Of a DNA stretch of 64,000 nucleotides, positions 1-64,000 are shown in pieces (the first letter of the stretch is position 1; each line of letters opens with the position of its first letter). The translations under genes were made by a program, and so were the position numbers. Source of the stretch: an uncultured Bacteroidia bacterium. GTDB taxonomy: Bacteria > Bacteroidota > Bacteroidia > Bacteroidales > UBA932. The stretch spans positions 1 through 64,000 of the forward strand of contig CACYWN010000008.1 of assembly GCA_902778105.1 (NCBI GenBank). The letters are read 5' to 3'. The notes beneath the pieces are model-generated. The model worked only from the letters and a program-made list of their open reading frames with translations. It was not told the origin of the DNA and ran no database searches.

Positions 1-669
1 AACGGCCGTGAAGGAGGATTCTTCCGGGGAGCAGGCGTAGACGCCGAAGCGGATGGCATCGGCACCCGCATACATGTGGCAGATGCGCATCTGGCTGAAT
101 TCGATTCCGTCGGTGGAGCACTCGATGCAGTAGTCGTCGGCCCTTCTGGAGAAGCGGTACCACATCGTTTTGACATCGGCCGGAATGGCCGTCGTGGCCC
201 AGTCGGAATAGCCGTTGTTGGTGGCGACGCTGCCCAGGTGCTGGAATTCCTCGTTCTCGAACTCCACGGAGCCCTTGAGCCAATTGTCGCTGTCCAGATA
301 CATCACGACGCCGCATTGGTCGAAGCGCTGGTGGCTCTGGGTGAAATCGGTTTTCACGACAAAACTGAAGTACTGCTCCTTCGTCCGGATCTGGAAGACC
401 GGGGCGTTGTCATTGCGGAAATGATAGTAGGTCCGCTGCCAGAGGTCCGTGTGCGGGGCCGTGGTAACCGTCAGCGTCTGGCCGTCGATGGAGAAGGCGG
501 CCGGTTCGCGGGTCCACTGGAAAGCGGTCAGGTCCACCTCTCCGCCGTTTTCGAGGGCCGTCGATACACCATCGACAAAATCATCCGGGGAAGAAGTCGT
601 GGGCTGGCTGCCGCAGGACAGCATAAAGAAACAAAGGCAGGCGAGAGCGAAGGCGTTGGAGCGTTTCAT
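1..669 (-). CDS. DUF1349-family lipoprotein, partial (3' end beyond the window)
   Basis: The gene starts at ATG 669 and runs off the left edge, so only about 223 N-terminal residues are visible. The start gives a signal peptide ending in a lipobox (FMLSCGS), so it should be a lipoprotein. The rest matches the DUF1349 (concanavalin-like beta-sandwich) family: FRNDNAPVFQ, FSFVVKTDF, FDQCGVVMYLD, NWLKGSVEFEN and EEFQHLGSVATNNGYS are the family's hallmark stretches. DUF1349 proteins are usually about 200 residues and of unknown substrate; in gut Bacteroidota they often lie near carbohydrate genes. A promoter -10-like box (TATCTTTA, minus strand) sits just upstream, divergent from the CotH gene. 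Family assignment is strong, function unknown. Confidence 0.85.
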   Translation of the reverse strand, partial: MKRSNAFALACLCFFMLSCGSQPTTSSPDDFVDGVSTALENGGEVDLTAFQWTREPAAFSIDGQTLTVTTAPHTDLWQRTYYHFRNDNAPVFQIRTKEQYFSFVVKTDFTQSHQRFDQCGVVMYLDSDNWLKGSVEFENEEFQHLGSVATNNGYSDWATTAIPADVKTMWYRFSRRADDYCIECSTDGIEFSQMRICHMYAGADAIRFGVYACSPEESSFTAV

Positions 670-700
670 CATGTCGTATAGGTTCTAGGAAATATCAGCG

Positions 701-747
701 TAAAGATACGTCATTTGGCCGAAAAGAAAAATTAATATTTATCTTTG
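701..747. promoter_or_regulatory. Divergent Bacteroidota promoters for DUF1349 gene and CotH gene
   Basis: On the plus strand TTTG (714-717), 22 bases, then TATCTTTG (740-747) matches the Bacteroidota sigma-ABfr consensus TTTG-N(~20)-TAnnTTTG and lies 11 bases before the CotH start. On the minus strand TATCTTTA (701-708) is a near-match -7 box for the DUF1349 gene. Confidence 0.6.
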
Positions 748-758
748 TTCCCCGGGAC

Positions 759-2049
759 ATGAAACGCTTCCTGCTCATACTCACGGCATTCCTCGGGATT
801 CTTTCCTGCGGGAAGGAGGAGGTTTTCCCCATCATCCATACGGGAGGGCCGGAGGAGGGCGATACTGGCCCGGTGAAGGATGATCCCGACGATGTGAACT
901 GGGCCGCGGCCATCGGCTACGTCTTCGACGCGTCGGTCATCCCTGAAATCCACATTTCCGTCACCCTACGACAAGGACCACGACACCCGGGAGTTCGTCG
1001 TCTGCGACGTGGAATACCGGAAGGGGAGCGAGGTCACGAAGATCGGGGAGGCGGGGTTGCGCCTGAAAGGCAACACCTCCCGCAGGCGGCCGTACGAGGG
1101 CGGGAAGTATCGGCACGTCCATTTCGGCCTGAATCTCCACCGGAACCACGAGGACCCGGAGCATACGGTCAAGGGTGTCCGCCGGATGGACCTCAAGTGG
1201 TTCAAGGACGACCCCGCGTATGTCCGCGAAATCTACTGCTACGACCTGTTCCGCCGCTTCGGCGTCTGGACCGCCGTCCATGACGTATACGCCCGTCTCT
1301 GGCTCAAGGTCGGCGACGAGAAGGAGGTCTATTACGGGGTGTACGGGATGCTTGAGCACATCGACAAGAACTATCTCCGCGCCCGCCTGGACCAGTTCGG
1401 AGGCAGGGACGGCGACCTGTGGAAGTGCTTCTGGTCCGCGTCTTTGGCCGATGAGAACGCCAGTATGGGCCTGGACGACAACCGCTCCTCCTTCACCTAT
1501 GAACTGAAGACCGGGAAGGCGGAGGATTTCCCCGCCGCGAAAGCCCGCCTGAAGGACTTCATCCACCACGTAAAGACCCTGGACGGGGCCGCCTTCGACA
1601 CCTGGATCGGCGCCCACATGGACGTGGACCTTTTCCTCAAGACCTACGCTGTCAATGTGGCCGTGGGGATGTGGGACGACTACTGGAACAACACCAACAA
1701 CTATTACCTGTACATCGGCCCGGGCGACGACTACAAGGTCTGGTTCATCCCCTACGACTACGACAACACCCTCGGCACCACCATCTCCTGCGGCATTCAG
1801 AGTGACGCCGGCCGCCAGGACCCCTACAAATGGGGCTCGGACAAGAACCCGTTGATGACGAAGATTCTGAAAAACAGCGCTTGGAAGACCAGGTACAAGC
1901 AGTATCTCCAGCAGCTCTGCCAGGATGGCGGCCTCTTCAGTTACAGGCAGTCAGTTTCCCGCATCCGTGCCTGGCAAACCGCCGTCAAGCCAGACTCCCC
2001 GAACAATTTCTTCAAAGTGAAGGCCGGCGTGGTGGGGAAGATGCAATAA
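759..2049 (+). pseudogene. CotH-kinase family lipoprotein, frameshifted near 962-967
   Basis: Residues from the ATG at 759 give a lipoprotein signal (GILSCGK) and the usual CotH N-terminus ending in PEIHISVT at about 962. The CotH sequence then resumes in another frame from codon 967 (YDKDHDTREFV) and continues to the stop at 2049 with LRLKGNTSRRRP, YGVYGMLEHIDKNYL and WFIPYDYDNTLGT, all typical of CotH protein kinases in Bacteroidota. Relatives have about 9-12 residues (a DEWNRLL-like segment) between the two parts, so the simplest explanation is a short deletion that is not a multiple of three. Either a true pseudogene or an assembly error. The stop lies 9 bases before the tRNA-Gly fragment at 2059. 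Confidence 0.85.
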
Positions 2050-2058
2050 GCCACCCTC

Positions 2059-2082
2059 GGAGCGGAAAACGAGACTCGAACT
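2059..2082 (-). repeat. 24-bp copy of the tRNA-Gly 3' end; candidate att site
   Basis: These 24 bases are identical to 18520-18543, which form the T-arm 3' side, acceptor 3' strand, discriminator and CC of the intact tRNA-Gly(GCC). Both copies have the same orientation. The tRNA's 3' side faces this copy, which is the geometry left by integration of a tyrosine-recombinase element at a tRNA 3' end. It is not a functional tRNA: the sequence diverges from 2083 on. Confidence 0.75.
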
Positions 2083-2086
2083 ATAT

Positions 2087-2155
2087 CTTGTAAAACATTG
2101 ATAATAAGCGATTTACAAGAACACAAAAAGACAACAGGTGAAACATAGGTGAAAC
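2087..2155. repeat. AT-rich element-end-like repeats: inverted repeat and tandem 9-mers
   Basis: Directly beside the tRNA fragment, CTTGTAAA (2087-2094) and TTTACAAG (2112-2119) form a perfect 8-bp inverted repeat with a 17-base spacer, and AGGTGAAAC occurs twice (2136-2144 and 2147-2155). Paired inverted and short direct repeats next to an att core resemble core- and arm-type recombinase sites. The rest of 2156-2348 is AT-rich and contains no convincing gene. Confidence 0.5.
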
Positions 2156-2348
2156 TTTCGTGGCTGTTTGAGACGTATTTGGGATACGACTTGAAAAGAC
2201 ACAAGGCAAGGGAAAAGACGCCATGAACTGCTCCAAAATGTATTTATGCCGGAGGTCATGGACGACAAGTGACGACAACTGGCGTTTTTTTGTTAATTAT
2301 GTATCCGGAAGGAATACATTCTCCGTTAACAGAAAAACCACGTCACAC

Positions 2349-4845
2349 ATGAAACATAATCACCACGTTGCGTTTTCCCTGCTGGCCGCCCTCTGGCTTA
2401 TCGCAGCCTTGTCTTCTTGCCGGAAGAGCGATGGAACCGAGCCTCACCAGCCGGTAACGAAAACCAATTACGTCCATTTGGTGCTCAACGGGCAGGGACA
2501 GGAGGAAATCGTTTTTTGCGAGCTGGTCCCGCAGGCCAAGGTTACCATCCAGAGCGACGCCTCCTGGCTGAAGCTTTCGGATGGCGGCCGGGTCATCGAC
2601 CTGGATACGCTGGACCTGGGCGCATTGAAAGAAGAGATGACGGAACAGGCGCTCGCTGCGAAGACGGGACAGAGGAAGGTGCTGCTGCTGGAATACGACG
2701 GGTACGACATTGCGAGCGGGAGCGAGCCGCGCTCTGCGGACATCACCATCGACACCGACTTGGGCGACCACCTCGAAATGCAGGTGATCCAGGGAGAAAA
2801 TATCTCCGAATACACTTACGACTATTTCGACCCCCATGTGATCACGGCGCTGGGTCTGGGCGGCCCCTTCGAGTACGGCTCCGGTGGCGGCGGCCTGAAA
2901 CCCACCCCGTATAACGGCAATCAGGATTTCACAAGGGAAACCTGGCGCGACCAGGAGTACATCTTGATCTACACAAAAAAGGGCGACGAGCAGGACTTCA
3001 AGGGAAAAAAGGGATATGAAATCATCCCTCTCCCCTGGAACCACGACTTTACCGTTTCCAACATGCCCTCCGAAATCGTGGAAGAGACCAATCCCGAAGC
3101 GGGCTGGGAACTGGTGATGAACATGTGCGGCTTCAACCTGCTTGCCAACGTGAACTATTTTGCGGTGTACAACCGTTATCTGGGCACCCTGCGGATATTC
3201 GTCTACACGCCGGAACTGAACGTGGCCAACGCCAATGACCAGATGTGGCAGGTGCTCATCTCCAACAATCTGGCCGAGCACATTTTCCAGGGAATCGGAA
3301 AGCCTTACAACCTAAGCGACGTGAGTAAGTTCAACGCCGTGATGGGACAGACCCTCAGCAAGGAGTTCAGCCAGCTGATCTCCCCCTGGACCCGCACGTA
3401 CAGCAGCGACGGTTATATCACCCCCAACGAAGGCTGGTGGGCGATGGACATCGACCTGAGCGAGATGCGTTCCACCCCCTTGGATCTGCAAGACAACATG
3501 CTGACCTTCCAGGTGCGGGCCTGGGCCCAATACCCACATGACCCTCACCAGCAGCATCCACGCGCAGATAGACGGCACGCTGGCCGCCGACATCGACCTG
3601 CAGTCGCGCCAGCAGAAGTTCATCAATTCCAGCGCCGGCGGCATGAGTGGCCTGGTGAGCGCCCTCATCGGCGGCGGCCTCGAGCAGGCTTCCGGTTTGA
3701 CAAGCCTCGTAAAAACCCTGTTCGGCGCGGCCAGCGCGCCGGTGACGCCGATGGGCGCCCTGGCCACCCTGGGCGCGTTCGGCTTCAGCGTGAAGAACTG
3801 GCTGAACGGAAAGCCCGGCGAAACGTACAAGATAAACGGCGGCCTCAACGGCACCATCAATCTGGGTCTCGACGGTACCATCGACACGCAGGGGCTTACC
3901 ACGCAAAGCACGGCCGTGAGCGGTATCCCGAGCCCGACCATCAATTTCGGAACTTATTTCGATACCCAGAACAGCACGGTGGGGCAGGGTGTCTGGGCGC
4001 TGGAAGATTCGCCCCAGGTTTGGTTAGCCGACTATCTGGGTGTGTACAAGCAACTTGAGGTCGGGGGTTACCCCCTCCCCCTGGAGGGTATCTTGCCCAT
4101 GGATGTGGCTTGTGAAGACGGCGTCCGCGGCCGCAAACCTTTTGCTCACCATGCTTTATTCGCCTACGGCCTGATTACGTGCCTGAACCCGGAAAGCATC
4201 AAGGTGGTCCTCAACCGGGAGGCCCTCCAGAACAAGAACGAATACACGCCGGATGCGATTGCTGTAAATACGGGCGCAGCGTGGGAGGGTGAAACCGGAA
4301 ACTTTCCGGGACACTATGTCAAAGCAGGCTGGGAGAGTTTCATCTACAAATATCCCGCACCGGTGGACATCGATCTTGGCTGGTACTGCGAATCTGCGGA
4401 AGATGACTGCAACGGCAAAGTGAAGGTCACCCTGCCCGATGGCCGGTTCGTCAGCCTGAACGGCTATTATCTCTCTTCGGGCGGCGATTCGTTCCGGATG
4501 ATCGATCCCCTGGTATTCGGCCAGAGCCATCCCACTCTCCGTTCCCTCTATTTCCCCTGGGTCATCCCCGACCTGATCGTCGTCGTATGCCTGGAAATCA
4601 AGCAGGACGGCAACACCTTCTATTACTGCCGTCCTTACCTCCCCGACATCGTCGGCCATCAGATATGCAATCCGGCCGACTACACGGATGACGCCAAGCG
4701 GGAGGCCAATCTCAAGCAGTGGGAGGATCTTGCTTCCAAGGGAAGCGAAAACGGCATCACCTTGACGAACCAGCGGGCGCTCTACTACAAGATTTACCGG
4801 GCCGCCGGTGGCCTGAAGCCCTTCGAGGAGTTCGCCTCGCGATAA
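2349..4845 (+). pseudogene. Large lipoprotein of unknown function, frameshifted near 3534
   Basis: The start at 2349 gives a signal peptide with lipobox (AALSSCRK). The N-terminal part (about residues 35-150) resembles a BACON-like beta domain ending IDTDLGDHLEMQVIQGE. The frame is open to a CCC run at 3533-3535, where the reading must skip one base (Gln-Tyr then His-Met-Thr-Leu-Thr) to join the downstream frame that ends at 4845; the total would be about 831 residues. The downstream part has no signal peptide of its own and has even coding composition, so I read it as one gene split by a 1-base insertion. No enzyme family recognised. It lies at the tRNA-fragment end of the putative island, convergent with the FAD oxidoreductase. 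Confidence 0.75.
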
Positions 4846-4863
4846 GGTCCGGTCAAGTCACGG

Positions 4864-4889
4864 CGCCTTCAAATCCTCATTTCAAGGCG
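4864..4889. terminator. Hairpin between convergent genes
   Basis: CGCCTT (4864-4869) pairs with AAGGCG (4884-4889), with an inner AAAT/ATTT pairing, followed on the plus strand by TTTC. It overlaps the last bases of the FAD oxidoreductase gene. It may terminate the plus-strand lipoprotein transcript; the short T tract makes this uncertain. Confidence 0.4.
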
Positions 4890-6396
4890 TTTCAACGATG
4901 GGACTGTGGACCCAGGTTTCATTGACCCAGCCCACGGAACGTCCCTCCCCCCGGACTTTCCCGTCCAAGCCATCCAGCTGCAACTGGCGGAACCCTTCAT
5001 CTCCGGGTTTCAGGTCGAGGAACGGAAGCAGATAGCAGCCGTGATCCAGCAGTGTTTCCTGCACATCCCGAACGGGAACCTCGGACGGATGACAGCCGCC
5101 CCGGACAGCGAGTGCGGCCAGGGCACCGGCCGCTTGTCCAATTCCCAGGATAACGGGCTGCAATCTGGTGGAGCCGTTGATGTCGTAGTCGACGGAGATC
5201 GCCTTGTCTGCCACCAGGAAATCCTCCACCGAGACGGGCATCACAACACCCAGCGGCACGGAGAACGAGGGAATCCGGTCATACGGCTGAACATGCATCT
5301 CCTTCCATTTCGGATATTGCAAATGATGATGATCAACCGGGTAATCTCCTACGGCGACGGCGCGGGTATACAGGTCATAATCGTAAGGATGGGCCGCCGC
5401 CGCAAACGTCATGGTATCGCGTCCTGCGATCCGGCGTGCTTCCCGGTAATACGGATAGAACGGAAGCCCGTCATCAGAAGGATAGACGTCATCCGCAATG
5501 CCCAGGCGGGTATATCCCAGCTCCTGCTGCATGAAATATAAGAATCCCAGCGAACGGTTCCGGGCACCTTGCAGGGCCTTCTCCCGCTCTTCTTTTGAAA
5601 GGTTCAGATAGTCCAGATAGTAGTCGTTGCCGGAAATGGGCCAGTTAATCATCATCTCGCCGTCGGGCAGCATGCCGTAAGACAGCATCTGCTCGGGAGG
5701 CCACAGATGCTGGCCGTCCGGGTTCAGGCCTTCGCGATTCTCCGCAAGCGGATTGAGGCAGCAGTTCCGGTAACGGTTGACATCATAATCTTCCGGGCGC
5801 GGAATAAGGACATCGTGGTCATACTTCTTGACCGTCAATACATAAGTCAGGTCCTGTACGGGGCCGTCGGAGGGCAGGGCAGGGATATCCAGCGCGGAGG
5901 CCACATCCCCCAGTTCCGTCCCGTCGACAAGGATCCGGGCGCGGACCTTGCTTCCGTCATCCAGGACAATGATCCAGTCATTGCCAGAATGCCTCACGGA
6001 GTGAAAGTCTGTCTGCAGCCGGAGTTGAACGCCGGCTTCCTGGGCCATTCTGAGCAGGATGTCCGCCCCGGCGGCGGGATTGAAGAGGATATTGCTGACC
6101 CATCCTGATTTGAGCGCTTCATAGCCACCATATCGCGCTGCGAGCGAGTCGCTGAATTCGGCAAAGATGCCACCGCGGAGGCGGTAATTGCCATCCACGG
6201 CACTGACGCCCGCACTTGTGAGCATTCCGCCCAGCCAGGGAGACTGCTCGATGATCAGGACGGAAACCCCGTTACGGGCTGCTTCGATGGCCGCAGCGGT
6301 TCCGCCCGTGCCGCCGCCGATGACGACGACGTCATATTTTGCCGTACAGGCCGTGCCCAGCATCAGCAGGACGGTAAGCCACAAGAATCGTTTCAT
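4882..6396 (-). CDS. FAD-dependent oxidoreductase lipoprotein (FAD_oxidored family)
   Basis: 504 residues. The N-terminus is a lipoprotein signal (LLMLGTACT), followed at once by a Rossmann FAD-binding motif VVVIGGGTGGTAAAIEAARNG and later LVDGTELGDVA and ILGIGQAAGALAA, typical of the FAD_oxidored (PF12831) family. Such proteins are common in Bacteroidota PULs, where they are thought to oxidise sugar or uronic-type substrates; the substrate here cannot be read from sequence. ATGA overlap with the upstream NAGPA-type gene makes it the last gene of the PUL1 operon. Its lipobox implies periplasmic or outer-membrane location. Confidence 0.88.
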   Translation of the reverse strand: MKRFLWLTVLLMLGTACTAKYDVVVIGGGTGGTAAAIEAARNGVSVLIIEQSPWLGGMLTSAGVSAVDGNYRLRGGIFAEFSDSLAARYGGYEALKSGWVSNILFNPAAGADILLRMAQEAGVQLRLQTDFHSVRHSGNDWIIVLDDGSKVRARILVDGTELGDVASALDIPALPSDGPVQDLTYVLTVKKYDHDVLIPRPEDYDVNRYRNCCLNPLAENREGLNPDGQHLWPPEQMLSYGMLPDGEMMINWPISGNDYYLDYLNLSKEEREKALQGARNRSLGFLYFMQQELGYTRLGIADDVYPSDDGLPFYPYYREARRIAGRDTMTFAAAAHPYDYDLYTRAVAVGDYPVDHHHLQYPKWKEMHVQPYDRIPSFSVPLGVVMPVSVEDFLVADKAISVDYDINGSTRLQPVILGIGQAAGALAALAVRGGCHPSEVPVRDVQETLLDHGCYLLPFLDLKPGDEGFRQLQLDGLDGKVRGEGRSVGWVNETWVHSPIVETP

Positions 6397-7976
6397 TGCT
6401 TTTTCTCCATGATCGAGACGAATGACAGTACTTTGCGCTGCCGCCCGTCGGAAGGGTTATTCTGCAGGGTCCCTTCTGAACCTGTCAGGAACATCGACGA
6501 ACCGCCGCCGTCCAAATTGAGAACATCCGTACATCCCAGTCCCGTCATAATCTGTGCAAGCTCATCCAGCGTAAGCCCGGTACTGCCGCTGCTGTTGCGG
6601 CCATCGGCGACAAGGAGCACGACAAGGCCATCCGGATTGGATCCGACTGCCGTGCGGGGCGCACGGAGGCCGGACGCATAGATGTCCGACTGGAAAAGCT
6701 CGTGGTTGGACAGGTACATCCCTGAGAGGGATTTCAGATAATCAAAGCAGTATCTTCCGTCCTTGACCAGTACCGGACCTCCACCTATGGCGCTAAAGGG
6801 CGTCCACTCCTGAAGGAGCGGCAGGTTACTGTCGGGATACAAGACCGGACCTCCGTCATAGACGGGAAGCGGTTCGGCATAGCAGTTCTCTCCATTTTGC
6901 CATCCGATGGCGGGCCGGCCGGAAGCGTCGACGCCCCAGAATCCCCGTGTGACCGTATAGCCTCGTGTCCGGGTCAGCTGCGTCACATTAGACGCCTTCT
7001 TGACTCCTCTGTCACATACATAACTGTACGACATCGCAGGGGAGGCAAAGTAACCGCCGTTGGTCAGGGCCAGGACCCGCCCTTCTGCGGACAGCGTCTC
7101 ACGGATATAAGTACCCGGCTCAATGAGGGTCTGTGAAATTGTGGTGCGGATTTCGACCGTTCCTTTGGACAGATCCGCCATGACACACCAGAGATTGACA
7201 GGGTGGCCCAAAACGTCGGTTGAGGCCTTCTTCAACGCTACGCCTTGGGGAAGTGATCCGGCGGGAATGTCTTCCCAAGTGAGCGTTACCGGGCCGGGAT
7301 TCGCACTCAGGCGGGCCGTCCGGGCGTCCCCGGAAACCCTTCCGGCGGAATTCTCAGCCCAGGGGAGGAACCGGTATGTCACATTTTCCTCCAGGTCTTC
7401 GGAGAGCAGATAGGCAACATCTCCAGCGGAGAGACGTTCCGCATAGGAGATATCCCGGGAATCCGATCCGTCGTCGCGACTGCGGATAACCCCGAACGTG
7501 ACGGGATCGCCACCGTCGGAGAGGACTTTGAGGCCAAGGACGGCCATATGGCACGATGCCTCCACCGGGAGGAATGAAACTTCCGGCAGGGCAATCTCCG
7601 TGAAAGAGACCGATGAGGCCGGAGACCTGTCCATGTGCCAATAAGACTGAACGGTATAATCTGTCTGCCCCGGATGGAAATCGGTGTCTGTCCAGGATAT
7701 GGTATTCGCCGGCAGGAAAAATTCGGCGGATTTGCCGTTGCTCCCGTTCTTTTTCCCCACCAGATAACCTTCCTCCCGGTTGCTGAGATCCTTCCATTGA
7801 AGGAGTATGCCACCATCCGTCTTCTGTGCGGTAAGGTTGCCCGGAGCGGCCAGAACCCGTTCAGCAGGAGGCACTGGCCCGTCAGTACCGGATGGGCTTT
7901 CCTGCCCGGGTTTCTCTCCGGTACATGAGATACAGGAGAACAAACCAAACAGGAGTATTGTCATTTTCCTTCTCAT
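6393..7976 (-). CDS. Phosphodiester glycosidase family (NAGPA-type) lipoprotein
   Basis: 527 residues. Lipoprotein signal with FSCISCTG, then a fibronectin-III-like region (about 45-130) and further beta domain, and a C-terminal NAGPA domain (PF09992, about 290-525) shown by NGGYFAS, AIGGGPVLVKDG, APRTAVG, VLLVADGRNSSGSTGLTLDE and TDVLNLDGGGSSMF. The family includes the lysosomal uncovering enzyme that removes alpha-GlcNAc from a phosphodiester; bacterial members act on varied phosphodiester or glycosidic links. Overlaps its neighbours by ATGA on both sides, so it is translated together with the GHL10 hydrolase and the FAD oxidoreductase. Domain call strong, substrate unknown. Confidence 0.88.
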   Translation of the reverse strand: MRRKMTILLFGLFSCISCTGEKPGQESPSGTDGPVPPAERVLAAPGNLTAQKTDGGILLQWKDLSNREEGYLVGKKNGSNGKSAEFFLPANTISWTDTDFHPGQTDYTVQSYWHMDRSPASSVSFTEIALPEVSFLPVEASCHMAVLGLKVLSDGGDPVTFGVIRSRDDGSDSRDISYAERLSAGDVAYLLSEDLEENVTYRFLPWAENSAGRVSGDARTARLSANPGPVTLTWEDIPAGSLPQGVALKKASTDVLGHPVNLWCVMADLSKGTVEIRTTISQTLIEPGTYIRETLSAEGRVLALTNGGYFASPAMSYSYVCDRGVKKASNVTQLTRTRGYTVTRGFWGVDASGRPAIGWQNGENCYAEPLPVYDGGPVLYPDSNLPLLQEWTPFSAIGGGPVLVKDGRYCFDYLKSLSGMYLSNHELFQSDIYASGLRAPRTAVGSNPDGLVVLLVADGRNSSGSTGLTLDELAQIMTGLGCTDVLNLDGGGSSMFLTGSEGTLQNNPSDGRQRKVLSFVSIMEKKQ

Positions 7977-9664
7977 AGGTTGGGGAAAGGAACGGGATAA
8001 CTGTAATAGGCCTTGAAAATCTCCTGGACTTCCGGGATTTTCAGCCCGTCGAACCAGAACTGCGATTCGCCGAAGGTCCCGATCTGCCGGTTGTACTGGA
8101 GCTGGGCGGCGATTTTATCTACGGGAAGGATTGCATCTCCGTTCTTGAGAATCATCGCCGGGTTGAAGAGAGGGGCGTCTGTCTTTTCGCGGACGATATC
8201 CAGCGTCGCGGAGGCATCCTCCTCATAACGGGCGATCACGTAGCACTGGACCGTCAGCAGGTCGACGCTGCCGTCAGCAATCCAGCCCGGCCAGTCCTGC
8301 ATCAGGACATTCTCGCACCAGGGATACTTATTGGGAGCGAAGCAGACGATCAATGAAGGCTTGAGCGCCTTCAGTTCCGTGTGCATCTTCGCTGCGAAGC
8401 CATTCAGGACATCCAGGCGCCAGCGGACCCAGGCGGCATTGTTATAATCGGCCGGGGCCGCCTTCCCGGTGGCCGCCAGATAACGTGCTTGGGTCGCCTC
8501 GTCATAGCCGGAATTGCGCGGCATTGCCGGCAGACGGTCGTCGCCCTGGATGCCGTCCACATCGGGATAGCGGGTCACGGCCTCTTTCATCAGGTCCAGC
8601 ATAAACTTCTGGACATCAGGATCGTAGCCGTTCAGATAATAATCCGTATCGTTGTAATGGCAGGCGGAGCCGTCATCCCGGATCCCCATCCAGGAAGGAT
8701 GTTTCGCCAGGACGGGATCGCTCTTGTTGACACCTCCGATGCCATGCATGAATCCATATTCAAACCAGAGAATCACCTTGATGCCCCTGGCGTGGGCCGC
8801 CTCGATGATATCGCGGACCGCATCACCCGATCCGCCGGTGTAGGAAGCGTACATGTTGCCGGCCGCCCGGGTCGGCCAGGTGCTGTTTTCCTTCAGCACA
8901 TCGCTGTTCCAGGCCGTCTTGGAGGCCGCCCAGGCACAGACAAACAGGCAGTTGAAATTGAGCGAAGCGAGCAGGTCCAACGACTTGCAGACTTCACTGT
9001 AGGAGAGGAAGGAACCCGTGTGGGAGGGAGAGGGAAGATAAACGCCGCGGACCCCCGTATCTTTCGGGTACAAGGATGCTTCCAGCGTGATTTTCCGGGT
9101 GGTTTCCCCGTCCGCGGCAATGACGCTCACCTCGCGGGGAGACGAAAGGTCGATGTCCGAGATGGACGGGGCGAAACGGAGTGCCTCCGGGGTGTCGGCC
9201 TCGAAGGAGAGATGCTGGAGGTCCGCCCCGAAAGGAAGGCGGAAAGACAGTTTGTTTCCCGACGGCCATGCTTTGACCAGATACCGCGTTTCGCACATAG
9301 ATGAAAAGGCCGTCGAAGAGGAAGCCCTGACGGACACGGTTACGGCATACCGCATTGCGCTGCCCTTCGCGTCGGAGAGATAAATGGCCTTCAGCGTAGC
9401 CAGGTCGGTCGTTTCGCCGCTTGCAGGAACGGAGGTAATCCCCTTGTCAAGCTGGATATCCACCACACTCTTCCCGGCTTTGCTTCCGTGCGGAAGGATG
9501 ATGCTCACGGTATGGGCATCATTATCGATTTGGACGGTAGCTTCCGGCCACTCCGCAAAGGTAATGCTCCGGATGGCCCACTGCGTTTCCTTTTCAACCG
9601 GCTTGACGGATGAGCACGCAGAGAGAAGGCAAACAAGACAAAGGAGCCGTCGGATCATACGCAA
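7973..9664 (-). CDS. GHL10-type glycoside hydrolase lipoprotein
   Basis: 563 residues. Lipobox LLSACSS; N-terminal beta domains (about 30-195) that resemble DUF5018-like repeats; then a TIM-barrel of the GHL10 (PF02638) type from about 200, with GVRGVYLPSPSHTGS, LNFNCLFVCAWAAS, KVILWFEYGFMH, YPDVDGIQGDDR and VDLLTVQCYVIARYEED. GHL10 proteins are putative glycosyl hydrolases related to GH families with retaining TIM-barrels. It is the first gene after the internal terminator at 9671-9704 and overlaps the NAGPA-type gene by ATGA. A role in breaking down the PUL1 glycan is inferred from context. Confidence 0.85.
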   Translation of the reverse strand: MRMIRRLLCLVCLLSACSSVKPVEKETQWAIRSITFAEWPEATVQIDNDAHTVSIILPHGSKAGKSVVDIQLDKGITSVPASGETTDLATLKAIYLSDAKGSAMRYAVTVSVRASSSTAFSSMCETRYLVKAWPSGNKLSFRLPFGADLQHLSFEADTPEALRFAPSISDIDLSSPREVSVIAADGETTRKITLEASLYPKDTGVRGVYLPSPSHTGSFLSYSEVCKSLDLLASLNFNCLFVCAWAASKTAWNSDVLKENSTWPTRAAGNMYASYTGGSGDAVRDIIEAAHARGIKVILWFEYGFMHGIGGVNKSDPVLAKHPSWMGIRDDGSACHYNDTDYYLNGYDPDVQKFMLDLMKEAVTRYPDVDGIQGDDRLPAMPRNSGYDEATQARYLAATGKAAPADYNNAAWVRWRLDVLNGFAAKMHTELKALKPSLIVCFAPNKYPWCENVLMQDWPGWIADGSVDLLTVQCYVIARYEEDASATLDIVREKTDAPLFNPAMILKNGDAILPVDKIAAQLQYNRQIGTFGESQFWFDGLKIPEVQEIFKAYYSYPVPFPNL

Positions 9665-9670
9665 ACAGAT

Positions 9671-9704
9671 AGAAAAAGGGATGGCGGATCGGGCCCGCCA
9701 TCCC
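9671..9704 (-). terminator. Rho-independent terminator inside PUL1
   Basis: A perfect 10-bp stem, GGGATGGCGG (9678-9687) with CCGCCATCCC (9695-9704), 7-base loop, followed on the minus strand by TTTTTCT. It lies between the SusCD/lipoprotein genes and the GHL10-NAGPA-FAD genes, so it probably lowers expression of the enzymes relative to the surface proteins. Confidence 0.8.
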
Positions 9705-9717
9705 CGTGGAAAAAGAA

Positions 9718-11337
9718 TTATTCGATGGTGAATACGGACAGGCCGGCGCCGGGCACATAGGCGGAAATATAGATCTTGCCGCCGATGGTGCGGAGGATGC
9801 TGTTGCCTAGTCCATTTCCGTTCTTTTCAGCAGTGATGTCGTTCTCGACCGGGTCGCCGAGACCGAACCTCCAGGTTGCGCCAGGGGTTTCCAAAGAAGC
9901 CTTGAGCGTCTCGCCGTTGAGTTCGGTGATGCGTAACTGGCCGTCCTGGTAGCTGTTGCGGAGCACGACATAGGACATATACTCCTGCTCGTTGAAGGTA
10001 AAGAAGCGGATACCGTGGAGCGGATTGGCAAAATAGGCGCCGGGAAGCTCCAGCTGGGTGGTCGCCGTACTTCCGCTGATGGTGAAGAGACGGGATTTGG
10101 CCCCGGGACCTCCGCCGATATACTGCGTATCGTCATACTTGTAGATAGCGCTCCAGTTACCCTGCTTGGCGTCATAGCTCACCTTGGTCGCCGTCGTGTT
10201 AATAACACCGTTGGATACAGTGAACACATAGGCGGCCTGCTGCGAAGTAAAGTCGTGGAACCAGATCTTACCGTCTTTCCAGGTGCCTTCTACGGACATC
10301 TGGTCGCCGATACGGGCGGCTTCCGGGAGATGATAGGACAGGACTTTCGTCGGTTTGCCGTCCATGGAATCCCACTTCCAAATGACGAATTCGCTGGCCG
10401 TGGAGTTGACCATATTGCTCAGCAGAGTAACATAGCCGCCATTGCCGTCCTCCATGGAAGCAAGGGCGCAGGAGCCGAACACGCCACCGGCAGCATAGTC
10501 GCCCATATCCATCGCTTTGGTCTTGGTCGGGTCGGTGATGGAAACAGCATAGAGGGTCTTGTTGGTCTTGGCCAGATAGATATATTTATCATCCATTGCC
10601 ATCGTACGCATAGACTGGTCGCTGGCGGGAATGACCTCGGACCACCAGGCGTCGGCGCCGTCGGTAACCGGCTTGACGTAACGGCCCCACAGACGATTGA
10701 CCTTGTTGATACCGGTGGTAACGACCTTGATCGTCTCCTCTTTCGTGACATCATCGCAGACAAGCGTAAATTTCACTCCGTTAAGCTTGTCGCTGAAGTC
10801 GATGGCGTTGGGGGCCTCTTCCGTGGCGGAAGCAATCACTTCACCGCCAACCTTGACAATGGTATTGGCCGGAGAAACGACAAATTCGACGGAAACCGTG
10901 GTCAGGTCGGCCGAACCCTTGAGTTTGGCCGAGCCGTCGACGACATCCACCCCGTTCAGTTTGACGGAAACAAAGTGGGGTTGGGGTGCCGCTGCGGCTG
11001 CGCTGATGGCATATTCGGCCGAAGTCACGCCCTGGGTGATTTTCACCTTCTGGGTGGCGCCGGAAGCGTAGTTGAATGTGGATTTGGCCGGATTTGCGGC
11101 AGCGTCTGCGGGGAGACCGACAATTTCCACCGCCAGAGCGGAGAGTTCCGCCTTGTCAAGATAGTCCACCTCGATGTAAATGGTCTTGGCATTGTTGTCC
11201 ACCTGGACGAGATAATCCTGGGACAGATTGGACACCTTGACGTTCGCATTGCTCAGTGTCAGCGAGAACACCGGGTCTTCCCGCTTGCATGCCAATAACG
11301 ACAGCAGCATCAGAAAAGGGAGTGCAAATTTTTTCAT
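9718..11337 (-). CDS. PUL1 surface lipoprotein, DUF5018/DUF4623-like
   Basis: 539 residues. Lipobox SLLACKR. The N-terminal third holds repeated beta domains of the kind found in DUF5018 proteins (VQVDNNAKTIYIEVDY is characteristic). From about 215 the sequence turns into a propeller-like region (MRTMAMDDKYIYLAKT, LYAVSITDPTKTKAM, IWKWDSMDGKP), similar to DUF4623-type proteins. It lies two genes after SusD, where surface glycan-binding proteins are normally found, so a glycan-binding role is likely. Followed by a strong terminator. Family names are from memory and less certain than the lipoprotein and position calls. Confidence 0.7.
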   Translation of the reverse strand: MKKFALPFLMLLSLLACKREDPVFSLTLSNANVKVSNLSQDYLVQVDNNAKTIYIEVDYLDKAELSALAVEIVGLPADAAANPAKSTFNYASGATQKVKITQGVTSAEYAISAAAAAPQPHFVSVKLNGVDVVDGSAKLKGSADLTTVSVEFVVSPANTIVKVGGEVIASATEEAPNAIDFSDKLNGVKFTLVCDDVTKEETIKVVTTGINKVNRLWGRYVKPVTDGADAWWSEVIPASDQSMRTMAMDDKYIYLAKTNKTLYAVSITDPTKTKAMDMGDYAAGGVFGSCALASMEDGNGGYVTLLSNMVNSTASEFVIWKWDSMDGKPTKVLSYHLPEAARIGDQMSVEGTWKDGKIWFHDFTSQQAAYVFTVSNGVINTTATKVSYDAKQGNWSAIYKYDDTQYIGGGPGAKSRLFTISGSTATTQLELPGAYFANPLHGIRFFTFNEQEYMSYVVLRNSYQDGQLRITELNGETLKASLETPGATWRFGLGDPVENDITAEKNGNGLGNSILRTIGGKIYISAYVPGAGLSVFTIE

Positions 11338-11368
11338 AATTATTATTAATTAAATGGTTGATAATGTT

Positions 11369-11803
11369 TTATCGTGAGGATTTACAAGTCAGTTGATACG
11401 GCTTGACCGTTCCGTCCGCCGCCGTAATCCGGAAGTACAGGGTATTTCCACGCAGGTCGTAGAAACCTTCGAAACCATGGCCGAGCGGATTCCCGCCGGC
11501 ATCCGTCAGTTCCAGCACGGACGTCGGAGGAATCGTCGCTTCGATCCGGCAACGCTGCAGGGCGGCCGGGGTGAACCTTTCGTCGGCGGGGAAAGTGTAG
11601 CTGATCAGTCCCCTCTCCCGGTTGTACGTTCCCATCAGGAGACTCAGTTCCTGGCGGACAGAGGGGTTTTGGGGGTCGTAATAGACGAAGCACTTCAGCC
11701 CGATGAGGGAGGTGTCGTCCGAACGGACCGGAAACTGCAGTTTTTGGCAGGAGGCTGCCGCGGCGAGGAGCAGCAAGGCCGCAAGAATCCACTTTTTCAT
11801 CAC
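11369..11803 (-). CDS. Small lipoprotein of PUL1, unknown function
   Basis: 144 residues with lipobox AAAASCQK. The mature part is a single predicted beta domain (LKCFVYYDPQNPS, GLISYTFPADERFTP, FEGFYDLRGNTLYFRI). No family recognised with confidence; the stretch resembles the repeat domain seen in DUF5018-type lipoproteins. The start overlaps the SusD stop by ATGA, so it is translationally coupled to SusD and is probably part of the outer-membrane binding complex. Confidence 0.75.
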   Translation of the reverse strand: MMKKWILAALLLLAAAASCQKLQFPVRSDDTSLIGLKCFVYYDPQNPSVRQELSLLMGTYNRERGLISYTFPADERFTPAALQRCRIEATIPPTSVLELTDAGGNPLGHGFEGFYDLRGNTLYFRITAADGTVKPYQLTCKSSR

Positions 11804-13464
11804 CAGTCACTGTTTTGCTGCGCGAGGCGGTTGTTGTTGATTTCGGTCTGGGGAATCGGGAAGCGGTCGAAGTGTTCCGGATAGATGCGCGGACCCATCT
11901 CGCATACAATCAGTTCCGGCGAGAAGCGGCCTTCTCCGGAAGGATGCCACCAGACCCCGCTGTATTTCTTGCCGTCCAGCACCTGGGCTGCCCGGCCTGT
12001 ACGCCGCAGGTCCCAGAACCGGTGTCCTTCGAAGCACAGTTCGACGGCACGCTCCTTGAGAATCACATCCAGGGCCGTTTCCCACGAATTGATCGGGGCC
12101 GTATAAACTTCCTTTCCGAAACGGGCGGCACGCAGCGCATTCACCGTATTCCAGGCTTTGGCATAGTCTTTCTCCCAGGCGCAGCACTCCGCATAGATCA
12201 GCTGCATCTCCGCATAGCGGAATTCGATCCAGGGCTGATAGGAACCGTTGACCAGGAAATCTTTGTTCGACGGGTCCAGTAACTTGCGGATATAGTAGCC
12301 CGTAACCGTATTGCCCGGCGAATTGACCGAGCCGTAAGGCATATATTTCATATCCACGCCCCCTTCGTGACATTCCAGTTTGCGTCCCTTCCATTCGGCC
12401 TGGTTGTAAAGGATGCATTTCGAAAGACGCGGGTCACGCGAGGCTGCATTTTCCGGCGTGATGAAGCGGCGTGATGCATCCGAAATGTCGAAAGGCGTAC
12501 CGTCGGCGTTGTCGAACATATCCACGAATTCCTGGGTGGGGCCGGCAAGGCCGCTGCCGAAATTGCCGTTCAGGCAAACGTCTCCCGGCTGGGAATACTT
12601 GGCGTCGAACTGATGGGTCAGCACGCCGGAAATAAATCCGTAACCCCAGATCGCTTCCTTGGAATTCAGCGAGGCGAAGATGTCGTCATAATCTTCCTCA
12701 TAGCCATATCCGCCGTCGGTATTGATTTCCTCGACCGCCGCCTTGGCCAGGGCGTATCGTCCGGCATAGAGCATGGCGCGCGCCTTCAGGGCCAGCGCGG
12801 CATAACGGTGCAGCCGTCCGCGCGAGTCCGCCCGTTCCGGCAAATGGGAGACGGCAAAGTCCACGTCCTCTCGGATGAGGTCCCAGGAGTCTGACAGGTT
12901 CGCCCGGGCGTGGTCCTTCCCGTCTGCATTCATTGTCTTTATGTCCGTATAGGGGATGACGCCCAGGTCGTCCTTTTCAGAGGCGTGGCAACGCATGATC
13001 AGGAAATAAGACCAGGCACGGAAGAAGAGTGCTTCCGCCTTGAAACGGTCGGCCTCCTCCTGGGAGAAATGGCTCCTGTTCTCTTCCAGGCCATCCAGGA
13101 ATTCATTGATCAGGCGGATCCAGTTGTAGCAGGTCGTCCAGGCATCGAAGTAATTCTGCGTGGTGCGCTGCTGACCGTCGACGGTCATAATCAGGTTGCA
13201 GTCGCCGGTACCAGCCACGATGCCACCGTATTTGAGGATATCCGTCAGGCCGTCCGACATGTTGGCATTGCTGCCGCCCAGGGCGTGGGAGCCGAACTGC
13301 CCGAACTGGTAGATCTCCTTGTAGAAGTAGTTCAGGTATCTTTCGGCATTCTCCCTGTTCTTGAATGCAAAGGTCTTGTCGTAGCGGTCGGTCGGAGACA
13401 GATCCACCGAACTGCAGGCCGCGACGATCAGGGCCGCAAAAAGAAGGTTGGCAATCTTTTTCAT
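11800..13464 (-). CDS. susD: SusD/RagB-type outer-membrane lipoprotein (PUL1)
   Basis: 554 residues. Lipobox IVAACSS; SusD-like TPR fold shown by NYFDAWTTCYNWIRLINEFL, AEALFFRAWSYFLIMRC, GRLHRYAALALKARAMLYAG, WIEFRYAEMQLIYAECC and ERAVELCFEGHRFWDLRRTG, ending in the usual FPIPQTEIN(N)N. SusD caps the SusC transporter and captures glycan at the cell surface. Nine-base gap after SusC and overlapping the next lipoprotein, so one operon. Complete and normal in length. Confidence 0.96.
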   Translation of the reverse strand: MKKIANLLFAALIVAACSSVDLSPTDRYDKTFAFKNRENAERYLNYFYKEIYQFGQFGSHALGGSNANMSDGLTDILKYGGIVAGTGDCNLIMTVDGQQRTTQNYFDAWTTCYNWIRLINEFLDGLEENRSHFSQEEADRFKAEALFFRAWSYFLIMRCHASEKDDLGVIPYTDIKTMNADGKDHARANLSDSWDLIREDVDFAVSHLPERADSRGRLHRYAALALKARAMLYAGRYALAKAAVEEINTDGGYGYEEDYDDIFASLNSKEAIWGYGFISGVLTHQFDAKYSQPGDVCLNGNFGSGLAGPTQEFVDMFDNADGTPFDISDASRRFITPENAASRDPRLSKCILYNQAEWKGRKLECHEGGVDMKYMPYGSVNSPGNTVTGYYIRKLLDPSNKDFLVNGSYQPWIEFRYAEMQLIYAECCAWEKDYAKAWNTVNALRAARFGKEVYTAPINSWETALDVILKERAVELCFEGHRFWDLRRTGRAAQVLDGKKYSGVWWHPSGEGRFSPELIVCEMGPRIYPEHFDRFPIPQTEINNNRLAQQNSDW

Positions 13465-13473
13465 AGACGGGGA

Positions 13474-16400
13474 TCAGAATGAGAAATTAAGACCGAGGCT
13501 GAAAGTCCTCTGTTGGGGGTAATATCCATTGTTGACGCTGGGGGCCTCGGGGTCGATTCCGAGCTGTTTCAGCCTGGATAGCGTCAGCACATTGGTCGCG
13601 GTAAAGTACACCTTGACATTGTCTAGATGGGCCTTTCGCGTCCACCGGGAGGGAAGGGTATAGGAGAGGTTGAGATTCTTCAGCCGCAGGTAGGAGGCAT
13701 CCCTCCGCCAGAAGTCGCTCGCAATGGCATTGTTGCTGCTGGAAGCGGTGCTCAGGCGGGGATAGGAGGCATCCGGATGATCCGGCCGCCAGCTGCCTTC
13801 CACCAGGTATTTCGGCGGATTGCTCCCCCACTTGAACGACTGGGTATAATAGGTGCCGTCCGAGAAACTCAGGGCGGAATACATCCCGCACAACATAATG
13901 TCGGTCATCGCCGCACCCTGGAAGAACAGCGTCAGTCCCAGGCCCTTCCAGGAAAAGTCGAAATTCGCGCCGAACATCATCTTCGGGAGCTGTGCGCTGG
14001 CAATCCAGGTCCGGTCATCCGTCGTGATCTTGCCGTCTCCGTTGAGGTCCTTGTACTTGATGTCGCCCAGACGGACGGCATCGCTGGTCTTGGGCGAGGA
14101 GAGCAGTTCCTCTTCCGTCTGGAACAGCCCCTCGGACACATAGCCGAGAACGGCGCCGAGCGGCTGGCCGACCTTGCTCTGGTAGGACGGAATGTTGTCG
14201 CTGTCGTTGGTACTCACATAGCGGTTGGCGGCATAGCTCAGATTGGCGGAGATGCCGTAGACGAAGTCGCCGGCACGGTTCCTGTGTCCGAGGACGATCT
14301 CGAAACCCCTTACGTCCACAATCCCCTTGTTGACGATGGCGGAATAATTGCCGCCGATCGACGGCGGGAACTCCCCGGCGCGGGACTGGAGGATGTCACG
14401 CGTCACTTTGTAGAAAACATCCCCCTCAAAAGAGAGTTTCCCATTCCACATCGAGAGGTCCAGACCGGCATTGACGGTGGTGGTCGTCTCCCAGGTGATG
14501 TCGGAGTTGGGAATGGAAGTCGTATAGATGCTCTGTGCGGGCTGGCTGCCGATAACCACATCCGGATTTTTGGTCAGTCCGACGCCCTGCACATAGAGGA
14601 AATCGGAGATCGAATCATTGCCAAGCATGCCCCAGGAGGCTCTGAGCTTGAGATTGTCGAGCCAGTTCCGGGAGGATGACATAAACGGTTCTTCCGATAT
14701 CCGCCAGCCGGCCGAAACGGCGGGGAAGACGCCCAGGCGGTGTTCCTTCGAGAATTTGGCCGACCAGTCCATGCGGACTGAAGCCTGGAAGAGATAACGC
14801 TGGTCGAAAGCATAATTTCCCCGGAAGAGCAGGCCCTGCCGTCCCGTGAGGGAATGATTGCCCTTGGAGGAATTGGGCGTAATCTCGCCGCCGAAGTCCA
14901 GGTCGGGAATCTCTGTGATGACAAACTTCTGGCGGGATGCGGAGAAGGTGCGGTAGTGCGTCCCGCTCTGTTCCCATACGACATCTCCGCCAACATCATG
15001 TTTGCCGAAGGTGCGGTCGTAATTCAGCTGGGCCTGGACGGTGTAGCGGCCGAACAGTGCGTGGGCTTCCGTGAGGGAATTGATGCCTGCGGACAGGTGC
15101 GGGGAATTGCCCGGGGTCAGGATGACGCCGCCGTTTCCATCGGAACTCCCATACTGGGGAGTGACCTGCGAGAAGGGGAGCATCAGGTGCTTCTGGAGTG
15201 TGCTGCGGAAGTCATAGCTGCCCATGGCACGGGCAGAAAGCCCTTTGACTTTGGAAAACCGGTACTCCAGGCTTACCGATGACTGTACATAGTACGCACT
15301 CTTGTCGTTGAACCCGGATTCGTCCCGGGCGATGAGTGGATTCATGTAGCCGATATATTGCCCGTCAGGTAGTTGCGGCCGGGTAGTAGGGCGTGCGGAA
15401 ATGGTATAGAATACAATGTTCTTGTAGCCGTATTCCGCACCGCCGTTGTCGAGGGAGGCGGTCGGATCGCTGCTTCCGGCGGAGACGCCGGGCTGATGGC
15501 GCCGCTCGATCCGGCCGGAGAGGTCGAATTTCAGCGTGAGCCCCTCCGTGAGGTTGATGTCCAGGTTGGAGCGGAGATTGTACCGCTTGAACCAGACATT
15601 GTCAATGATACCGTCCTGGCTGAGCAGGTTGCCGCCCACGAAATAGCGGGCGGTCCGATTACCTCCGGAGATGCTGACATTGTGATTGTGTCCGAATGCA
15701 AAATCCTTGAATATCAGCTTCTTCCAGTCTGTATTGCCAAAGATCCCCTGCGGGTCGCCGCCGTTGGAAACATAACCCGCTTCCCGCTCGTTGTATTCCC
15801 GGGCTACCCCGTCGAGGTCGGTTGCCAGGTTGTGCCAGTAGACATATTCGGGACCGTTCAGCAGGTCCAGCATATCGGCATTGGTCGAAAAGGTCGTGGC
15901 ACCGTTGTAGGTCAGCACGGGCTTGGCGTCGTCGCCCCGCCGGGTGGTCACCAGGATGACGCCGTTGGCGCCCTTGACGCCGTAGACGGCGGCCGATGCC
16001 GCATCCTTCAGGATGGTGATGTCGGCGATTTCGCTGGGATCCAGGTTGGAGAAATCCCGTTCCACACCGTCGACCAGGATGAGCGGGGTGGATGTCCCCG
16101 TCGTGGAAATGCCGCGGATGTAGACACTGGCTTCATTCTCGCCGGGAAGGCCGGTTGTCTGCCGCGATACCAGACCCGGCAGCTTGCCACCGAGCAGGTT
16201 GTTAAGGTTGTCGACAGGCGCCTGCTTCAGGGAGTTCTGGTTGATGGAGGCGATGCTTCCCGTCAGGGTCCCTTTCTTCTGGACGCCATAGCCCACGACA
16301 ACCGTCGCTTCCAGGAATTCGGTATCGGGTTCCAGCGTCACGTTGAGCACCTTGCGGCCCTTGACGGGCACTTCGTAGGTCCTGTACCCGACGAAAGAGA

Positions 16401-16887
16401 ACACCAGGACATCCGATGCCGACGCTTCAATCTCATATTCCCCGTCCAGACCGGTAATTACGCCCTGGTTGCCGTGTCCTTTCACCTGAACCGCGGCACT
16501 CATCAGGGGTTCCCCGTTCTCATCGCGGACCATCCCCTTCACGGTCGGGGACGCCACCGCGGCCGGAGGTGGCGTCGGGACATGCTTCCTGCTGACGGAG
16601 ATATTCGTGCCGCTGACGGTAATATCTACGCTTTGCGGAGCGAAAACGCGGCTGATGGCCGACTGTACGCTTTCTTTCTCGAGCGTGAGCGACACCTTTC
16701 TGGAGATGTCCAGATCGTCCGATTTGACGACAATCGAATAGCCGGAGGCCTTCTGGATCTCGGTGAGCGCCTTGCTGATCGGGACGGAACGCAGGGTAAG
16801 GCTGATCTCCTGCCCGCGCAGCAGCAGAGGACAGAAGAGCAGCCACACGAGGGCCGCTTCCCGGATTATTCGCTGAAAGACTTTCAT
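13474..16887 (-). CDS. susC: SusC/RagA-type TonB-dependent transporter with N-terminal STN domain (PUL1)
   Basis: 1137 residues. Signal peptide, then a secretin/TonB short N-terminal (STN) domain (about 25-100: ISLTLRSVPISKALTEIQ, VESVQSAISRVF-type pattern), a carboxypeptidase-regulatory-like beta domain (about 113-195), the conserved LEATVVVGYGVQKKGTLTGS TonB-box/plug start, plug signature VYIRGISTTGTSTPLILVDG, and a 22-strand barrel ending LGLNFSF. An STN domain on SusC marks signalling to a FecR-type anti-sigma factor, which is encoded just upstream with a 4-base overlap. Imports oligosaccharides across the outer membrane. Confidence 0.97.
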   Translation of the reverse strand: MKVFQRIIREAALVWLLFCPLLLRGQEISLTLRSVPISKALTEIQKASGYSIVVKSDDLDISRKVSLTLEKESVQSAISRVFAPQSVDITVSGTNISVSRKHVPTPPPAAVASPTVKGMVRDENGEPLMSAAVQVKGHGNQGVITGLDGEYEIEASASDVLVFSFVGYRTYEVPVKGRKVLNVTLEPDTEFLEATVVVGYGVQKKGTLTGSIASINQNSLKQAPVDNLNNLLGGKLPGLVSRQTTGLPGENEASVYIRGISTTGTSTPLILVDGVERDFSNLDPSEIADITILKDAASAAVYGVKGANGVILVTTRRGDDAKPVLTYNGATTFSTNADMLDLLNGPEYVYWHNLATDLDGVAREYNEREAGYVSNGGDPQGIFGNTDWKKLIFKDFAFGHNHNVSISGGNRTARYFVGGNLLSQDGIIDNVWFKRYNLRSNLDINLTEGLTLKFDLSGRIERRHQPGVSAGSSDPTASLDNGGAEYGYKNIVFYTISARPTTRPQLPDGQYIGYMNPLIARDESGFNDKSAYYVQSSVSLEYRFSKVKGLSARAMGSYDFRSTLQKHLMLPFSQVTPQYGSSDGNGGVILTPGNSPHLSAGINSLTEAHALFGRYTVQAQLNYDRTFGKHDVGGDVVWEQSGTHYRTFSASRQKFVITEIPDLDFGGEITPNSSKGNHSLTGRQGLLFRGNYAFDQRYLFQASVRMDWSAKFSKEHRLGVFPAVSAGWRISEEPFMSSSRNWLDNLKLRASWGMLGNDSISDFLYVQGVGLTKNPDVVIGSQPAQSIYTTSIPNSDITWETTTTVNAGLDLSMWNGKLSFEGDVFYKVTRDILQSRAGEFPPSIGGNYSAIVNKGIVDVRGFEIVLGHRNRAGDFVYGISANLSYAANRYVSTNDSDNIPSYQSKVGQPLGAVLGYVSEGLFQTEEELLSSPKTSDAVRLGDIKYKDLNGDGKITTDDRTWIASAQLPKMMFGANFDFSWKGLGLTLFFQGAAMTDIMLCGMYSALSFSDGTYYTQSFKWGSNPPKYLVEGSWRPDHPDASYPRLSTASSSNNAIASDFWRRDASYLRLKNLNLSYTLPSRWTRKAHLDNVKVYFTATNVLTLSRLKQLGIDPEAPSVNNGYYPQQRTFSLGLNFSF

Positions 16888-17816
16888 CGGGTTATATAAA
16901 TAATGTTATTTTTACGGTTGATCTGGAAGTGGTTACCGGTGTTGAGGGCAGAAAGGATCGCATCTACTCCTTCACCGTTGATGAAGGAGGCAAAATATCG
17001 CTCGGCCGACAGGGACGGGTCCTCGATGATGATTTTGACCCCGAAGTTGCGGGTGAGTACGGCAGCGATGTCGCAGAGTTTCTCATTGTTGAATTGAAGG
17101 CCGCCAGCCTGCAGGACCTCCTCATAATAATTGGCGGCGAAACGGCGCCGTTCCACGCTTCCGGACTGCTTGTCATATTTCAGAAGTTCGCCGGGAGCCA
17201 GCGTGACGGAGCCCTGCTGACCCTGCATTCGGACTTCGACCGACCCTTCGAGAAGGGCCACCTCGTCTTCTTCTTTGTCCAGGAAGGAACTTACATTGAA
17301 TCGGGTGCCGTGAACGGTCACCTCCATATCTCCCGCGCTCACGACAAACTTTCTCCTGGGATCTTTCGCTACGTCGAGGAAAGCCTCTCCTGCCAGCATC
17401 ACCTTCCGTTCCCGTCCAGAGAAATGGTCGGGATAGTAGAGCCGGCTGCAGGGCTTGAGGAGGATGGTGCTTCCATCCGGCAGGCTGACGGAGCGGGACT
17501 CGGAGTATTTAGTCCCGACCTGCACCCATTCGACCCTTGCCTCCGAGGCACGGTGCAGAGCCCAGAATGAAAACAGCAGGAGTGAGAGGAAAAGAGAGGT
17601 GGCGATGCCGACGCCCATACGCCTCCAAACGCGTTTTTTCCTATTTCGGGCAATGCCAGAGCGCTCCGCGAAGGTCCAGAATCCCTCTTCTGTAAGCATG
17701 GCATCCTCCGATGCTGAATCTTCCAGCATCATTTTCAGGATGATATCCGTTTCCGGATTGTGCTCGTTTTCCAGCAGAAATTGCTGGAAGGGGGCATTGT
17801 TTTCCATCGTCATCAT
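16884..17816 (-). CDS. FecR-family anti-sigma factor
   Basis: 310 residues from the first of three close start codons (17816, 17813, 17807; the true one is unsettled). Cytosolic N-terminal part of about 60 residues, one membrane segment (about 67-84, GIATSLFLSLLLFSFWAL), periplasmic FecR domain (VSLPDGSTILLKPCSRLYY, EAFLDVAKDPRRKFVVSAG, EVTVHGTRFNVSSF) and a C-terminal DUF4974-type domain (LQFNNEKLCDIAAVLTRNFG). It should bind the STN domain of SusC in the periplasm and hold the ECF sigma factor inside. 44 bases after the sigma gene and overlapping SusC by ATGA. Confidence 0.93.
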   Translation of the reverse strand: MMTMENNAPFQQFLLENEHNPETDIILKMMLEDSASEDAMLTEEGFWTFAERSGIARNRKKRVWRRMGVGIATSLFLSLLLFSFWALHRASEARVEWVQVGTKYSESRSVSLPDGSTILLKPCSRLYYPDHFSGRERKVMLAGEAFLDVAKDPRRKFVVSAGDMEVTVHGTRFNVSSFLDKEEDEVALLEGSVEVRMQGQQGSVTLAPGELLKYDKQSGSVERRRFAANYYEEVLQAGGLQFNNEKLCDIAAVLTRNFGVKIIIEDPSLSAERYFASFINGEGVDAILSALNTGNHFQINRKNNIIYITR

Positions 17817-17860
17817 CTCGATTACATATAGAAAACACGCCGGGAGGCCGCATCCCCCAA

Positions 17861-18388
17861 TCAGGAGAGATGTTTTTTTCTGAGATCGGTCAGCGCAAGG
17901 GTGATATGCCGCTCGACGGTCTTCTCCGAGAGCGAGAGTTTCTGCGCGATTTCTTTGTTGCTGAGGGACTCCCGGCGGCTCATCAGGAAGACTTTCCTGC
18001 GCTGCGGCGGCATCTTTTCGACGCAGGTATGGATGCTGCGGATCAGGTCCTGTGTCTCGGCCGGGCGGTCGGAGGACGCATCTCCGCCGATGCGCTCGCC
18101 CAGTTCCTGGGTCAGCGTTTCTGCAAACTTGCGGTCCCGGATGAAATTGATGGCGGCCCGTTTGACGAGAATGAAGAGATAGTCTTCGATGGAAAGCGTT
18201 TCGTTGAGTTTGTCCCGATTGATCCACACCTTCATGAACGCTTCCTGCACCAGATCCTTTGCGGCCTGGCGGTCACCGGTCAGTTTCTGTGCAAAATGGA
18301 CGAAACGGGCATAATACAGGCCGAAAAGGGCTTTGTAACTGTCATAGTCGCCCCTTTTCAGTCCTGCAATCAATTTCGCCTTATCCAT
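17861..18388 (-). CDS. ECF RNA polymerase sigma factor, FecI-like (PUL1 regulator)
   Basis: 175 residues: sigma-70 region 2 (FGLYYARFVHFAQKLTGD, AAKDLVQEAFMKVW) and region 4 (MPPQRRKVFLMSRRESLSNK, LSEKTVERHITLALTDLRKK). The start at 18388 is chosen over the longer in-frame start at 18430 because the promoter -7 box occupies 18410-18417. Partner of the FecR anti-sigma downstream; together with STN-SusC they form the usual surface-signalling triad, which in Bacteroides often controls host-glycan PULs. Confidence 0.94.
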   Translation of the reverse strand: MDKAKLIAGLKRGDYDSYKALFGLYYARFVHFAQKLTGDRQAAKDLVQEAFMKVWINRDKLNETLSIEDYLFILVKRAAINFIRDRKFAETLTQELGERIGGDASSDRPAETQDLIRSIHTCVEKMPPQRRKVFLMSRRESLSNKEIAQKLSLSEKTVERHITLALTDLRKKHLS

Positions 18389-18409
18389 CCGTAAAGCATC
18401 TTCCGGAAA

Positions 18410-18441
18410 CAAATATATTGTCTTTTGCACTTTTATGCAAA
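18410..18441 (-). promoter_or_regulatory. Promoter of the PUL1 sigma factor gene
   Basis: On the minus strand TTTG (18441-18438), 20 bases, then TATATTTG (18417-18410): a full match to the Bacteroidota housekeeping consensus. It fixes the sigma factor start at 18388 with a leader of about 15-20 bases. Confidence 0.75.
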
Positions 18442-18487
18442 TGTCCCTCCTTCTCTTCAGGACAAGACACGGCTGGCCGGCCTACAA

Positions 18488-18518
18488 ACAAAAACGCCCC
18501 GCAGGATTGCGAGGCGTT

Positions 18519-18519
<1 letters not shown>
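18488..18519 (-). terminator. Terminator of tRNA-Gly
   Basis: AAACGCC-C-CGCA (18492-18503) pairs with TGCG-A-GGCGTTT (18508-18519), loop GGAT, with a T-rich tract on the minus strand. It starts immediately after the tRNA 3' end. Almost the same stem occurs after the OmpA gene at 20786-20817. Confidence 0.8.
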
Positions 18520-18594
<75 letters not shown>

Positions 18595-18630
18595 AGAATG
18601 TCAAAGATCCGTTCTTGTGGAACGGGAATG

Positions 18631-18661
18631 CAAAGATACGGCAAAAATTCGAATCTCCAAA
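18631..18661 (-). promoter_or_regulatory. Promoter of tRNA-Gly
   Basis: Minus strand TTTG (18661-18658), 19 bases, then TATCTTTG (18638-18631), the Bacteroidota consensus, about 37 bases before the tRNA. Confidence 0.75.
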
Positions 18662-18677
18662 TATTTTTTTGAAAAAA

Positions 18678-18703
18678 GATTTCTCGACTTCGCTCGAAAT
18701 GAC
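18678..18703. repeat. Intergenic dispersed-repeat-like sequence
   Basis: The stretch containing TCTCGACTTCGCTCGAAATG resembles a short intergenic repeat that is common in many bacterial genomes including Bacteroidota. It lies between the tRNA promoter and the vWA gene. Only one copy is seen in this window. Confidence 0.45.
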
Positions 18704-18730
18704 AAAAGGTCTCTCTCGAAACGACAGCGG

Positions 18731-19921
18731 TCATCCGATATACTTTGCGATCAGCCGCACGAGGAGGTCGTTGAGGGGCTCTACCTGGAACTGGCCGACG
18801 GAGGCTTCGATGTGGTCGCCGCCGACGCCGCTGTCGTCGGTGAGGAAGACGTAGGTGCCACCGGTGCAGATAGCGAAGAAGCGGCACATGAATTCGCATT
18901 CCTTGGAGGGGCTGCTGCAGAAGACGGGGATGAGCTTGATGCCCATGGCCGCGTAGGCTTCGACGGACTTCTGCAGGCTTTCCACGACGCCCTGGTGGTC
19001 CTGGTGGGCGGGGGCGTCCAGGATGAGGAAGGCGATACGGGCGCGGGCGGAGGTGTTCCAGGAAAGGTTCTGCAGTCCGGCTTCGAGGGCCGTGTGGACC
19101 GCTTCCGGAAGGTCGCCGCCGCCGCCAGCCTCCTGCATGGAAATGTATTTGATGGTCTCGCGGTAGTCCTGCGTGAAGTCGGAGTGCTTGGTCAGGTAAG
19201 TATCTCCCTCGTCCCGGTAAAAGACGGCCCCCGTGCGCAGTGCGATTTCTCCCTGTCCGTTTTTGACGCGGTCCAGGATGTCCATGAGGTCCTTCCTGAG
19301 GAAGGCGATTTCGTCGCCCATGGACCCGGTGGCGTCCACGATAAAGGCGATGTCGGCCCGCTTTTCCGTCCCCGGAGCCCGGTTGATGACATAGAAGTTG
19401 ACCTCGGGCTCCTCCTGCTGGACATTCCAGGACGTCACTTTCGGGGCTCCTTCCTGGCGGACACCGTCGATGGTGATGGCCAGGTTGTCAGTCCCTGCCT
19501 GCCCATGGAACGGGTCCACCCACAAGGAGGCTTCTCCCATGTTGTCGGTAACCGTGCTCCAAATGGCTGTCTGTTCCTGTTCAAGGACGATTTTCACGCC
19601 CGGCAGGCGCGCCCCGGAAGCATCGGCGACCCGGACGGCGACCCGGCGCGGGGTGTAGAACCTCCAGTAATCCGATATCCCCTGAAAGGTATCGGAAGTC
19701 ATCAATCCGCTCCAGAAGCCCCAATGGTCCAAGTCGTTCCATTCGCCGGCCGTCAGGACGCCGGCTCGGCCGCCGGGACGGCCCTGGCCGTTTCCGCCCA
19801 TGGAAGACATCCCGTCCATCTTATAGGCGGCTTCCGAAGGGGACCCCATGTCGTAATACGCTTTGCTGCAGGAAACAAGCCCGAGAAGGGCGGCAAGATA
19901 TAGCAAGATTCTGTTTTTCAT
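18731..19921 (-). CDS. von Willebrand factor type A domain lipoprotein
   Basis: 396 residues. Lipobox LGLVSCSK; a glycine/methionine-rich linker (about 25-55); a beta (Ig/CarboxypepD-like) region about 80-175; and a vWA domain from about 185 with the metal-ion-dependent adhesion site DATGSMGDE and later LILDAPAHQD. vWA lipoproteins bind proteins or matrix through a divalent cation. Monocistronic as far as can be seen: tRNA-Gly upstream of its 3' end, OmpA divergent at its 5' end. Ligand unknown. Confidence 0.88.
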   Translation of the reverse strand: MKNRILLYLAALLGLVSCSKAYYDMGSPSEAAYKMDGMSSMGGNGQGRPGGRAGVLTAGEWNDLDHWGFWSGLMTSDTFQGISDYWRFYTPRRVAVRVADASGARLPGVKIVLEQEQTAIWSTVTDNMGEASLWVDPFHGQAGTDNLAITIDGVRQEGAPKVTSWNVQQEEPEVNFYVINRAPGTEKRADIAFIVDATGSMGDEIAFLRKDLMDILDRVKNGQGEIALRTGAVFYRDEGDTYLTKHSDFTQDYRETIKYISMQEAGGGGDLPEAVHTALEAGLQNLSWNTSARARIAFLILDAPAHQDHQGVVESLQKSVEAYAAMGIKLIPVFCSSPSKECEFMCRFFAICTGGTYVFLTDDSGVGGDHIEASVGQFQVEPLNDLLVRLIAKYIG

Positions 19922-19995
19922 GGTTTTCTTTCCGATTGATAACCGCCTACAAAATCCCGTTGTGGCGCAATCCTTGCATCAAAGGTCGTGAAAAA

Positions 19996-20027
19996 TTTGC
20001 GCAAAAGCGAAAAAAAGGATATTTTTG
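19996..20027 (+). promoter_or_regulatory. Promoter of the OmpA-type lipoprotein gene
   Basis: TTTG (19996-19999), 20 bases, TATTTTTG (20020-20027), 43 bases before the start codon. Confidence 0.75.
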
Positions 20028-20070
20028 AACGCTGAACAAATTGAAAGCAAACCATTAATCTTTTAAAATT

Positions 20071-20754
20071 ATGAAGAAATATGTTCTTATGTTCCTCTGC
20101 GGAACGATGATTTTCTCCGGCTGCGGTATGAGCAACCTCGGAAAGGGCTCCCTTATCGGCTCTGGTGCAGGAGCCGCCATCGGTGCCGGTCTCGGCTACC
20201 TGATCGGCAAGGACGGCAAGGGTGCCGCCATCGGCGCCGCCATCGGTACCGCCGTGGGTGGTGGAACCGGTGCCATCATCGGCAACAAGATGGACAAGAA
20301 GGCTGAAGAACTGGCTGCCCTCGAGAATGCCCAGGTCGAGACCGTGACCGACGTCAACGGCCTCAAGGCCATCAAGGTCACCTTCGACAGCGGTATCCTC
20401 TTCGACTTCAACAAGTCCACCCTCAAGGCCGACGCCAAGAGGAACCTGGATAAGTTTGCCGCCGAGATGGCAGACCTTCCGGACACGGACATCACCGTGC
20501 TGGGCCACACCGACAACATCGGTTCCGCCGAAGCGAACCAGAAGGTGTCTGACGCCCGTGCCAACGCCGTGTCCAAGTATCTCCAGGGCAAGGGCATCGC
20601 TGCCAGCCGCATCGTCGCCGAGGGCCACTCCTACAACGATCCGGTCGCTGACAACAGCACCGAGGCCGGCCGCGCCCAGAACCGTCGCGTCGAGGTGTTC
20701 ATCTCCGCGAACGAGAACATGATCAAGGCCGCCGAGAACGGCACGCTGCAGTAA
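20071..20754 (+). CDS. OmpA-family lipoprotein with glycine zipper
   Basis: 227 residues. Lipobox MIFSGCGM; glycine-zipper stretches (about 26-75: GSGAGAAIGAGLGYLIG, AAIGAAIGTAVGGG) and an OmpA C-like domain (about 110-215) with TVLGHTDNIGS and the peptidoglycan-binding pattern N..VSDARANAVSKYL and NRRVEV. It should tether the outer membrane to peptidoglycan (Pal-like). Own promoter upstream and strong terminator downstream, so a single-gene transcript. Similar to YiaD-type proteins. Confidence 0.93.
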   Translation: MKKYVLMFLCGTMIFSGCGMSNLGKGSLIGSGAGAAIGAGLGYLIGKDGKGAAIGAAIGTAVGGGTGAIIGNKMDKKAEELAALENAQVETVTDVNGLKAIKVTFDSGILFDFNKSTLKADAKRNLDKFAAEMADLPDTDITVLGHTDNIGSAEANQKVSDARANAVSKYLQGKGIAASRIVAEGHSYNDPVADNSTEAGRAQNRRVEVFISANENMIKAAENGTLQ

Positions 20755-20785
20755 TCTGCAGGTCCGCATCCCGCTTAGGACATCA

Positions 20786-20817
20786 AACGCCCCGCAGCAA
20801 TGCGAGGCGTTTTTTTT
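20786..20817 (+). terminator. Rho-independent terminator after the OmpA gene
   Basis: AACGCC-C-CGCA (20786-20796), loop GCAA, TGCG-A-GGCGTT (20801-20811), then a run of eight T. The stem is the same as that of the tRNA-Gly terminator at 18492-18519. Confidence 0.9.
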
Positions 20818-20844
20818 GTTCAATAGGTTTACTCGGCAGTGATA

Positions 20845-21020
20845 CTTCGTTGCGAAGTTACGGAAATAATCCATATTTTTGATGGAGAAATAACAGGAAC
20901 AACATGCGGCTTCGGAATCTGCTAATGCTAATTGCCGTTTTTGGGTTGGTCTTTCATGGGCCGGCGGCCTATTTCCGAGTGAAGCGGGGCACCCGGTCCA
21001 GCGGAACGTCCAGCACATAG
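20845..21020 (+). other. Orphan promoter plus signal-peptide-like ORF (38 aa), possible gene remnant
   Basis: TTG (20850-20852), 21 bases, TATTTTTG (20874-20881) looks like a promoter, within reach of ATG 20904. The ORF starts with a good signal peptide (MRLRNLLMLIAVFGLVFHG) but after about 22 codons it runs into the antisense of the GH31 3' end and stops at 21020. ACTTCG-TTG-CGAAGT (20844-20858) is a perfect 6-bp palindrome over the -33 region. It may be the 5' remnant of a deleted exported-protein gene, or chance. Confidence 0.35.
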
Positions 21021-22558
21021 GTCCGTCCCCCCTTGTACACCTTGCCGTTCTCGTCCTGCCAGCGGCCTTTCGGCAGCCTGACCGTCCGGGAATGGCCGGG
21101 TGTCATCATGGGCGCGACCAGATAGCGGTCGCCCAGCATGTACTGGTCGGTGCTGGTCTCGAAACCCTGGCCGGGGAAGGCATATTCCATGCTCCGGACG
21201 ATGGGCTCGCCGGTCTCGGCTCCCTGCCGGGCCTGCTCCACCAGATAGGCGCCCAGTTCCTCATGCAGGCGGGCATACTTCAGGCAGACGGCCAGATGCT
21301 CCGCGTCCAGGACGCGCCAGGGGGCCACGGAGAACTGCATCATGGGCATCAGGGCGTGGATCTCGCAGGAGCGGACGATCAGTTCCTGGTCCATCCTGGA
21401 CTGGTCGATGTTCAGGAAACTGCCGAACTGCCCGCCGCCGATCATGTCCGGGCAGGTGTAGATGTGTCCCAACAGGCCCGCGGCGATCATGTCGGGCACC
21501 AGGCTGGCGACGGCCTGCCAGGAATAGTTCTTGTCCCCCAGCCGCTGGACGAGGGGGGCGCCGCCCATCCGCCAGCAGGCGCGGAATTCATTGTAAGGGA
21601 ACTCCAGGCCCAGGCGGGCCCAGTGCATCGTCTGCTCCGTGTCGAAGGAAGTCCCGTCGAAGGGGCGGGTATTCTCCTGCAGGTACCGCTCCGGGTCCCC
21701 GGCGTCGAACTTGAAACCGTCGATCCCGAACCGCTCCTGCAGGTCGGTCAGCGTCCCCTTGTACCAGGCATAGGCCTCCGGATTGCTCAGGTCGTAGCAG
21801 GCGCTGAGCCCGTTCCACCAGTCCAGGATGGCAGGGCGGTTCCCCTGTGCGTCCATCACGAGGTATCCCTTGTCGCGGAGCATCCGGTACTCCTGGCTGT
21901 CCGGCGACACGAAGGGGCAGATCCAGAGCATCACCTTGAATCCCAGGGCGTGCAGCTCGTCCACCATTCCCTTCGGGTCCGGGAACCGGTCCGGACGGAA
22001 CTCCGTGCTGCCGTAGTATTTCTGCCAGTTGTCATCGATCATCAGGATTCCCGGAGGAAAGCCGTTGTCCACGATCCCGTGCGCATACTTCAGCACGTCC
22101 GCCTGGTTCTGGTCATAGACCAGCTCGATCCAGGTGTTGTACTGGGGCTTGCTGAGGAACATCTCCGGAGGGATGGTCCCGCTGGGCGGAAAGTAGGCGG
22201 CCGAGGCGGCCAGGAAAGCATCCCGGAGGTTCGTTCCGGCCTGGACGCAGGTCACGGCGCCCCCGTGGTGCGGGGCGATCCGGATTTCGCCGCCCGAGAT
22301 GGAGGCGGAGAACGAGGTCTCGCACCAGATGTACCGTCCCTTGTCGGAGACGAGCAGCGGGGTGGTCTGGTTGTTGAAATTCTGCCTTGCCAGGTCGAAA
22401 GTCAGTTCCGTGGAGGCGTCGAAGGGCATGCGGACACCGAGGTCCGTCACGCAGCCCCACCATTTTTCGCCGGGCAGCATGCCGACCGTGCGCTCCTGGG
22501 CACGGAGTCCGGCCGTCAGAAGCAACAGGCCGCAAGCGAGGATACAAGCCTTGTTCAT
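20969..22558 (-). CDS. Glycoside hydrolase family 31 enzyme
   Basis: 529 residues with a cleavable signal peptide. The TIM-barrel carries GH31 hallmarks: GFPPGILMIDDNWQ, MVDELHALGFKVMLWICPFV and the catalytic region GIDGFKFDAGD (nucleophile Asp), followed by FRACWRMGGAPLVQRLGDK. It is short for GH31 and resembles the MYORG-like branch, which includes alpha-galactosidases rather than alpha-glucosidases; specificity is therefore open. Last gene of a four-gene minus run (30 bases after the CDF gene). Periplasmic location expected. Confidence 0.88.
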   Translation of the reverse strand: MNKACILACGLLLLTAGLRAQERTVGMLPGEKWWGCVTDLGVRMPFDASTELTFDLARQNFNNQTTPLLVSDKGRYIWCETSFSASISGGEIRIAPHHGGAVTCVQAGTNLRDAFLAASAAYFPPSGTIPPEMFLSKPQYNTWIELVYDQNQADVLKYAHGIVDNGFPPGILMIDDNWQKYYGSTEFRPDRFPDPKGMVDELHALGFKVMLWICPFVSPDSQEYRMLRDKGYLVMDAQGNRPAILDWWNGLSACYDLSNPEAYAWYKGTLTDLQERFGIDGFKFDAGDPERYLQENTRPFDGTSFDTEQTMHWARLGLEFPYNEFRACWRMGGAPLVQRLGDKNYSWQAVASLVPDMIAAGLLGHIYTCPDMIGGGQFGSFLNIDQSRMDQELIVRSCEIHALMPMMQFSVAPWRVLDAEHLAVCLKYARLHEELGAYLVEQARQGAETGEPIVRSMEYAFPGQGFETSTDQYMLGDRYLVAPMMTPGHSRTVRLPKGRWQDENGKVYKGGRTYVLDVPLDRVPRFTRK

Positions 22559-22588
22559 GGATTGGGAATGGTGTTTGTCAACGGTTGT

Positions 22589-23473
22589 TTACCGGAGCGG
22601 TTCCATATGGACGATGATGTGGGATTCGGCCCCGTAACGTTCCTTGAAACGACGTTCGACTTCCGAGGCTTTTTCGTGGGCTTCAGAGAGAGACAGGCTG
22701 CCGTCCAGGCGGATATGGACTTCGGCCGCAATGCGGTTGCCGATGCGGCGGGTGCGGAGGTTGTGGGGGTCTTCCACGCCCGGAACTCCCCGGATGATAT
22801 CCAGCATCTCCTGCTCGGTATCGGCAGAAAGGGAACTGTCGGTCAGTTCGCCGAAACTGGGGCCGAGCAGGTCCCACGCCACCTTGACCAGCATCGCACC
22901 CACCACGATGGAGGCCAGCGGATCCAGCACGGTCCAGCGGCTTCCCAGCAGGATGGCTCCGCCGATGCCGATGGCCGTTCCGACAGAACTCAGCGCATCC
23001 GAGCGGTGATGCCACGCATTGGCCTCCAAGGCCTTGGAGGCCAGGTGTTTGCCCTTGATTCGGGTATATTGGAAAAGGAGCTCTTTGGCGACGATGGAGA
23101 CGAGGGCTGCCCAGAGGGCGATCTTCCCGGGCGCCGGCAGGTCTTCTCCCTGCAGCCAGCGGGCCAGCTTGCCCGCCCCGGAGACGACGATGCCTACGGC
23201 GGCCGCGGCCAGCGCCAGGCCGATGAACAGGGTCGCCAGCGTCTCGTACTTGCCGTGCCCGTAATCGTGGTTTTCGTCCTGCGGTCGGGCGCTTACGCGC
23301 ACGAACACCAGCACGACGATGTCGGTCAGGAAATCCGACAGGGAATGGACGGCGTCCGACACCATGGCCGCCGAATGCCCTGCTACGCCGGCCACGGCCT
23401 TCAAGCCTACCAGCAGCACGTTCACGACACTTCCCGCCAGGGTTATCCTCGCGATTTCATCTTCCCGTTTCAT
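22589..23473 (-). CDS. Cation diffusion facilitator (CDF) metal exporter
   Basis: 294 residues. Several membrane segments in the first 200 residues, with the two HxxxD metal-site motifs of the family (AVHSLSDFLTD and HHRSDALSS) and a cytosolic C-terminal ZT-dimer domain (about 205-290, VEDPHNLRTRRIG, AEVHIRLDGS). CDF proteins export Zn(II), Co(II), Fe(II) or Mn(II) in exchange for protons; the His-Asp pairs fit a Zn/Fe-type site but do not settle the metal. In a minus-strand run with a membrane protein, a 59-residue ORF and GH31. Confidence 0.93.
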   Translation of the reverse strand: MKREDEIARITLAGSVVNVLLVGLKAVAGVAGHSAAMVSDAVHSLSDFLTDIVVLVFVRVSARPQDENHDYGHGKYETLATLFIGLALAAAAVGIVVSGAGKLARWLQGEDLPAPGKIALWAALVSIVAKELLFQYTRIKGKHLASKALEANAWHHRSDALSSVGTAIGIGGAILLGSRWTVLDPLASIVVGAMLVKVAWDLLGPSFGELTDSSLSADTEQEMLDIIRGVPGVEDPHNLRTRRIGNRIAAEVHIRLDGSLSLSEAHEKASEVERRFKERYGAESHIIVHMEPLR

Positions 23474-23498
23474 CCCCTCGCCCGGTTTGGCGGTGTGG

Positions 23499-23678
23499 CT
23501 ATTCCTTCTCTTTCACGAGCGGCGTTCCCTCCGCCGGTTTTTCCGGAGCGGCATCCTGGACGGTTTCTCCGGCGCTGGCGCCTTCTCCAGAAGGGGCGGC
23601 GGTTTCCTTGCTGTCGTGGACGGGCGGGTGGTGGATGATGACCACTTTGGAGGGTTTTTCCGGTTCGATCTTTTTCAT
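23499..23678 (-). CDS. Small charged/proline-rich protein (59 aa), hypothetical
   Basis: 59 codons from ATG 23678 to the stop at 23499. The product begins MKKIEPEKPSKVVIIHHPP and is rich in Pro, Glu, Lys and Ala with no signal peptide or membrane segment; probably disordered. It sits 13 bases after the upstream membrane-protein stop and 25 bases before the CDF start, as expected for a real cistron in this run. The HH(PP)VH stretch could bind metal, which would suit the CDF neighbour, but this is speculation. Confidence 0.5.
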   Translation of the reverse strand: MKKIEPEKPSKVVIIHHPPVHDSKETAAPSGEGASAGETVQDAAPEKPAEGTPLVKEKE

Positions 23679-23691
23679 ATGCTTATTGGTT

Positions 23692-24348
23692 TTATCGTTT
23701 CAGGTAAGCGTCGATGGCGCCGAGGGCCTCCTCGATGTCCGAGACATCGGCCAGGAGGGCCGGGTCGGTCTGGTTGGCCAGCCATTGGACGGCGTAGGCG
23801 CCGTAATCGGTCCGGAGGAAGCGGACGACGTCCAGCTGGCCGCCCACGGCATACCTGCCGGCCGTGTTCTCGTTGACCAAGCGCTCGAAACGGTCGTTGC
23901 GGAGGGCGATGTGCTGATTGAGGTTCGACGCGGTGGACAGGCAGGTGTCATAGGCCCGGATGATGTTCATCGACAGCTGGTTGTCCCCGATCTGCCGGAA
24001 CAGGGAAGACATCGTAAGGAGATCCAGGGCGTCCCGGCTCAGGGTGATGGACGCATCGGCGAAGAGGACGCCGCTGCAGTAGTCGACGGAATCGGCCGGG
24101 CAGCGTTCCAGCCGCATCCTGTTCGAGAGGAGGTATCGGGCCGACGCCCGTTCGTCTTCCAGGTAGGAACACATCGTCCGGATGTCTTCCAGATTCGCGG
24201 TCAGTTCCGTCCGGACCAGTTCCAGGCCAGACCGGACGTCTTTCCGGCCCTGCGCCCGGTCGATCATGCCCTGGACGGAGAAGGTGATGACGATACCCAG
24301 GACGACGGACACCAGATTGCTGAAGAAATTGATGATCGTGTCTTTCAT
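23692..24348 (-). CDS. Single-pass membrane protein, hypothetical
   Basis: 218 residues from ATG 24348 (a start six codons upstream at 24366 overlaps the promoter box at 24364-24371). One N-terminal membrane segment (about 8-28, FFSNLVSVVLGIVITFSVQG), then a largely helical soluble domain (SGLELVRTELTANLEDIRT, LSMNIIRAYDTCLSTASNL). No family recognised. It resembles the many small Bacteroidota proteins of the DUF6090-like type (N-terminal TM plus helical domain), but I cannot confirm that. First gene of the run that includes the CDF and GH31 genes. Confidence 0.7.
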   Translation of the reverse strand: MKDTIINFFSNLVSVVLGIVITFSVQGMIDRAQGRKDVRSGLELVRTELTANLEDIRTMCSYLEDERASARYLLSNRMRLERCPADSVDYCSGVLFADASITLSRDALDLLTMSSLFRQIGDNQLSMNIIRAYDTCLSTASNLNQHIALRNDRFERLVNENTAGRYAVGGQLDVVRFLRTDYGAYAVQWLANQTDPALLADVSDIEEALGAIDAYLKR

Positions 24349-24363
24349 GCGCTTGCCTTTATG

Positions 24364-24401
24364 CAAAGATAGTCTTTTTGGCAGATTTTTTGCTATCTTG
24401 G
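24364..24401. promoter_or_regulatory. Divergent promoter region
   Basis: Minus strand TATCTTTG (24371-24364) for the membrane-protein run and plus strand TATCTTGG (24394-24401) for the small lipoprotein at 24420. The -33 elements are weak (TTTG at 24377-24380 is only 13 bases from the plus -7 box). Confidence 0.5.
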
Positions 24402-24419
24402 CCTGAAAACAGAACGACT

Positions 24420-24860
24420 ATGCGTAAATACCTCGTGATCATCCTGGTGGCGCTGACCGCCGCCAGCTGTGCGACCCTCCGTGCGCCGGCCAAGCTGGAG
24501 CGCCTCGTGAACCGGGTCGAACGCAATGCCGACCGGTACCGCCCCTACCAGTGGGAGCGTGCCAACCGCCAGTACGAAGCCCTTCTCAGGGAGTATATCG
24601 ACAACTACCGGACCTATTCCATTTCCGAGAAGCAGCGTGCAATGTCCGCCATCGGCCGTTACCACGCCCTTCTCGTGGACCATGGGATCAAGCAGGGAAT
24701 CGGTTTCCTGGGGAGCCTGGGCAGCTATGCCGGCGGCCTCCTCGACATTCTCAGACAGGATGTCGGGGCGGTGGAGGACTTCCTCCGGAATGTGCTGGGG
24801 CTCGGGGCGGCCGAGACGAAAAGCGCGCTGGAAAGCCTCAGGAGGCAGCTGGCAGAGTAA
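24420..24860 (+). CDS. Small lipoprotein, hypothetical
   Basis: 146 residues from ATG 24420 with lipobox TAASCAT. The mature part is mainly helical and basic (LERLVNRVERNADRY, ANRQYEALLREYIDNYRTY) with a Gly/Leu-rich stretch (IGFLGSLGSYAGGLLDIL) near the end. No family recognised with confidence. Its last 23 bases overlap the convergent FNT-type gene. Confidence 0.75.
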   Translation: MRKYLVIILVALTAASCATLRAPAKLERLVNRVERNADRYRPYQWERANRQYEALLREYIDNYRTYSISEKQRAMSAIGRYHALLVDHGIKQGIGFLGSLGSYAGGLLDILRQDVGAVEDFLRNVLGLGAAETKSALESLRRQLAE

Positions 24861-25404
24861 TCCGCCGGACGTTGCAGCCCACGTAGTTGCCGAGGACAAT
24901 CAGCGGGTAATACCACAGCAGGTCGGGCGTCCATGTCCAGGCCGCAACGATGTACGTCACATCCGCGATGGAGTGGTAGAAGCCGCACACGATGAACAGG
25001 GGGACACCGAACAGGATCGGGAGGATGGACCCCTTGTTCTTGTACAGCCACACGGCGATGTCGATGATGAGGCCGCAGCCAACGGCCCTCAGGAAACTCC
25101 GCCAGGGGCCCTGGGCGATCCGTCCGGCAACCATGTCCTGTGCTCGCTCGACGGAAGCGCCGCCGAGGGACCACACCAGCAGGCCCAGGAGGGCACAGCC
25201 GATGATGTTGAACAGCCAGATTCTGACAAGGCCGGGGATGTCGTTCGTGACGCCGGCCTTTCCCGTATAGAGCGGTACGCCGAAAAGCACCACGCACACG
25301 AGGCCGAAGGCGAAGATCACGGCGCCCGGAATCCCTCCGAGCGCCAGGTAGCCGGTGGCCCCCAGGCCGATCAGCAGGCCTGAGAAGAGGGATTCGCGGT
25401 TCAT
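24838..25404 (-). CDS. Formate/nitrite transporter (FNT)-family protein
   Basis: 188 residues, nearly all membrane (about six segments), with the family's opening pattern SGLLIGLGATGYLALGG and FGVPLYTGKAGV. FNT proteins form pentameric channels for formate, nitrite, hydrosulfide or lactate; the short form here resembles other Bacteroidota homologues and the substrate is not clear. The start overlaps the aminopeptidase P stop by ATGA, so they share a transcript. Longer reading frames upstream are inside pepP and have no signal. Confidence 0.75.
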   Translation of the reverse strand: MNRESLFSGLLIGLGATGYLALGGIPGAVIFAFGLVCVVLFGVPLYTGKAGVTNDIPGLVRIWLFNIIGCALLGLLVWSLGGASVERAQDMVAGRIAQGPWRSFLRAVGCGLIIDIAVWLYKNKGSILPILFGVPLFIVCGFYHSIADVTYIVAAWTWTPDLLWYYPLIVLGNYVGCNVRRITLPAAS

Positions 25405-26784
25405 CGGTTCATCGCTTCTTCGACCTCGTCCGGGGTGATGGGCAGGCGCTGCGCGCCGAGCCGGCGGGCGCCGTTTTCCGTCACGAGGACGTCGTCCTCC
25501 AGGCGGATGCCGCCGAAGTCGTAATAGGATTCCAGCTTGTCGAAGTTCACGAAGGCCTTGCCCGTCCCTTCCCGTTTCCACTGCCCGATGAGGGCCGGGA
25601 TGAAATAGATGCCGGGTTCGTCGGTGATGACGTGCCCGGGCTGGAGACGGCGGGCCATGCGCAGGGAGCCGAGGCCCAGCTGCTTCGCTCGTGTCTGGTC
25701 CGGGTCGTAGCCCACCCAGTTCTCGTTCAGGTCCTCCATGTCGTGGACGTCCAGGCCCATGTTGTGGCCCAGGCCGTGCGGCTGGAACAGGCCGGCGATG
25801 CCTTCCGCGACCATCTCGTCCAGGTCGCCGTGCACGAGGCCCAGGGCGGAGAGGCCCTCCAGCATCTTGCGGGCGGTGGCGAGATGGACGTCCCGGTAGG
25901 TGACACCGGGCTTCGTGAGGCTGAAGGCCAGGTTGTTACAGTCGCATACGATCTGGTAAACCTCGCGCTGCTTCGGGGTGAACCTGCCGGAAGTCGGATA
26001 GGTGCGGGTGAAGTCGGAGGCATAGTGCTCGTTGCTCTCCACACCGGCGTCGATGACCATCAGCCTGCCGGGTTCGATGACCTTGTCGTGCAGATGGTTG
26101 TGCAGGGTTTCGCCGTGCTGGGTGAGGATGGTGGGGAAGGAGACGCCCCAGCCTTCGGCGAGGGCCACGCCTTCCATCCGGCCCACGATCTCCTGCTCGA
26201 CAAGGCCCAGGCGGATGCTGTCGCGGGCCACCGAATGCATCTTGTAACCCAGGTCGCAGGCGGCGTCGATGGCGGCGATCTCCACAGGTTCCTTGACAAG
26301 GCGCATGGAAATGATGGCCTTCGTGAGCGGTTCGGAAACGCCCAGGTCGATGCGGGCGCGCCCCATCATCTCCATCAGGCGGAGCTTGTTGAAGTAACGG
26401 GAAGGCGCGATGTAATGAACCTTCCGGCCGGCTTTCGCGGCGGCTTTCACAGCCTTGTCCACCTGGGCATAGGGGGCGGAATGCGCCACGCCCACGAGGG
26501 CCGCCTTGGACGCGACCGTGGGCTGCGGACCCATCCAGATGATGTCGCCGATCTCCACGTCGTCGGCATAGATGGTTTCCTCGCCGCTGTCGATGTCCAG
26601 GATGGCGGCGTACATCGGGTCGTCCAGGCCCATATAGTAGAGCCAGGTGCTGTCCTGGCGCCATTTGTAGCAGTTGCGGCGCTTCGGCGTTGCCCACCAG
26701 GAGGATGATCCCGCTTTCCCCCATCCCGCGCATCTTGTCGAGGAGGGTCTTGCGGCGTCTTACATAGACATCTTTTGCAAACAT
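25401..26784 (-). pseudogene. pepP: Xaa-Pro aminopeptidase (aminopeptidase P), frameshifted near 26675
   Basis: Cytosolic metallopeptidase that removes N-terminal residues before proline. The N-terminal part from 26784 (KDVYVRRRKTLLDKM, GIILLVGNAEAP) is in one frame; the family sequence then continues in another (CYKWRQDSTWLYYMGLDDP) to the stop at 25401. A 2-base loss in a GCGCCGC(GC) tract at about 26674-26680 explains it. The catalytic domain is intact: DAGVESNEHYASDFTRTYP, HGLGHNMGLDVHD, DEPGIYF and ENGARRL carry the metal ligands Asp, Asp, His, Glu, Glu. Start at 26784 because the -7 box covers the upstream ATG (26808). Either a pseudogene or a sequence error. Confidence 0.85.
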
Positions 26785-26796
26785 ATCGGTACGGGT

Positions 26797-26828
26797 TTTG
26801 TTTCCCACAAATATAACAATTACTTTTG
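26797..26828. promoter_or_regulatory. Overlapping divergent promoters (DUF456 gene and pepP)
   Basis: Plus strand TTTG (26797-26800), 20 bases, TACTTTTG (26821-26828), only four bases before the GTG start at 26833, so that mRNA should be leaderless or nearly so. Minus strand TATATTTG (26815-26808) for pepP overlaps the same stretch. Confidence 0.65.
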
Positions 26829-26832
26829 CAAA

Positions 26833-27327
26833 GTGGAAACCTTCATCGCCGTCATCGCCATCCTCCTCGGACTCGTGGGAATCATCGGGAGCATCGCCCC
26901 CGGTCTGCCCGGCCCTCCCCTCAGCTGGGTGGGCCTGCTCATGATCTATCTCTGGGGCGGCGGAACCGACGGCGGCGGAAACCCCATGACCCTGCGGTTC
27001 CTGCTCATCTGGCTGGCCGTAACCGTCGTCATCACCATCATCGACTATGTCGTCCCGGCCTATTTCACGAAACTCACCGGCGGCTCCAAGGCCGGCGGCT
27101 GGGGCGCCATCATCGGCCTGTTCGCCGGGCTCGTGTATCCCCCCGTAGGCATGATCCTGGGTTCCCTCCTGGGCGCCTTCATCGCGGAACTGGTCTTTGC
27201 GAAAAAAGACACCGCGACCTCCCTTAAATCGGCCCTCGGTGCCTTTCTCGGCTTTCTTTTCGGTACCGGCGCCAAGCTCGCGGCGGCCGGCGTGATGCTG
27301 TTCTACATCTTCGTGTTCGCGTTCTGA
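26833..27327 (+). CDS. DUF456 family membrane protein
   Basis: 164 residues from a GTG start at 26833. Four to five membrane segments with the family's conserved stretches GIIGSIAPGLPGPPLSWVG, DYVVPAYFTKLTGGSKAG and WGAIIGLFAGLVYPPVGMI. DUF456 proteins are widespread small inner-membrane proteins of unknown function. The promoter -7 box ends four bases upstream, so translation probably begins at or near the 5' end of the mRNA; no ATG in a better place was found. Confidence 0.88.
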   Translation: METFIAVIAILLGLVGIIGSIAPGLPGPPLSWVGLLMIYLWGGGTDGGGNPMTLRFLLIWLAVTVVITIIDYVVPAYFTKLTGGSKAGGWGAIIGLFAGLVYPPVGMILGSLLGAFIAELVFAKKDTATSLKSALGAFLGFLFGTGAKLAAAGVMLFYIFVFAF

Positions 27328-27332
27328 TCCGG

Positions 27333-27764
27333 TCAGAGGAAAATACTGATGGTCAGCAAGGGAAGGAGGAGGATGTCAAAGAGGATATCCAGGCCGGCGC
27401 TGATCTCGGCGTCCGGAGCCTCTCCGCGCGGGGCGGGTGGAAGTTCCCGGTTCGTGTCCACATGGTAGCACAGGCCTTCCCTGTCCAGGTAGAACCGTGC
27501 ATATTGTCGGGACTGGGCCGACGCCTGCGGATCAAAGATGTCGTATTTGGGGTCGTCGTAGCCCGGGGCGGATTCATAGACCAGGATGCTGCCGTCCTTG
27601 CCGTCCCCGTCGATACGGACCGGACTGCCCATCGCTTCAAGGATCTCCGAAGTCGTGCATCCGACCCAGGTGGATGACGGGGCGGGAGCCGTCGATACCC
27701 GGCGCGTCGTGGAACAAGCCGTCACCGCAAGCAAGGCCAGCAAAAGTAAATAGAAATGTCTCAT
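27333..27764 (-). CDS. Small lipoprotein, hypothetical
   Basis: 143 residues from ATG 27764, lipobox AVTACST. The middle contains a pattern typical of small lipoproteins of the SmpA/BamE-like or outer-membrane assembly type (WVGCTTSEILEAMGSPVRI then DGSILVYES), that is, a helix followed by a small beta sheet, which I note without asserting homology. C-terminal hydrophobic stretch (LDILFDILLLPLLTISIFL). The start is 19 bases downstream of a strong hairpin. Unknown function. Confidence 0.72.
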   Translation of the reverse strand: MRHFYLLLLALLAVTACSTTRRVSTAPAPSSTWVGCTTSEILEAMGSPVRIDGDGKDGSILVYESAPGYDDPKYDIFDPQASAQSRQYARFYLDREGLCYHVDTNRELPPAPRGEAPDAEISAGLDILFDILLLPLLTISIFL

Positions 27765-27778
27765 ACCCTTGTGAAAGA

Positions 27779-27814
27779 CAAAAAATGTGCAAAACGAGGG
27801 CATTTTGCACATTT
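27779..27814 (-). terminator. Strong hairpin with T tract between pheS and the lipoprotein gene
   Basis: AAATGTGCAAAA (27783-27794) and TTTTGCACATTT (27803-27814) form a perfect 12-bp stem; on the minus strand it continues as T-rich sequence. A second, weaker stem (CTGTGT 27836-27841 with ACACAG 27857-27862) lies between it and the pheS stop. Probably the pheS terminator; its position 19 bases before the next start could also make it an attenuator. Confidence 0.7.
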
Positions 27815-27878
27815 ATCGTTCATAAACCGGAAAATCTGTGTAAAATGAACCGATTCACACAGTTTTCGGCGGTAGCGG

Positions 27879-28913
27879 CTACACTTCCGTCGCGGTGGCG
27901 AACTCGTGGAGGAAGCGCATGTCGTTCTCGAAGTAGTGGCGGAGGTCGTTGACCTGCCACTTGAGCATCGCGATGCGCTCGACGCCCATGCCGAAGGCGA
28001 AGCCGCTGTAGACCTTGGAGTCGATGCCGCTGGCCTCGAGGACGTTCGGGTCCACCATGCCGCAGCCCATGATCTCCAGCCAGCCGGTGCCCTTGCAGAT
28101 GTTGCAGCCCTTGCCGTGGCAGATGTTGCAACTCACGTCGACCTCCGCGGAGGGTTCGGTGAACGGGAAGTAAGACGGGCGCATGCGGATCTGGGTATCT
28201 GGGCCGAACATCTCGCGGGCGAACAGGAGGATGGCCTGCTTGAGGTCCGCGAAGGTGACGTTCTTGTCGATATAGAGGCCTTCCACCTGGTGGAAGATGC
28301 AGTGCGCGCGGGCGCTGATGGCTTCGTTGCGGAACACGCGGCCCGGGCAGATCACGCGGATCGGGAGGGGCTGGGATTCCATGGTGCGCACCTGCACGGA
28401 GGAGGTGTGGGTGCGGAGCAGGAGCGGATTCAGGTGGCCGGTGGACACGAAGAAGGTGTCCTGCATCTCGCGGGCGGGATGGTTCGGCGGGAAGTTGAGG
28501 GCCTCGAACACGTGCCAGTCGTCCTCGATCTCGGGGCCTTCCGCGACGTCATAGCCGAATTTGCGGAAGATGTCCACGATTTCCTGGCGGACGATGGAGA
28601 CGGGGTGGCGGGAACCCAGCTCGAAGGGGTCGCCCGGCATCGAGAGGTCCTGCTTGGGGGCCAGGCTCACGGCAGCCGCGGAGGCCTGTTCCTTGAGCTC
28701 CTCGATCTTCGCGGTGACGCTCTTCTTGAGTTCGTTGAGCTTCTGGCCGTATTCCCGCTTCATTTCCGGGGCGATGCTGCGGAACTGCTCCATCAGCGCG
28801 GTGACGGAGCCTTTCTTGCCGAGGAACCGGACGCGGGCCTCCTCCACTTCCTTCTGGGAGGCGGCTTTCAGTTCGGAAAGTTCCTTCTGTATCTGTTCAA
28901 TCGCTTCTTTCAT
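27879..28913 (-). CDS. pheS: Phenylalanine-tRNA ligase alpha subunit
   Basis: 344 residues. N-terminal coiled-coil (about 1-85) and class II catalytic domain: motif 2 (ICPGRVFRNEAISARAHCIF), FHQVEGLYIDKNVTF, and motif 3 (SGFAFGMGVERIAMLKW). The insert CNICHGKGCNICKGTGW is a Cys-rich, zinc-type element that Bacteroidota PheS proteins carry. Start at 28913 is favoured because the -7 box TATCTTTG (28945-28938, minus) excludes the in-frame start at 28940. Charges tRNA-Phe with the beta subunit encoded elsewhere. Confidence 0.97.
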   Translation of the reverse strand: MKEAIEQIQKELSELKAASQKEVEEARVRFLGKKGSVTALMEQFRSIAPEMKREYGQKLNELKKSVTAKIEELKEQASAAAVSLAPKQDLSMPGDPFELGSRHPVSIVRQEIVDIFRKFGYDVAEGPEIEDDWHVFEALNFPPNHPAREMQDTFFVSTGHLNPLLLRTHTSSVQVRTMESQPLPIRVICPGRVFRNEAISARAHCIFHQVEGLYIDKNVTFADLKQAILLFAREMFGPDTQIRMRPSYFPFTEPSAEVDVSCNICHGKGCNICKGTGWLEIMGCGMVDPNVLEASGIDSKVYSGFAFGMGVERIAMLKWQVNDLRHYFENDMRFLHEFATATEV

Positions 28914-28937
28914 GGTATGTTCGCTTCTAATATCCCG

Positions 28938-28945
28938 CAAAGATA
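28938..28945 (-). promoter_or_regulatory. -7 box of pheS
   Basis: TATCTTTG on the minus strand, 25 bases before the pheS start. No clear TTTG at the usual spacing. Confidence 0.5.
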
Positions 28946-28946
28946 A

Positions 28947-29393
28947 CTATTTTCCCTCGTTTTTGACCCCGGCCGAGGCTTTTTCGGACTTGGCCTTCCG
29001 CTTGTCGCGCGCTTTTTGGGCCCGCTGGCCGGTGCTTTTCCAGTATTTCTTCCACTGGTCTTCCGTGAAGAAGCGCTGATAGGACCGGTCAATCTGCTCC
29101 ATCCATTTGTCCTGGACGGCCTGGTACAGGTCCACGTTGCTGACCTTCGCCTGCTGGAAGTCTTCCAGTTCTTCCTGCATCGCGTGGTAGTCGTGGGTGA
29201 GGGTGGAATCCACGTAGAACTCCTGCCAGTATTCCAGTTCAAGCTGCTCGGACAGGCGCTTGACTTCCTTGTCGATGAACTCAAGAAGCTGCTTTTCCCG
29301 CTGCTCGGGCGTCTGGGGGGCCTGGTTCTGGGCCAGGAGCGGGAAGGCGGACAGGCAGAGGGCCGCCGCCGTCATCATCCATAAGTGTTTCAT
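28947..29393 (-). CDS. Exported helical protein, hypothetical
   Basis: 148 residues from ATG 29393 with a cleavable signal peptide (MTAAALCLSAFPLLAQ). The mature part is helical and charged (EQREKQLLEFIDKEVKRLSE, YQAVQDKWMEQIDRSYQRFF, WKKYWKSTGQRAQKARDKRK) with a very basic tail. It resembles small periplasmic proteins of unknown function seen across Bacteroidota. Transcribed from its own promoter on the minus strand. Confidence 0.8.
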   Translation of the reverse strand: MKHLWMMTAAALCLSAFPLLAQNQAPQTPEQREKQLLEFIDKEVKRLSEQLELEYWQEFYVDSTLTHDYHAMQEELEDFQQAKVSNVDLYQAVQDKWMEQIDRSYQRFFTEDQWKKYWKSTGQRAQKARDKRKAKSEKASAGVKNEGK

Positions 29394-29410
29394 CCCTTGA
29401 TAAAAATTCA

Positions 29411-29469
29411 TAAATTTGCAGTTGCCGCTAGGCTGGGCAAAATTAACAATTATTGAACAAACCCCCAAA
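29411..29469. promoter_or_regulatory. Divergent promoters of the helical protein and C69 genes
   Basis: Minus strand: TTTG (29469-29466), 20 bases, TAATTTTG (29445-29438), a full consensus match. Plus strand: TAAATTTG (29411-29418) as a -7 box for the C69 gene, without a clear -33. Confidence 0.6.
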
Positions 29470-29473
29470 TACC

Positions 29474-31261
29474 ATGCATAAATCGCACCTGACCCTCCTG
29501 CTGTCCCTCTTCCTGTCCCTGGTGCCGGCCCTGGAAGGAAACACCTGTACCAACGTCATCGTCACCAAGGGCGCCAGCAAGGACGGATCCACCCTGGTCT
29601 CCTATGCCGCCGACTCCCATTATCTGTTCGGCGAACTGTACTATCACCCGGCGGCCGACTGGAAAGCCGGTTCGCTGCTCAAGGTTTACGACTGGGACAG
29701 CGGCAAGTACCTGGGTGAAATCGACCAGGTTTCCCACACCTTCCAGACGGTGGGCAACATGAACGAGAAGCAGGTCATCATCACCGAGACTACCTGGGGC
29801 GGGCGCGAAGAGCTGATGGACCGCCGGGGCCGGATCGACTATGGCTCCCTGATCTACGTGGCCCTGCAGCGGGCGTCGACCGCCCGGGAAGCCATCCGGA
29901 TCATCGTGGACCTCGCCAACGAATACGGGTATGCTTCCGAAGGCGAGACGTTCTCCATCGCCGACAAGAACGAGGCCTGGATCATGGAACTGATCGGCAA
30001 GGGTACGAACATCAAGAACGGGGTCAATGCGGACAAGGGTATCGTCTGGGTCGCCCTCCGCGTGCCGGACGGCGCCATCTGCGCCCACGCGAACCAGGCC
30101 CGCATCGGCGCTTTCCCCCTGAAGGATCCGGACAACTGCATGTATGCCAAGGACGTGATTTCCTTCGCCCGCCGCAAGGGATACTTTGAGGGCGCCGACG
30201 AGGAATTCAGTTTCAAGAAGGCGTATGGCCCGGCCGATTTCGGCACCGTGCGCGGCTGTGACGCCCGTGTCTGGAGTGCCTTCAACATCCTCTCCGGCGG
30301 CTGGTTCTCCTACTATGACGTCGAAGGGAAGGCGACAACCCGGGATGCGTCCGACTATCTGGACTATGCGATGGGGTACAACCTGGACGGGGATCTTCCG
30401 CTGTTCATCTACCCGCGCGAGAAGGTGACCGTGAAGGCCGTGGCGGACGTGATGCGCGACCATTACGAGGGTACGCCCATGGACATGACCCAGGATATCG
30501 GTGCGGGCGGCAACGCCCTGCCGTACCGCTGGCGTCCGATGGAATTCAAGGCCGAAGGCGGCACCTACCTGAACGAGCGCGCGATCGCCACCCAGCAGAC
30601 CGGGTTCTGGATGGTGGGCCAGGCACGGGACTATGTCCCCGACGAGGTGGGCGGCATCCTGTGGTTCGGCACCGACGATGCGGCGACCTCTTACCTTACG
30701 CCGATTTACACTTCGACGGCCGAAGTCCCGGAATGCTTCCGGGTTGGGAACGGAGACCTGCTCCACTATTCTCCCACCGCTTCTTTCTGGGTCAACAACC
30801 GGGTCTCCAACGCCTGTTACAAGATGTACAACATCATGGCGGCACACGTGAGGAAGAAGATCGATGCGTTCGAGATCGACCAGATGGAGCGCAAGACCCA
30901 CTCGGTGGACAGCGCCGCGACCGTCCTGTACAACCAGGCGGTGGTGAAGCTGCAGGACAAGCTTTCTTCCAAGCGGTCGGTCATGGTGTCCCGCCGTCCC
31001 TTTGCCAAGGTGACGCGCTATATCACGGATTACACGGTGCAGACGGCCCAGGACCAGTTCGCGACATGGGTCTCCCTTGAGGAGGAACTCCTCGTCAAGT
31101 TCATGGACGGCAACGTGAAGCCGCAGAATGAGGACGGTTCCTTCAAGCATTCCGAGTACACGGAAGGCCAGCCCGAAAAGGTCGAATGGCCGGGCTACAC
31201 GGAGCTCTGGAAGGAGACTGTCGCCCGCGAGGCGGGTGAGGTGCTGAAGGTGAAGGAATAG
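29474..31261 (+). CDS. C69-family dipeptidase (PepD-like), exported
   Basis: 595 residues. Signal peptide followed by Cys25 in GNTCTNVIVTKGASKDGS: C69 enzymes are N-terminal nucleophile hydrolases and use this Cys once the N-terminus is removed. Further family stretches are ITETTWGGREEL, TFSIADKNEAWIMELIGKG, VWVALRVPDGAICAHANQAR and LPLFIYPREKVTVK. The usual length for exported Bacteroidota C69 proteins is about 550-620, so this is complete. It splits dipeptides or short peptides. It lies just before the first PUL2 arabinofuranosidase gene; co-function in glycoprotein breakdown is an inference, since it has its own promoter. Confidence 0.92.
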   Translation: MHKSHLTLLLSLFLSLVPALEGNTCTNVIVTKGASKDGSTLVSYAADSHYLFGELYYHPAADWKAGSLLKVYDWDSGKYLGEIDQVSHTFQTVGNMNEKQVIITETTWGGREELMDRRGRIDYGSLIYVALQRASTAREAIRIIVDLANEYGYASEGETFSIADKNEAWIMELIGKGTNIKNGVNADKGIVWVALRVPDGAICAHANQARIGAFPLKDPDNCMYAKDVISFARRKGYFEGADEEFSFKKAYGPADFGTVRGCDARVWSAFNILSGGWFSYYDVEGKATTRDASDYLDYAMGYNLDGDLPLFIYPREKVTVKAVADVMRDHYEGTPMDMTQDIGAGGNALPYRWRPMEFKAEGGTYLNERAIATQQTGFWMVGQARDYVPDEVGGILWFGTDDAATSYLTPIYTSTAEVPECFRVGNGDLLHYSPTASFWVNNRVSNACYKMYNIMAAHVRKKIDAFEIDQMERKTHSVDSAATVLYNQAVVKLQDKLSSKRSVMVSRRPFAKVTRYITDYTVQTAQDQFATWVSLEEELLVKFMDGNVKPQNEDGSFKHSEYTEGQPEKVEWPGYTELWKETVAREAGEVLKVKE

Positions 31262-31286
31262 TTTTGGATGATTCTCTTATCCGTCC

Positions 31287-31329
31287 GGACGATTTTGACA
31301 ACGGAATCTCCGCTTTTGCGTTATCTTTG
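31287..31329 (+). promoter_or_regulatory. Promoter and GGACGATTTT motif of the first GH127-type gene
   Basis: GGACGATTTTGAC (31287-31299) is a copy of the motif recurring in PUL2. TATCTTTG (31322-31329) is the -7 box; TTTG (31294-31297) lies 24 bases upstream of it. Start codon at 31353. Confidence 0.6.
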
Positions 31330-31352
31330 GAAAAACGCTAAAACGAGAAACC

Positions 31353-34268
31353 ATGATGAAAGTCCGGCTTGTCATTCCTGTCGTCCTTTTTCTCTTGATC
31401 CCGGTCGTGGCCGTATCCGCCCGCTCCGGTAAAAAGACGGCGAAAACCATCCGTGAAGTTGCCGCAGTGCAGGTGGATGCCCCCGAAGGGACCGCCCCGC
31501 GCCTTCCTTACCTGGTCTGGGTAACCTATGCCGACGGGACCGGTGCCTGGCGGCAGGTCAAATGGACCAATTCCCTCCGGGAAACCGAAGAGGAGGAGGC
31601 CGCCCTGCCGGTCGGTTCCGCCTATACGGTGCGGGGATATATCCTGGGCGACAATACGACGGACAATGGCTACCCGCTGGATGCGCAGGTGACCGTGGTC
31701 GCCACGGCGGCTTCCGTACCGGCACCCACGCCCGTGGCCCGTCCGCTTCCGCTCGGGAGTGTCCGGCTGATCGGCGAGAACCGCCTCACCTCCAACCGTG
31801 ACCTGGACGTCCGCAACCTCCTGTCCCTGGACATCACCCAGCAGCTGTACAATTACCGGGACACCTATGGCCTTCCCACCGAAGGCTATACCCGCTCCGA
31901 CGGCTGGGATTCCCCGACCACGAAGCTCAAGGGACACGGTTCCGGCCACTATATGTCGGCCCTGGCCTTCGCCTTTGCCGGGACGGACGACCCGGCCCTG
32001 AAGGATGCCCTCCGGAAGAATATCCGCCGGATGGTGGACGAACTCCGTGCCTGCCAGGAGATGACCTTTGTCTGGGACGATGCGCTGGGCCGCTACCGGG
32101 AGGCCCGGGACCTGGTCCCGGAGGAGGAGTTCGCCGCTTTGGAAGGCACCTGGGCCGCCTTTGACGAATATAAGAAGGACTGCCGGAGCTATGGCTACGG
32201 CTATATCAACGCCATCCCGGCCCAGCACCCCGTGCTGATTGAGAAATACGCCCCCTACAATAATGAGAAGGGCGTCTGGGCGCCTTACTACTCCATCCAC
32301 AAGCAGCTGGCGGGCCTGATCGACATCGCCGTGAACATCGACGATCCGGACCTGGCGGCGAAGGCGCTCCTTATTGCGAAGGACATGGGCCTTTGGGTGT
32401 GGAACCGCCTGCATTACAGGACTTACGTGAAGATGGACGGAGACAAGGCGGAGCGCCAGGCCCGGCCCGGCAACCGCTACGAGATGTGGAACATGTACAT
32501 CGCCGGCGAGGTGGGCGGCATGCAGGAATCCCTGTCGCGCCTGTCCGCCATGGTCTCCGACCCGACGGAGAAAGCGCGCCTGCTGGAGGCGGCCGAGTGC
32601 TTCGTTTCCCCGGCTTTCTTCGATCCGCTTTCCAGGAATATCGACGATATCCGCACCCGCCATGCGAACCAGCATATCCCGATGATCGTGGGTGCCGTGA
32701 ACACCTACCGTGTGGATGGGGATCCTTATTATTACCGGATTGCCAGCAACTTCTGGGAGATGGTCCAGGGCCGCTACGCCTATGCGATGGGCGGCGTGGG
32801 CAACGGCGAGATGTTCCGCCAGCCCTATTCCCAGATGATGTCCATGAACACCAGCGTCCAGTCCGACCGGAACCGGAACCTGTTCCCGAACCCGGACATC
32901 AACGAGACCTGCTGCGCCTACAACCTGGCGAAGCTCACCAAGGACCTGAACGGCTACAATCCGGACGACGCGCGCTATATGGACTACTACGAGCGGGTGC
33001 TGTACAACCAGCTCGTGGGCTCGGTGAACCCGCATGAGTATGGCGTGTGCTATCAGTATGCCGTGGGCATGAACGCTACCAAGCCTTTCGGCAGCGAGAC
33101 GCCCCAGTCCACCTGCTGCGGCGGTACCGGTGCGGAGAATCACGTGAAATACCAGGAAGCGGCCTATTTCGTGTCTGACAATACGTTGTGGGTGGGCCTC
33201 TATCTGCCTACCACCGCCCGCTGGGACGAGAAGGATGTCGCCATCCGTCAGGAATGTGCCTGGCCGGCGGAGAATTCCGTCATCACCGTTGAAAAAGGCG
33301 GCCGGTTCGCCCTGAAGCTCCGCGTCCCGTACTGGGCGACGGAAGGCTTCGGCGTGAAGCTGAACGGCCGGGAGGTTGCGTCGCGGTATCAGCCTTCCTC
33401 CTATGTGGAAATCCCTGAGCGGGAGTGGAAGGCCGGCGACAAGGTGGAGGTGACGATGCCCTTCACGAAGCACATCCACTTCGGTCCCGACAAGATGGAC
33501 CTGGCTGCCACGGGGGTCAACGAGGCCCGCACGCCCTTCGCCCCGATGTGGGAAGGAGCGCTGATGTACGGCCCGCTGGTGATGGCCACGCCCGACATCA
33601 CGGTCTGGGACCAGGCCGAATTCGAACTGAATCCGGACCTCGGGGACATCGTCCTCCAGGGCGCCCGGGCCAAGGACGACACGGGTGGTCCGCTGTACTC
33701 CCTGACCTTGGGTGACAAGACCTTCTATCCCGACTATTACATGACGGACCACAGCACGCACTACCTGCGCCTGAACGTCCTCACACAAGGCAAGAAAGCC
33801 AAGAAGACCCGCGGCGTTGACAAGACCTATCTGGATCAGGCCATCCGCATCGCCCGTTCCCGCGTGGCAGCGCAGGATGCCTGGAACGCGCTGGAAACCA
33901 AGGTCCCGGCCTTCGCCCCCTGGGCCCCGAACGGATATGCCCGGATGCTGGAGCAGCTCGCCGCCGCCGAGGCCGTGAATGCGGCGAAACCCCGTTCCCT
34001 GAAGCAGGAGGCCGTCACCAAGGCCACCTCGGCCCTGAATGCGGCCATCAACACGATGCGTCCCGGCAACCTGGCCGAACCCGAGGACCTGGACGGTCTG
34101 CTGCGCCTCGTGGTGGAGACCAAGGAGATTCCGAACAAGAACACCAGACTCCGCGAAGCCATCGACTTCGCCGACATGGTGATCCAGTATGTCAACGACG
34201 GCTCCGGCACGAAGGACCTTATCGACCGTGCCGACCACGTGCTCCGCGAGGCGCTGAAGACCCTGTAG
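31353..34268 (+). CDS. GH127/GH146-type beta-L-arabinofuranosidase (DUF1680 family), multidomain
   Basis: 971 residues with signal peptide. N-terminal Ig-like domain (about 40-115), then the DUF1680 (alpha/alpha)6 catalytic domain (about 130-770) and a helical FIVAR-like C-terminus (about 810-970). Catalytic residues known from GH127 HypBA1 can be matched: acid/base Glu in NGEMF (about 484), zinc ligands in NETCC (about 517) and the Cys pair in STCCGG (about 587), whose first Cys is the nucleophile. The open form GWDSPTTKLKGHGSGHYMS suggests the GH146 branch. It removes beta-L-arabinofuranose, found in Hyp-linked arabinans of extensin and in some pectic arabinan. Exported; first enzyme of PUL2. 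Confidence 0.88.
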   Translation: MMKVRLVIPVVLFLLIPVVAVSARSGKKTAKTIREVAAVQVDAPEGTAPRLPYLVWVTYADGTGAWRQVKWTNSLRETEEEEAALPVGSAYTVRGYILGDNTTDNGYPLDAQVTVVATAASVPAPTPVARPLPLGSVRLIGENRLTSNRDLDVRNLLSLDITQQLYNYRDTYGLPTEGYTRSDGWDSPTTKLKGHGSGHYMSALAFAFAGTDDPALKDALRKNIRRMVDELRACQEMTFVWDDALGRYREARDLVPEEEFAALEGTWAAFDEYKKDCRSYGYGYINAIPAQHPVLIEKYAPYNNEKGVWAPYYSIHKQLAGLIDIAVNIDDPDLAAKALLIAKDMGLWVWNRLHYRTYVKMDGDKAERQARPGNRYEMWNMYIAGEVGGMQESLSRLSAMVSDPTEKARLLEAAECFVSPAFFDPLSRNIDDIRTRHANQHIPMIVGAVNTYRVDGDPYYYRIASNFWEMVQGRYAYAMGGVGNGEMFRQPYSQMMSMNTSVQSDRNRNLFPNPDINETCCAYNLAKLTKDLNGYNPDDARYMDYYERVLYNQLVGSVNPHEYGVCYQYAVGMNATKPFGSETPQSTCCGGTGAENHVKYQEAAYFVSDNTLWVGLYLPTTARWDEKDVAIRQECAWPAENSVITVEKGGRFALKLRVPYWATEGFGVKLNGREVASRYQPSSYVEIPEREWKAGDKVEVTMPFTKHIHFGPDKMDLAATGVNEARTPFAPMWEGALMYGPLVMATPDITVWDQAEFELNPDLGDIVLQGARAKDDTGGPLYSLTLGDKTFYPDYYMTDHSTHYLRLNVLTQGKKAKKTRGVDKTYLDQAIRIARSRVAAQDAWNALETKVPAFAPWAPNGYARMLEQLAAAEAVNAAKPRSLKQEAVTKATSALNAAINTMRPGNLAEPEDLDGLLRLVVETKEIPNKNTRLREAIDFADMVIQYVNDGSGTKDLIDRADHVLREALKTL

Positions 34269-34318
34269 GAGGCTCGCTTTTGCCAAGTGGCTGAATGCTA
34301 GTCTGTTATACTAAAATA

Positions 34319-34355
34319 GGGTGACCCGAAAGTCAATCTGACTTTCGGGTCACCC
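34319..34355. terminator. Perfect 16-bp hairpin between convergent genes
   Basis: GGGTGACCCGAAAGTC (34319-34334) is the exact inverted repeat of 34340-34355, loop of five. No T run follows on the plus strand; on the minus strand TATTTTAG follows. Likely a bidirectional terminator for the GH127 and BACON genes. Confidence 0.65.
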
Positions 34356-34394
34356 TCAAGAACGCTCTGAGTGTCAGGCCTATGGCCGGACCGT

Positions 34395-36566
34395 TTATTT
34401 GATATGCATGTGAATGGTGACGATGGCCTTGCAGTCGCCATACACGAAGACCGGACGGATGGTGTAGTCCTCACCGGGTGATACGACACCGGGCTTGGAT
34501 CCGAGCTGGAAGGTCCAGCTGGTGCGGTCGTACTGGGTGTAGACGGTGGGCGTTCCGCCCCAGGGCGTGACGGCGCCGGAAGGGTCATACCAGAAGCCGT
34601 AGCCATTGGCCGTATACTCGTAGCTGACGGATCCGTCGGGCTGGAGGGATCCGAATTTCACTTTTCCCCGCGCATACTGTTCCCGTTGTTCGGCGATGGA
34701 GGCGGCGATTTCCGACGGCTGCATCACGAAGGCGCGTCCGATCTTCTCATAATCCTCCGCTTCGAAAGTGAAGGAAGGTCCGGCATAGCCGGCGGAGGCG
34801 GGAACATCGACATCCTTGATGATTTCCGTGTCGTGCGGCGTTTCGTCGCCGGTGAAATCGATCTTGGTGATGAGGTCCGTTCCGGTGAAACGCACCCGGT
34901 AGGGCCAGGTTCCACCCTGCTCGCTTCCGTAATACTTCGACGGCGTGCAGGAAACGACCAGCCACAGTTTCTCCGTCGTAGCCGGGACCGTCCAGGTCGC
35001 GCTGCCGTTGCCGTCGGTCAGGGAGGCGTCGCTGTAGGCGCGTGTGCCGTCGGAGAGCAGGGCGACAAACCCGTAGGTCCAGCCGGCATTGGCCTTTTTG
35101 GCCAGTCCTTCGAATTCCACCGAGACGGTCTGCCCGGCGGCGGGCTTGAGGCGGATGATGTTGAAGCCGGTGGCTTCCGGGGCCCGGGCGTCGCCGACCT
35201 TGTTCCAGCCGTCTCCGTCGTCCGATCCCACCCAGCCGATGTTGCCGATGTAGTCCTTGCCGAAATCACGCATGGGCGCTGTCCGGGCGACGTTCCCCTG
35301 CTCGTCCAGGTTCACCACCTCCGTGGCGAAATCCCAGGTGGCGCAGCGGGCCGCATATTCGTACAGGTCCCGGTTGAGCGTGGCGATGTCGTTGCCGCAG
35401 TAGAGCCGCATATAGGCCTGGCAGGCATCCTCGGTGCGCTTGGACTCCTTCCAGATCCGGCCGTAGGCGTCGAATCCGTACTTGTCGGTCCACAGGAACT
35501 GGAACCAGTAAGAGGCATAGCGCATGTCGAAATAGTGGAAGTGCCTGTGGCTGTTCTCCGCGAACACGCGGAAGTTGTCGGAGTTGTAGGCCTGCTCGGC
35601 GTAGAGGTTGTAGCTCTGCCAGTTGGCACAGGCCTCCCAGAACACGCCGCCGCTCTGCATGAAGCCGGCGTCCCGCTGGCCGAAATCGGCATACACCTGG
35701 TACTGGAAGGCATGTCCGATCTCATGGGCCACGGTGCTTCCCGTCGGCTGGCAGGCCGTTGCGCTCACCCAGAGGCCGCCCATGTTGCCGTTGCCGCCGC
35801 CTTCGGCCTTCCAGGAGGTCGTTCCGTACAGGCAGATGGTCAGATAGTACTTGTCCAGGTACGACTGGCCTTCCGGGCCGCGCATCCCGAATTTGTCCAC
35901 ATAGGTGTCATAGTAGATCTCGGCCTTCCTGAGGAGGTCGTCCACGTCCACCCGGATTTTTTCGGGCGTCCTCGGGTCGTTCGGATCGATGGCCCCGCTT
36001 TCGTCATACCCTTTGTCCCAGAGGACGATGAAGTGTTCGCTGGTGCGGGCGCGCCCCAGGTAGAACTCGCTGTCGGAACTCTTCAGTTTCTCCAGGCTCC
36101 CGGCAACGCCGGTATAGACCCGGGAAAGGTCGATGCCCCGGGCTTTGATCTCGGCGTCCGTCAGGACGATGACAGGGGCTTTCTGGGTGACCGTGAAGGT
36201 GAACTTCGTCTCGCCGCTGACGATACTGACGCCGGCTTCCCGGAGGGCGTCTTCCGTGTTTTCGTCGGCGGTGATGACGGTCTTGAACGACTTTTTCTCG
36301 CCGGTGCCTTCGCCGCGTTCAGGGTCGAAGTGCAGCCAGTCGGCGCTGCACTCGATATGCCAGGATTCCGTGCAGTAGAAACGGACGGTCTTTTCACCGC
36401 CTTCGGCCGTAAAGGTGGCCGACGGCGCAATCTTGTAGGTTATTTCGCCGGTATTCTCCGTCCATTTGTCCTCGGGTTCCGGTTCGGGCTCGGGTCCATT
36501 CTTGGCGCAGGAGAAAAGGGCGGCGCAGACCGCCGCCCCGATCATCAGGAGGTTGAATTTTTTCAT
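34395..36566 (-). CDS. BACON + HExxH (DUF6055-like) + DUF4859 lipoprotein
   Basis: 723 residues. Lipobox ALFSCAK, an acidic linker, one BACON domain (about 45-125: TAEGGEKTVRFYCTESWHI), then a large domain with HEIGHAFQYQVYADFG at about 281, i.e. an HExxH zinc-metalloprotease motif in a DUF6055-like family, a beta-sandwich and a C-terminal DUF4859 domain (SYEYTANGYGFWYD). BACON binds glycan or protein; the HExxH domain is a predicted metallopeptidase, unproven. ATGA overlap with the upstream paralogue at 36563; one of three such proteins in PUL2. Start at 36566 gives the signal peptide. Confidence 0.82.
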   Translation of the reverse strand: MKKFNLLMIGAAVCAALFSCAKNGPEPEPEPEDKWTENTGEITYKIAPSATFTAEGGEKTVRFYCTESWHIECSADWLHFDPERGEGTGEKKSFKTVITADENTEDALREAGVSIVSGETKFTFTVTQKAPVIVLTDAEIKARGIDLSRVYTGVAGSLEKLKSSDSEFYLGRARTSEHFIVLWDKGYDESGAIDPNDPRTPEKIRVDVDDLLRKAEIYYDTYVDKFGMRGPEGQSYLDKYYLTICLYGTTSWKAEGGGNGNMGGLWVSATACQPTGSTVAHEIGHAFQYQVYADFGQRDAGFMQSGGVFWEACANWQSYNLYAEQAYNSDNFRVFAENSHRHFHYFDMRYASYWFQFLWTDKYGFDAYGRIWKESKRTEDACQAYMRLYCGNDIATLNRDLYEYAARCATWDFATEVVNLDEQGNVARTAPMRDFGKDYIGNIGWVGSDDGDGWNKVGDARAPEATGFNIIRLKPAAGQTVSVEFEGLAKKANAGWTYGFVALLSDGTRAYSDASLTDGNGSATWTVPATTEKLWLVVSCTPSKYYGSEQGGTWPYRVRFTGTDLITKIDFTGDETPHDTEIIKDVDVPASAGYAGPSFTFEAEDYEKIGRAFVMQPSEIAASIAEQREQYARGKVKFGSLQPDGSVSYEYTANGYGFWYDPSGAVTPWGGTPTVYTQYDRTSWTFQLGSKPGVVSPGEDYTIRPVFVYGDCKAIVTIHMHIK

Positions 36567-38182
36567 TTGCCGTAGGGTTTGGTGCCATCGAAACGGACCT
36601 TCCAGGGCCATTTGGTATCCTTGGAATCGCCCTCATCCTTGTGGTCCGAGCCGCCGGAACCCCAGGGATGGCGCTCATACTGGGTCGGGGCGCCGGTCAT
36701 GACGAACCAGACCTTGCTCGAATTGGCCGGAACGGTCCAGGTCTGCTTCTCGTCGGTCGCGCTCCAGACCGGGCTGTAAGTGGTCGTCCGGTCGCTGTTG
36801 TAGGAGACGAAGCCGAAGCGCCAGCCGGCGAGGTCGGCCTTGCCGCTCACGCAGCCGGCGAGTCCCAGGTTGGAGGACAGGGTGGCGGAGATTTCCGATC
36901 CGGCGGTGGCGCTGAGCCGGATGATGTTGGAACCGGTGGTCTCCGGCGTCCACGACGCGGTGACATACCAGGCGCCGTCGGTATTCTGGGAAACGGCCGC
37001 CGTCGCCACGTCACCGATGTGGGACTTGCCGTAGGAGCGGATCTCGTCCGTGTCGTAGGTGACCATGTGGGCGGCGTATTCCCACATGGAATCGTTCATC
37101 GCGGCCACGTCGTAGCCCATCAGGCGCATGTAGGTCTCCACCGGATCTTCCGGATACTTGGCCTCGTTCCACATCTTGCCGATGAAGGTGATGTCGTTCT
37201 GCTCCACCCACCACCACTGGATGAAGTAGTTGGAATAACGGGGACGCTCGTGGAGGACGTGCAGGTGGATGGAACTCGGGAAGTCTCCGTACCAGCCCGT
37301 GAAGGCTTCGGCACGGTATTTCTCGATCTGGAAGGACTGCCACTGGGCGCACTGCTCCCAGAAGGCGTTGCCGCCGGAGCCGTTCGGCCCGAAGCCATAG
37401 CGCCAGCCGGGGCCCTCGTTGGTGTTGGCATTCGGGGCCTTGTCGCCTCCCTTGCCTTCGCGGACCAGGTAGTCGCAGAAGGTCATGTACTGGAAGCAGT
37501 GGCCGATCTCATGGCCGATCGTGCTGCCCACAGGCTTGCAGGTATCTGGATTCACCCACAGCGCGCCGATGGTGTTGTCATAACCGGATCCGGTCGCCAG
37601 CCATTCGCTCTGCCAGATCAGGTAGATTTCCATCTTGTACTTGTCCAGGACGGACTGGCCCTTGCCGGTTTCGGCGAACTTGAGCCGGTTGACATTCAGG
37701 TCGTAGAACTCCTCGGCCTTTTTCAGGAGGTCGTCGATGTCCACCTGCATCGAGGAGGTCTTGCAGTTGGACGGCCAGGTGAGCTCTTCGCCCATCCGGT
37801 CGGCATAAAGACCGTACTGGCCGTACTTGATATCCCAGAACACCACGAAATGCTCGCTCTGCTTCGAGCGGCACCAGGACCACTTGCTGTCAGAGCGGAA
37901 CATGTCGAAGTTGAACTCCTGCGGCTTGTAGTACTTGTCCAGGTCCTCGACGTCCGAAGCGTTGAGAACCAGGACGGCCGCCGCCTGCGTCACGGTGAAC
38001 TTCTTTTTCTTGCTGCCGGAGATGATGCGGCAGGTGGCGCTGCGCTGGGGGCCTGTATTCGCCTTGGCGACGAGCGGAACGCGGATGGTCTTGCCGCTCT
38101 TGCCGGACATCTTCTCGGAGGACAGCCACGAGGCGGCGTCTTCGGGGATCTCCAGGGTCCACTGGTGGTCGCAGGCGAAGAA
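36563..38182 (-). pseudogene. BACON-HExxH (DUF6055-like) protein, 5'-truncated
   Basis: The coding sequence is recognisable from the middle of a BACON domain (FACDHQWTLEIPEDAASWLS) through LYADRMGEEL, HEIGHCFQYMTFCDYL (fragment residue about 224) and a beta-sandwich to the stop at 36563, parallel to the paralogue at 34395-36566. No start, signal peptide or first BACON strand is present: upstream of about 38182 the sequence turns abruptly AT-rich and promoter-like, and the first in-frame ATG is at 38110. About 60-80 residues are missing. The reading frame stays open upstream but encodes nothing recognisable. A deletion or a misassembly; if real, the gene is probably dead. Confidence 0.75.
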
Positions 38183-38306
38183 TATTTTAATAGACCTTTT
38201 TTCCGGAAGACTCCGCCAAAGCTGACTATTTTTGCAAACTACCACTGTTAACAACCAACCAAAACAACACCTTATGCTTTTTTCCACATTCTTCTCGAAG
38301 GCGAAA

Positions 38307-38322
38307 GCAAAATAGTCCAAAA
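38307..38322 (-). promoter_or_regulatory. GGACTATTTT motif upstream of the BACON-HExxH genes
   Basis: Minus strand TTTTGGACTATTTTGC, a copy of the PUL2 motif, between the regulator stop and the truncated gene. A variant (GACTATTTTTGC, 38224-38235) occurs on the opposite strand. Confidence 0.5.
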
Positions 38323-38325
38323 TCT

Positions 38326-41271
38326 CTACTCTTTGTGCATTCGTGCCCACTCGTGGGGCGTGACACCGAATTGGCTCACAAAGCTTTTCGAGAAATAACT
38401 GGGGGAGGAGAAACCGGTCATGTAACAGATCTCTCCAATGGTGTGCTTCCCCTCCGTCAGGAGTTTGGCGGCGGCGTTGAGCCGGGCCTGGTTGATGAGT
38501 TTGTTGGGCGTTTCCCCGCTCAGTTCCTTGGCCTTGGCGAACAGGCCGGAGCGGGAGACCGCCAGTTCCTGGGCCAGGAATGCCACGGACAGGTCGGGAT
38601 TGGCGATATTCTCGTTGATGATCCGGTCCAGGCGCATCAGGAAGTCTTCCTCTTTGTCGGGGGCGTTGTCGGCGGGGGCGTCTTCCTCCTCCCCTTCCCG
38701 GAGGCCGAGGGCGGCGCGCATCTGCTGGAGGTTCAAGGCAATCGTACGTAACATCCGGTGGTTCTTCTCGATGACGGACAGCCCTCCCTTGACGGCCTGC
38801 GGCGTTTTGGGCGCCTCTTTCATCTTGTCCAGCTGGACGCCGATGCCGGCGATGGGAGCCTCCAGCTGGTCGGCGAGGGAGGAGATCAGGTGGACGTGGT
38901 CGTCCCGTTCCTCTTCCTTGACCAGGGACACGGCCGCGTCCAGGGCCCTTTCGTATCTGGCCTGCGATTTCCTTTCCGCCCGGCGCAGCAGCCAATTTCC
39001 CAGCAGGTAGAACAGGATGCCGGCGAGCAGGATATACAGGGCGAGGGCGACCCCGGACAGGAGGGGGTGGGGCCGGATGGTGAAGGACAGGGAGGCGCCC
39101 TCGGAGTTCCAGACGCCGCTGTTGTTGCCGGCGATGACCTGCAAGCGATAGCGTCCGGCTGGCAATTGGTTTAGTGTCAATGAATTCTGATTTCCCAGTT
39201 CCTTCCAATGGGGTTCCAGCCCCTCGAGCCGGTAGGCATACTGGTTGTTCTCGGGTGCGCAGTAGCTGAGCGCGGCGAAGGTCACTTTGACGTCACGCAG
39301 TTTCCACGGCAGGACGATCCGCTCGTGTCCCTGCGCCTGGAAGACGTCCTGGAACAGGCCGGGGCCGGACGCATGGAAGCGGGTGAACAGCACGGACGGG
39401 GCGATCCCGTTGGCCTGGACGCTTCCCGGGAAGAAGGAGACAAAGCCGTCGGAGGCCCCGAACCAGAGGGTCCCGTCCCGGGAAACAAGGCCGGCATTGG
39501 GCGAAAACACATTGGCGGAAACGCCGTCACTGGAGCCGAAGCGCTCTTCACTCCCGTCGCGGAGGGAATGTCGGACGATGCCGGTATTGGTCGAGAACCA
39601 GAGCTGGCTGCCGTCGAAGGCGATCCTCTGTACATCCTCTTGGTCCAGAATCGTTTCCACCTTATCTTCGGAAATCCGTGCGATGCCGTTCTGCAGGCCG
39701 GCGAACACCCCTTGCGGTGTGGAAAGCAGGCAGTTGACGTGATTGGACGGCAGGCCGCTGTCAACGGTATATTCCTGCCAGGAACCGTCCGGAGACCGGC
39801 GCAGGACACCGCTTCGGGAGGTTCCGAACCAAAGGTGCCCGTCGGCATCCGCCTGGATGTCCAGGATCCAGTCTTCTGCATTTCGTTCCAGGGAGAATCG
39901 GTCGGACTTGGCGTCGTACCGGCAGATGCCGGAACTGGAGCCCGCCCACAGGGCGCCATCGGGCCCGACGCACAAGGCATAGACGCTGGGGGCGTCCAGC
40001 CCGTCTTTTTCTCCGTATACCTTGATCCTGCCCGAGTGGAGGTCCAGGCGGACCAGTTCGTCGGAATAGGTTCCGATCCAGAGGTCGTTTCCCTCCCGGA
40101 GCAGGGCGTGGATGTTGAGGGAGGCGAGCCGCTCGGTCCAGCCGCCCGGGGCCGTCCATCTCCCGGCGGTGTTCCGGACCGGGTCGAAGTGGAACAGGCC
40201 TCCGTTGTCGGAGCCGATCCAGAGCGTCCCGTCCGGGTCTTCGCAGAAGCAGCTGACGATATAGTCCTCGTCGGCGTTCACCAGGTCGGACAGGGAGCGG
40301 AAAGAGAACTGCCCCCGGTTGGGAGCGACGTAATTCACGCCGCCATAATAGGTTCCGATCCACAGGCCGCCTTCGTGGTCCCGGGTGACGGGATAGACGA
40401 ACTTGTCGGAGAGGGAGGACGGGTCGCTCCGGTCGTTGCGGTAGAGGGTCTGTTCCCCCGTCAGCAGGTTCACTTCCAGCAGGCCGTCGTCCGACCCCAG
40501 CAGGAAGTTCCAGGCGCCGTCGTGCGTGAGGGAGTGGATGTGGTTGAGGCCTTTTCCGGGCGGGAGGGCCGGATGGACCGTCCTCCCGGCGGCGTCAACC
40601 CGGTAAAGGCCGCTGTTCCAGGTCCCCAGCCATAGGTCGCCGTCCTGGTCTTCATCAATGGCACACACGCGTGCGTGGCCGCAACCTTGGAACAGCAGTC
40701 CCGGGGAAACGAAGGTCCGGGAGGCGGAGCTGTACACGAGAAGACCTTCTTCCGTCGAGGAATCCGCAATCCACAGGCGCCCGTCACGGGCTGCATGGAC
40801 GTCCTCCACCAGGTGTCCGTCCAGAAATGCGGACAAGGTACCGTCCCGGTACCGGTAAAGACCCTTTCCCCAGGTTCCGATCCAGAGGTTTCCGTCCCGG
40901 TCTTCCTCGAAGGCCGTGATTTCCACCCCGACGCTTTCGACACGGACCAGGTTGTCGGATACATAGCGGAAAACGGCATCTTCCGTTCCCACCCAGAGAA
41001 CGCCCGCGGCATCTTCGTACAGGCATTGGACGGCTCCGCCATCCTCACCGGGCAGGGGGTGATGGATGATTTCCCGCCCGTCAAAACTGTCCAGGCCGCT
41101 GCCGGTTCCCAGCCAGATGAGGCCCTGGCTGTCCTGGATGATGGCGCGTACCGCATTGGAGGCCAAGCCTTCCCGGGAGGTGTAGTGGCGGAAGGAATAG
41201 GCCTCTGCCGTTACCGGCATCGCCGGGATGGCGAAGAAAAGAAGGAGGCGGAGGATGGACTTTTTCTTCAT
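38326..41271 (-). CDS. Transmembrane PUL regulator: reg_prop/Y_Y_Y sensor + AraC, without kinase or receiver
   Basis: 981 residues from ATG 41271. Signal peptide; about 14 reg_prop propeller repeats (GLIWLGTGSGLDSFDG, LWIGTWGKGLYRY, LWIGTYYGGVNYV), a Y_Y_Y domain (about 665-735, APENNQYAYRLEGLEPHWKE), one TM (about 743-765) and an AraC DNA-binding domain (about 875-980). Classical hybrid two-component systems have DHp, HATPase and receiver domains here. This protein has only about 110 residues, in which the DHp-like helix (LISSLADQLEAPIAGI) lacks the phosphorylated His. It would sense glycan in the periplasm and bind DNA directly. The -7 box TAACTTTG (41285-41278) lies six bases from the ATG, so the mRNA may be leaderless. 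Confidence 0.85.
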   Translation of the reverse strand: MKKKSILRLLLFFAIPAMPVTAEAYSFRHYTSREGLASNAVRAIIQDSQGLIWLGTGSGLDSFDGREIIHHPLPGEDGGAVQCLYEDAAGVLWVGTEDAVFRYVSDNLVRVESVGVEITAFEEDRDGNLWIGTWGKGLYRYRDGTLSAFLDGHLVEDVHAARDGRLWIADSSTEEGLLVYSSASRTFVSPGLLFQGCGHARVCAIDEDQDGDLWLGTWNSGLYRVDAAGRTVHPALPPGKGLNHIHSLTHDGAWNFLLGSDDGLLEVNLLTGEQTLYRNDRSDPSSLSDKFVYPVTRDHEGGLWIGTYYGGVNYVAPNRGQFSFRSLSDLVNADEDYIVSCFCEDPDGTLWIGSDNGGLFHFDPVRNTAGRWTAPGGWTERLASLNIHALLREGNDLWIGTYSDELVRLDLHSGRIKVYGEKDGLDAPSVYALCVGPDGALWAGSSSGICRYDAKSDRFSLERNAEDWILDIQADADGHLWFGTSRSGVLRRSPDGSWQEYTVDSGLPSNHVNCLLSTPQGVFAGLQNGIARISEDKVETILDQEDVQRIAFDGSQLWFSTNTGIVRHSLRDGSEERFGSSDGVSANVFSPNAGLVSRDGTLWFGASDGFVSFFPGSVQANGIAPSVLFTRFHASGPGLFQDVFQAQGHERIVLPWKLRDVKVTFAALSYCAPENNQYAYRLEGLEPHWKELGNQNSLTLNQLPAGRYRLQVIAGNNSGVWNSEGASLSFTIRPHPLLSGVALALYILLAGILFYLLGNWLLRRAERKSQARYERALDAAVSLVKEEERDDHVHLISSLADQLEAPIAGIGVQLDKMKEAPKTPQAVKGGLSVIEKNHRMLRTIALNLQQMRAALGLREGEEEDAPADNAPDKEEDFLMRLDRIINENIANPDLSVAFLAQELAVSRSGLFAKAKELSGETPNKLINQARLNAAAKLLTEGKHTIGEICYMTGFSSPSYFSKSFVSQFGVTPHEWARMHKE

Positions 41272-41277
41272 ACCGTG

Positions 41278-41285
41278 CAAAGTTA
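41278..41285 (-). promoter_or_regulatory. -7 box of the PUL2 regulator gene
   Basis: TAACTTTG on the minus strand, ending six bases before the start codon, which implies a leaderless transcript. No -33 box at the usual spacing. Confidence 0.5.
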
Positions 41286-41316
41286 AATGAAAAATCCAAA
41301 AAACAGCGGACCAATC

Positions 41317-41390
41317 TTGGACGATTTTACAAAAAGAATGGATTTCCATGCAAAGGGATACTGCTGTTAAACAATAATTTTATAATTTTG
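41317..41390 (+). promoter_or_regulatory. GGACGATTTT motif and promoter of the GH127-GH51-CotH operon
   Basis: TTGGACGATTTTAC (41317-41330) is a copy of the PUL2 motif; TAATTTTG (41383-41390) is a -7 box 22 bases before the start at 41413. The motif lies about 55 bases upstream of the -7 box, as expected for an activator site. Confidence 0.6.
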
Positions 41391-41412
41391 TAAAGACCCT
41401 TTTTTTGACACT

Positions 41413-43848
41413 ATGACTGGAAAATTCCTACTTCCCCTGGCCGGCCTCCTGGTCGCCGCAACCCTGCAGGCGCAGCCTGCCGCAACCTCCGCTTCCGGCG
41501 GATATCCGATTGACCCCGTCCCTTTCACCAGCGTGAAAGTCACCCCGGATTCTTTCTGGGGGCAGCGCCTGAAGGCATCCCGTGAGGTCACGATTCCCCT
41601 GGCTTTCTCCAAGTGCGAAAGCGAAGGCCGCTACGAAAACTTCGTGAAGGCCGCCAGGCAGATGCATTCGCCGGTGAACCTCGGTTACGAGGTGAAGGGC
41701 TATTCCTTCGACGACACGGACGTCTATAAGACCATCGAAGGCGCCTCCTACGTGCTCCAGACCTATCCGGACAAGAAGCTGGAGGCCTATATCGACAGCG
41801 TCCTCGTGATCGTCGCCGCGGCGCAGGAGCCGGACGGCTACCTGTACACGGCCCGGACCATGAATCCGGAACATCCGCACGAGTGGGCGGGCGACCGCCG
41901 CTGGGTGAAGGACGAGGAACTCAGCCACGAGCTCTACAACCTCGGCCACATGGTGGAGGGCGCGATCGCCCACTGGCAGGCCACCGGCAAGCGCAACTTC
42001 CTGGACATCGCCATCCGCTATGCGGACTGCGTGGTCCGCGAAGTGGGCTCCGCCTCCGGCCAGGCCCGGGTGGTTCCCGGTCACCAGATCGCCGAAATGG
42101 CCCTCGCGAAGCTGTATCTCGCCACGGGCGAGAAGAAATACCTGGACGAGGCCAAGTTCTTCCTGGACGAGCGCGGTAAGACCGAGTACCGGGATGAATA
42201 CAACCAGACGCACCTCCCGGTCCTGGAGCAGAGCGAAGCCGTGGGCCACGCCGTCCGCGCCGCCTACATGTACGCCGGCATGGCCGACGTGGCCGCCCTC
42301 ACGGGGGACCAGGGCTACATCGACGCCATCGACCGCATCTGGGAGAACATCGTCGGGAAGAAGCTGTACATCACCGGCGGCATCGGCGCCACGAACAACG
42401 GCGAGGCCTTCGGGGCCAACTACGAACTCCCGAACATGAGCGCCTACTGCGAGACCTGCGCCGCCATCGGCAACGTGTATGTCAACTACCGGATGTTCCT
42501 CCTGCACGGCGACGCCAAGTACTACGACGTGCTGGAGCGCACCCTCTACAACGGCCTCATCAGCGGCGTGTCCCTGGAGGGCAACGGGTTCTTCTATCCC
42601 AACCCGCTGGAATCCATCGGACAGCACCAGCGCCAGGCGTGGTTCGGCTGCGCCTGCTGCCCGTCCAACATCTGCCGCTTCATCCCGTCCGTCCCCGGCT
42701 ATGTGTATGCCGTGAAGGACAACGCCCTCTATGTCAACCTGTTCATGCCCAATACGATGACCCAGAAGGTGGGCGGCAAGGCCGTCACCCTGAGCCAGAA
42801 GACGGCGTATCCCTGGAACGGCGACGTGGAGATCACCATCGACAAGACCGCCCTCAAGAAGGAGATGGCCCTGAAGGTCCGTATCCCCGGCTGGGTCCGG
42901 AACGAGACCGTTCCTTCCGACCTGTACACCTATGTGGACGGCAAGCGCCTGGGTTATACCGTGACAGTGAACGGCGTTCCCGTAGAAAGCAAGCTCGAGC
43001 AGGGTTACTTCACCATTTCCCGGAAGTGGAAGAAGGGTGACAAGGTGGAGGTCCACTTTGACATGGAACCCCGCGTGGTGAAGGCTGACGGCCGCGTGAA
43101 GGCCGACGAGGGTCGCGTCGCGGTGGAGAAGGGTCCCGTGGTGTACTGCGCCGAATGGCCGGACAATCCGGGCTTCTCCGTGCGGAGCGTCCTGATGAAC
43201 CAGGATCCGACGTTCACCGTGAAGCACTCGGATGAACTCTTCGGCATCGACAAGATCGTCACCAAGGCCCAGACGCTCTCCTTCGGGAAGGACGGACGCC
43301 TGGAGGCGAAGGACGTAGACCTGACGCTTATCCCTTACTACGCCTGGTGCCATCGCGGCAGCGGCGAGATGACCGTGTGGCTGCCGCGCGAACTGCGCGC
43401 CACCCTTCCCACCAAGCCCGCCACCCTGGCCTCCCAGAGCAAGCTGAGCGCTTCTACGCCTACCCGCGCCCTCGGCTCCGTGAGCGACCGGCTGGTCCCG
43501 CAGCATGACGGCGACCGTTCCGCCCCGTATTACCACTGGTGGCCCAAGCAGGGCGGCACCGAGTGGATCGTCTATGACTTCGCGGCGCCCGCGAAGGTGT
43601 CCCGCAGTTCCGTGTGGTGGTTCGAGGACCAGCCCTGGGGCGGCTGCGGCCTCCCTTCGGCCTGGCGCGTCTACTACAAGGATGCGGCCGGCAACTGGGT
43701 CGAAGTCCAGGATCCTTCCGGCTACCCGGTTGCGAAGGGCCGCGCCTGCGAGGTGCAGTTCACCCCCGTCACCACGTCGGCCATGAAGCTGGAAGTCGAC
43801 CTTCCCGCCGAGCTTTCCGCCGGCCTCTTTGAGTGGGAGGTGAAATGA
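41413..43848 (+). CDS. GH127 beta-L-arabinofuranosidase with C-terminal CBM-like domain
   Basis: 811 residues with a cleavable signal peptide. The catalytic domain (about 30-640) carries the HypBA1 residues: acid/base Glu in NNGEAFGANYE (about 331), zinc ligands in CETCAAIG (Glu and Cys, about 347) and the Cys pair in FGCACCPSN (about 413), whose first Cys is the nucleophile. Sequence around it, MFLLHGDAKYYDVLERTLYN, is typical GH127. The C-terminus (about 665-811) resembles an F5/8-type carbohydrate-binding domain. Removes terminal beta-1,2-L-arabinofuranose as in Hyp-linked arabino-oligosaccharides. Overlaps GH51 by ATGA; first gene of the operon. Confidence 0.93.
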   Translation: MTGKFLLPLAGLLVAATLQAQPAATSASGGYPIDPVPFTSVKVTPDSFWGQRLKASREVTIPLAFSKCESEGRYENFVKAARQMHSPVNLGYEVKGYSFDDTDVYKTIEGASYVLQTYPDKKLEAYIDSVLVIVAAAQEPDGYLYTARTMNPEHPHEWAGDRRWVKDEELSHELYNLGHMVEGAIAHWQATGKRNFLDIAIRYADCVVREVGSASGQARVVPGHQIAEMALAKLYLATGEKKYLDEAKFFLDERGKTEYRDEYNQTHLPVLEQSEAVGHAVRAAYMYAGMADVAALTGDQGYIDAIDRIWENIVGKKLYITGGIGATNNGEAFGANYELPNMSAYCETCAAIGNVYVNYRMFLLHGDAKYYDVLERTLYNGLISGVSLEGNGFFYPNPLESIGQHQRQAWFGCACCPSNICRFIPSVPGYVYAVKDNALYVNLFMPNTMTQKVGGKAVTLSQKTAYPWNGDVEITIDKTALKKEMALKVRIPGWVRNETVPSDLYTYVDGKRLGYTVTVNGVPVESKLEQGYFTISRKWKKGDKVEVHFDMEPRVVKADGRVKADEGRVAVEKGPVVYCAEWPDNPGFSVRSVLMNQDPTFTVKHSDELFGIDKIVTKAQTLSFGKDGRLEAKDVDLTLIPYYAWCHRGSGEMTVWLPRELRATLPTKPATLASQSKLSASTPTRALGSVSDRLVPQHDGDRSAPYYHWWPKQGGTEWIVYDFAAPAKVSRSSVWWFEDQPWGGCGLPSAWRVYYKDAAGNWVEVQDPSGYPVAKGRACEVQFTPVTTSAMKLEVDLPAELSAGLFEWEVK

Positions 43849-45881
43849 GAAAGGGACTGACGCTCTGTTTGTCCGTACTGTTTTTCACTACGGCCCTCCC
43901 GGCGCAGCCGCGGGGGCCTTATATGGTGGTGGACGAGACGGCGGCGGGAATCCCCGTCCAGCCCACGATGTACGGCATTTTCCTGGAGGACATCAATTTC
44001 GCGGCCGACGGCGGCCTGTATGCGGAGAAGATCTGCAACCGTTCCTTCGAATACGACAATCCCCTGCAGGGGTGGAAGACCTTCGGCAAGGTGGAGGTCC
44101 TCTCGGAGGGCGGCCCCTTTGACCGGAACCCGCATTATGTGCGGCTTCGCTATCCGGGGCATCCGGCCCGTCAGTGCGGGCTGGAGAACGGGGGCTGGCT
44201 GGGCATCGGCCTGGAGGCGGGTGCGGAGTACCGGCTTTCATTCTGGGCCCGGACGGCGGGGAAGCCCCGCACGGTGGGTCTTCTGGCCGTCCTCTGCGAG
44301 CCTTATGGCAACGTCGAGGACCAGGTCCTGGCCGCGGAGGAGGTGACGGTCACTTCTGCCAAATGGACGAAATACGAGGTTGTGCTTACCGCTTCCCGCA
44401 CCGTTGCAAAGGGCGCTTTCCGGCTGCTGCTGTGGGATGAGAGCCAGGAAGCCGTGGTGGACCTCGAACATGTCTCCCTGTTCCCTGTGGACACGTTCCA
44501 TGGGGATGAGAACGGCCTCCGGAAAGACCTGGCGCAGGCCCTGGCGGACCTCCACCCCGGCATCCTCCGGTTCCCCGGCGGCTGTATCGTGGAAGGGACC
44601 GACCTGGAGAACCGGTATCAGTGGAAGAATACCGTGGGGCCGGTGGAGAACCGTCCCATCAACATCAACCGATGGAACTACGGTACTTTCGAGCGCATGT
44701 TCCCCGACTATTACCAGAGCGGCGGCCTGGGCTTCTATGAGTATTTCCGCCTGGCGGAGGAGATGGGCGCCGAGCCCGTCCCCATCGTCAGCTGCGGCAT
44801 GGCCTGCCAGTTCCAGAACGATCCGGCGTGGCATCCCAACTGCTCCATGGAAGACCTCGGGACCTATATCCAGGACGCCCTGGACCTCATCGAATTCGCC
44901 AACGGGTCCCCGAAGAGCAAGTGGGGGAAGGTCCGTGCGGAGATGGGCCATCCGGAACCCTTCGGCCTCAAGTACCTGGGCATCGGCAACGAGCAGTGGG
45001 GCGCGGAATTCATCGAACGGTTCGAGCCGTTCATGAAGGCGGTCCGGGCGAAGTATCCCGATATCCGCATCATCGGCACCTCCGGACCCTATCTGGGCGG
45101 AGAGTGGTTCGACGACCTGTGGAAGGAGATGCGCCGGCTGGGGGTGGACCTCGTGGACGAGCACTATTACAGCAGCGAGCGCTTTTACGAGCGCAACGCC
45201 GGCCGTTACGACAATTACCCCCGCACCGGTCCCAAGGTCTTTGCGGGCGAATACGCCTGCCACGGCAGCGACGGAAAGAAGTTCAACCACTTCAACGCCG
45301 CCCTGCTGGAAGCCTCCTTCATGACCGGCCTGGAGCGGAACGCCGACCTGGTGGTCATGTCCAGCTACGCCCCCACCTTCGCCCATGTGGACGGGTGGCA
45401 GTGGCGTCCCGACCTGATCTGGTTCGACAACCTGCGCGTGATGCGCTCCTGCAGTTACTATGTCCAGCAGCTCTATGCCGCCAACAAGGGAAGCCGCGTC
45501 CTTCCCCTGACGATGGGCGGCAAGCCGGTCGTGAACGCGGGCGACCTGAACGCCACCTGCGCCGTGGATGACGCTACGGGCGACCTGATTGTCAAGATCG
45601 CGAACGTGAGCGCCTATTCCCAGGTTGTCACCTTCGAACTTCCCGGCGGCCTGACCGGGGCCGACAGGACTACCCTCCACAGCGACAATCCCATGGAGGA
45701 AAACACGCTGGACGAGCCGGAGCGCATCGTCCCCGTCACGGAGGCTCTGGACCTCACGCCGGTGTCCGATCCGGCGAACGAGTGGCTTCTGGGTGTCCGG
45801 GAACTGGATTCCGGCCGCATCGCCTACAGTGAGCGGCTGGGCGGACGGACCTTTGCGGTGTACAGATTCCATCGGAAATGA
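43845..45881 (+). CDS. GH51 alpha-L-arabinofuranosidase, exported
   Basis: 678 residues from ATG 43845 (overlap with the GH127 stop), signal peptide with FFTTALPAQ. N-terminal beta-sandwich/CBM4-like region (about 75-190) and TIM-barrel with acid/base Glu in LGIGNEQWGAE (about 381) and nucleophile Glu in FAGEYACHG (about 467), ending in an alpha-L-AF C-terminal beta domain (AYSQVVTFELPG). Also GIFLEDINFAADGG near the start of the family core. Removes alpha-L-arabinofuranose from arabinan, arabinoxylan or arabinogalactan. Shares transcript with GH127 and CotH. Confidence 0.94.
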   Translation: MRKGLTLCLSVLFFTTALPAQPRGPYMVVDETAAGIPVQPTMYGIFLEDINFAADGGLYAEKICNRSFEYDNPLQGWKTFGKVEVLSEGGPFDRNPHYVRLRYPGHPARQCGLENGGWLGIGLEAGAEYRLSFWARTAGKPRTVGLLAVLCEPYGNVEDQVLAAEEVTVTSAKWTKYEVVLTASRTVAKGAFRLLLWDESQEAVVDLEHVSLFPVDTFHGDENGLRKDLAQALADLHPGILRFPGGCIVEGTDLENRYQWKNTVGPVENRPININRWNYGTFERMFPDYYQSGGLGFYEYFRLAEEMGAEPVPIVSCGMACQFQNDPAWHPNCSMEDLGTYIQDALDLIEFANGSPKSKWGKVRAEMGHPEPFGLKYLGIGNEQWGAEFIERFEPFMKAVRAKYPDIRIIGTSGPYLGGEWFDDLWKEMRRLGVDLVDEHYYSSERFYERNAGRYDNYPRTGPKVFAGEYACHGSDGKKFNHFNAALLEASFMTGLERNADLVVMSSYAPTFAHVDGWQWRPDLIWFDNLRVMRSCSYYVQQLYAANKGSRVLPLTMGGKPVVNAGDLNATCAVDDATGDLIVKIANVSAYSQVVTFELPGGLTGADRTTLHSDNPMEENTLDEPERIVPVTEALDLTPVSDPANEWLLGVRELDSGRIAYSERLGGRTFAVYRFHRK

Positions 45882-47704
45882 AACTGGAAAGACTTCTGAA
45901 CCTCCTTCTCATCGCCGGGTTGGTGGCGGGCGTTTCCGCCTGCCATCCCGATGAAATCGTCGACGAGCGCGGGCAAAGGGTAGAACCCGTTCCCGAAGAC
46001 AAGGACTATCCGGCCCCCGAGGTCGATCCCGCTACGGTCCCTTTCACGGCGGATGCCATCGCACAGGTGGACATCGTGACGGACAAGGGCACCCCCGTGG
46101 ATTCCAAGGAAGACTATGTCCCCTGCACCGTGAAAGTGACGGGAGGAGAACCCTCCTGGGCGGCCGAAGTGTCCGGACGGATCCGCGGCCGGGGCAACTC
46201 CACCTGGAACTGGTATCCCAAGAAGCCCTACCGCATCAAGCTGAACACGTCCTCCTCCTTCCTGGGGATGGCGTCGAACAAGGACTGGGTGCTGCTGGCC
46301 GACTATCGGGACGTCACGCACATGATGAACCTCACGGGGTTCTACCTGGCCCGTACGCTGGGCCTTCCCTACACCAACCACGTCCGTTACGCCTCCGTTT
46401 CCCTGAACGGGGAAGACCTGGGCCTGTATATGGTCACCGAGCAGGTGGAGGAAGGCGGAAACCGGGTGCAGCTGGACCCGAAACAGGGGATCCTGCTGGC
46501 CCTGGACATCAACGACGGGCCGGACGACGTGCCGCGGGCGACCGACAATTTCTGGTCCGACGTGTTCGGGATGGCCGCCGCGGTCAAATTCCCCCGCGAC
46601 GCCACCACGGCGGACCGGGACCGGGTGAAGGCGGCCTTCGCCCAGTTGGAGGAGGCCATCGATGACATGGACTGGGAAGCCCTCCAGGAACTGCTGGACG
46701 TGGATTCGATGATCCATTACATCCTCGTCCAGGAAATCATCGGCAACGTAGAGGTGGACAACGACCCCAGCATGCGGAGCGGCTTCCTGTTCCGGCAGGA
46801 TGACAAGTCCAAGTGGGTGATGGGACCCCTTTGGGACTGTGACGGCGGTTTCAGCTATGACTGGGGCGATATGTACGATTCCAGGGGATGGGGACATACT
46901 TTCTTCGGGAATCAGCGGTATCTGGTGTTCGGGTCGGATCCCTATCGACACCGGGGTGCCTACGGCTCGACGGCCTCGGACTTCTTCTGCCGCCTGTTCG
47001 GCATCCCGGAATTCGTGGAACGGCTCCAGGCCCGCTGGGCCGGGGTGAACGGCACCCTGCTGGACGGCCTCCTGGAATGCCTCGGCGAGACGGAAGACCT
47101 CATCGGCGAGGCTGCGCAGGAGGACATGGACCGCTGGGGCATCCGCAATTACGATCATGCGGAGGAGTACCGGGCTCTGTGCGCCTGGCTCGCCGGGCGG
47201 TTCAGCTATCTGGACGGCGTCATCCGGAATTATCCCCTGGCGCCGGACAGTTCCTCCGGACCTTCCGCCGATGCCGAAATCACCGCAACCCTGTCTTTCG
47301 AAGCCTCTTTTCCGCAGGACGGCCACCATGTCGGCACGTTCCTCTACCTGTCGGATTCCGACAAGCGGACCCTGGCGGAAGGCTTGGGCGTGCCCTCCTT
47401 CGACGAACTCGCCGAACTGTATGAGCTCGGAAGCCTCGGCTTCTGGGCCGTGGAACCGGACGGATCCTTTAATCCGACCAATACGGCGAATGCCCCCGGC
47501 CACTGGTTTGACAGTACGGGCCGGGTGGCGGTCTACGGCCAGAACAGCTTCGTCTACTCCGAGTTCGACTTCTGGTTCGAAGGCTTCACCCTCGGAAAGC
47601 ATCCGACCCTCTGCACGCCTGGACAGTACGATGTTTCCCAGGCTTTCGTGTACGGAAAGAAGGCCGTCCGGGTGGATTTCCACATTACTATCACGGACGA
47701 ATAG
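45878..47704 (+). CDS. CotH-kinase lipoprotein with C-terminal DUF4859 domain
   Basis: 608 residues, lipobox GVSACHP. CotH domain (about 50-450): GRIRGRGNSTWNWYPKKPYR, ASNKDWVLLADYRD, LYMVTEQVEEGGNRVQLD and GPLWDCDGGFSYDWGD. The C-terminal part (about 470-608) matches DUF4859 (GRVAVYGQNSFVYSEFDFW, KAVRVDFHITI), also found in the BACON-HExxH protein at 34395. CotH proteins are atypical kinases first known from spore coats; in Bacteroidota PULs their role is unknown. ATGA overlap with GH51. Confidence 0.9.
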   Translation: MKLERLLNLLLIAGLVAGVSACHPDEIVDERGQRVEPVPEDKDYPAPEVDPATVPFTADAIAQVDIVTDKGTPVDSKEDYVPCTVKVTGGEPSWAAEVSGRIRGRGNSTWNWYPKKPYRIKLNTSSSFLGMASNKDWVLLADYRDVTHMMNLTGFYLARTLGLPYTNHVRYASVSLNGEDLGLYMVTEQVEEGGNRVQLDPKQGILLALDINDGPDDVPRATDNFWSDVFGMAAAVKFPRDATTADRDRVKAAFAQLEEAIDDMDWEALQELLDVDSMIHYILVQEIIGNVEVDNDPSMRSGFLFRQDDKSKWVMGPLWDCDGGFSYDWGDMYDSRGWGHTFFGNQRYLVFGSDPYRHRGAYGSTASDFFCRLFGIPEFVERLQARWAGVNGTLLDGLLECLGETEDLIGEAAQEDMDRWGIRNYDHAEEYRALCAWLAGRFSYLDGVIRNYPLAPDSSSGPSADAEITATLSFEASFPQDGHHVGTFLYLSDSDKRTLAEGLGVPSFDELAELYELGSLGFWAVEPDGSFNPTNTANAPGHWFDSTGRVAVYGQNSFVYSEFDFWFEGFTLGKHPTLCTPGQYDVSQAFVYGKKAVRVDFHITITDE

Positions 47705-47719
47705 ACAACTTGAACGGAT

Positions 47720-49246
47720 ATGATGAAAAACAGACTGCTGATTTCGCTCGCATGCGCCCTGGCTTTCGTCGCGTGCGGAGAAAAGAAGGACACGTCCTAC
47801 CGAATGGACTATACGGTCGCGCTGGATACGGCCGGACACTATATCCTCGTGGACCTGGATATGGCGGTCGCCCCCGGTACGGGCAGCGTCACGCTCAACA
47901 TGCCCCGCTGGACGCCCGGCTACTATGAGATGCTGGATTTTCCCAAGCATCTGTGCGATTTTGCCGCGGCCGATGCGGCGGGCAGCGCCCTCGACTGGGA
48001 GAAGGAGGGCATGAACCGCTGGAAGGTCACCGTCCCCGCAGACGGACGGGTGAAGGTCAGCTACCGCATCTATGCCAACCGGAGGGATGTCGGCTCCAGC
48101 CGCGTGGAAAGCGGAATCGCTTTCATTTCCCCGGCGGGCGTGTTCCTGCACCGGGACGGCGACCTGCAGCATCCGGTCACCGTCCGCTTCGACCTCCCCG
48201 GAGGTTGGGAGAAAATTTCCTCCGGACTCCTCCCCGTGGAGGGGACGACGGACACGTTCCGGGCCGATGACTTCGACCGACTGTACGACTGCCCGTTCCT
48301 TCTGGGCAATTACTACACCTGCGATTTCGAGCATGAAGGCCACCCCTACCGTTTCGCCGTCGAAACCCCGGAAGGAATCGAGGAAAGCGGTTTCCGGGAG
48401 GACTTCTGCCGGATTGTGAGCGCCGCGACCCGGCTGATGGGAGAGGTTCCCTATGACAATTACTGCCTCATCCACATGGGCGCCGGCGGCGGTGGCCTGG
48501 AACATTGGAACTCCCAGGCCTGTTACACGGACGGCACCTATCGGTTCGCCGACCGCGGCCGGCAGGTCTCTTTCCTGGCCTTCACCGCGCACGAGTACTT
48601 CCACCTGTATAACGTCAAGTGCATCCGCCCGGCGGAGCTGTGGCCCTTCAACTATGACACCGAGGCGGTTACGCCCATGCTGTGGGTGAGCGAAGGGCTC
48701 ACCTGCTACTATGAGTTCCGCCTGCTCCGCACCTCCGGCGTGGCGACGCCGGACGAGGCGCTCGCCCAGCTTTCGGGCTATTTTTCCCGATATGCGCCCT
48801 ATGAGGGCCAGCGCCACATGAGCCTGCGGCAGAGCAGCTACGACATCTGGCTCAATTTCATGAACGGGGACGCCAACGAACGGGACGTCCGGATCAACTA
48901 CTATTTCAAGGGTCCGGTCGTCGGGCTTCTGATGGACATCGACATCCGGCGTCATACCGCGCAGGAGAAGTCCCTGGACGACGTGATGCGCGGCCTGTAC
49001 GACCGCTATTACAAGCAGCTGCAGCGGGGCTTTACGGAAGAGGAGTTCTGGCAGGAGGTGGAAAAGGTGTACGGCGGTCCCGTCCCGCATCTGCGCGCCC
49101 TTGTGAACACCACGGATGAAATTGACTACGGCTCCTACCTGGAGGATGCCGGATTCTTCGTAGACACGGAGTCCTGGGCCATCCGCCGGGTGGAAAACCC
49201 GACGCCTGCCCAGGAAGCTTTCCTGGAAAGCATGGACCTGCTTTGA
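47720..49246 (+). CDS. M61-family metallopeptidase (glycyl-aminopeptidase type), lipoprotein
   Basis: 508 residues. Lipobox AFVACGE. Beta-sandwich N-terminus (about 30-190) and catalytic domain with GGGLEHWNS (about 258), zinc site HEYFHLYNVKCIRP (about 290) and the third ligand Glu in WVSEGLTCYYE (about 323). M61 peptidases usually end with a PDZ domain; here the protein stops after the helical region, and no PDZ is visible. It lies 16 bases after CotH, so the peptidase belongs to the GH127-GH51-CotH operon. Family call strong; role in glycoprotein digestion is inferred. Confidence 0.92.
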   Translation: MMKNRLLISLACALAFVACGEKKDTSYRMDYTVALDTAGHYILVDLDMAVAPGTGSVTLNMPRWTPGYYEMLDFPKHLCDFAAADAAGSALDWEKEGMNRWKVTVPADGRVKVSYRIYANRRDVGSSRVESGIAFISPAGVFLHRDGDLQHPVTVRFDLPGGWEKISSGLLPVEGTTDTFRADDFDRLYDCPFLLGNYYTCDFEHEGHPYRFAVETPEGIEESGFREDFCRIVSAATRLMGEVPYDNYCLIHMGAGGGGLEHWNSQACYTDGTYRFADRGRQVSFLAFTAHEYFHLYNVKCIRPAELWPFNYDTEAVTPMLWVSEGLTCYYEFRLLRTSGVATPDEALAQLSGYFSRYAPYEGQRHMSLRQSSYDIWLNFMNGDANERDVRINYYFKGPVVGLLMDIDIRRHTAQEKSLDDVMRGLYDRYYKQLQRGFTEEEFWQEVEKVYGGPVPHLRALVNTTDEIDYGSYLEDAGFFVDTESWAIRRVENPTPAQEAFLESMDLL

Positions 49247-49255
49247 TCTCTCCCC

Positions 49256-51877
49256 ATGAACGCCATCCTGTTATCCTTCCTCGTTGCTGCCGCCTCTCTC
49301 TGGCAGGTTTCGTACGACTCCCTGGGTATCCGCCGGCTGGTCGCCCCGTCGGACCCTTATGAAGCCAATCTCATCGAAGGCGGACGGTTGGGACAGGTCC
49401 TGGTGACCTACAAAGTGCAGGACGGCCTGTGGCAGACCCTCTCACCCTCCCGCCGGAAATGGGACGGGAAGGGGACGTATGTGGACCGGGGGCTCGGAGA
49501 CGCAATGGTCCTGACCCAGACTTTCACCGAGCGGGAGGACGGGTCCCTGCACTGGGACATCCTGCTGGAGAACAAGTGTCCCTTTTCCGTGTATGTGGGG
49601 GACCTGGCGGTGGGCATTCCCTGGAAAGGCGGCGGCGACGAGCCGGCCGAGATCTTCGAGCGCTCGTTCATCAAGCACGCTTTCGTGAGCGGCGACGCCT
49701 CTTTCTTCTATTTTACGCGTTACAGCGGGGAGGCGCCGTATGTGATGCTGATTCCGGACAAGGGCACCCCCCTGGAGTATTTCGGAAACGCCCAGCGGCA
49801 GTATATGGCCTATATCCGGTCGGCCAAAAGCGGGGCGGCCGAAACGCGCGGAACCTGGCGGCAGCCCCATACCGGAGACACCCTCGGGCCGGGGGAAAGC
49901 CGCCGTTACGGGTTCACCTACCGGGAGGCCGGCTCCTATCCGGAGATGCGGGATATCCTGTATGAGGCAGGATCCATTGACACCAAGATCGTTCCCGGAA
50001 TGACCGTTCCAAGGGGGCAGAAAGCCGTTTTCGCCCTTCGGACGAAGAACGGGCCCGATTCCCTGAAAGCGGAGTTCCCCGACCGGACCGTCCTCCGGCT
50101 GAAGGAACGCAGGGGCGATACAGCCCTGTACGAGGTTGAATTCCGGCGGCTGGGGGAGAATCTCGTCACGGTCTGGTTCGACGGCGGCCGCAAGACCTAT
50201 CTGGAGTTTTTCTGCAGCCTTCCGCCGAAAGACCTGATCCTGAGGCGCAGTTCCTTCCTGGTGAACCACCAGCAGTTCCGGGATACGGGCCGCTGGTATG
50301 ACGGCCTGTACGGGGTTTACGACATGGCTGCCGGACAGCTCCGCGGCCCGGACAATCCCGATTATTTCGACGAGCGCCTCACCTATTTCCTGGCGAGCGA
50401 CGACCCCATCCTGGGGAAGGCCCCGTTCATCGCCTCCAAGAATGCGGTATGGCCGGACCGGGAGGAGATCGAGAGCCTGGAATACCACCTGCAGCACTTC
50501 GTCTGGGGCGGCCTGCAGCGGACCGACCGGGAAACACCTTATGAATATGGTGTTTACGGAACGCCCAACTGGTATATCAACCGCCATCAGGACCTGCGGG
50601 AAACCCAGACGGACTACAAGCTCGGGACGCTCCGTACCTGGCGCACCTACGATTATCCCCATGTGACGATGCTTTGGTGGGAGATGTACAAGGTGGCCCG
50701 GGACTATCCCGAGCTGGTTTCCTATGCACCGGCCGACACCTTGCTGGAGCGGGCTTACCGGACGGCCAGCGCCTTTTTCCGTTATCCGAAGGAGTTGCTG
50801 GGCGAGTATTATGAACCATTCAAGTGGGGGGACTACAACGAGCTGGTCATCCCCGACATCATCGACGAGCTGGAGAAGAAAGGCCGGCGGGAAGCCGCGC
50901 AGGAGCTTCGGGGGCAGTGGGAGCGGAAGTTCCATTATTTCGTGTATGAGGACCGCTATCCGTACCGCTCGGAATACGCCGCGGACCGGACGGCCTTCGA
51001 ATCCACCTATGCCCTAGCCCGTTACGGCCTCCGGAACGGGCTGGACCCGGTGGCGACCCGCGATTTCATGGAGCGGCAGCATTATGCCAATCTCGCCTGC
51101 CGCGGCGTCCTGGAGAACCAGTGGTTCCTGCTGGGCAGCGATTTCTTCCGGTCTTCCGACTGGAGCGCCATGAGTTACATGGCCCGGATGGGCGGCTGGT
51201 CCGTGCTGGATTACGGACTCCGTTATGCCGACGAGCCTTATGACTGGATCCGGCTGGGCTATGCCAGTTATCTGGATCCCTTCGGCCTGGTGAATGCCGG
51301 TGACCGGGAGTCGAACTATGGCTACTGGTATCCTGGAAAGGAAAAGGATGGCGCTATGGGTCAGGCATTTACGCCTACGAAATACGGCCGTGCCTGGATC
51401 GGGACGGAAGAGGGGCGTGGCCCCTGGCGCTACTGCGGGGAAGGAGACCTTGGGATGTGTGCCATCACCCGGACGGCGGCGACCATCCTGGTCGACGACC
51501 CCCTGTTCGGCTGGACGCTGTATGGCGGGAACCTCACCGAAGGGAAGGATGCGTTCTCCTTCATTCCGGAGGACGGCGTGAGCCGGAGCCTCTATCTGGT
51601 GACGGACGACCGCCGCGTGGGAATCGCCATCGACCGGGGACACTGGTCGGCCGACACTCTGGTCTGCGTCCGGCGGGACCAGTCCCGGATGACGCTTCCC
51701 GTGGAGACCGGAGGAAAGGCCGTCACGCTCACCGTCGACCCGCTGCGGGAGGACATGCGCGCGCCCCTGGTCCGCGCCGCCGGAAAGCGGCTCCAGCCCC
51801 GGAAAGACCGCTACGGCCGATGGCTGTTCGACCTCCCCGCCGACGCGTCGGTGACGGTGGAGGTCCTGTTCCGATAG
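49256..51877 (+). CDS. Exported protein, DUF5695-like predicted (alpha/alpha)6 hydrolase
   Basis: 873 residues with signal peptide and no lipobox. The N-terminal half is beta-rich (VSYDSLGIRRLVAPSDPYE) and from about 340 the sequence turns into the Trp/Tyr-rich helical pattern of six-hairpin glycosidases (LEYHLQHFVWGG, YDYPHVTMLWWEMYKVARD, ALARYGLRNGLDPVATRDF, WSAMSYMARMGGWSVLDYGL). I recall this as DUF5695, with moderate certainty. A glycosidase or lyase role in PUL2 is likely but not shown. Nine bases after M61: last gene of the operon that begins at 41413. Confidence 0.65.
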   Translation: MNAILLSFLVAAASLWQVSYDSLGIRRLVAPSDPYEANLIEGGRLGQVLVTYKVQDGLWQTLSPSRRKWDGKGTYVDRGLGDAMVLTQTFTEREDGSLHWDILLENKCPFSVYVGDLAVGIPWKGGGDEPAEIFERSFIKHAFVSGDASFFYFTRYSGEAPYVMLIPDKGTPLEYFGNAQRQYMAYIRSAKSGAAETRGTWRQPHTGDTLGPGESRRYGFTYREAGSYPEMRDILYEAGSIDTKIVPGMTVPRGQKAVFALRTKNGPDSLKAEFPDRTVLRLKERRGDTALYEVEFRRLGENLVTVWFDGGRKTYLEFFCSLPPKDLILRRSSFLVNHQQFRDTGRWYDGLYGVYDMAAGQLRGPDNPDYFDERLTYFLASDDPILGKAPFIASKNAVWPDREEIESLEYHLQHFVWGGLQRTDRETPYEYGVYGTPNWYINRHQDLRETQTDYKLGTLRTWRTYDYPHVTMLWWEMYKVARDYPELVSYAPADTLLERAYRTASAFFRYPKELLGEYYEPFKWGDYNELVIPDIIDELEKKGRREAAQELRGQWERKFHYFVYEDRYPYRSEYAADRTAFESTYALARYGLRNGLDPVATRDFMERQHYANLACRGVLENQWFLLGSDFFRSSDWSAMSYMARMGGWSVLDYGLRYADEPYDWIRLGYASYLDPFGLVNAGDRESNYGYWYPGKEKDGAMGQAFTPTKYGRAWIGTEEGRGPWRYCGEGDLGMCAITRTAATILVDDPLFGWTLYGGNLTEGKDAFSFIPEDGVSRSLYLVTDDRRVGIAIDRGHWSADTLVCVRRDQSRMTLPVETGGKAVTLTVDPLREDMRAPLVRAAGKRLQPRKDRYGRWLFDLPADASVTVEVLFR

Positions 51878-51987
51878 ACAGAACCGGAGATTCTTGCTTT
51901 ACGGGGCCTTCAGGCGGCATTTTTGGAGAAATTTCATAATAAAATAGACCTTTTTTACAAAAAAATTGGGGGTTGTTTTGCAATTTT

Positions 51988-52019
51988 GGACCGAAACCAA
52001 CGGTCCATTTTTTATTTTT
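51988..52019 (+). promoter_or_regulatory. Hairpin and T-rich leader before SusC (PUL2a)
   Basis: GGACCG (51988-51993) pairs with CGGTCC (52001-52006), followed by a T-rich run to about 52020, 30 bases before the SusC start. It looks like a terminator or attenuator in the leader. The stretch just upstream (51930-51985) is AT-rich and should hold the promoter. Confidence 0.5.
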
Positions 52020-52049
52020 TTGCGACCAACCACTAATCTAACTATTATA

Positions 52050-55000
52050 ATGAAAAGCATTAAAAGTTGTCTCCTTTCCCTCGCCGTCCTGGTTGCGGCC
52101 ATCCCTGCCATGGCGCAGCAGACGGAGGTGAGGGGAACGGTCACCGACCCTGCGGGGGAACCCCTGGTCGGTGTCACCGTCATGGCGGATGCCACGCACG
52201 CGACCATTACGGCAGCGAACGGCACCTACTCCCTGCGCGTTCCTTCGAACGCGGTTCTCACATTCTCTTCCATCGGCTACAAGACCGTGGAGGAAGCGGT
52301 CGACGGCCGTACCCTCATCAACGTGGTCCTCACCGAGGACGCGGAGTACCTCGATGAAATCGTCGTCGTCGGCTACGGTGTCCAGAAGAAGGCCACCCTC
52401 ACGGGTTCCATCTCCGCCGTCAACGGCGAGGAACTCAAGAAGGTCTCCACCGCCAATCTCTCCAACACCCTGGCCGGCAAGACGGCCGGCGTCATCGCCA
52501 ACATGCGTTCCGGCGAGCCGGGCGAGGATGACGCCGTGATCCTCATCCGCGGTAAGGGCACCCTCGGCGACACCAGCCCGCTCATCGTGGTGGACGGCAT
52601 CGCCGACCGTGACTTCTCCCGCCTGAACCCCGAGGACATCGAGAGCATTTCCATCCTGAAGGATGCTTCCGCCGCCATTTACGGCGCCCGCGCCGCGAAC
52701 GGCGTCATCCTCGTGACCACCAAGCGCGGAGCGGAAGGAAAGGTCCGGGTGAGCTACAACGGCAGCTACACCCTTTCCCAGCCGACCCGCGTTCCCAAGA
52801 TGCTGAACGCTTATCAGTACGGCACCTATGTGAATGAGTATGACGCCCAGGAGCGTCACGCCCAGGCCGGCCAGACCTACACGGAGGAAGTGTTGAACCA
52901 CTATCTCACCGGGGACGATCCGGTCAATTACCCGAGCGCCGACTGGTGGGGCGAGACCACCAAGAAGTGGGCCGGAAAGACCCAGCACAGCGTTTCCCTG
53001 AGCGGCGGTTCCGACCGGGTCTCCTTCTACACCTCCGCCCAGTACATGACCCAGGATGCCATCTACAAGAACAGCGCGTACGGGTACAATCAGTACCAGT
53101 TCGTCACGAACGTGGACGCCAAACTCAACAAATCCATCCGGATGTCCCTCGACATCCTGGGCAGGCAGGAGAACCGCAAGCGGGGCAACTCCTCCACGGA
53201 TTACCTGTTCACCTATTTCCTGACCACGTTCCCGGGCTCGGCTCCCTATTATCCCAACGGGCTGCCGCGCGTCGGCTATGACGGCCTCACGAACAACGCC
53301 GCCATCATGATGACGGATGCCCCGGGCCACAGCAACACCGTCCGGAACATCCTCACCCTGAAGCCGCTCCTGCACATCGACCTGGATGTCCTGACCCCGG
53401 GCCTGTACCTGGAAGGATACGCCGCCTTGGACATGATGTTCTCGAATACCAAGTCCATGGGCCAGCCCTTCGACCTGTACCAGTACGACCGCGCCGCCAA
53501 CGAGTATGTCAATCGTCACGACGACACGGGTGTCATCTGGGTGGACAATTCCGCGTCCAACTCCAGGACGGTCACGCTGAATGGACGGATCGGCTATCGC
53601 CGGACGTTCGCGGACCATCACCATGTCGATGCCTTCGCCGCCTACGAGCAGATGAAGTACGATTTCAGCTACATGTCCGCTTCCCGGACGAATTACCTTT
53701 CCGCGGCCATTCCCGAACTGTTCGCCGGCTCCGCCAAGCCCGAGGACAAGGACAACACCGGTTACTCCAACGCCGAGGCCCGCGTGAACTTCTTCGGCCG
53801 CGTGAACTACGACTACAAGGAGAAATACCTGGCTGAACTCACCTGGCGCTACGATGGTTCCATGAATTTCGCGCCCGGTCACCGCTGGGGTTTCTTCCCC
53901 GGTGTCTCCGCCGGCTGGGTCCTCTCCGAAGAGGACTTCTGGGAGCCCCTGAAGGGCACGGTGAGCTTCTTCAAGCTCAAGGGATCCTGGGGTATGATGG
54001 GTAACGACAATGTCGCAGCCTACCAGTACATGACCCAGTACCAGTTCACAAATTACGCCCCGTTCTTCGACGGTTCTCCGGTCCAGGGCTTCGAGAAAGT
54101 CCGCACCGCGAATCCGGATATCACCTGGGAGAAGGCCACGACCTACAATGTGGGTCTTGTCGCCGGATTCCTGGGCGGCAAATACACCCTGGAGGCCGAT
54201 TATTTCCTGTCGAACCGCCGGGACATCCTCATCACCCGCAACGCTTCCATCCCGACGTACTCGGGCCTGACCCTTCCGCAGGAGAACCTTGGAAAGGTGC
54301 GGAACCAGGGCTTCGAGCTCGTCGGCACCTACCGGGACAAGGCGGGGGACTTTGAATGGGGCGTGACGGGCAACGTCACGTATGCCCGCAACAAGATCAT
54401 CTACATGGATGAGGCCGCCGACACGCCCGACTGGCAGCGCCGCGAAGGCTATCCCATTGACAGCCAGCTCCTGTACGACGCTGTGAAGATCTACCAGACC
54501 GACGCCGAGGCCGCCGGTACCGTCCGGGTGGATGAAACGGTGGGCGCCGGTGACCTGATGTATGTGAACATGGATGGAAACGACGTGATCGATGCCAACG
54601 ACCGCATCCGCATCTTCGACACCGCCACCCCGCGCCTGATGTACGGCCTGACGCTCAATGCCGCCTGGAAGGGCATCGACGTAAACTGCTTCTTCCAGGG
54701 ACAGGGACTGTCCAAGCGCCTGGTGATGCCCACGATGAACATGCCCGTGGACTTCTACGAAGGCCGCTGGATCGATTCCGACGCCTCCACCCATGCGGAC
54801 GCCCGCTGGCCGCGCGCCCTCATCAAGCAGACCTACACCGACAAGTGGAACGGCCTGAGCAGCACCTGGTGGCTCCGGGATGCGTCCTTCCTGCGCCTGA
54901 AGTCCCTCGAAATCGGGTACACCTTCCCCAAGGACCTTGTCCGCCGCATCAACGTGGAGAATCTCCGGCTCTATGTGAACGGAAGCAACCTCTTCACCAT

Positions 55001-55130
55001 CGACAAGTTCAAGGTCGCGGACCCGGAGGTGGGCTATGTCAGCTCCAACGACCGGTTCTCCGTCAGCAACCCTATCCTCGGCTATCCGCTCCAGCGGATG
55101 ATCAACTTCGGCGTGAACCTCACTTTCTAA
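52050..55130 (+). CDS. susC: SusC/RagA-type TonB-dependent transporter (PUL2, first)
   Basis: 1026 residues from ATG 52050. Signal peptide, CarboxypepD_reg-like domain (about 25-105), LDEIVVVGYGVQKKATLTGS, plug (VILIRGKGTLGDTSPLIVVDG, SILKDASAAIYGARAANGVI) and a barrel ending MINFGVNLTF, the normal C-terminal beta signal. No STN domain, so no FecR-type signalling, in contrast to PUL1. Forms a complex with the SusD encoded 13 bases downstream. Imports oligosaccharides from the PUL2 substrate. Confidence 0.97.
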   Translation: MKSIKSCLLSLAVLVAAIPAMAQQTEVRGTVTDPAGEPLVGVTVMADATHATITAANGTYSLRVPSNAVLTFSSIGYKTVEEAVDGRTLINVVLTEDAEYLDEIVVVGYGVQKKATLTGSISAVNGEELKKVSTANLSNTLAGKTAGVIANMRSGEPGEDDAVILIRGKGTLGDTSPLIVVDGIADRDFSRLNPEDIESISILKDASAAIYGARAANGVILVTTKRGAEGKVRVSYNGSYTLSQPTRVPKMLNAYQYGTYVNEYDAQERHAQAGQTYTEEVLNHYLTGDDPVNYPSADWWGETTKKWAGKTQHSVSLSGGSDRVSFYTSAQYMTQDAIYKNSAYGYNQYQFVTNVDAKLNKSIRMSLDILGRQENRKRGNSSTDYLFTYFLTTFPGSAPYYPNGLPRVGYDGLTNNAAIMMTDAPGHSNTVRNILTLKPLLHIDLDVLTPGLYLEGYAALDMMFSNTKSMGQPFDLYQYDRAANEYVNRHDDTGVIWVDNSASNSRTVTLNGRIGYRRTFADHHHVDAFAAYEQMKYDFSYMSASRTNYLSAAIPELFAGSAKPEDKDNTGYSNAEARVNFFGRVNYDYKEKYLAELTWRYDGSMNFAPGHRWGFFPGVSAGWVLSEEDFWEPLKGTVSFFKLKGSWGMMGNDNVAAYQYMTQYQFTNYAPFFDGSPVQGFEKVRTANPDITWEKATTYNVGLVAGFLGGKYTLEADYFLSNRRDILITRNASIPTYSGLTLPQENLGKVRNQGFELVGTYRDKAGDFEWGVTGNVTYARNKIIYMDEAADTPDWQRREGYPIDSQLLYDAVKIYQTDAEAAGTVRVDETVGAGDLMYVNMDGNDVIDANDRIRIFDTATPRLMYGLTLNAAWKGIDVNCFFQGQGLSKRLVMPTMNMPVDFYEGRWIDSDASTHADARWPRALIKQTYTDKWNGLSSTWWLRDASFLRLKSLEIGYTFPKDLVRRINVENLRLYVNGSNLFTIDKFKVADPEVGYVSSNDRFSVSNPILGYPLQRMINFGVNLTF

Positions 55131-55143
55131 AATGGATCCGATC

Positions 55144-56847
55144 ATGAAAAAGATATTCAACTATATGCTGGTGGCCCTTGCGGCCCTTTCCCTCGGTTCC
55201 TGCACGAGTCTCCTGGACCAGGAACCGCTGGATTCCTTCACGGACGAGGCGGTCTGGGGCGACCTTTCCCTGGCCGAGACCTACCTGAACGCCCAGTACA
55301 GCTGCAACGGACTGCGGGGCGAGAATTCCAAGAACGTCCGCTATGCCTGCTTCATCGACGAGCTTTTCCACAAGCACGGTTATGGAACGGCCAACACCAC
55401 CCATACCGAGTATACCCCTTCCCAGCCGTACATCTGGTACTATGAGGAAGGATGGCGTCCCTGGAACACCTTCTACGGAAATATCTCCCGGGTGAACCTG
55501 TTCCTTGAGAATATCGACGGGGTCCCTGCCGAGGGCGAGGAAAACGTGGCCAAACGGAACCGGATGAAGGGCGAGGGGCTCTTCCTGCGTGCCTGGAACT
55601 ACCACATGCTGTACGCCATCTATGGCCGGGTTGTGCTGGTGGACCATGTCTATGACCTGGACGCCACCTTCGACGAAGGCCTGTCCGAGATGGACGACGT
55701 CGCTGATTTCATCCTGAAGGACCTGGATGCCGCCATCGGCCTGCTTCCCCTGGAGAACGAAGCCGGCCGCGCCACGAAGGGCGCCGCGATGGCCCTGAAA
55801 GCCCGTGTGCTCCTGTACAAGGCCTCCCCGCTGTTCGGAACACCGTCCACCGCTAAATGGCAGGCTGCGTCCGACGCTGCCAAGGCCGTCATCGACCTCG
55901 GCCTGTATGAGCTTGCCCCGGTCGAGGGTTGGGAGGACTACGCCGCCCTCTTCTATGACAACGACAATCCCGAAGGGATCTGGGTCAAGCACTACGACCC
56001 CAACCATCCGGATGCGTGGGACGATCCCGAGTCCACCACGATGGGTGTCGTGCACACCGTTCCCCCGGGACCGGGCAACCTGTATGAAGGCTGGGGCACC
56101 TTCGATGTGACCCAGAACCTCATCGACAAGATCCAGATGGCCGACGGCACGCCGTATGTGAAGCCCTCCGGCGTTACGACGGAGAATCCCTGGGAAGGCC
56201 GTGAAATCCGCCTGAAAGCCAACATCCTCTGCGACGGCGACCTCTGGGGTTATGCCGACGACCAGCGCGAGGTGGAAGTGTTCCTCGGCAGCGACGACTC
56301 GGTGGTCCCCGGCAAGGACAGCTCGGAGGGCGAAAACTGGTGGAACGCCTCCAACACCGGCTATTCCATGCGCAAAGGCATGGACCCGGACTATGACATG
56401 TACGGCACCACCCAGATGGACTGGCCCTGGTTCTATTTCCGTCTCTCCGAAATGTACCTGGACTATGCCGAATGCCAGATCGAGCTCGGGAACAACACCG
56501 AGGCCGCCAAGTACATCAACAAGATCCGCAACCGCGCCCTTCTTCCGGACTTCACCGGCGACATCCGGGCCGCCTACCGCTACGAGCGCCAGATGGAGCT
56601 GATGTTCGAGGGTCAGTGGTGGTTTGACAAGCGCCGCTGGAAGGAGATGGACCACGAATACAACGACGGCCCCATCCTGGGCGTGTCCGTCACCAAGTAT
56701 CCCGACGGTCACAAGACCTATGACCAGAACAATGTCATCGACCAGCGCGTCTGGCACGGAGATGCGTTCTACTTCTATCCCATCCCCCAGGATGAGTTGA
56801 ACAAGTCGGCGAAACTCAAGGAACAGTACAAGACATATCCATTCTAA
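55144..56847 (+). CDS. susD: SusD/RagB-type lipoprotein (PUL2, first)
   Basis: 567 residues from ATG 55144 (an in-frame ATG at 55132 adds four residues before the signal peptide). Lipobox SLGSCTS; SusD features are GEGLFLRAWNYHMLYAIYG, TKGAAMALKARVLLYKASPL, FRLSEMYLDYAECQIELGN, KIRNRALLPD and MELMFEGQWWFDKRRW, ending FYPIPQDELN. Glycan capture with SusC. Followed after 5 bases by the GH27 fusion, so the three genes form one operon ending at the terminator at 59367. Confidence 0.96.
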   Translation: MKKIFNYMLVALAALSLGSCTSLLDQEPLDSFTDEAVWGDLSLAETYLNAQYSCNGLRGENSKNVRYACFIDELFHKHGYGTANTTHTEYTPSQPYIWYYEEGWRPWNTFYGNISRVNLFLENIDGVPAEGEENVAKRNRMKGEGLFLRAWNYHMLYAIYGRVVLVDHVYDLDATFDEGLSEMDDVADFILKDLDAAIGLLPLENEAGRATKGAAMALKARVLLYKASPLFGTPSTAKWQAASDAAKAVIDLGLYELAPVEGWEDYAALFYDNDNPEGIWVKHYDPNHPDAWDDPESTTMGVVHTVPPGPGNLYEGWGTFDVTQNLIDKIQMADGTPYVKPSGVTTENPWEGREIRLKANILCDGDLWGYADDQREVEVFLGSDDSVVPGKDSSEGENWWNASNTGYSMRKGMDPDYDMYGTTQMDWPWFYFRLSEMYLDYAECQIELGNNTEAAKYINKIRNRALLPDFTGDIRAAYRYERQMELMFEGQWWFDKRRWKEMDHEYNDGPILGVSVTKYPDGHKTYDQNNVIDQRVWHGDAFYFYPIPQDELNKSAKLKEQYKTYPF

Positions 56848-56852
56848 CAGTT

Positions 56853-59345
56853 ATGATATTGTCCAAACGAATCTTAACCGCCGCGGCCGCACTGCTTCTG
56901 TGCGGCCCCGGCCTTTTCGCACAGGCCCCGCAGAAGCCGGAACCCCTTTCGGATTCCTTGTACCGGAGCCTGGCGGCGACCCCGCCGATGGGCTGGAACA
57001 GCTGGAACAAGTTCGGCTGCAATGTGAGCGAGAAGCTCATCAAGGAGATGGCCGACGCCATGGCCGCCTCCGGGATGGCCGACGCCGGCTACGAGTACAT
57101 CGTCATCGACGACTGCTGGCAGGTGGAACGCGATGCCGACGGAAACATCGTCCCCGACCCCGAGCGCTTCCCTTCCGGGATGAAGGCCCTTGCGGACTAC
57201 ATCCATGACCTGGGCCTGAAGTTCGGTGTCTATTCCTGTGCCGGTTCCCTGACCTGTCAGGGCCGTCCCGGCAGCAAGGGCCACCAGTTCCAGGACGCCC
57301 TCCAGTATGCGAAATGGGGCGTGGACTATCTGAAATACGACTGGTGCTCCAATGACGGCCAGAACGCCAAGGCCGCCTACCAGACCATGGCGGAGGCCAT
57401 CAAGGCCAGCGGTCACCCGATCGTCCTCTCCATCTGCGAATGGGGCGAGAACAAGCCCTGGGAGTGGGGCGAGGGCATCGGCCACCTGTGGCGGGTCACC
57501 CCGGACATCCGCGCCTGCTACGACTGTGCCTTCGACTGGGGCGGCGTGGGCGTGCTCCAGTGCATCGACGCCGATGCGGACCTGTATCCCTATGCCGGTC
57601 CCGGCCATTGGAACGACGCCGAGATGCTGGAAGTCGGCAACGGCGAGCTCACCTGGGACGAAAGCGTGACGCATTTCTCCATGTGGTGCATGCTGGCCGC
57701 TCCGCTGATGTCGGGGAACGACCTTCGCGAGATGGATTACAAGACCCTCCAGATCCTCACCAACAAGGAGGTCATCGCCGTGAACCAGGACCCGCTGGGC
57801 AAGCAGGGCATCCGCTTCATGGATATGGGCGACCAGGAAATCTGGGCGAAGCCCCTCGCGAACGGCGAGATCGCCGTCTGCTTCCTCAACCGGAGCTCTT
57901 CCGTGTGGAACCTGGACTACAACTGGCTGAACCAGACGATGTACTTCGCCCGGGACATCAACTTCCGGAAGAAGGAGTACACCGTCCGCGACCTCTGGGC
58001 CCACAAGGACCTCGGAACCAGCAAGGACCGCCTCAAGGCCGCCATTCCCGGCCACGGTGTGCTGATGGTGCGCCTGAGCCCCAAGAAGGCCGATCCGGTG
58101 GCCCTTCCCAAGGGCAAGGCCATCTACATCGGCGAAGAGGAGCGGAACATGGACTGGAACGATCCGGAAAGCAAGTGGAGCTACCACCGGATGTACTGCA
58201 CCCCGAACGTGGCAATCTTCTGGGAGAAAGGCTTCGGGGACGACCCGGCCAAGGCCCCGCAGTGCGACGGTCACGATATGACCTGGGACCTGCCGAACCT
58301 GGCCGCCAAGCTGGAGGAATTCTACAAGGTCTATGCAAACGACATGAAATTCATCCTCCCCGGCTCCAAGGCCGAAAAGTACCGGATGAACTGCTATGTC
58401 CTCTACGAGTACAAGGACGAGACGGCCTACGGCGGCTGCGTGGATGACGTCATCGGCGGCCTGTGGCTGACGCCCGGACGGATCCGCCGGACGGACGAAC
58501 TCAATGTCGTGGCCCACGAACTGGGACACTGCTTCCAGACCCAGATCATGTGCGACGGGAAGGGAGAGTCCGGAGGCGGCGGCCTGTACGAGATGGCCGC
58601 CCAGTGGATGCTCTGGCAGGTGAACCCGAACTGGCAGACCAGCGAGAAGTACCATTGGGATGCCTGGAACACATTGACCCACAAGGCTTTCATGGCCGGC
58701 GAGAATATGTATCACAGCCCCTATGTGCTGGAATACTGGAGCACGAAGCATGGCATCACCGTGATCGCCGACCTTTTCCGTGCCGGCAAGCGCGGAGAGG
58801 ATCCCGTCCAGATCTACAAGCGGATGTTCAACCTGTCGCAGGAACAGTTCAACGCGGAGATGTTCGACGCCTGCCGCCATTTCGTGAACTGGGACTTCGA
58901 CCGGGTCTGGAAGGAAAGCCGCCCCTATGCCTGCAAGAACGTGACGGCCCTGACTCCGCTCGGTGACGGATGGATGCGGGTCGCCGCGTCCAACTGTCCG
59001 GAAAACTACGGCTTCAACGCCGTGCCGATGCCCGTTCCCGCTGTCGGGAAAACGGTGACCGTGGACTTCCGTGGAGAGGCCGGGGCCGAAGGCTTCTCGG
59101 CCGTGAACACGGACAAGGCCGGCTGGCGCTACGGTTTCGTCGCTGTCGGGAAGGACGGGAAGTCGGTTTACTCAGACATGCATTCCGAGGTGAACGGCAC
59201 GGTCTCCTACACGGCCGACAGGGAACTGACCCACCTCTATCTCGTGGTGATGGGTGCGCCGGCGGAGCACTGGCCGAATCCTTCGGGCTGGCGCAGGAAT
59301 CCAGAGCCGGCCGCCCAGTGGCCCTATAGCATTCGGATTCGTTGA
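56853..59345 (+). CDS. GH27 alpha-galactosidase fused to an HExxH (DUF6055-like) domain
   Basis: 830 residues with signal peptide. GH27 part (about 30-410): PPMGWNSWNKFGCNVSE, YEYIVIDDCWQ, nucleophile Asp in LKYDWCSND (about 162), acid/base Asp in WRVTPDIRACYD (about 217), GPGHWNDAEMLEVGN and LMSGNDLREM. The second part (about 425-740) contains VVAHELGHCFQTQIM (HExxH at about 553) and a beta-sandwich like those of the BACON-HExxH proteins at 34395 and 36563. GH27 acts on alpha-galactose or beta-L-arabinopyranose; the second domain is a predicted metallopeptidase. Complete in length for both domains. Third gene of the SusC-SusD operon. Confidence 0.88.
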   Translation: MILSKRILTAAAALLLCGPGLFAQAPQKPEPLSDSLYRSLAATPPMGWNSWNKFGCNVSEKLIKEMADAMAASGMADAGYEYIVIDDCWQVERDADGNIVPDPERFPSGMKALADYIHDLGLKFGVYSCAGSLTCQGRPGSKGHQFQDALQYAKWGVDYLKYDWCSNDGQNAKAAYQTMAEAIKASGHPIVLSICEWGENKPWEWGEGIGHLWRVTPDIRACYDCAFDWGGVGVLQCIDADADLYPYAGPGHWNDAEMLEVGNGELTWDESVTHFSMWCMLAAPLMSGNDLREMDYKTLQILTNKEVIAVNQDPLGKQGIRFMDMGDQEIWAKPLANGEIAVCFLNRSSSVWNLDYNWLNQTMYFARDINFRKKEYTVRDLWAHKDLGTSKDRLKAAIPGHGVLMVRLSPKKADPVALPKGKAIYIGEEERNMDWNDPESKWSYHRMYCTPNVAIFWEKGFGDDPAKAPQCDGHDMTWDLPNLAAKLEEFYKVYANDMKFILPGSKAEKYRMNCYVLYEYKDETAYGGCVDDVIGGLWLTPGRIRRTDELNVVAHELGHCFQTQIMCDGKGESGGGGLYEMAAQWMLWQVNPNWQTSEKYHWDAWNTLTHKAFMAGENMYHSPYVLEYWSTKHGITVIADLFRAGKRGEDPVQIYKRMFNLSQEQFNAEMFDACRHFVNWDFDRVWKESRPYACKNVTALTPLGDGWMRVAASNCPENYGFNAVPMPVPAVGKTVTVDFRGEAGAEGFSAVNTDKAGWRYGFVAVGKDGKSVYSDMHSEVNGTVSYTADRELTHLYLVVMGAPAEHWPNPSGWRRNPEPAAQWPYSIRIR

Positions 59346-59366
59346 TACGGTTGGTTCTGAATGGTG

Positions 59367-59401
59367 GGTGCGTTTCCTTCGGGGGACGCACCGTTTTTTT
59401 A
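59367..59401 (+). terminator. Rho-independent terminator after the SusC-SusD-GH27 operon
   Basis: GGTGCGT (59367-59373) pairs with ACGCACC (59386-59392), inner CC/GG with a TTCG loop, followed by a T run (59394-59400). Confidence 0.85.
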
Positions 59402-59426
59402 TGAACGCCGTTCGGAGAGGCCTTTT

Positions 59427-59492
59427 TTGGACGAAAATAGCAGACGATTGGACTATTTTAACAAGAGGTTCCTTTTAGAATTAGGATATTTG
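59427..59492 (+). promoter_or_regulatory. Two GGAC-type motifs and promoter region before the SusC-OmpA gene
   Basis: TTGGACGAAAATAGC (59427-59441) and TTGGACTATTTTAAC (59448-59462) are copies of the PUL2 motif, the second a good match. ATATTTG (59486-59492) may be a degenerate -7 box. Start codon 59564. Confidence 0.5.
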
Positions 59493-59563
59493 TATCTATC
59501 CGGGCCGGAAGTCCCGGCGGACCGCAAACAACCTAATTACCATAACCAATTCAAAACAACCGT

Positions 59564-62500
59564 ATGAAACATTTTCATCAATTCTGTCTGACGCTCGCAC
59601 TGCTGCTGGCGGCCCTTCCTTCGATGGCGGCCGTGACGGTGCGGGGAACCGTCACCGACGAAGCGGGCGAGCCCGTGATCGGAGCCGGCGTTGTGGAAGT
59701 GGGAACGACGAACGGTGTCGTGACCGGTATTGACGGTACTTACGTCATTTCCGTCGCGGGCGCCTCCTCCGTCCTCCAGTTCTCCTGCATCGGCTATGAA
59801 ACAGTGGAAGAGACCGTCGGCAACCGCGGCGTCATCGACGTCGTGCTCCGCGAGGCCGTCTCCTTCCTCCAGGAAGCCGTGGCCATCGGTTACGGTACCC
59901 AGAAGAAGGCGGACGTCACGTCCTCGGTCCAGAGCGTGAAGTCCGGTGATTTCATCCAGGGTGCCGTCATCGACGCCGGCCAGCTCGTCCAGGGCAAGGT
60001 CGCCGGCCTGCAGATCACCATCCCTTCCGGTGACCCGACCTCCTCCTCCACCATCATGCTCCGTGGTACGTCCTCCCTGTATGGTTCTTCCCAGCCCCTC
60101 GTGCTCGTGGACGGCATTCCCGGTTCCCTCGCGACGGTCGCACCGGAGGACATCGAGTCCATCGACGTGCTGAAGGACGGTTCCGCAACGGCCATCTACG
60201 GTACCCGCGGTACCAACGGCGTCATCATCATCACCACCCGCAACGCCAAGCGCGAGATGCCCGCCACGGTCGAGTATTCCGGCTATGTGACGGCCTCCCA
60301 GTGGCTCAAGCGTCCGGACTTCATGACCGCTGACGACGTCCTTGCGCGCCGGGCGGAAGGATGGAGCTTCCAGGGCGCCAACGGCCAGCTCGCCGTCGAG
60401 AAGCCCACCGACTGGCTGAGCCTCATCAGCCGTACGGCCATCTCCCAGAACCACAACCTGTCCATCCGCGGCGGTTCCCAGCACAACTTCTACACGGCCA
60501 ACGTCACTTACAACGACAACAACGGTACCATCATCAACACGGGCCGCGACAACATCCGCGCCCGCGCCCTCGTCTCCCAGTACCTGTGGGATGACCGGGT
60601 GAAACTCACCGCCGAGGTGATGGCGAACGAAACCAACGTGGATTCCCGCGTGAACGCCTCCTACGCCTACCGTCAGGCCTGCATCCAGGGACCGCTCCAG
60701 CCGGTGTACAACGAGGACGGTTCCTACGTGACCCGCGACATCTACCTGTATGCGAACCCGATGACCCTCCTCAAGGAGCAGCTGGGCATGTACCGCAACC
60801 GCAACGTCCGCTTCAACGGCACCGTCGAGTTCAAGCCGTGGGATCCTCTCACCCTTAAGATGATGTATGTCCGCAAGGGCCAGAGCGGCCTGGGCGGCTA
60901 CTACAATACCCGTAAGGACGAAAGCACCACCAAGAGCGGCGCCAACGGCCAGGCCGGCCGCAGCACGTCCGACTATGTTGCCAACATGCTGGAACTCAGC
61001 GCCTCCTATGTGCAGGATTTCGGTCGCCACCATGTGACCGCCGTGGCCGGTTACTCCTATGAGGACGGCTACAGCGAGAATTTCAGCGCCTCCAACTGGA
61101 ATTTCCCGAACGACGGTTATCTGTGGAACAACCTGGGCAAGGGAAAGGCCCTCAAGGAAGGCAACGCCTCCATGGACTCTTACAAGGAGATGTCCAAGCT
61201 CATCGGTCTGTTCGGCCGTGCCACCTATAACTTCGACGACCGCTACCTGCTGATGGTCTCCCTCCGTGTGGACGGCTCCACCAAGTTCGGAAAGAACATG
61301 GAATGGGGTTATTTCCCGGGCGTTTCCGCCGGCTGGCGTATCAACAACGAGGACTTCCTCAAGGGCGTCAAGTGGCTGAACAACCTCAAGCTCCGCGCCG
61401 GTTTCGGTATCACCGGCATCGATGCGGGTGCCCCTTACCAGTCCCTCGCTTCCATCGACTACAGCGGCAACTACATGTACAACGGGGATTGGATCCAGCC
61501 TATCATCCCTACCCGAAATGCGAATCCCGACCTCCATTGGGAGAAGAAATACGAGTACAATGTGGGTTTGGACTTCTCCGTGTTTGACGAGCGTTTGAAC
61601 GGTAGCGTCGACCTGTATCGCCGCGACACCAAGGACGGCCTGTACTACTACTCCGTCCCTACCCCGCCGTGGACCTACGGTACCATCATGGCCAATGTCG
61701 CCCAGATCCGCAACGAAGGCGTCGAGGTGCTCCTCAACGCCATCCCGGTCCGTACGCGCAACTTCGAGTGGAACACGTCCGTCACTTTCTCGCACAACCG
61801 CAACGAACTGCTCTCCATCTCCAATGACCAGTTCAAGTCCGAAACCGACTATATGGACGCCGGTTATACCGGTGAGCCTATCCAGAAGACCACGCACCAG
61901 ATCAAGGTGGGACAGCCGATCGGCAACTTCTTCAACCTGCGTTCCGTGGGCCTTGACGCCGGCGGCAAGTGGGTCGTCGAGCGCCTGCGCCGCGATGCGG
62001 ACGGCAATGTGGTGTCGAAGTACTACGGCCTCGCCTCCGATGCCGGCTACAACGACTGGCAGATCCTCGGAAACGGTGTTCCGGACATCTACCTGAACTT
62101 CAACAACAACTTCCGCTACCGCAACTTCGACCTCGCCGTCACCATGCGCGGTGCCTTCGGGTTCCAGATCCTGAACTTCCAGAAGATGTTCTACGGCAAC
62201 CCGAACATCCTGTACAACACGCTTAACTGCGCCTTCGACCAGTTCGACGTCGTGGACGCCCGCACCGGCGAGAAGACCGGTGACAAGGTGAACCTTTCCG
62301 ACACCCAGCGCATCGTCAGCTACTACATCGAGGACGGCGACTACTGGAAGATCGACAACGTGACCCTCGGGTACACGCTCAACTTCAAGAACAAGCGGAT
62401 CATCGACCGCCTCCGCGTCTATGCGTCCGTCCACAACCTCGCCACCTTCACCCGCTACACCGGCCTGGATCCCGAGGTCAGGGTGACCGGTTTCGACGCC

Positions 62501-63058
62501 GGTACCGACGAGCGTGACAAGTATCCGACCATCCGTTCCCTCACCTTCGGCCTGAACCTCACCTTCGGCGGCGGCGGATCCGGCAAGCGCCCTGCGGCGT
62601 CCCGCGTGAGCACTACCGTTCCCGAGCGCATCGTGGAGAAGGTGGTGGAAAAGGTCGTGGAGAAGGAAGTGATCAAGGAAGTTCCCGTGGAAGTGGTCAA
62701 GGAAGTCAAGGTGGCCGCCCCCGGCGCCAAGTTCGAGGGTTCCTATGAGGACGACCTGTTCTTCCTGATCGGCAAGTCCGAGCTCCGTCCCGACGAGGCC
62801 TTCAAGCTGGGCCAGATTGCCCAGATCCTGAAGGACAACCCGGAGACCACCATCACCGTGACCGGATATGCCGACAGCGCCACCGGTACGGCCGGCATCA
62901 ACCAGGACCTCTCCGAACAGCGCGCCCGGGTCGTCGTGGACATGCTCAAGAAAGCGGGCATCGCCGCCGACCGCATCAGTTTCAAGGCCGAAGGCAGTGA
63001 CCGGAACGCTTCCCAGAGCCCCGAGTCCAACCGCGTCGCCGTATGTATTGTCAAATAA
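59564..63058 (+). CDS. SusC-type TonB-dependent transporter fused to a C-terminal OmpA domain (PUL2, second)
   Basis: 1164 residues. Signal peptide, CarboxypepD_reg-like domain (about 25-105), LQEAVAIGYGTQKKADVTSS, plug and a normal barrel whose last strand reads LTFGLNLTFGGGG (about residue 1005). The chain then continues in the same frame through a Val/Glu/Lys-rich linker (VEKVVEKVVEKEVIKEV, about 1022-1050) into an OmpA C-like domain (about 1065-1164): FFLIGKSELRPDEAFKL, TVTGYADSATG and LSEQRARVVVDML, with the Asp and Arg that bind peptidoglycan. Such OmpA domains normally follow OmpA porins, not SusC. The SusD partner starts 17 bases downstream. Confidence 0.93.
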   Translation: MKHFHQFCLTLALLLAALPSMAAVTVRGTVTDEAGEPVIGAGVVEVGTTNGVVTGIDGTYVISVAGASSVLQFSCIGYETVEETVGNRGVIDVVLREAVSFLQEAVAIGYGTQKKADVTSSVQSVKSGDFIQGAVIDAGQLVQGKVAGLQITIPSGDPTSSSTIMLRGTSSLYGSSQPLVLVDGIPGSLATVAPEDIESIDVLKDGSATAIYGTRGTNGVIIITTRNAKREMPATVEYSGYVTASQWLKRPDFMTADDVLARRAEGWSFQGANGQLAVEKPTDWLSLISRTAISQNHNLSIRGGSQHNFYTANVTYNDNNGTIINTGRDNIRARALVSQYLWDDRVKLTAEVMANETNVDSRVNASYAYRQACIQGPLQPVYNEDGSYVTRDIYLYANPMTLLKEQLGMYRNRNVRFNGTVEFKPWDPLTLKMMYVRKGQSGLGGYYNTRKDESTTKSGANGQAGRSTSDYVANMLELSASYVQDFGRHHVTAVAGYSYEDGYSENFSASNWNFPNDGYLWNNLGKGKALKEGNASMDSYKEMSKLIGLFGRATYNFDDRYLLMVSLRVDGSTKFGKNMEWGYFPGVSAGWRINNEDFLKGVKWLNNLKLRAGFGITGIDAGAPYQSLASIDYSGNYMYNGDWIQPIIPTRNANPDLHWEKKYEYNVGLDFSVFDERLNGSVDLYRRDTKDGLYYYSVPTPPWTYGTIMANVAQIRNEGVEVLLNAIPVRTRNFEWNTSVTFSHNRNELLSISNDQFKSETDYMDAGYTGEPIQKTTHQIKVGQPIGNFFNLRSVGLDAGGKWVVERLRRDADGNVVSKYYGLASDAGYNDWQILGNGVPDIYLNFNNNFRYRNFDLAVTMRGAFGFQILNFQKMFYGNPNILYNTLNCAFDQFDVVDARTGEKTGDKVNLSDTQRIVSYYIEDGDYWKIDNVTLGYTLNFKNKRIIDRLRVYASVHNLATFTRYTGLDPEVRVTGFDAGTDERDKYPTIRSLTFGLNLTFGGGGSGKRPAASRVSTTVPERIVEKVVEKVVEKEVIKEVPVEVVKEVKVAAPGAKFEGSYEDDLFFLIGKSELRPDEAFKLGQIAQILKDNPETTITVTGYADSATGTAGINQDLSEQRARVVVDMLKKAGIAADRISFKAEGSDRNASQSPESNRVAVCIVK

Positions 63059-63075
63059 TCAAGACCGAGCGAGTT

Positions 63076-64000
63076 ATGAAAAAGATATTATCTTCGATAG
63101 CGATCCTTGCGGTTTCCGCATCTTGCCTTACGGCCTGTTTCAACCTGGACGAAATCGCCTATTCCGAGATTCTCCAGGAGACCTTTGAGCCGACGGACCA
63201 GGACGTGGCCGCCCTCCTCGCGAGCTCTTACTCCGAGTTCGGCGCCATGATGGACTGGTATGGCATGTTCGATGCCCAGGAAGAGGCGGCGGACGTGGTC
63301 ATCACCCCGGCGCGCCCGAACGGCTGGGTGGACGGCGGTGTGTACCAGCGCATGCATGAGCATACCTGGTATGCCGACGATCCGGGTTCCCCGTCTTCCC
63401 TGTACTATTACGCTTTCGCCGGAATCAATGCGGCCAACCGCGTCATGGACCAGGTGAAGGACGGTTCCCTCAATACCGGAGACCTGCATGACTATATCAT
63501 CGACGAGCTCAAGGCCGTCCGCGCCCTCTGGTACGCCGTGCTCCTGGACAGCCATGGCAATGTCCCGATCGTGACCTCCTACAAGGATACCGAGCTTCCC
63601 CAGCAGAGCTCCCGCCGCCGCGTGTACGAGTTCGTGACCAAGCAGTTTCAGGAAGTGATCGACCACGGCGTCCTCAGCGAGGAAAAATCCGCCGCGACCT
63701 ACGGCCGCCTGAACATGTGGGGCGTCAAGATGGCGCTCATGCGCGTGTACCTCAACGCCGAGGTCTATACCGCCACCGAGCAGGGCAAGGGCACTCCGGC
63801 TTACGACAAGGCGCTCGCCCTTGCGGAAGATATCATCGAAAACGGACCGTATTCCCTGTCCTCCAAGTACCTGGACAACTTCCAGGCCTTCGATGACGCT
63901 TCGGCCGTGAACAATCCCGAAATCATCTTTGCCATCCCTTACGACAACACCTACAACACCGGTGAGCACGTCTTCTGCATGGCGATGAAGTTCTATCCCC
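63076..64000 (+). CDS. susD: SusD/RagB-type lipoprotein, partial (3' end beyond the window)
   Basis: About 308 residues from ATG 63076 to the window end. Lipobox SCLTACFN. SusD signatures: YYYAFAGINAANRVMDQV, DELKAVRALWYAVLLDSHGN, RLNMWGVKMALMRVYLNAEV and PEIIFAIPYDN, as in the RagB family. 17 bases after the SusC-OmpA stop, so they form a pair. Normal so far; the rest lies outside. Confidence 0.93.
   Translation, partial: MKKILSSIAILAVSASCLTACFNLDEIAYSEILQETFEPTDQDVAALLASSYSEFGAMMDWYGMFDAQEEAADVVITPARPNGWVDGGVYQRMHEHTWYADDPGSPSSLYYYAFAGINAANRVMDQVKDGSLNTGDLHDYIIDELKAVRALWYAVLLDSHGNVPIVTSYKDTELPQQSSRRRVYEFVTKQFQEVIDHGVLSEEKSAATYGRLNMWGVKMALMRVYLNAEVYTATEQGKGTPAYDKALALAEDIIENGPYSLSSKYLDNFQAFDDASAVNNPEIIFAIPYDNTYNTGEHVFCMAMKFYP

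Follow-up and report, generated by a model that had tools for sequence, protein, structure and literature searches.

The window, a 64,000-nucleotide stretch of a contig from an uncultured Bacteroidales bacterium, holds a gene that encodes a complete SusC/RagA TonB-dependent transporter followed, in the same frame, by a linker and an OmpA-like domain (Table 1). We favor, at a probability of roughly 70%, the reading that the product is a SusC importer doubling as a wall anchor and that its linker–OmpA cassette has moved among SusC genes within the genus.

Table 1. Features of the fusion locus in window coordinates (aa, residues of the fusion protein)
Feature	Position	Strand	Basis
Neighboring ordinary susC, without OmpA match	51966..55130	+	TIGR04056, 936.7 bits, to its last residue
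susD of neighboring pair	55132..56847	+	PF07980, E 1.9e-49
Alpha-galactosidase-like (Melibiase_2) protein with C-terminal DUF6055, between both susC genes	56853..59345	+	Pfam
susC–ompA fusion gene	59564..63058	+	Single open frame, 1164 aa plus stop, ATG to TAA
CarboxypepD_reg-like N-terminal domain (CarbopepD_reg_2), aa 26-92	59639..59839	+	Pfam PF13715, E 4.1e-12
TonB plug domain, aa 115-220	59906..60223	+	PF07715, E 5.3e-17
TonB-dependent beta-barrel to last strand FGLNLTF, aa 221-1001	60224..62566	+	TIGR04056 ends at aa 1001; model strands to aa 1001
Linker, aa 1002-1065, Val-Glu-Lys/Val-Lys-Glu repeats mid-linker	62567..62758	+	Sequence; model pLDDT ~25
Cassette: linker, OmpA domain, stop, short spacer (509 nt)	62567..63075	+	blastn versus G003 orthologue
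OmpA-like domain, aa 1066-1164	62759..63055	+	PF00691, E 1.7e-17
susD partner of fusion	63076..64000, runs past window end	+	ATG at 63076; SusD_RagB E 6.8e-15

The first-pass annotation had proposed a SusC transporter fused to an OmpA peptidoglycan-binding domain, and the gene bears this out: both the open reading frame listing and the DNA itself give a frame (59564-63058) without an internal stop, and TIGR04056 and PF00691 both exceed their cut-offs within it. The SusC/RagA profile TIGR04056 covers residues 25-1001 (profile positions 2-981 of 981) at 719.3 bits against a cut-off of 368.25, and PF00691 matches residues 1066-1155 at 64 bits against a gathering score of 27.2. The SusC/RagA signature TIGR04057 (residues 196-226, E 5.5e-17) goes with the plug domain, from which TonB-driven substrate import is predicted, and the Pfam TonB barrel match spans residues 405-848. 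The terminal strand FGLNLTF ends at residue 1001 (position 62566), and the window's DNA runs on into the OmpA part with no stop or frame change. There, the motifs GYADSATG and LSEQRARVV, with their conserved Asp and Arg, are present as described. The proposed linker length of about 30 residues holds for the Val-Glu-Lys stretch in mid-linker, whereas the whole linker has about 60 (1002-1065). In fold, the modeled barrel matches SusC and RagA structures best. Confidence in the full-length model is moderate (pLDDT 64, pTM 0.60), and this model supports the fold only.

It had also been claimed that SusC proteins normally end at the barrel. In this sample, where the unfused proteins are the best hits of barrel searches plus fetched neighbors, 95 of 106 unfused frames stop precisely where the match to the SusC queries stops, and the others end within 15 residues of that point; relative to these, the window protein has ~160 additional residues, including the OmpA domain. 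Assembly of a barrel with a C-terminal extension behind the beta signal, raised earlier as a difficulty, is not a real obstacle: ordinary OmpA, a barrel followed by just such an extension, is built alike. The predicted SusD partner does adjoin the fusion. Its open reading frame begins at 63043, and the frame from the ATG at 63076, 17 nt after the fusion stop codon, has a lipoprotein-like start and matches SusD_RagB (E 6.8e-15) and SusD-like_3. Across the fusions, a profile grown from SusDs of the window's genome identifies a SusD-like next gene in 78 of 81, with overlapping Pfam matches to SusD-like_3 (56), SusD_RagB (54), SusD-like_2 (52), and SusD-like (21).

At all 83 places selected by their match to the cassette, spread over 34 genomes of a single genus, SusC and OmpA share one open frame; the frame exceeds 1000 aa at 79 of them. 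From the matches listed, 86 places beyond the three already known were taken, 80 for this set and six later; at least one further long-frame match, cut at its contig end (G164:C3), was left out. One further fusion (L279 in G020, outside the 34 genomes) surfaced only in a barrel search. The window's own genome carries a second fusion, of 1172 aa, on a different SusC and another contig (L009 on C15), and a near-identical fused locus, L143, which ends at its contig end, occurs in assembly G085 (cassette 98% identical in DNA over 456 nt, barrel 99% in aa). The trait is patchy. At E 1e-20, 206 of 300 genomes of the genus have no cassette match, and the near-complete genomes G013, G016, and G023 lack an OmpA match on any frame of SusC length; the fusion trait is therefore dispensable. 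In G172, 9 of 13 OmpA matches lie on SusC-length frames. The idea that fusions are the sole OmpA proteins was rejected for G000, G172, G149, and G003, where further OmpA matches lie on shorter frames, and the fusions are thus not the only possible tether of these bacteria. An order-wide cassette search of 393 genomes gave, among the matches listed, no frame longer than 824 aa outside the window's genome. In a phylum-wide full-length search of 395 genomes, which scored two SusC candidates per genome, no listed match outside the window's genome passed model position 1066, which precedes the OmpA part. Beyond the genus, then, the matches listed showed no fusion, although some may exist there. We found no description of a SusC–OmpA fusion in the titles and abstract openings of the top-ranked matches in the open literature.

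Close orthologues differ by a discrete insert. In G003, an 85%-identical orthologue terminates where its barrel does, with only 15 nt in place of the window's 509 and with blastn homology ending at 62566 and resuming at 63076. A comparable gap appears in ten further fused/unfused pairs; one unfused gene serves in two of the eleven pairs, and for G020 the insert becomes visible only beyond an offset. Approximate linker length in 82 fusions is 47-116 residues (median 55), values that depend on the boundaries of two queries taken from the window. Judged by these sequence comparisons, the linker and OmpA domain behave as a cassette of ~0.5 kb, which is found on many SusC lineages of one genus, is present or absent between close orthologues, and appears to have been swapped between barrels.

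The histories of barrel and cassette differ. The fused barrels fall into 22 clusters, and a barrel tree of 185 rows (one short fused row left out) has at least 26 changes between fused and unfused states, undirected in that each may be gain or loss. In one orthologous SusC family of 38 rows there are 10 changes, equal to shuffled labels (mean 10.3), and a single fused clade is rejected (p-AU 6e-66). In three OmpA-domain trees, by contrast, the fused domains group with only 2, 1, and 2 changes, and largely form their own group apart from ordinary OmpA; all of the trees were built quickly or with FastTree and have long branches, and the domain trees have few columns. The third was thinned to 47 fused and 75 other representatives with the window row added and five distant rows dropped (L117, L128, L131, L133, and L135), and in it a long branch of seven ordinary OmpA domains is placed within the fused group. 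Individual pairs are discordant as well. Barrels that are 23-34% alike can carry cassettes with 75-90% DNA identity. L144, which is the orthologue of the window's gene in G311 (barrel 90% identical in aa), has a cassette that is 84% identical in DNA to the window's own but 90% identical to that of L068, although the L068 barrel is 23% identical in aa to the L144 barrel. L172 and L216 share 85% of their barrels and 42% of their OmpA domains, and in a converse case the values are 29% and 86%. In this one-genome-per-species sample, 90% DNA identity is the closest that cassettes on unrelated barrels come, so the exchange need not be ongoing.

OmpA identity between different barrels has a median of 62% both within a genome (97 pairs) and between genomes (2777 pairs). 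Cassettes on different barrels are thus no more alike within genomes than between them, which we counted against the favored reading.

Every one of 93 fused domains keeps the Asp, Arg, and Asn of the wall-binding motif. Across nine pairs, the OmpA part has dN/dS values of 0.09-0.32, which indicate purifying selection. A model of the C terminus gives the OmpA part a pLDDT of ~80-97 and leaves the linker unstructured, and the best fold matches of the domain include OprF, 9uu2, OmpA with bound diaminopimelate peptide, and Pal. In Acinetobacter baumannii OmpA, D271 and R286 have a role in diaminopimelate contact, according to PMC6572160; judging from the motif, the fused-domain Asp and Arg probably occupy the equivalent positions. 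Motif and model together suggest that the OmpA part most likely anchors SusCD to peptidoglycan.

Several other readings have to be weighed against a mobile wall anchor. The first-pass annotation had itself named an assembly join of a susC and an ompA gene as the outcome that would undo its claim, and a mis-assembly or binning artefact is now of practically negligible probability. The genomes are multi-contig assemblies, and two G172 contigs appear to carry one fusion twice (L170 and L171, same frame length and score), which points to duplication in that assembly, but a join is ruled out by the in-frame fusion at every cassette-selected place across independent genomes and by the near-identical window allele in G085; the second fusion in the same genome and the purifying selection on the OmpA part also speak against it. 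The fusion is far more than chance. A single old SusC–OmpA fusion, inherited vertically with many later OmpA losses and no cassette exchange, would fit the grouping of fused OmpA domains in the trees, and loss takes one deletion only. We nevertheless consider it very improbable, and disfavor it on the contrast between barrel and OmpA trees and on the swaps: barrels 29% alike with OmpA 86% alike and the reverse (85% and 42%), 90% DNA-alike cassettes on 23%-alike barrels, and, in the closest pair, an unfused gene with 15 nt and no remnant.

The other two readings concern what the domain does. The cassette could be a promiscuous passenger, spread because recombination at the conserved end of susC and start of susD tolerates it, and nearly neutral for import and envelope. 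Its patchiness even among close orthologues, the 206 genomes without a match, and the other OmpA proteins that remain as possible tethers are all compatible with this; invariant binding-motif residues, low dN/dS, and the commitment of most G172 OmpA matches to SusC-length frames are not what it predicts, and we regard it as rather unlikely. Alternatively, the domain might dock a periplasmic partner (TonB-side proteins, a chaperone, or a periplasmic enzyme) instead of peptidoglycan. OmpA-like folds can bind other partners, TolB/Pal complexes being among the fold matches of the domain model, and the linker should be long enough to reach one, but the diaminopimelate-motif Asp and Arg are invariant, and docking seems improbable to us.

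In the anchored-importer reading, the barrel and its SusD lid would import substrate, driven by TonB, and the chain would leave the last strand on the periplasmic side to enter a flexible linker of ~60 residues, at whose end the OmpA-like domain would bind peptidoglycan non-covalently. The cassette of ~0.5 kb would have been transferred between SusC genes of many families within a genus of gut Bacteroidales, most simply by recombination with one end in the conserved last strand or linker and the other at the susD start, so that an importer could become tethered or untethered with its barrel unchanged. As a benefit, tethering might make the outer membrane firmer, keep the importer on the cell, or set its position with respect to TonB. 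Since the same tail appears to have moved on and off many importers of the genus, these bacteria may, over evolution, change which importers are tied to the wall. A bolder and doubtful extension is that the cassette is an exchangeable switch part, with recombination between susC end and susD start setting which SusCD complexes stay fixed and which drift, cluster, or leave in vesicles.

In its plug, barrel, signature, N-terminal domain, and SusD neighbor, the fusion resembles SusC/RagA proteins (TIGR04056), including the levan and dextran SusC and RagA structures. Its C terminus carries a domain of the same family as that of OmpA/OprF-type proteins, which consist of a small barrel, a linker, and an OmpA domain, and a Val-Glu-Lys linker also occurs in at least one standalone protein of the genus (L391). 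The OmpA barrel is 8-stranded, whereas the fusion has in its place a TonB-dependent transporter, partnered by SusD. The OmpA domain has the same fold as those of the OmpA-like proteins Pal, YiaD, and PorE, none of which, to our knowledge, is an importer. OmpM of diderm Firmicutes is a porin whose wall-binding part is SLH, and we know of no TonB plug or SusD in it; the fusion protein has no SLH match (Pfam, E 0.01) and has a plug and TonB barrel instead. OmpM nonetheless combines a nutrient channel with an outer-membrane tether (PMC10628300), as the fusion is predicted to do, and the available part of that paper describes no cassette exchange for OmpM, whereas the cassette of the fusion appears to have been exchanged.

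In gut Bacteroidota, SusCD importers are among the main complexes of the outer membrane and determine what the cells feed on. For Flavobacterium johnsoniae, PMC12611786 describes OmpA, with an 8-strand barrel, and a SUS complex as the two components most abundant in the outer membrane. A wall-anchored class of importers would couple the uptake of nutrients to the mechanics of the envelope, a link that OmpM provides in another phylum. Beyond one odd fusion, a cassette on many SusC lineages of one genus would be a clear case of a domain moving between outer-membrane barrels. Since a given importer can have both fused and unfused orthologues, natural matched pairs are available, through which the effects of tethering on uptake, mobility, vesicle sorting, and stiffness would be reachable via one 0.5-kb cassette.

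The fusion gene in the window is a single open frame (see the table), as the first-pass annotation had claimed, and its order of parts, a barrel closing on the strand FGLNLTF and then an OmpA domain, was borne out by profile matches. The NCBIfam SusC/RagA model covers residues 25–1001 (719.3 bits, cut-off 368.25), and Pfam places a regulatory-like N-terminal domain, a plug, and a TonB barrel ahead of an OmpA domain at residues 1066–1155 (64 bits versus 27.2). The Val-Glu-Lys repeats described for the linker are present but form only its middle, and the whole linker is about 60 residues long, not about 30. The adjoining SusD partner is also there; its ATG, at 63076, lies 17 nt past the fusion's stop codon, and the gene continues beyond the window end. 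DUF6055 also turns up three times at the locus, twice clearly and once as a weak match.

Features of the locus, in window and L011 coordinates
Feature	Location	Strand	Remarks
susC-ompA fusion gene	window 59564-63058	+	open ATG to TAA, 1164 residues
DUF6055 protein fused to alpha-galactosidase-like domain	window 56853-59345		between the two susC genes
DUF6055 matches, one weak and one clear	L011 8467-10053 and 10034-12115		downstream of the fused susC's susD
Another OmpA-domain frame	window 20191-20685	+	231 aa

Such a frame could have arisen by an assembly join of a susC and an ompA gene, the possible refutation named at the outset. The genome of the window is in 48 contigs (the window is on C8) and is estimated to be 84% complete; it holds a second SusC–OmpA fusion on contig C15, of 1172 aa, with a different barrel and its own SusD-like neighbor. 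The window allele occurs again in genome G085 (cassette DNA, that is, linker, OmpA domain, stop codon, and short spacer, 98% identical over 456 nt; barrel protein 99%), at a locus cut by the contig end. When the three first cassettes were used to query 300 genomes of the genus, at least 94 genomes had matches at E 1e-20 or better, standalone OmpA proteins included. Eighty places chosen for fetching from the matches listed, plus the three already known, gave 83, spread over at least 34 of the 300 genomes; genus counts are minimum values, since scoring took up to 11 candidates per genome and the places came from among the matches listed. All 83 places have SusC and OmpA joined in a single open frame; on these grounds, and on the second fusion on C15 and the recurrence in G085, we reject an assembly join. 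The frames exceed 1000 aa at 79 of these places, and six of six further fetched places are also fusions. In a scan of public genomes, 19 of 76 loci were fusions, some on the same contigs as in the genus set; for 12 of these 19 a ruminant host is given in the record title, and the remainder mostly carry RUG or RUI isolate codes, which we take to denote rumen genomes. Four loci (L173, L179, L182, and L186) share one fused SusC type with frames of 1081–1089 aa and a SusD-like gene on both sides, and at G165:C19 (L147, L224) the barrel alignment of a fused SusC crosses one in-frame TAG.

Comparison of orthologues indicates that the linker and OmpA part form a cassette that is present or absent as a unit at the end of susC. 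The orthologue of the window SusC in G003 (barrel DNA 85% identical) has the same FGLNLTF end, a stop codon, and then susD directly; the insert at the barrel end is 509 nt in the window versus 15 nt in G003. Ten more fused/unfused pairs, making 11 in all, have the same kind of gap: homology reaches to about 40 nt or less from the barrel end, a net 440–578 nt is then found in one gene and missing from the other, and the match picks up again from 9 nt before to 114 nt after the cassette end, at or just inside susD. In four SusC pairs with unrelated barrels, the shared DNA has its start somewhere from 47 nt ahead of the barrel end to 55 nt past it, and its end 2–46 nt past the stop codon. The premise that SusC normally ends at the barrel held in our sample: in 95 of 106 unfused frames the last residue is also the last matched position, and in the others the two are at most 15 residues apart, one of these others showing no stop codon in the DNA that was fetched.

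The cassette also appears to have moved between barrels. At 45% identity, the 83 fused barrels form 22 clusters, and a FastTree tree of 185 barrels (79 fused), with many long branches, calls for at least 26 changes of the fused state. Among the 38 rows of a single orthologous SusC family, 12 of them fused, 10 changes are required versus 10.3 with shuffled labels, and the test rejects one clade of all fused rows (p-AU 6e-66, one long branch being present). Trees of the OmpA domain, built on about 107 columns and weak at many forks, give the reverse picture: fused and standalone domains are separated by two changes among 185 rows and one among 206; with 118 representatives and a mixture model, two changes are needed versus about 37 with shuffled labels, and a long branch of seven standalone domains is placed among the fused ones. 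There are direct swaps as well. For L184 and L178, from one genome, identity is 29% between barrels and 86% between OmpA domains; for L172 and L216, the values are 85% and 42%. L144, the G311 orthologue of the window gene, has a barrel 90% and cassette DNA 84% identical to the window's; its cassette is 90% DNA-identical to that of L068, and the barrels of L144 and L068 share 23% identity. Between different barrels, median OmpA identity is 62% both within genomes (97 pairs) and between them (2777 pairs); same-genome cassettes are thus no more alike, and we do not claim within-genome conversion as the main route.

Eleven fusions (L218–L222, L367–L372) make up a second set, with alanine-rich, coiled-coil-like linkers instead of the Val-Glu-Lys repeats and with OmpA domains that group by themselves. 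A standalone OmpA protein in G162 (L391, 398 aa frame) has a cassette-like Val-Glu-Lys linker and sits on a long branch of the domain tree with other standalone domains; it is a possible source of the module. The trait is patchy within the genus: in G172, nine of 13 OmpA matches lie on SusC-length frames (two of the nine look like one gene twice), and in G013, G016, and G023 none of those examined does. Among the matches listed, no fusion was found outside the genus in searches across the order (393 genomes) or the phylum (395 genomes, two candidates scored per genome).

Several lines bear on function. All 93 fused OmpA domains compared keep the residues of the wall-binding motif, namely the Asp and Arg to which the first-pass annotation had pointed and an Asn (standalone domains: Asp 105/113, Arg and Asn 113/113). 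In OmpA of Acinetobacter baumannii, two residues of the domain, an Asp and an Arg, bind diaminopimelate (PMC6572160); judged by the motif, they would occupy the same positions. The dN/dS of the OmpA part is 0.09–0.32 (nine pairs). The confident C-terminal domain model (about 80–97) best matches the OprF peptidoglycan-binding domain and 9uu2, while Pal and an OmpA structure with its diaminopimelate peptide rank lower; the full-length model, proposed earlier as a check, gives at moderate confidence a barrel matching SusC structures, an unstructured linker, and an OmpA fold. The C terminus of SusC is periplasmic, as is OmpA's domain, so the topology fits. A SusD-like gene comes next in 78 of 81 fusions, at a median of 10 nt, so that these look like working importer pairs. 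From motif, dN/dS, fold, topology, and neighbor, we read the window protein as a putative wall-anchored importer. Candidate benefits of the anchor are envelope strength, retention of the importer on the cell versus in vesicles, or placement near TonB. No SusC–OmpA fusion was found in the open-access literature searched; the nearest idea found there, likened here to a wall-anchored SusC, is OmpM, described as a porin that also acts as a tether, both in one protein (PMC10628300). We file SusC with an exchangeable, predicted wall anchor as a new form of SusC.
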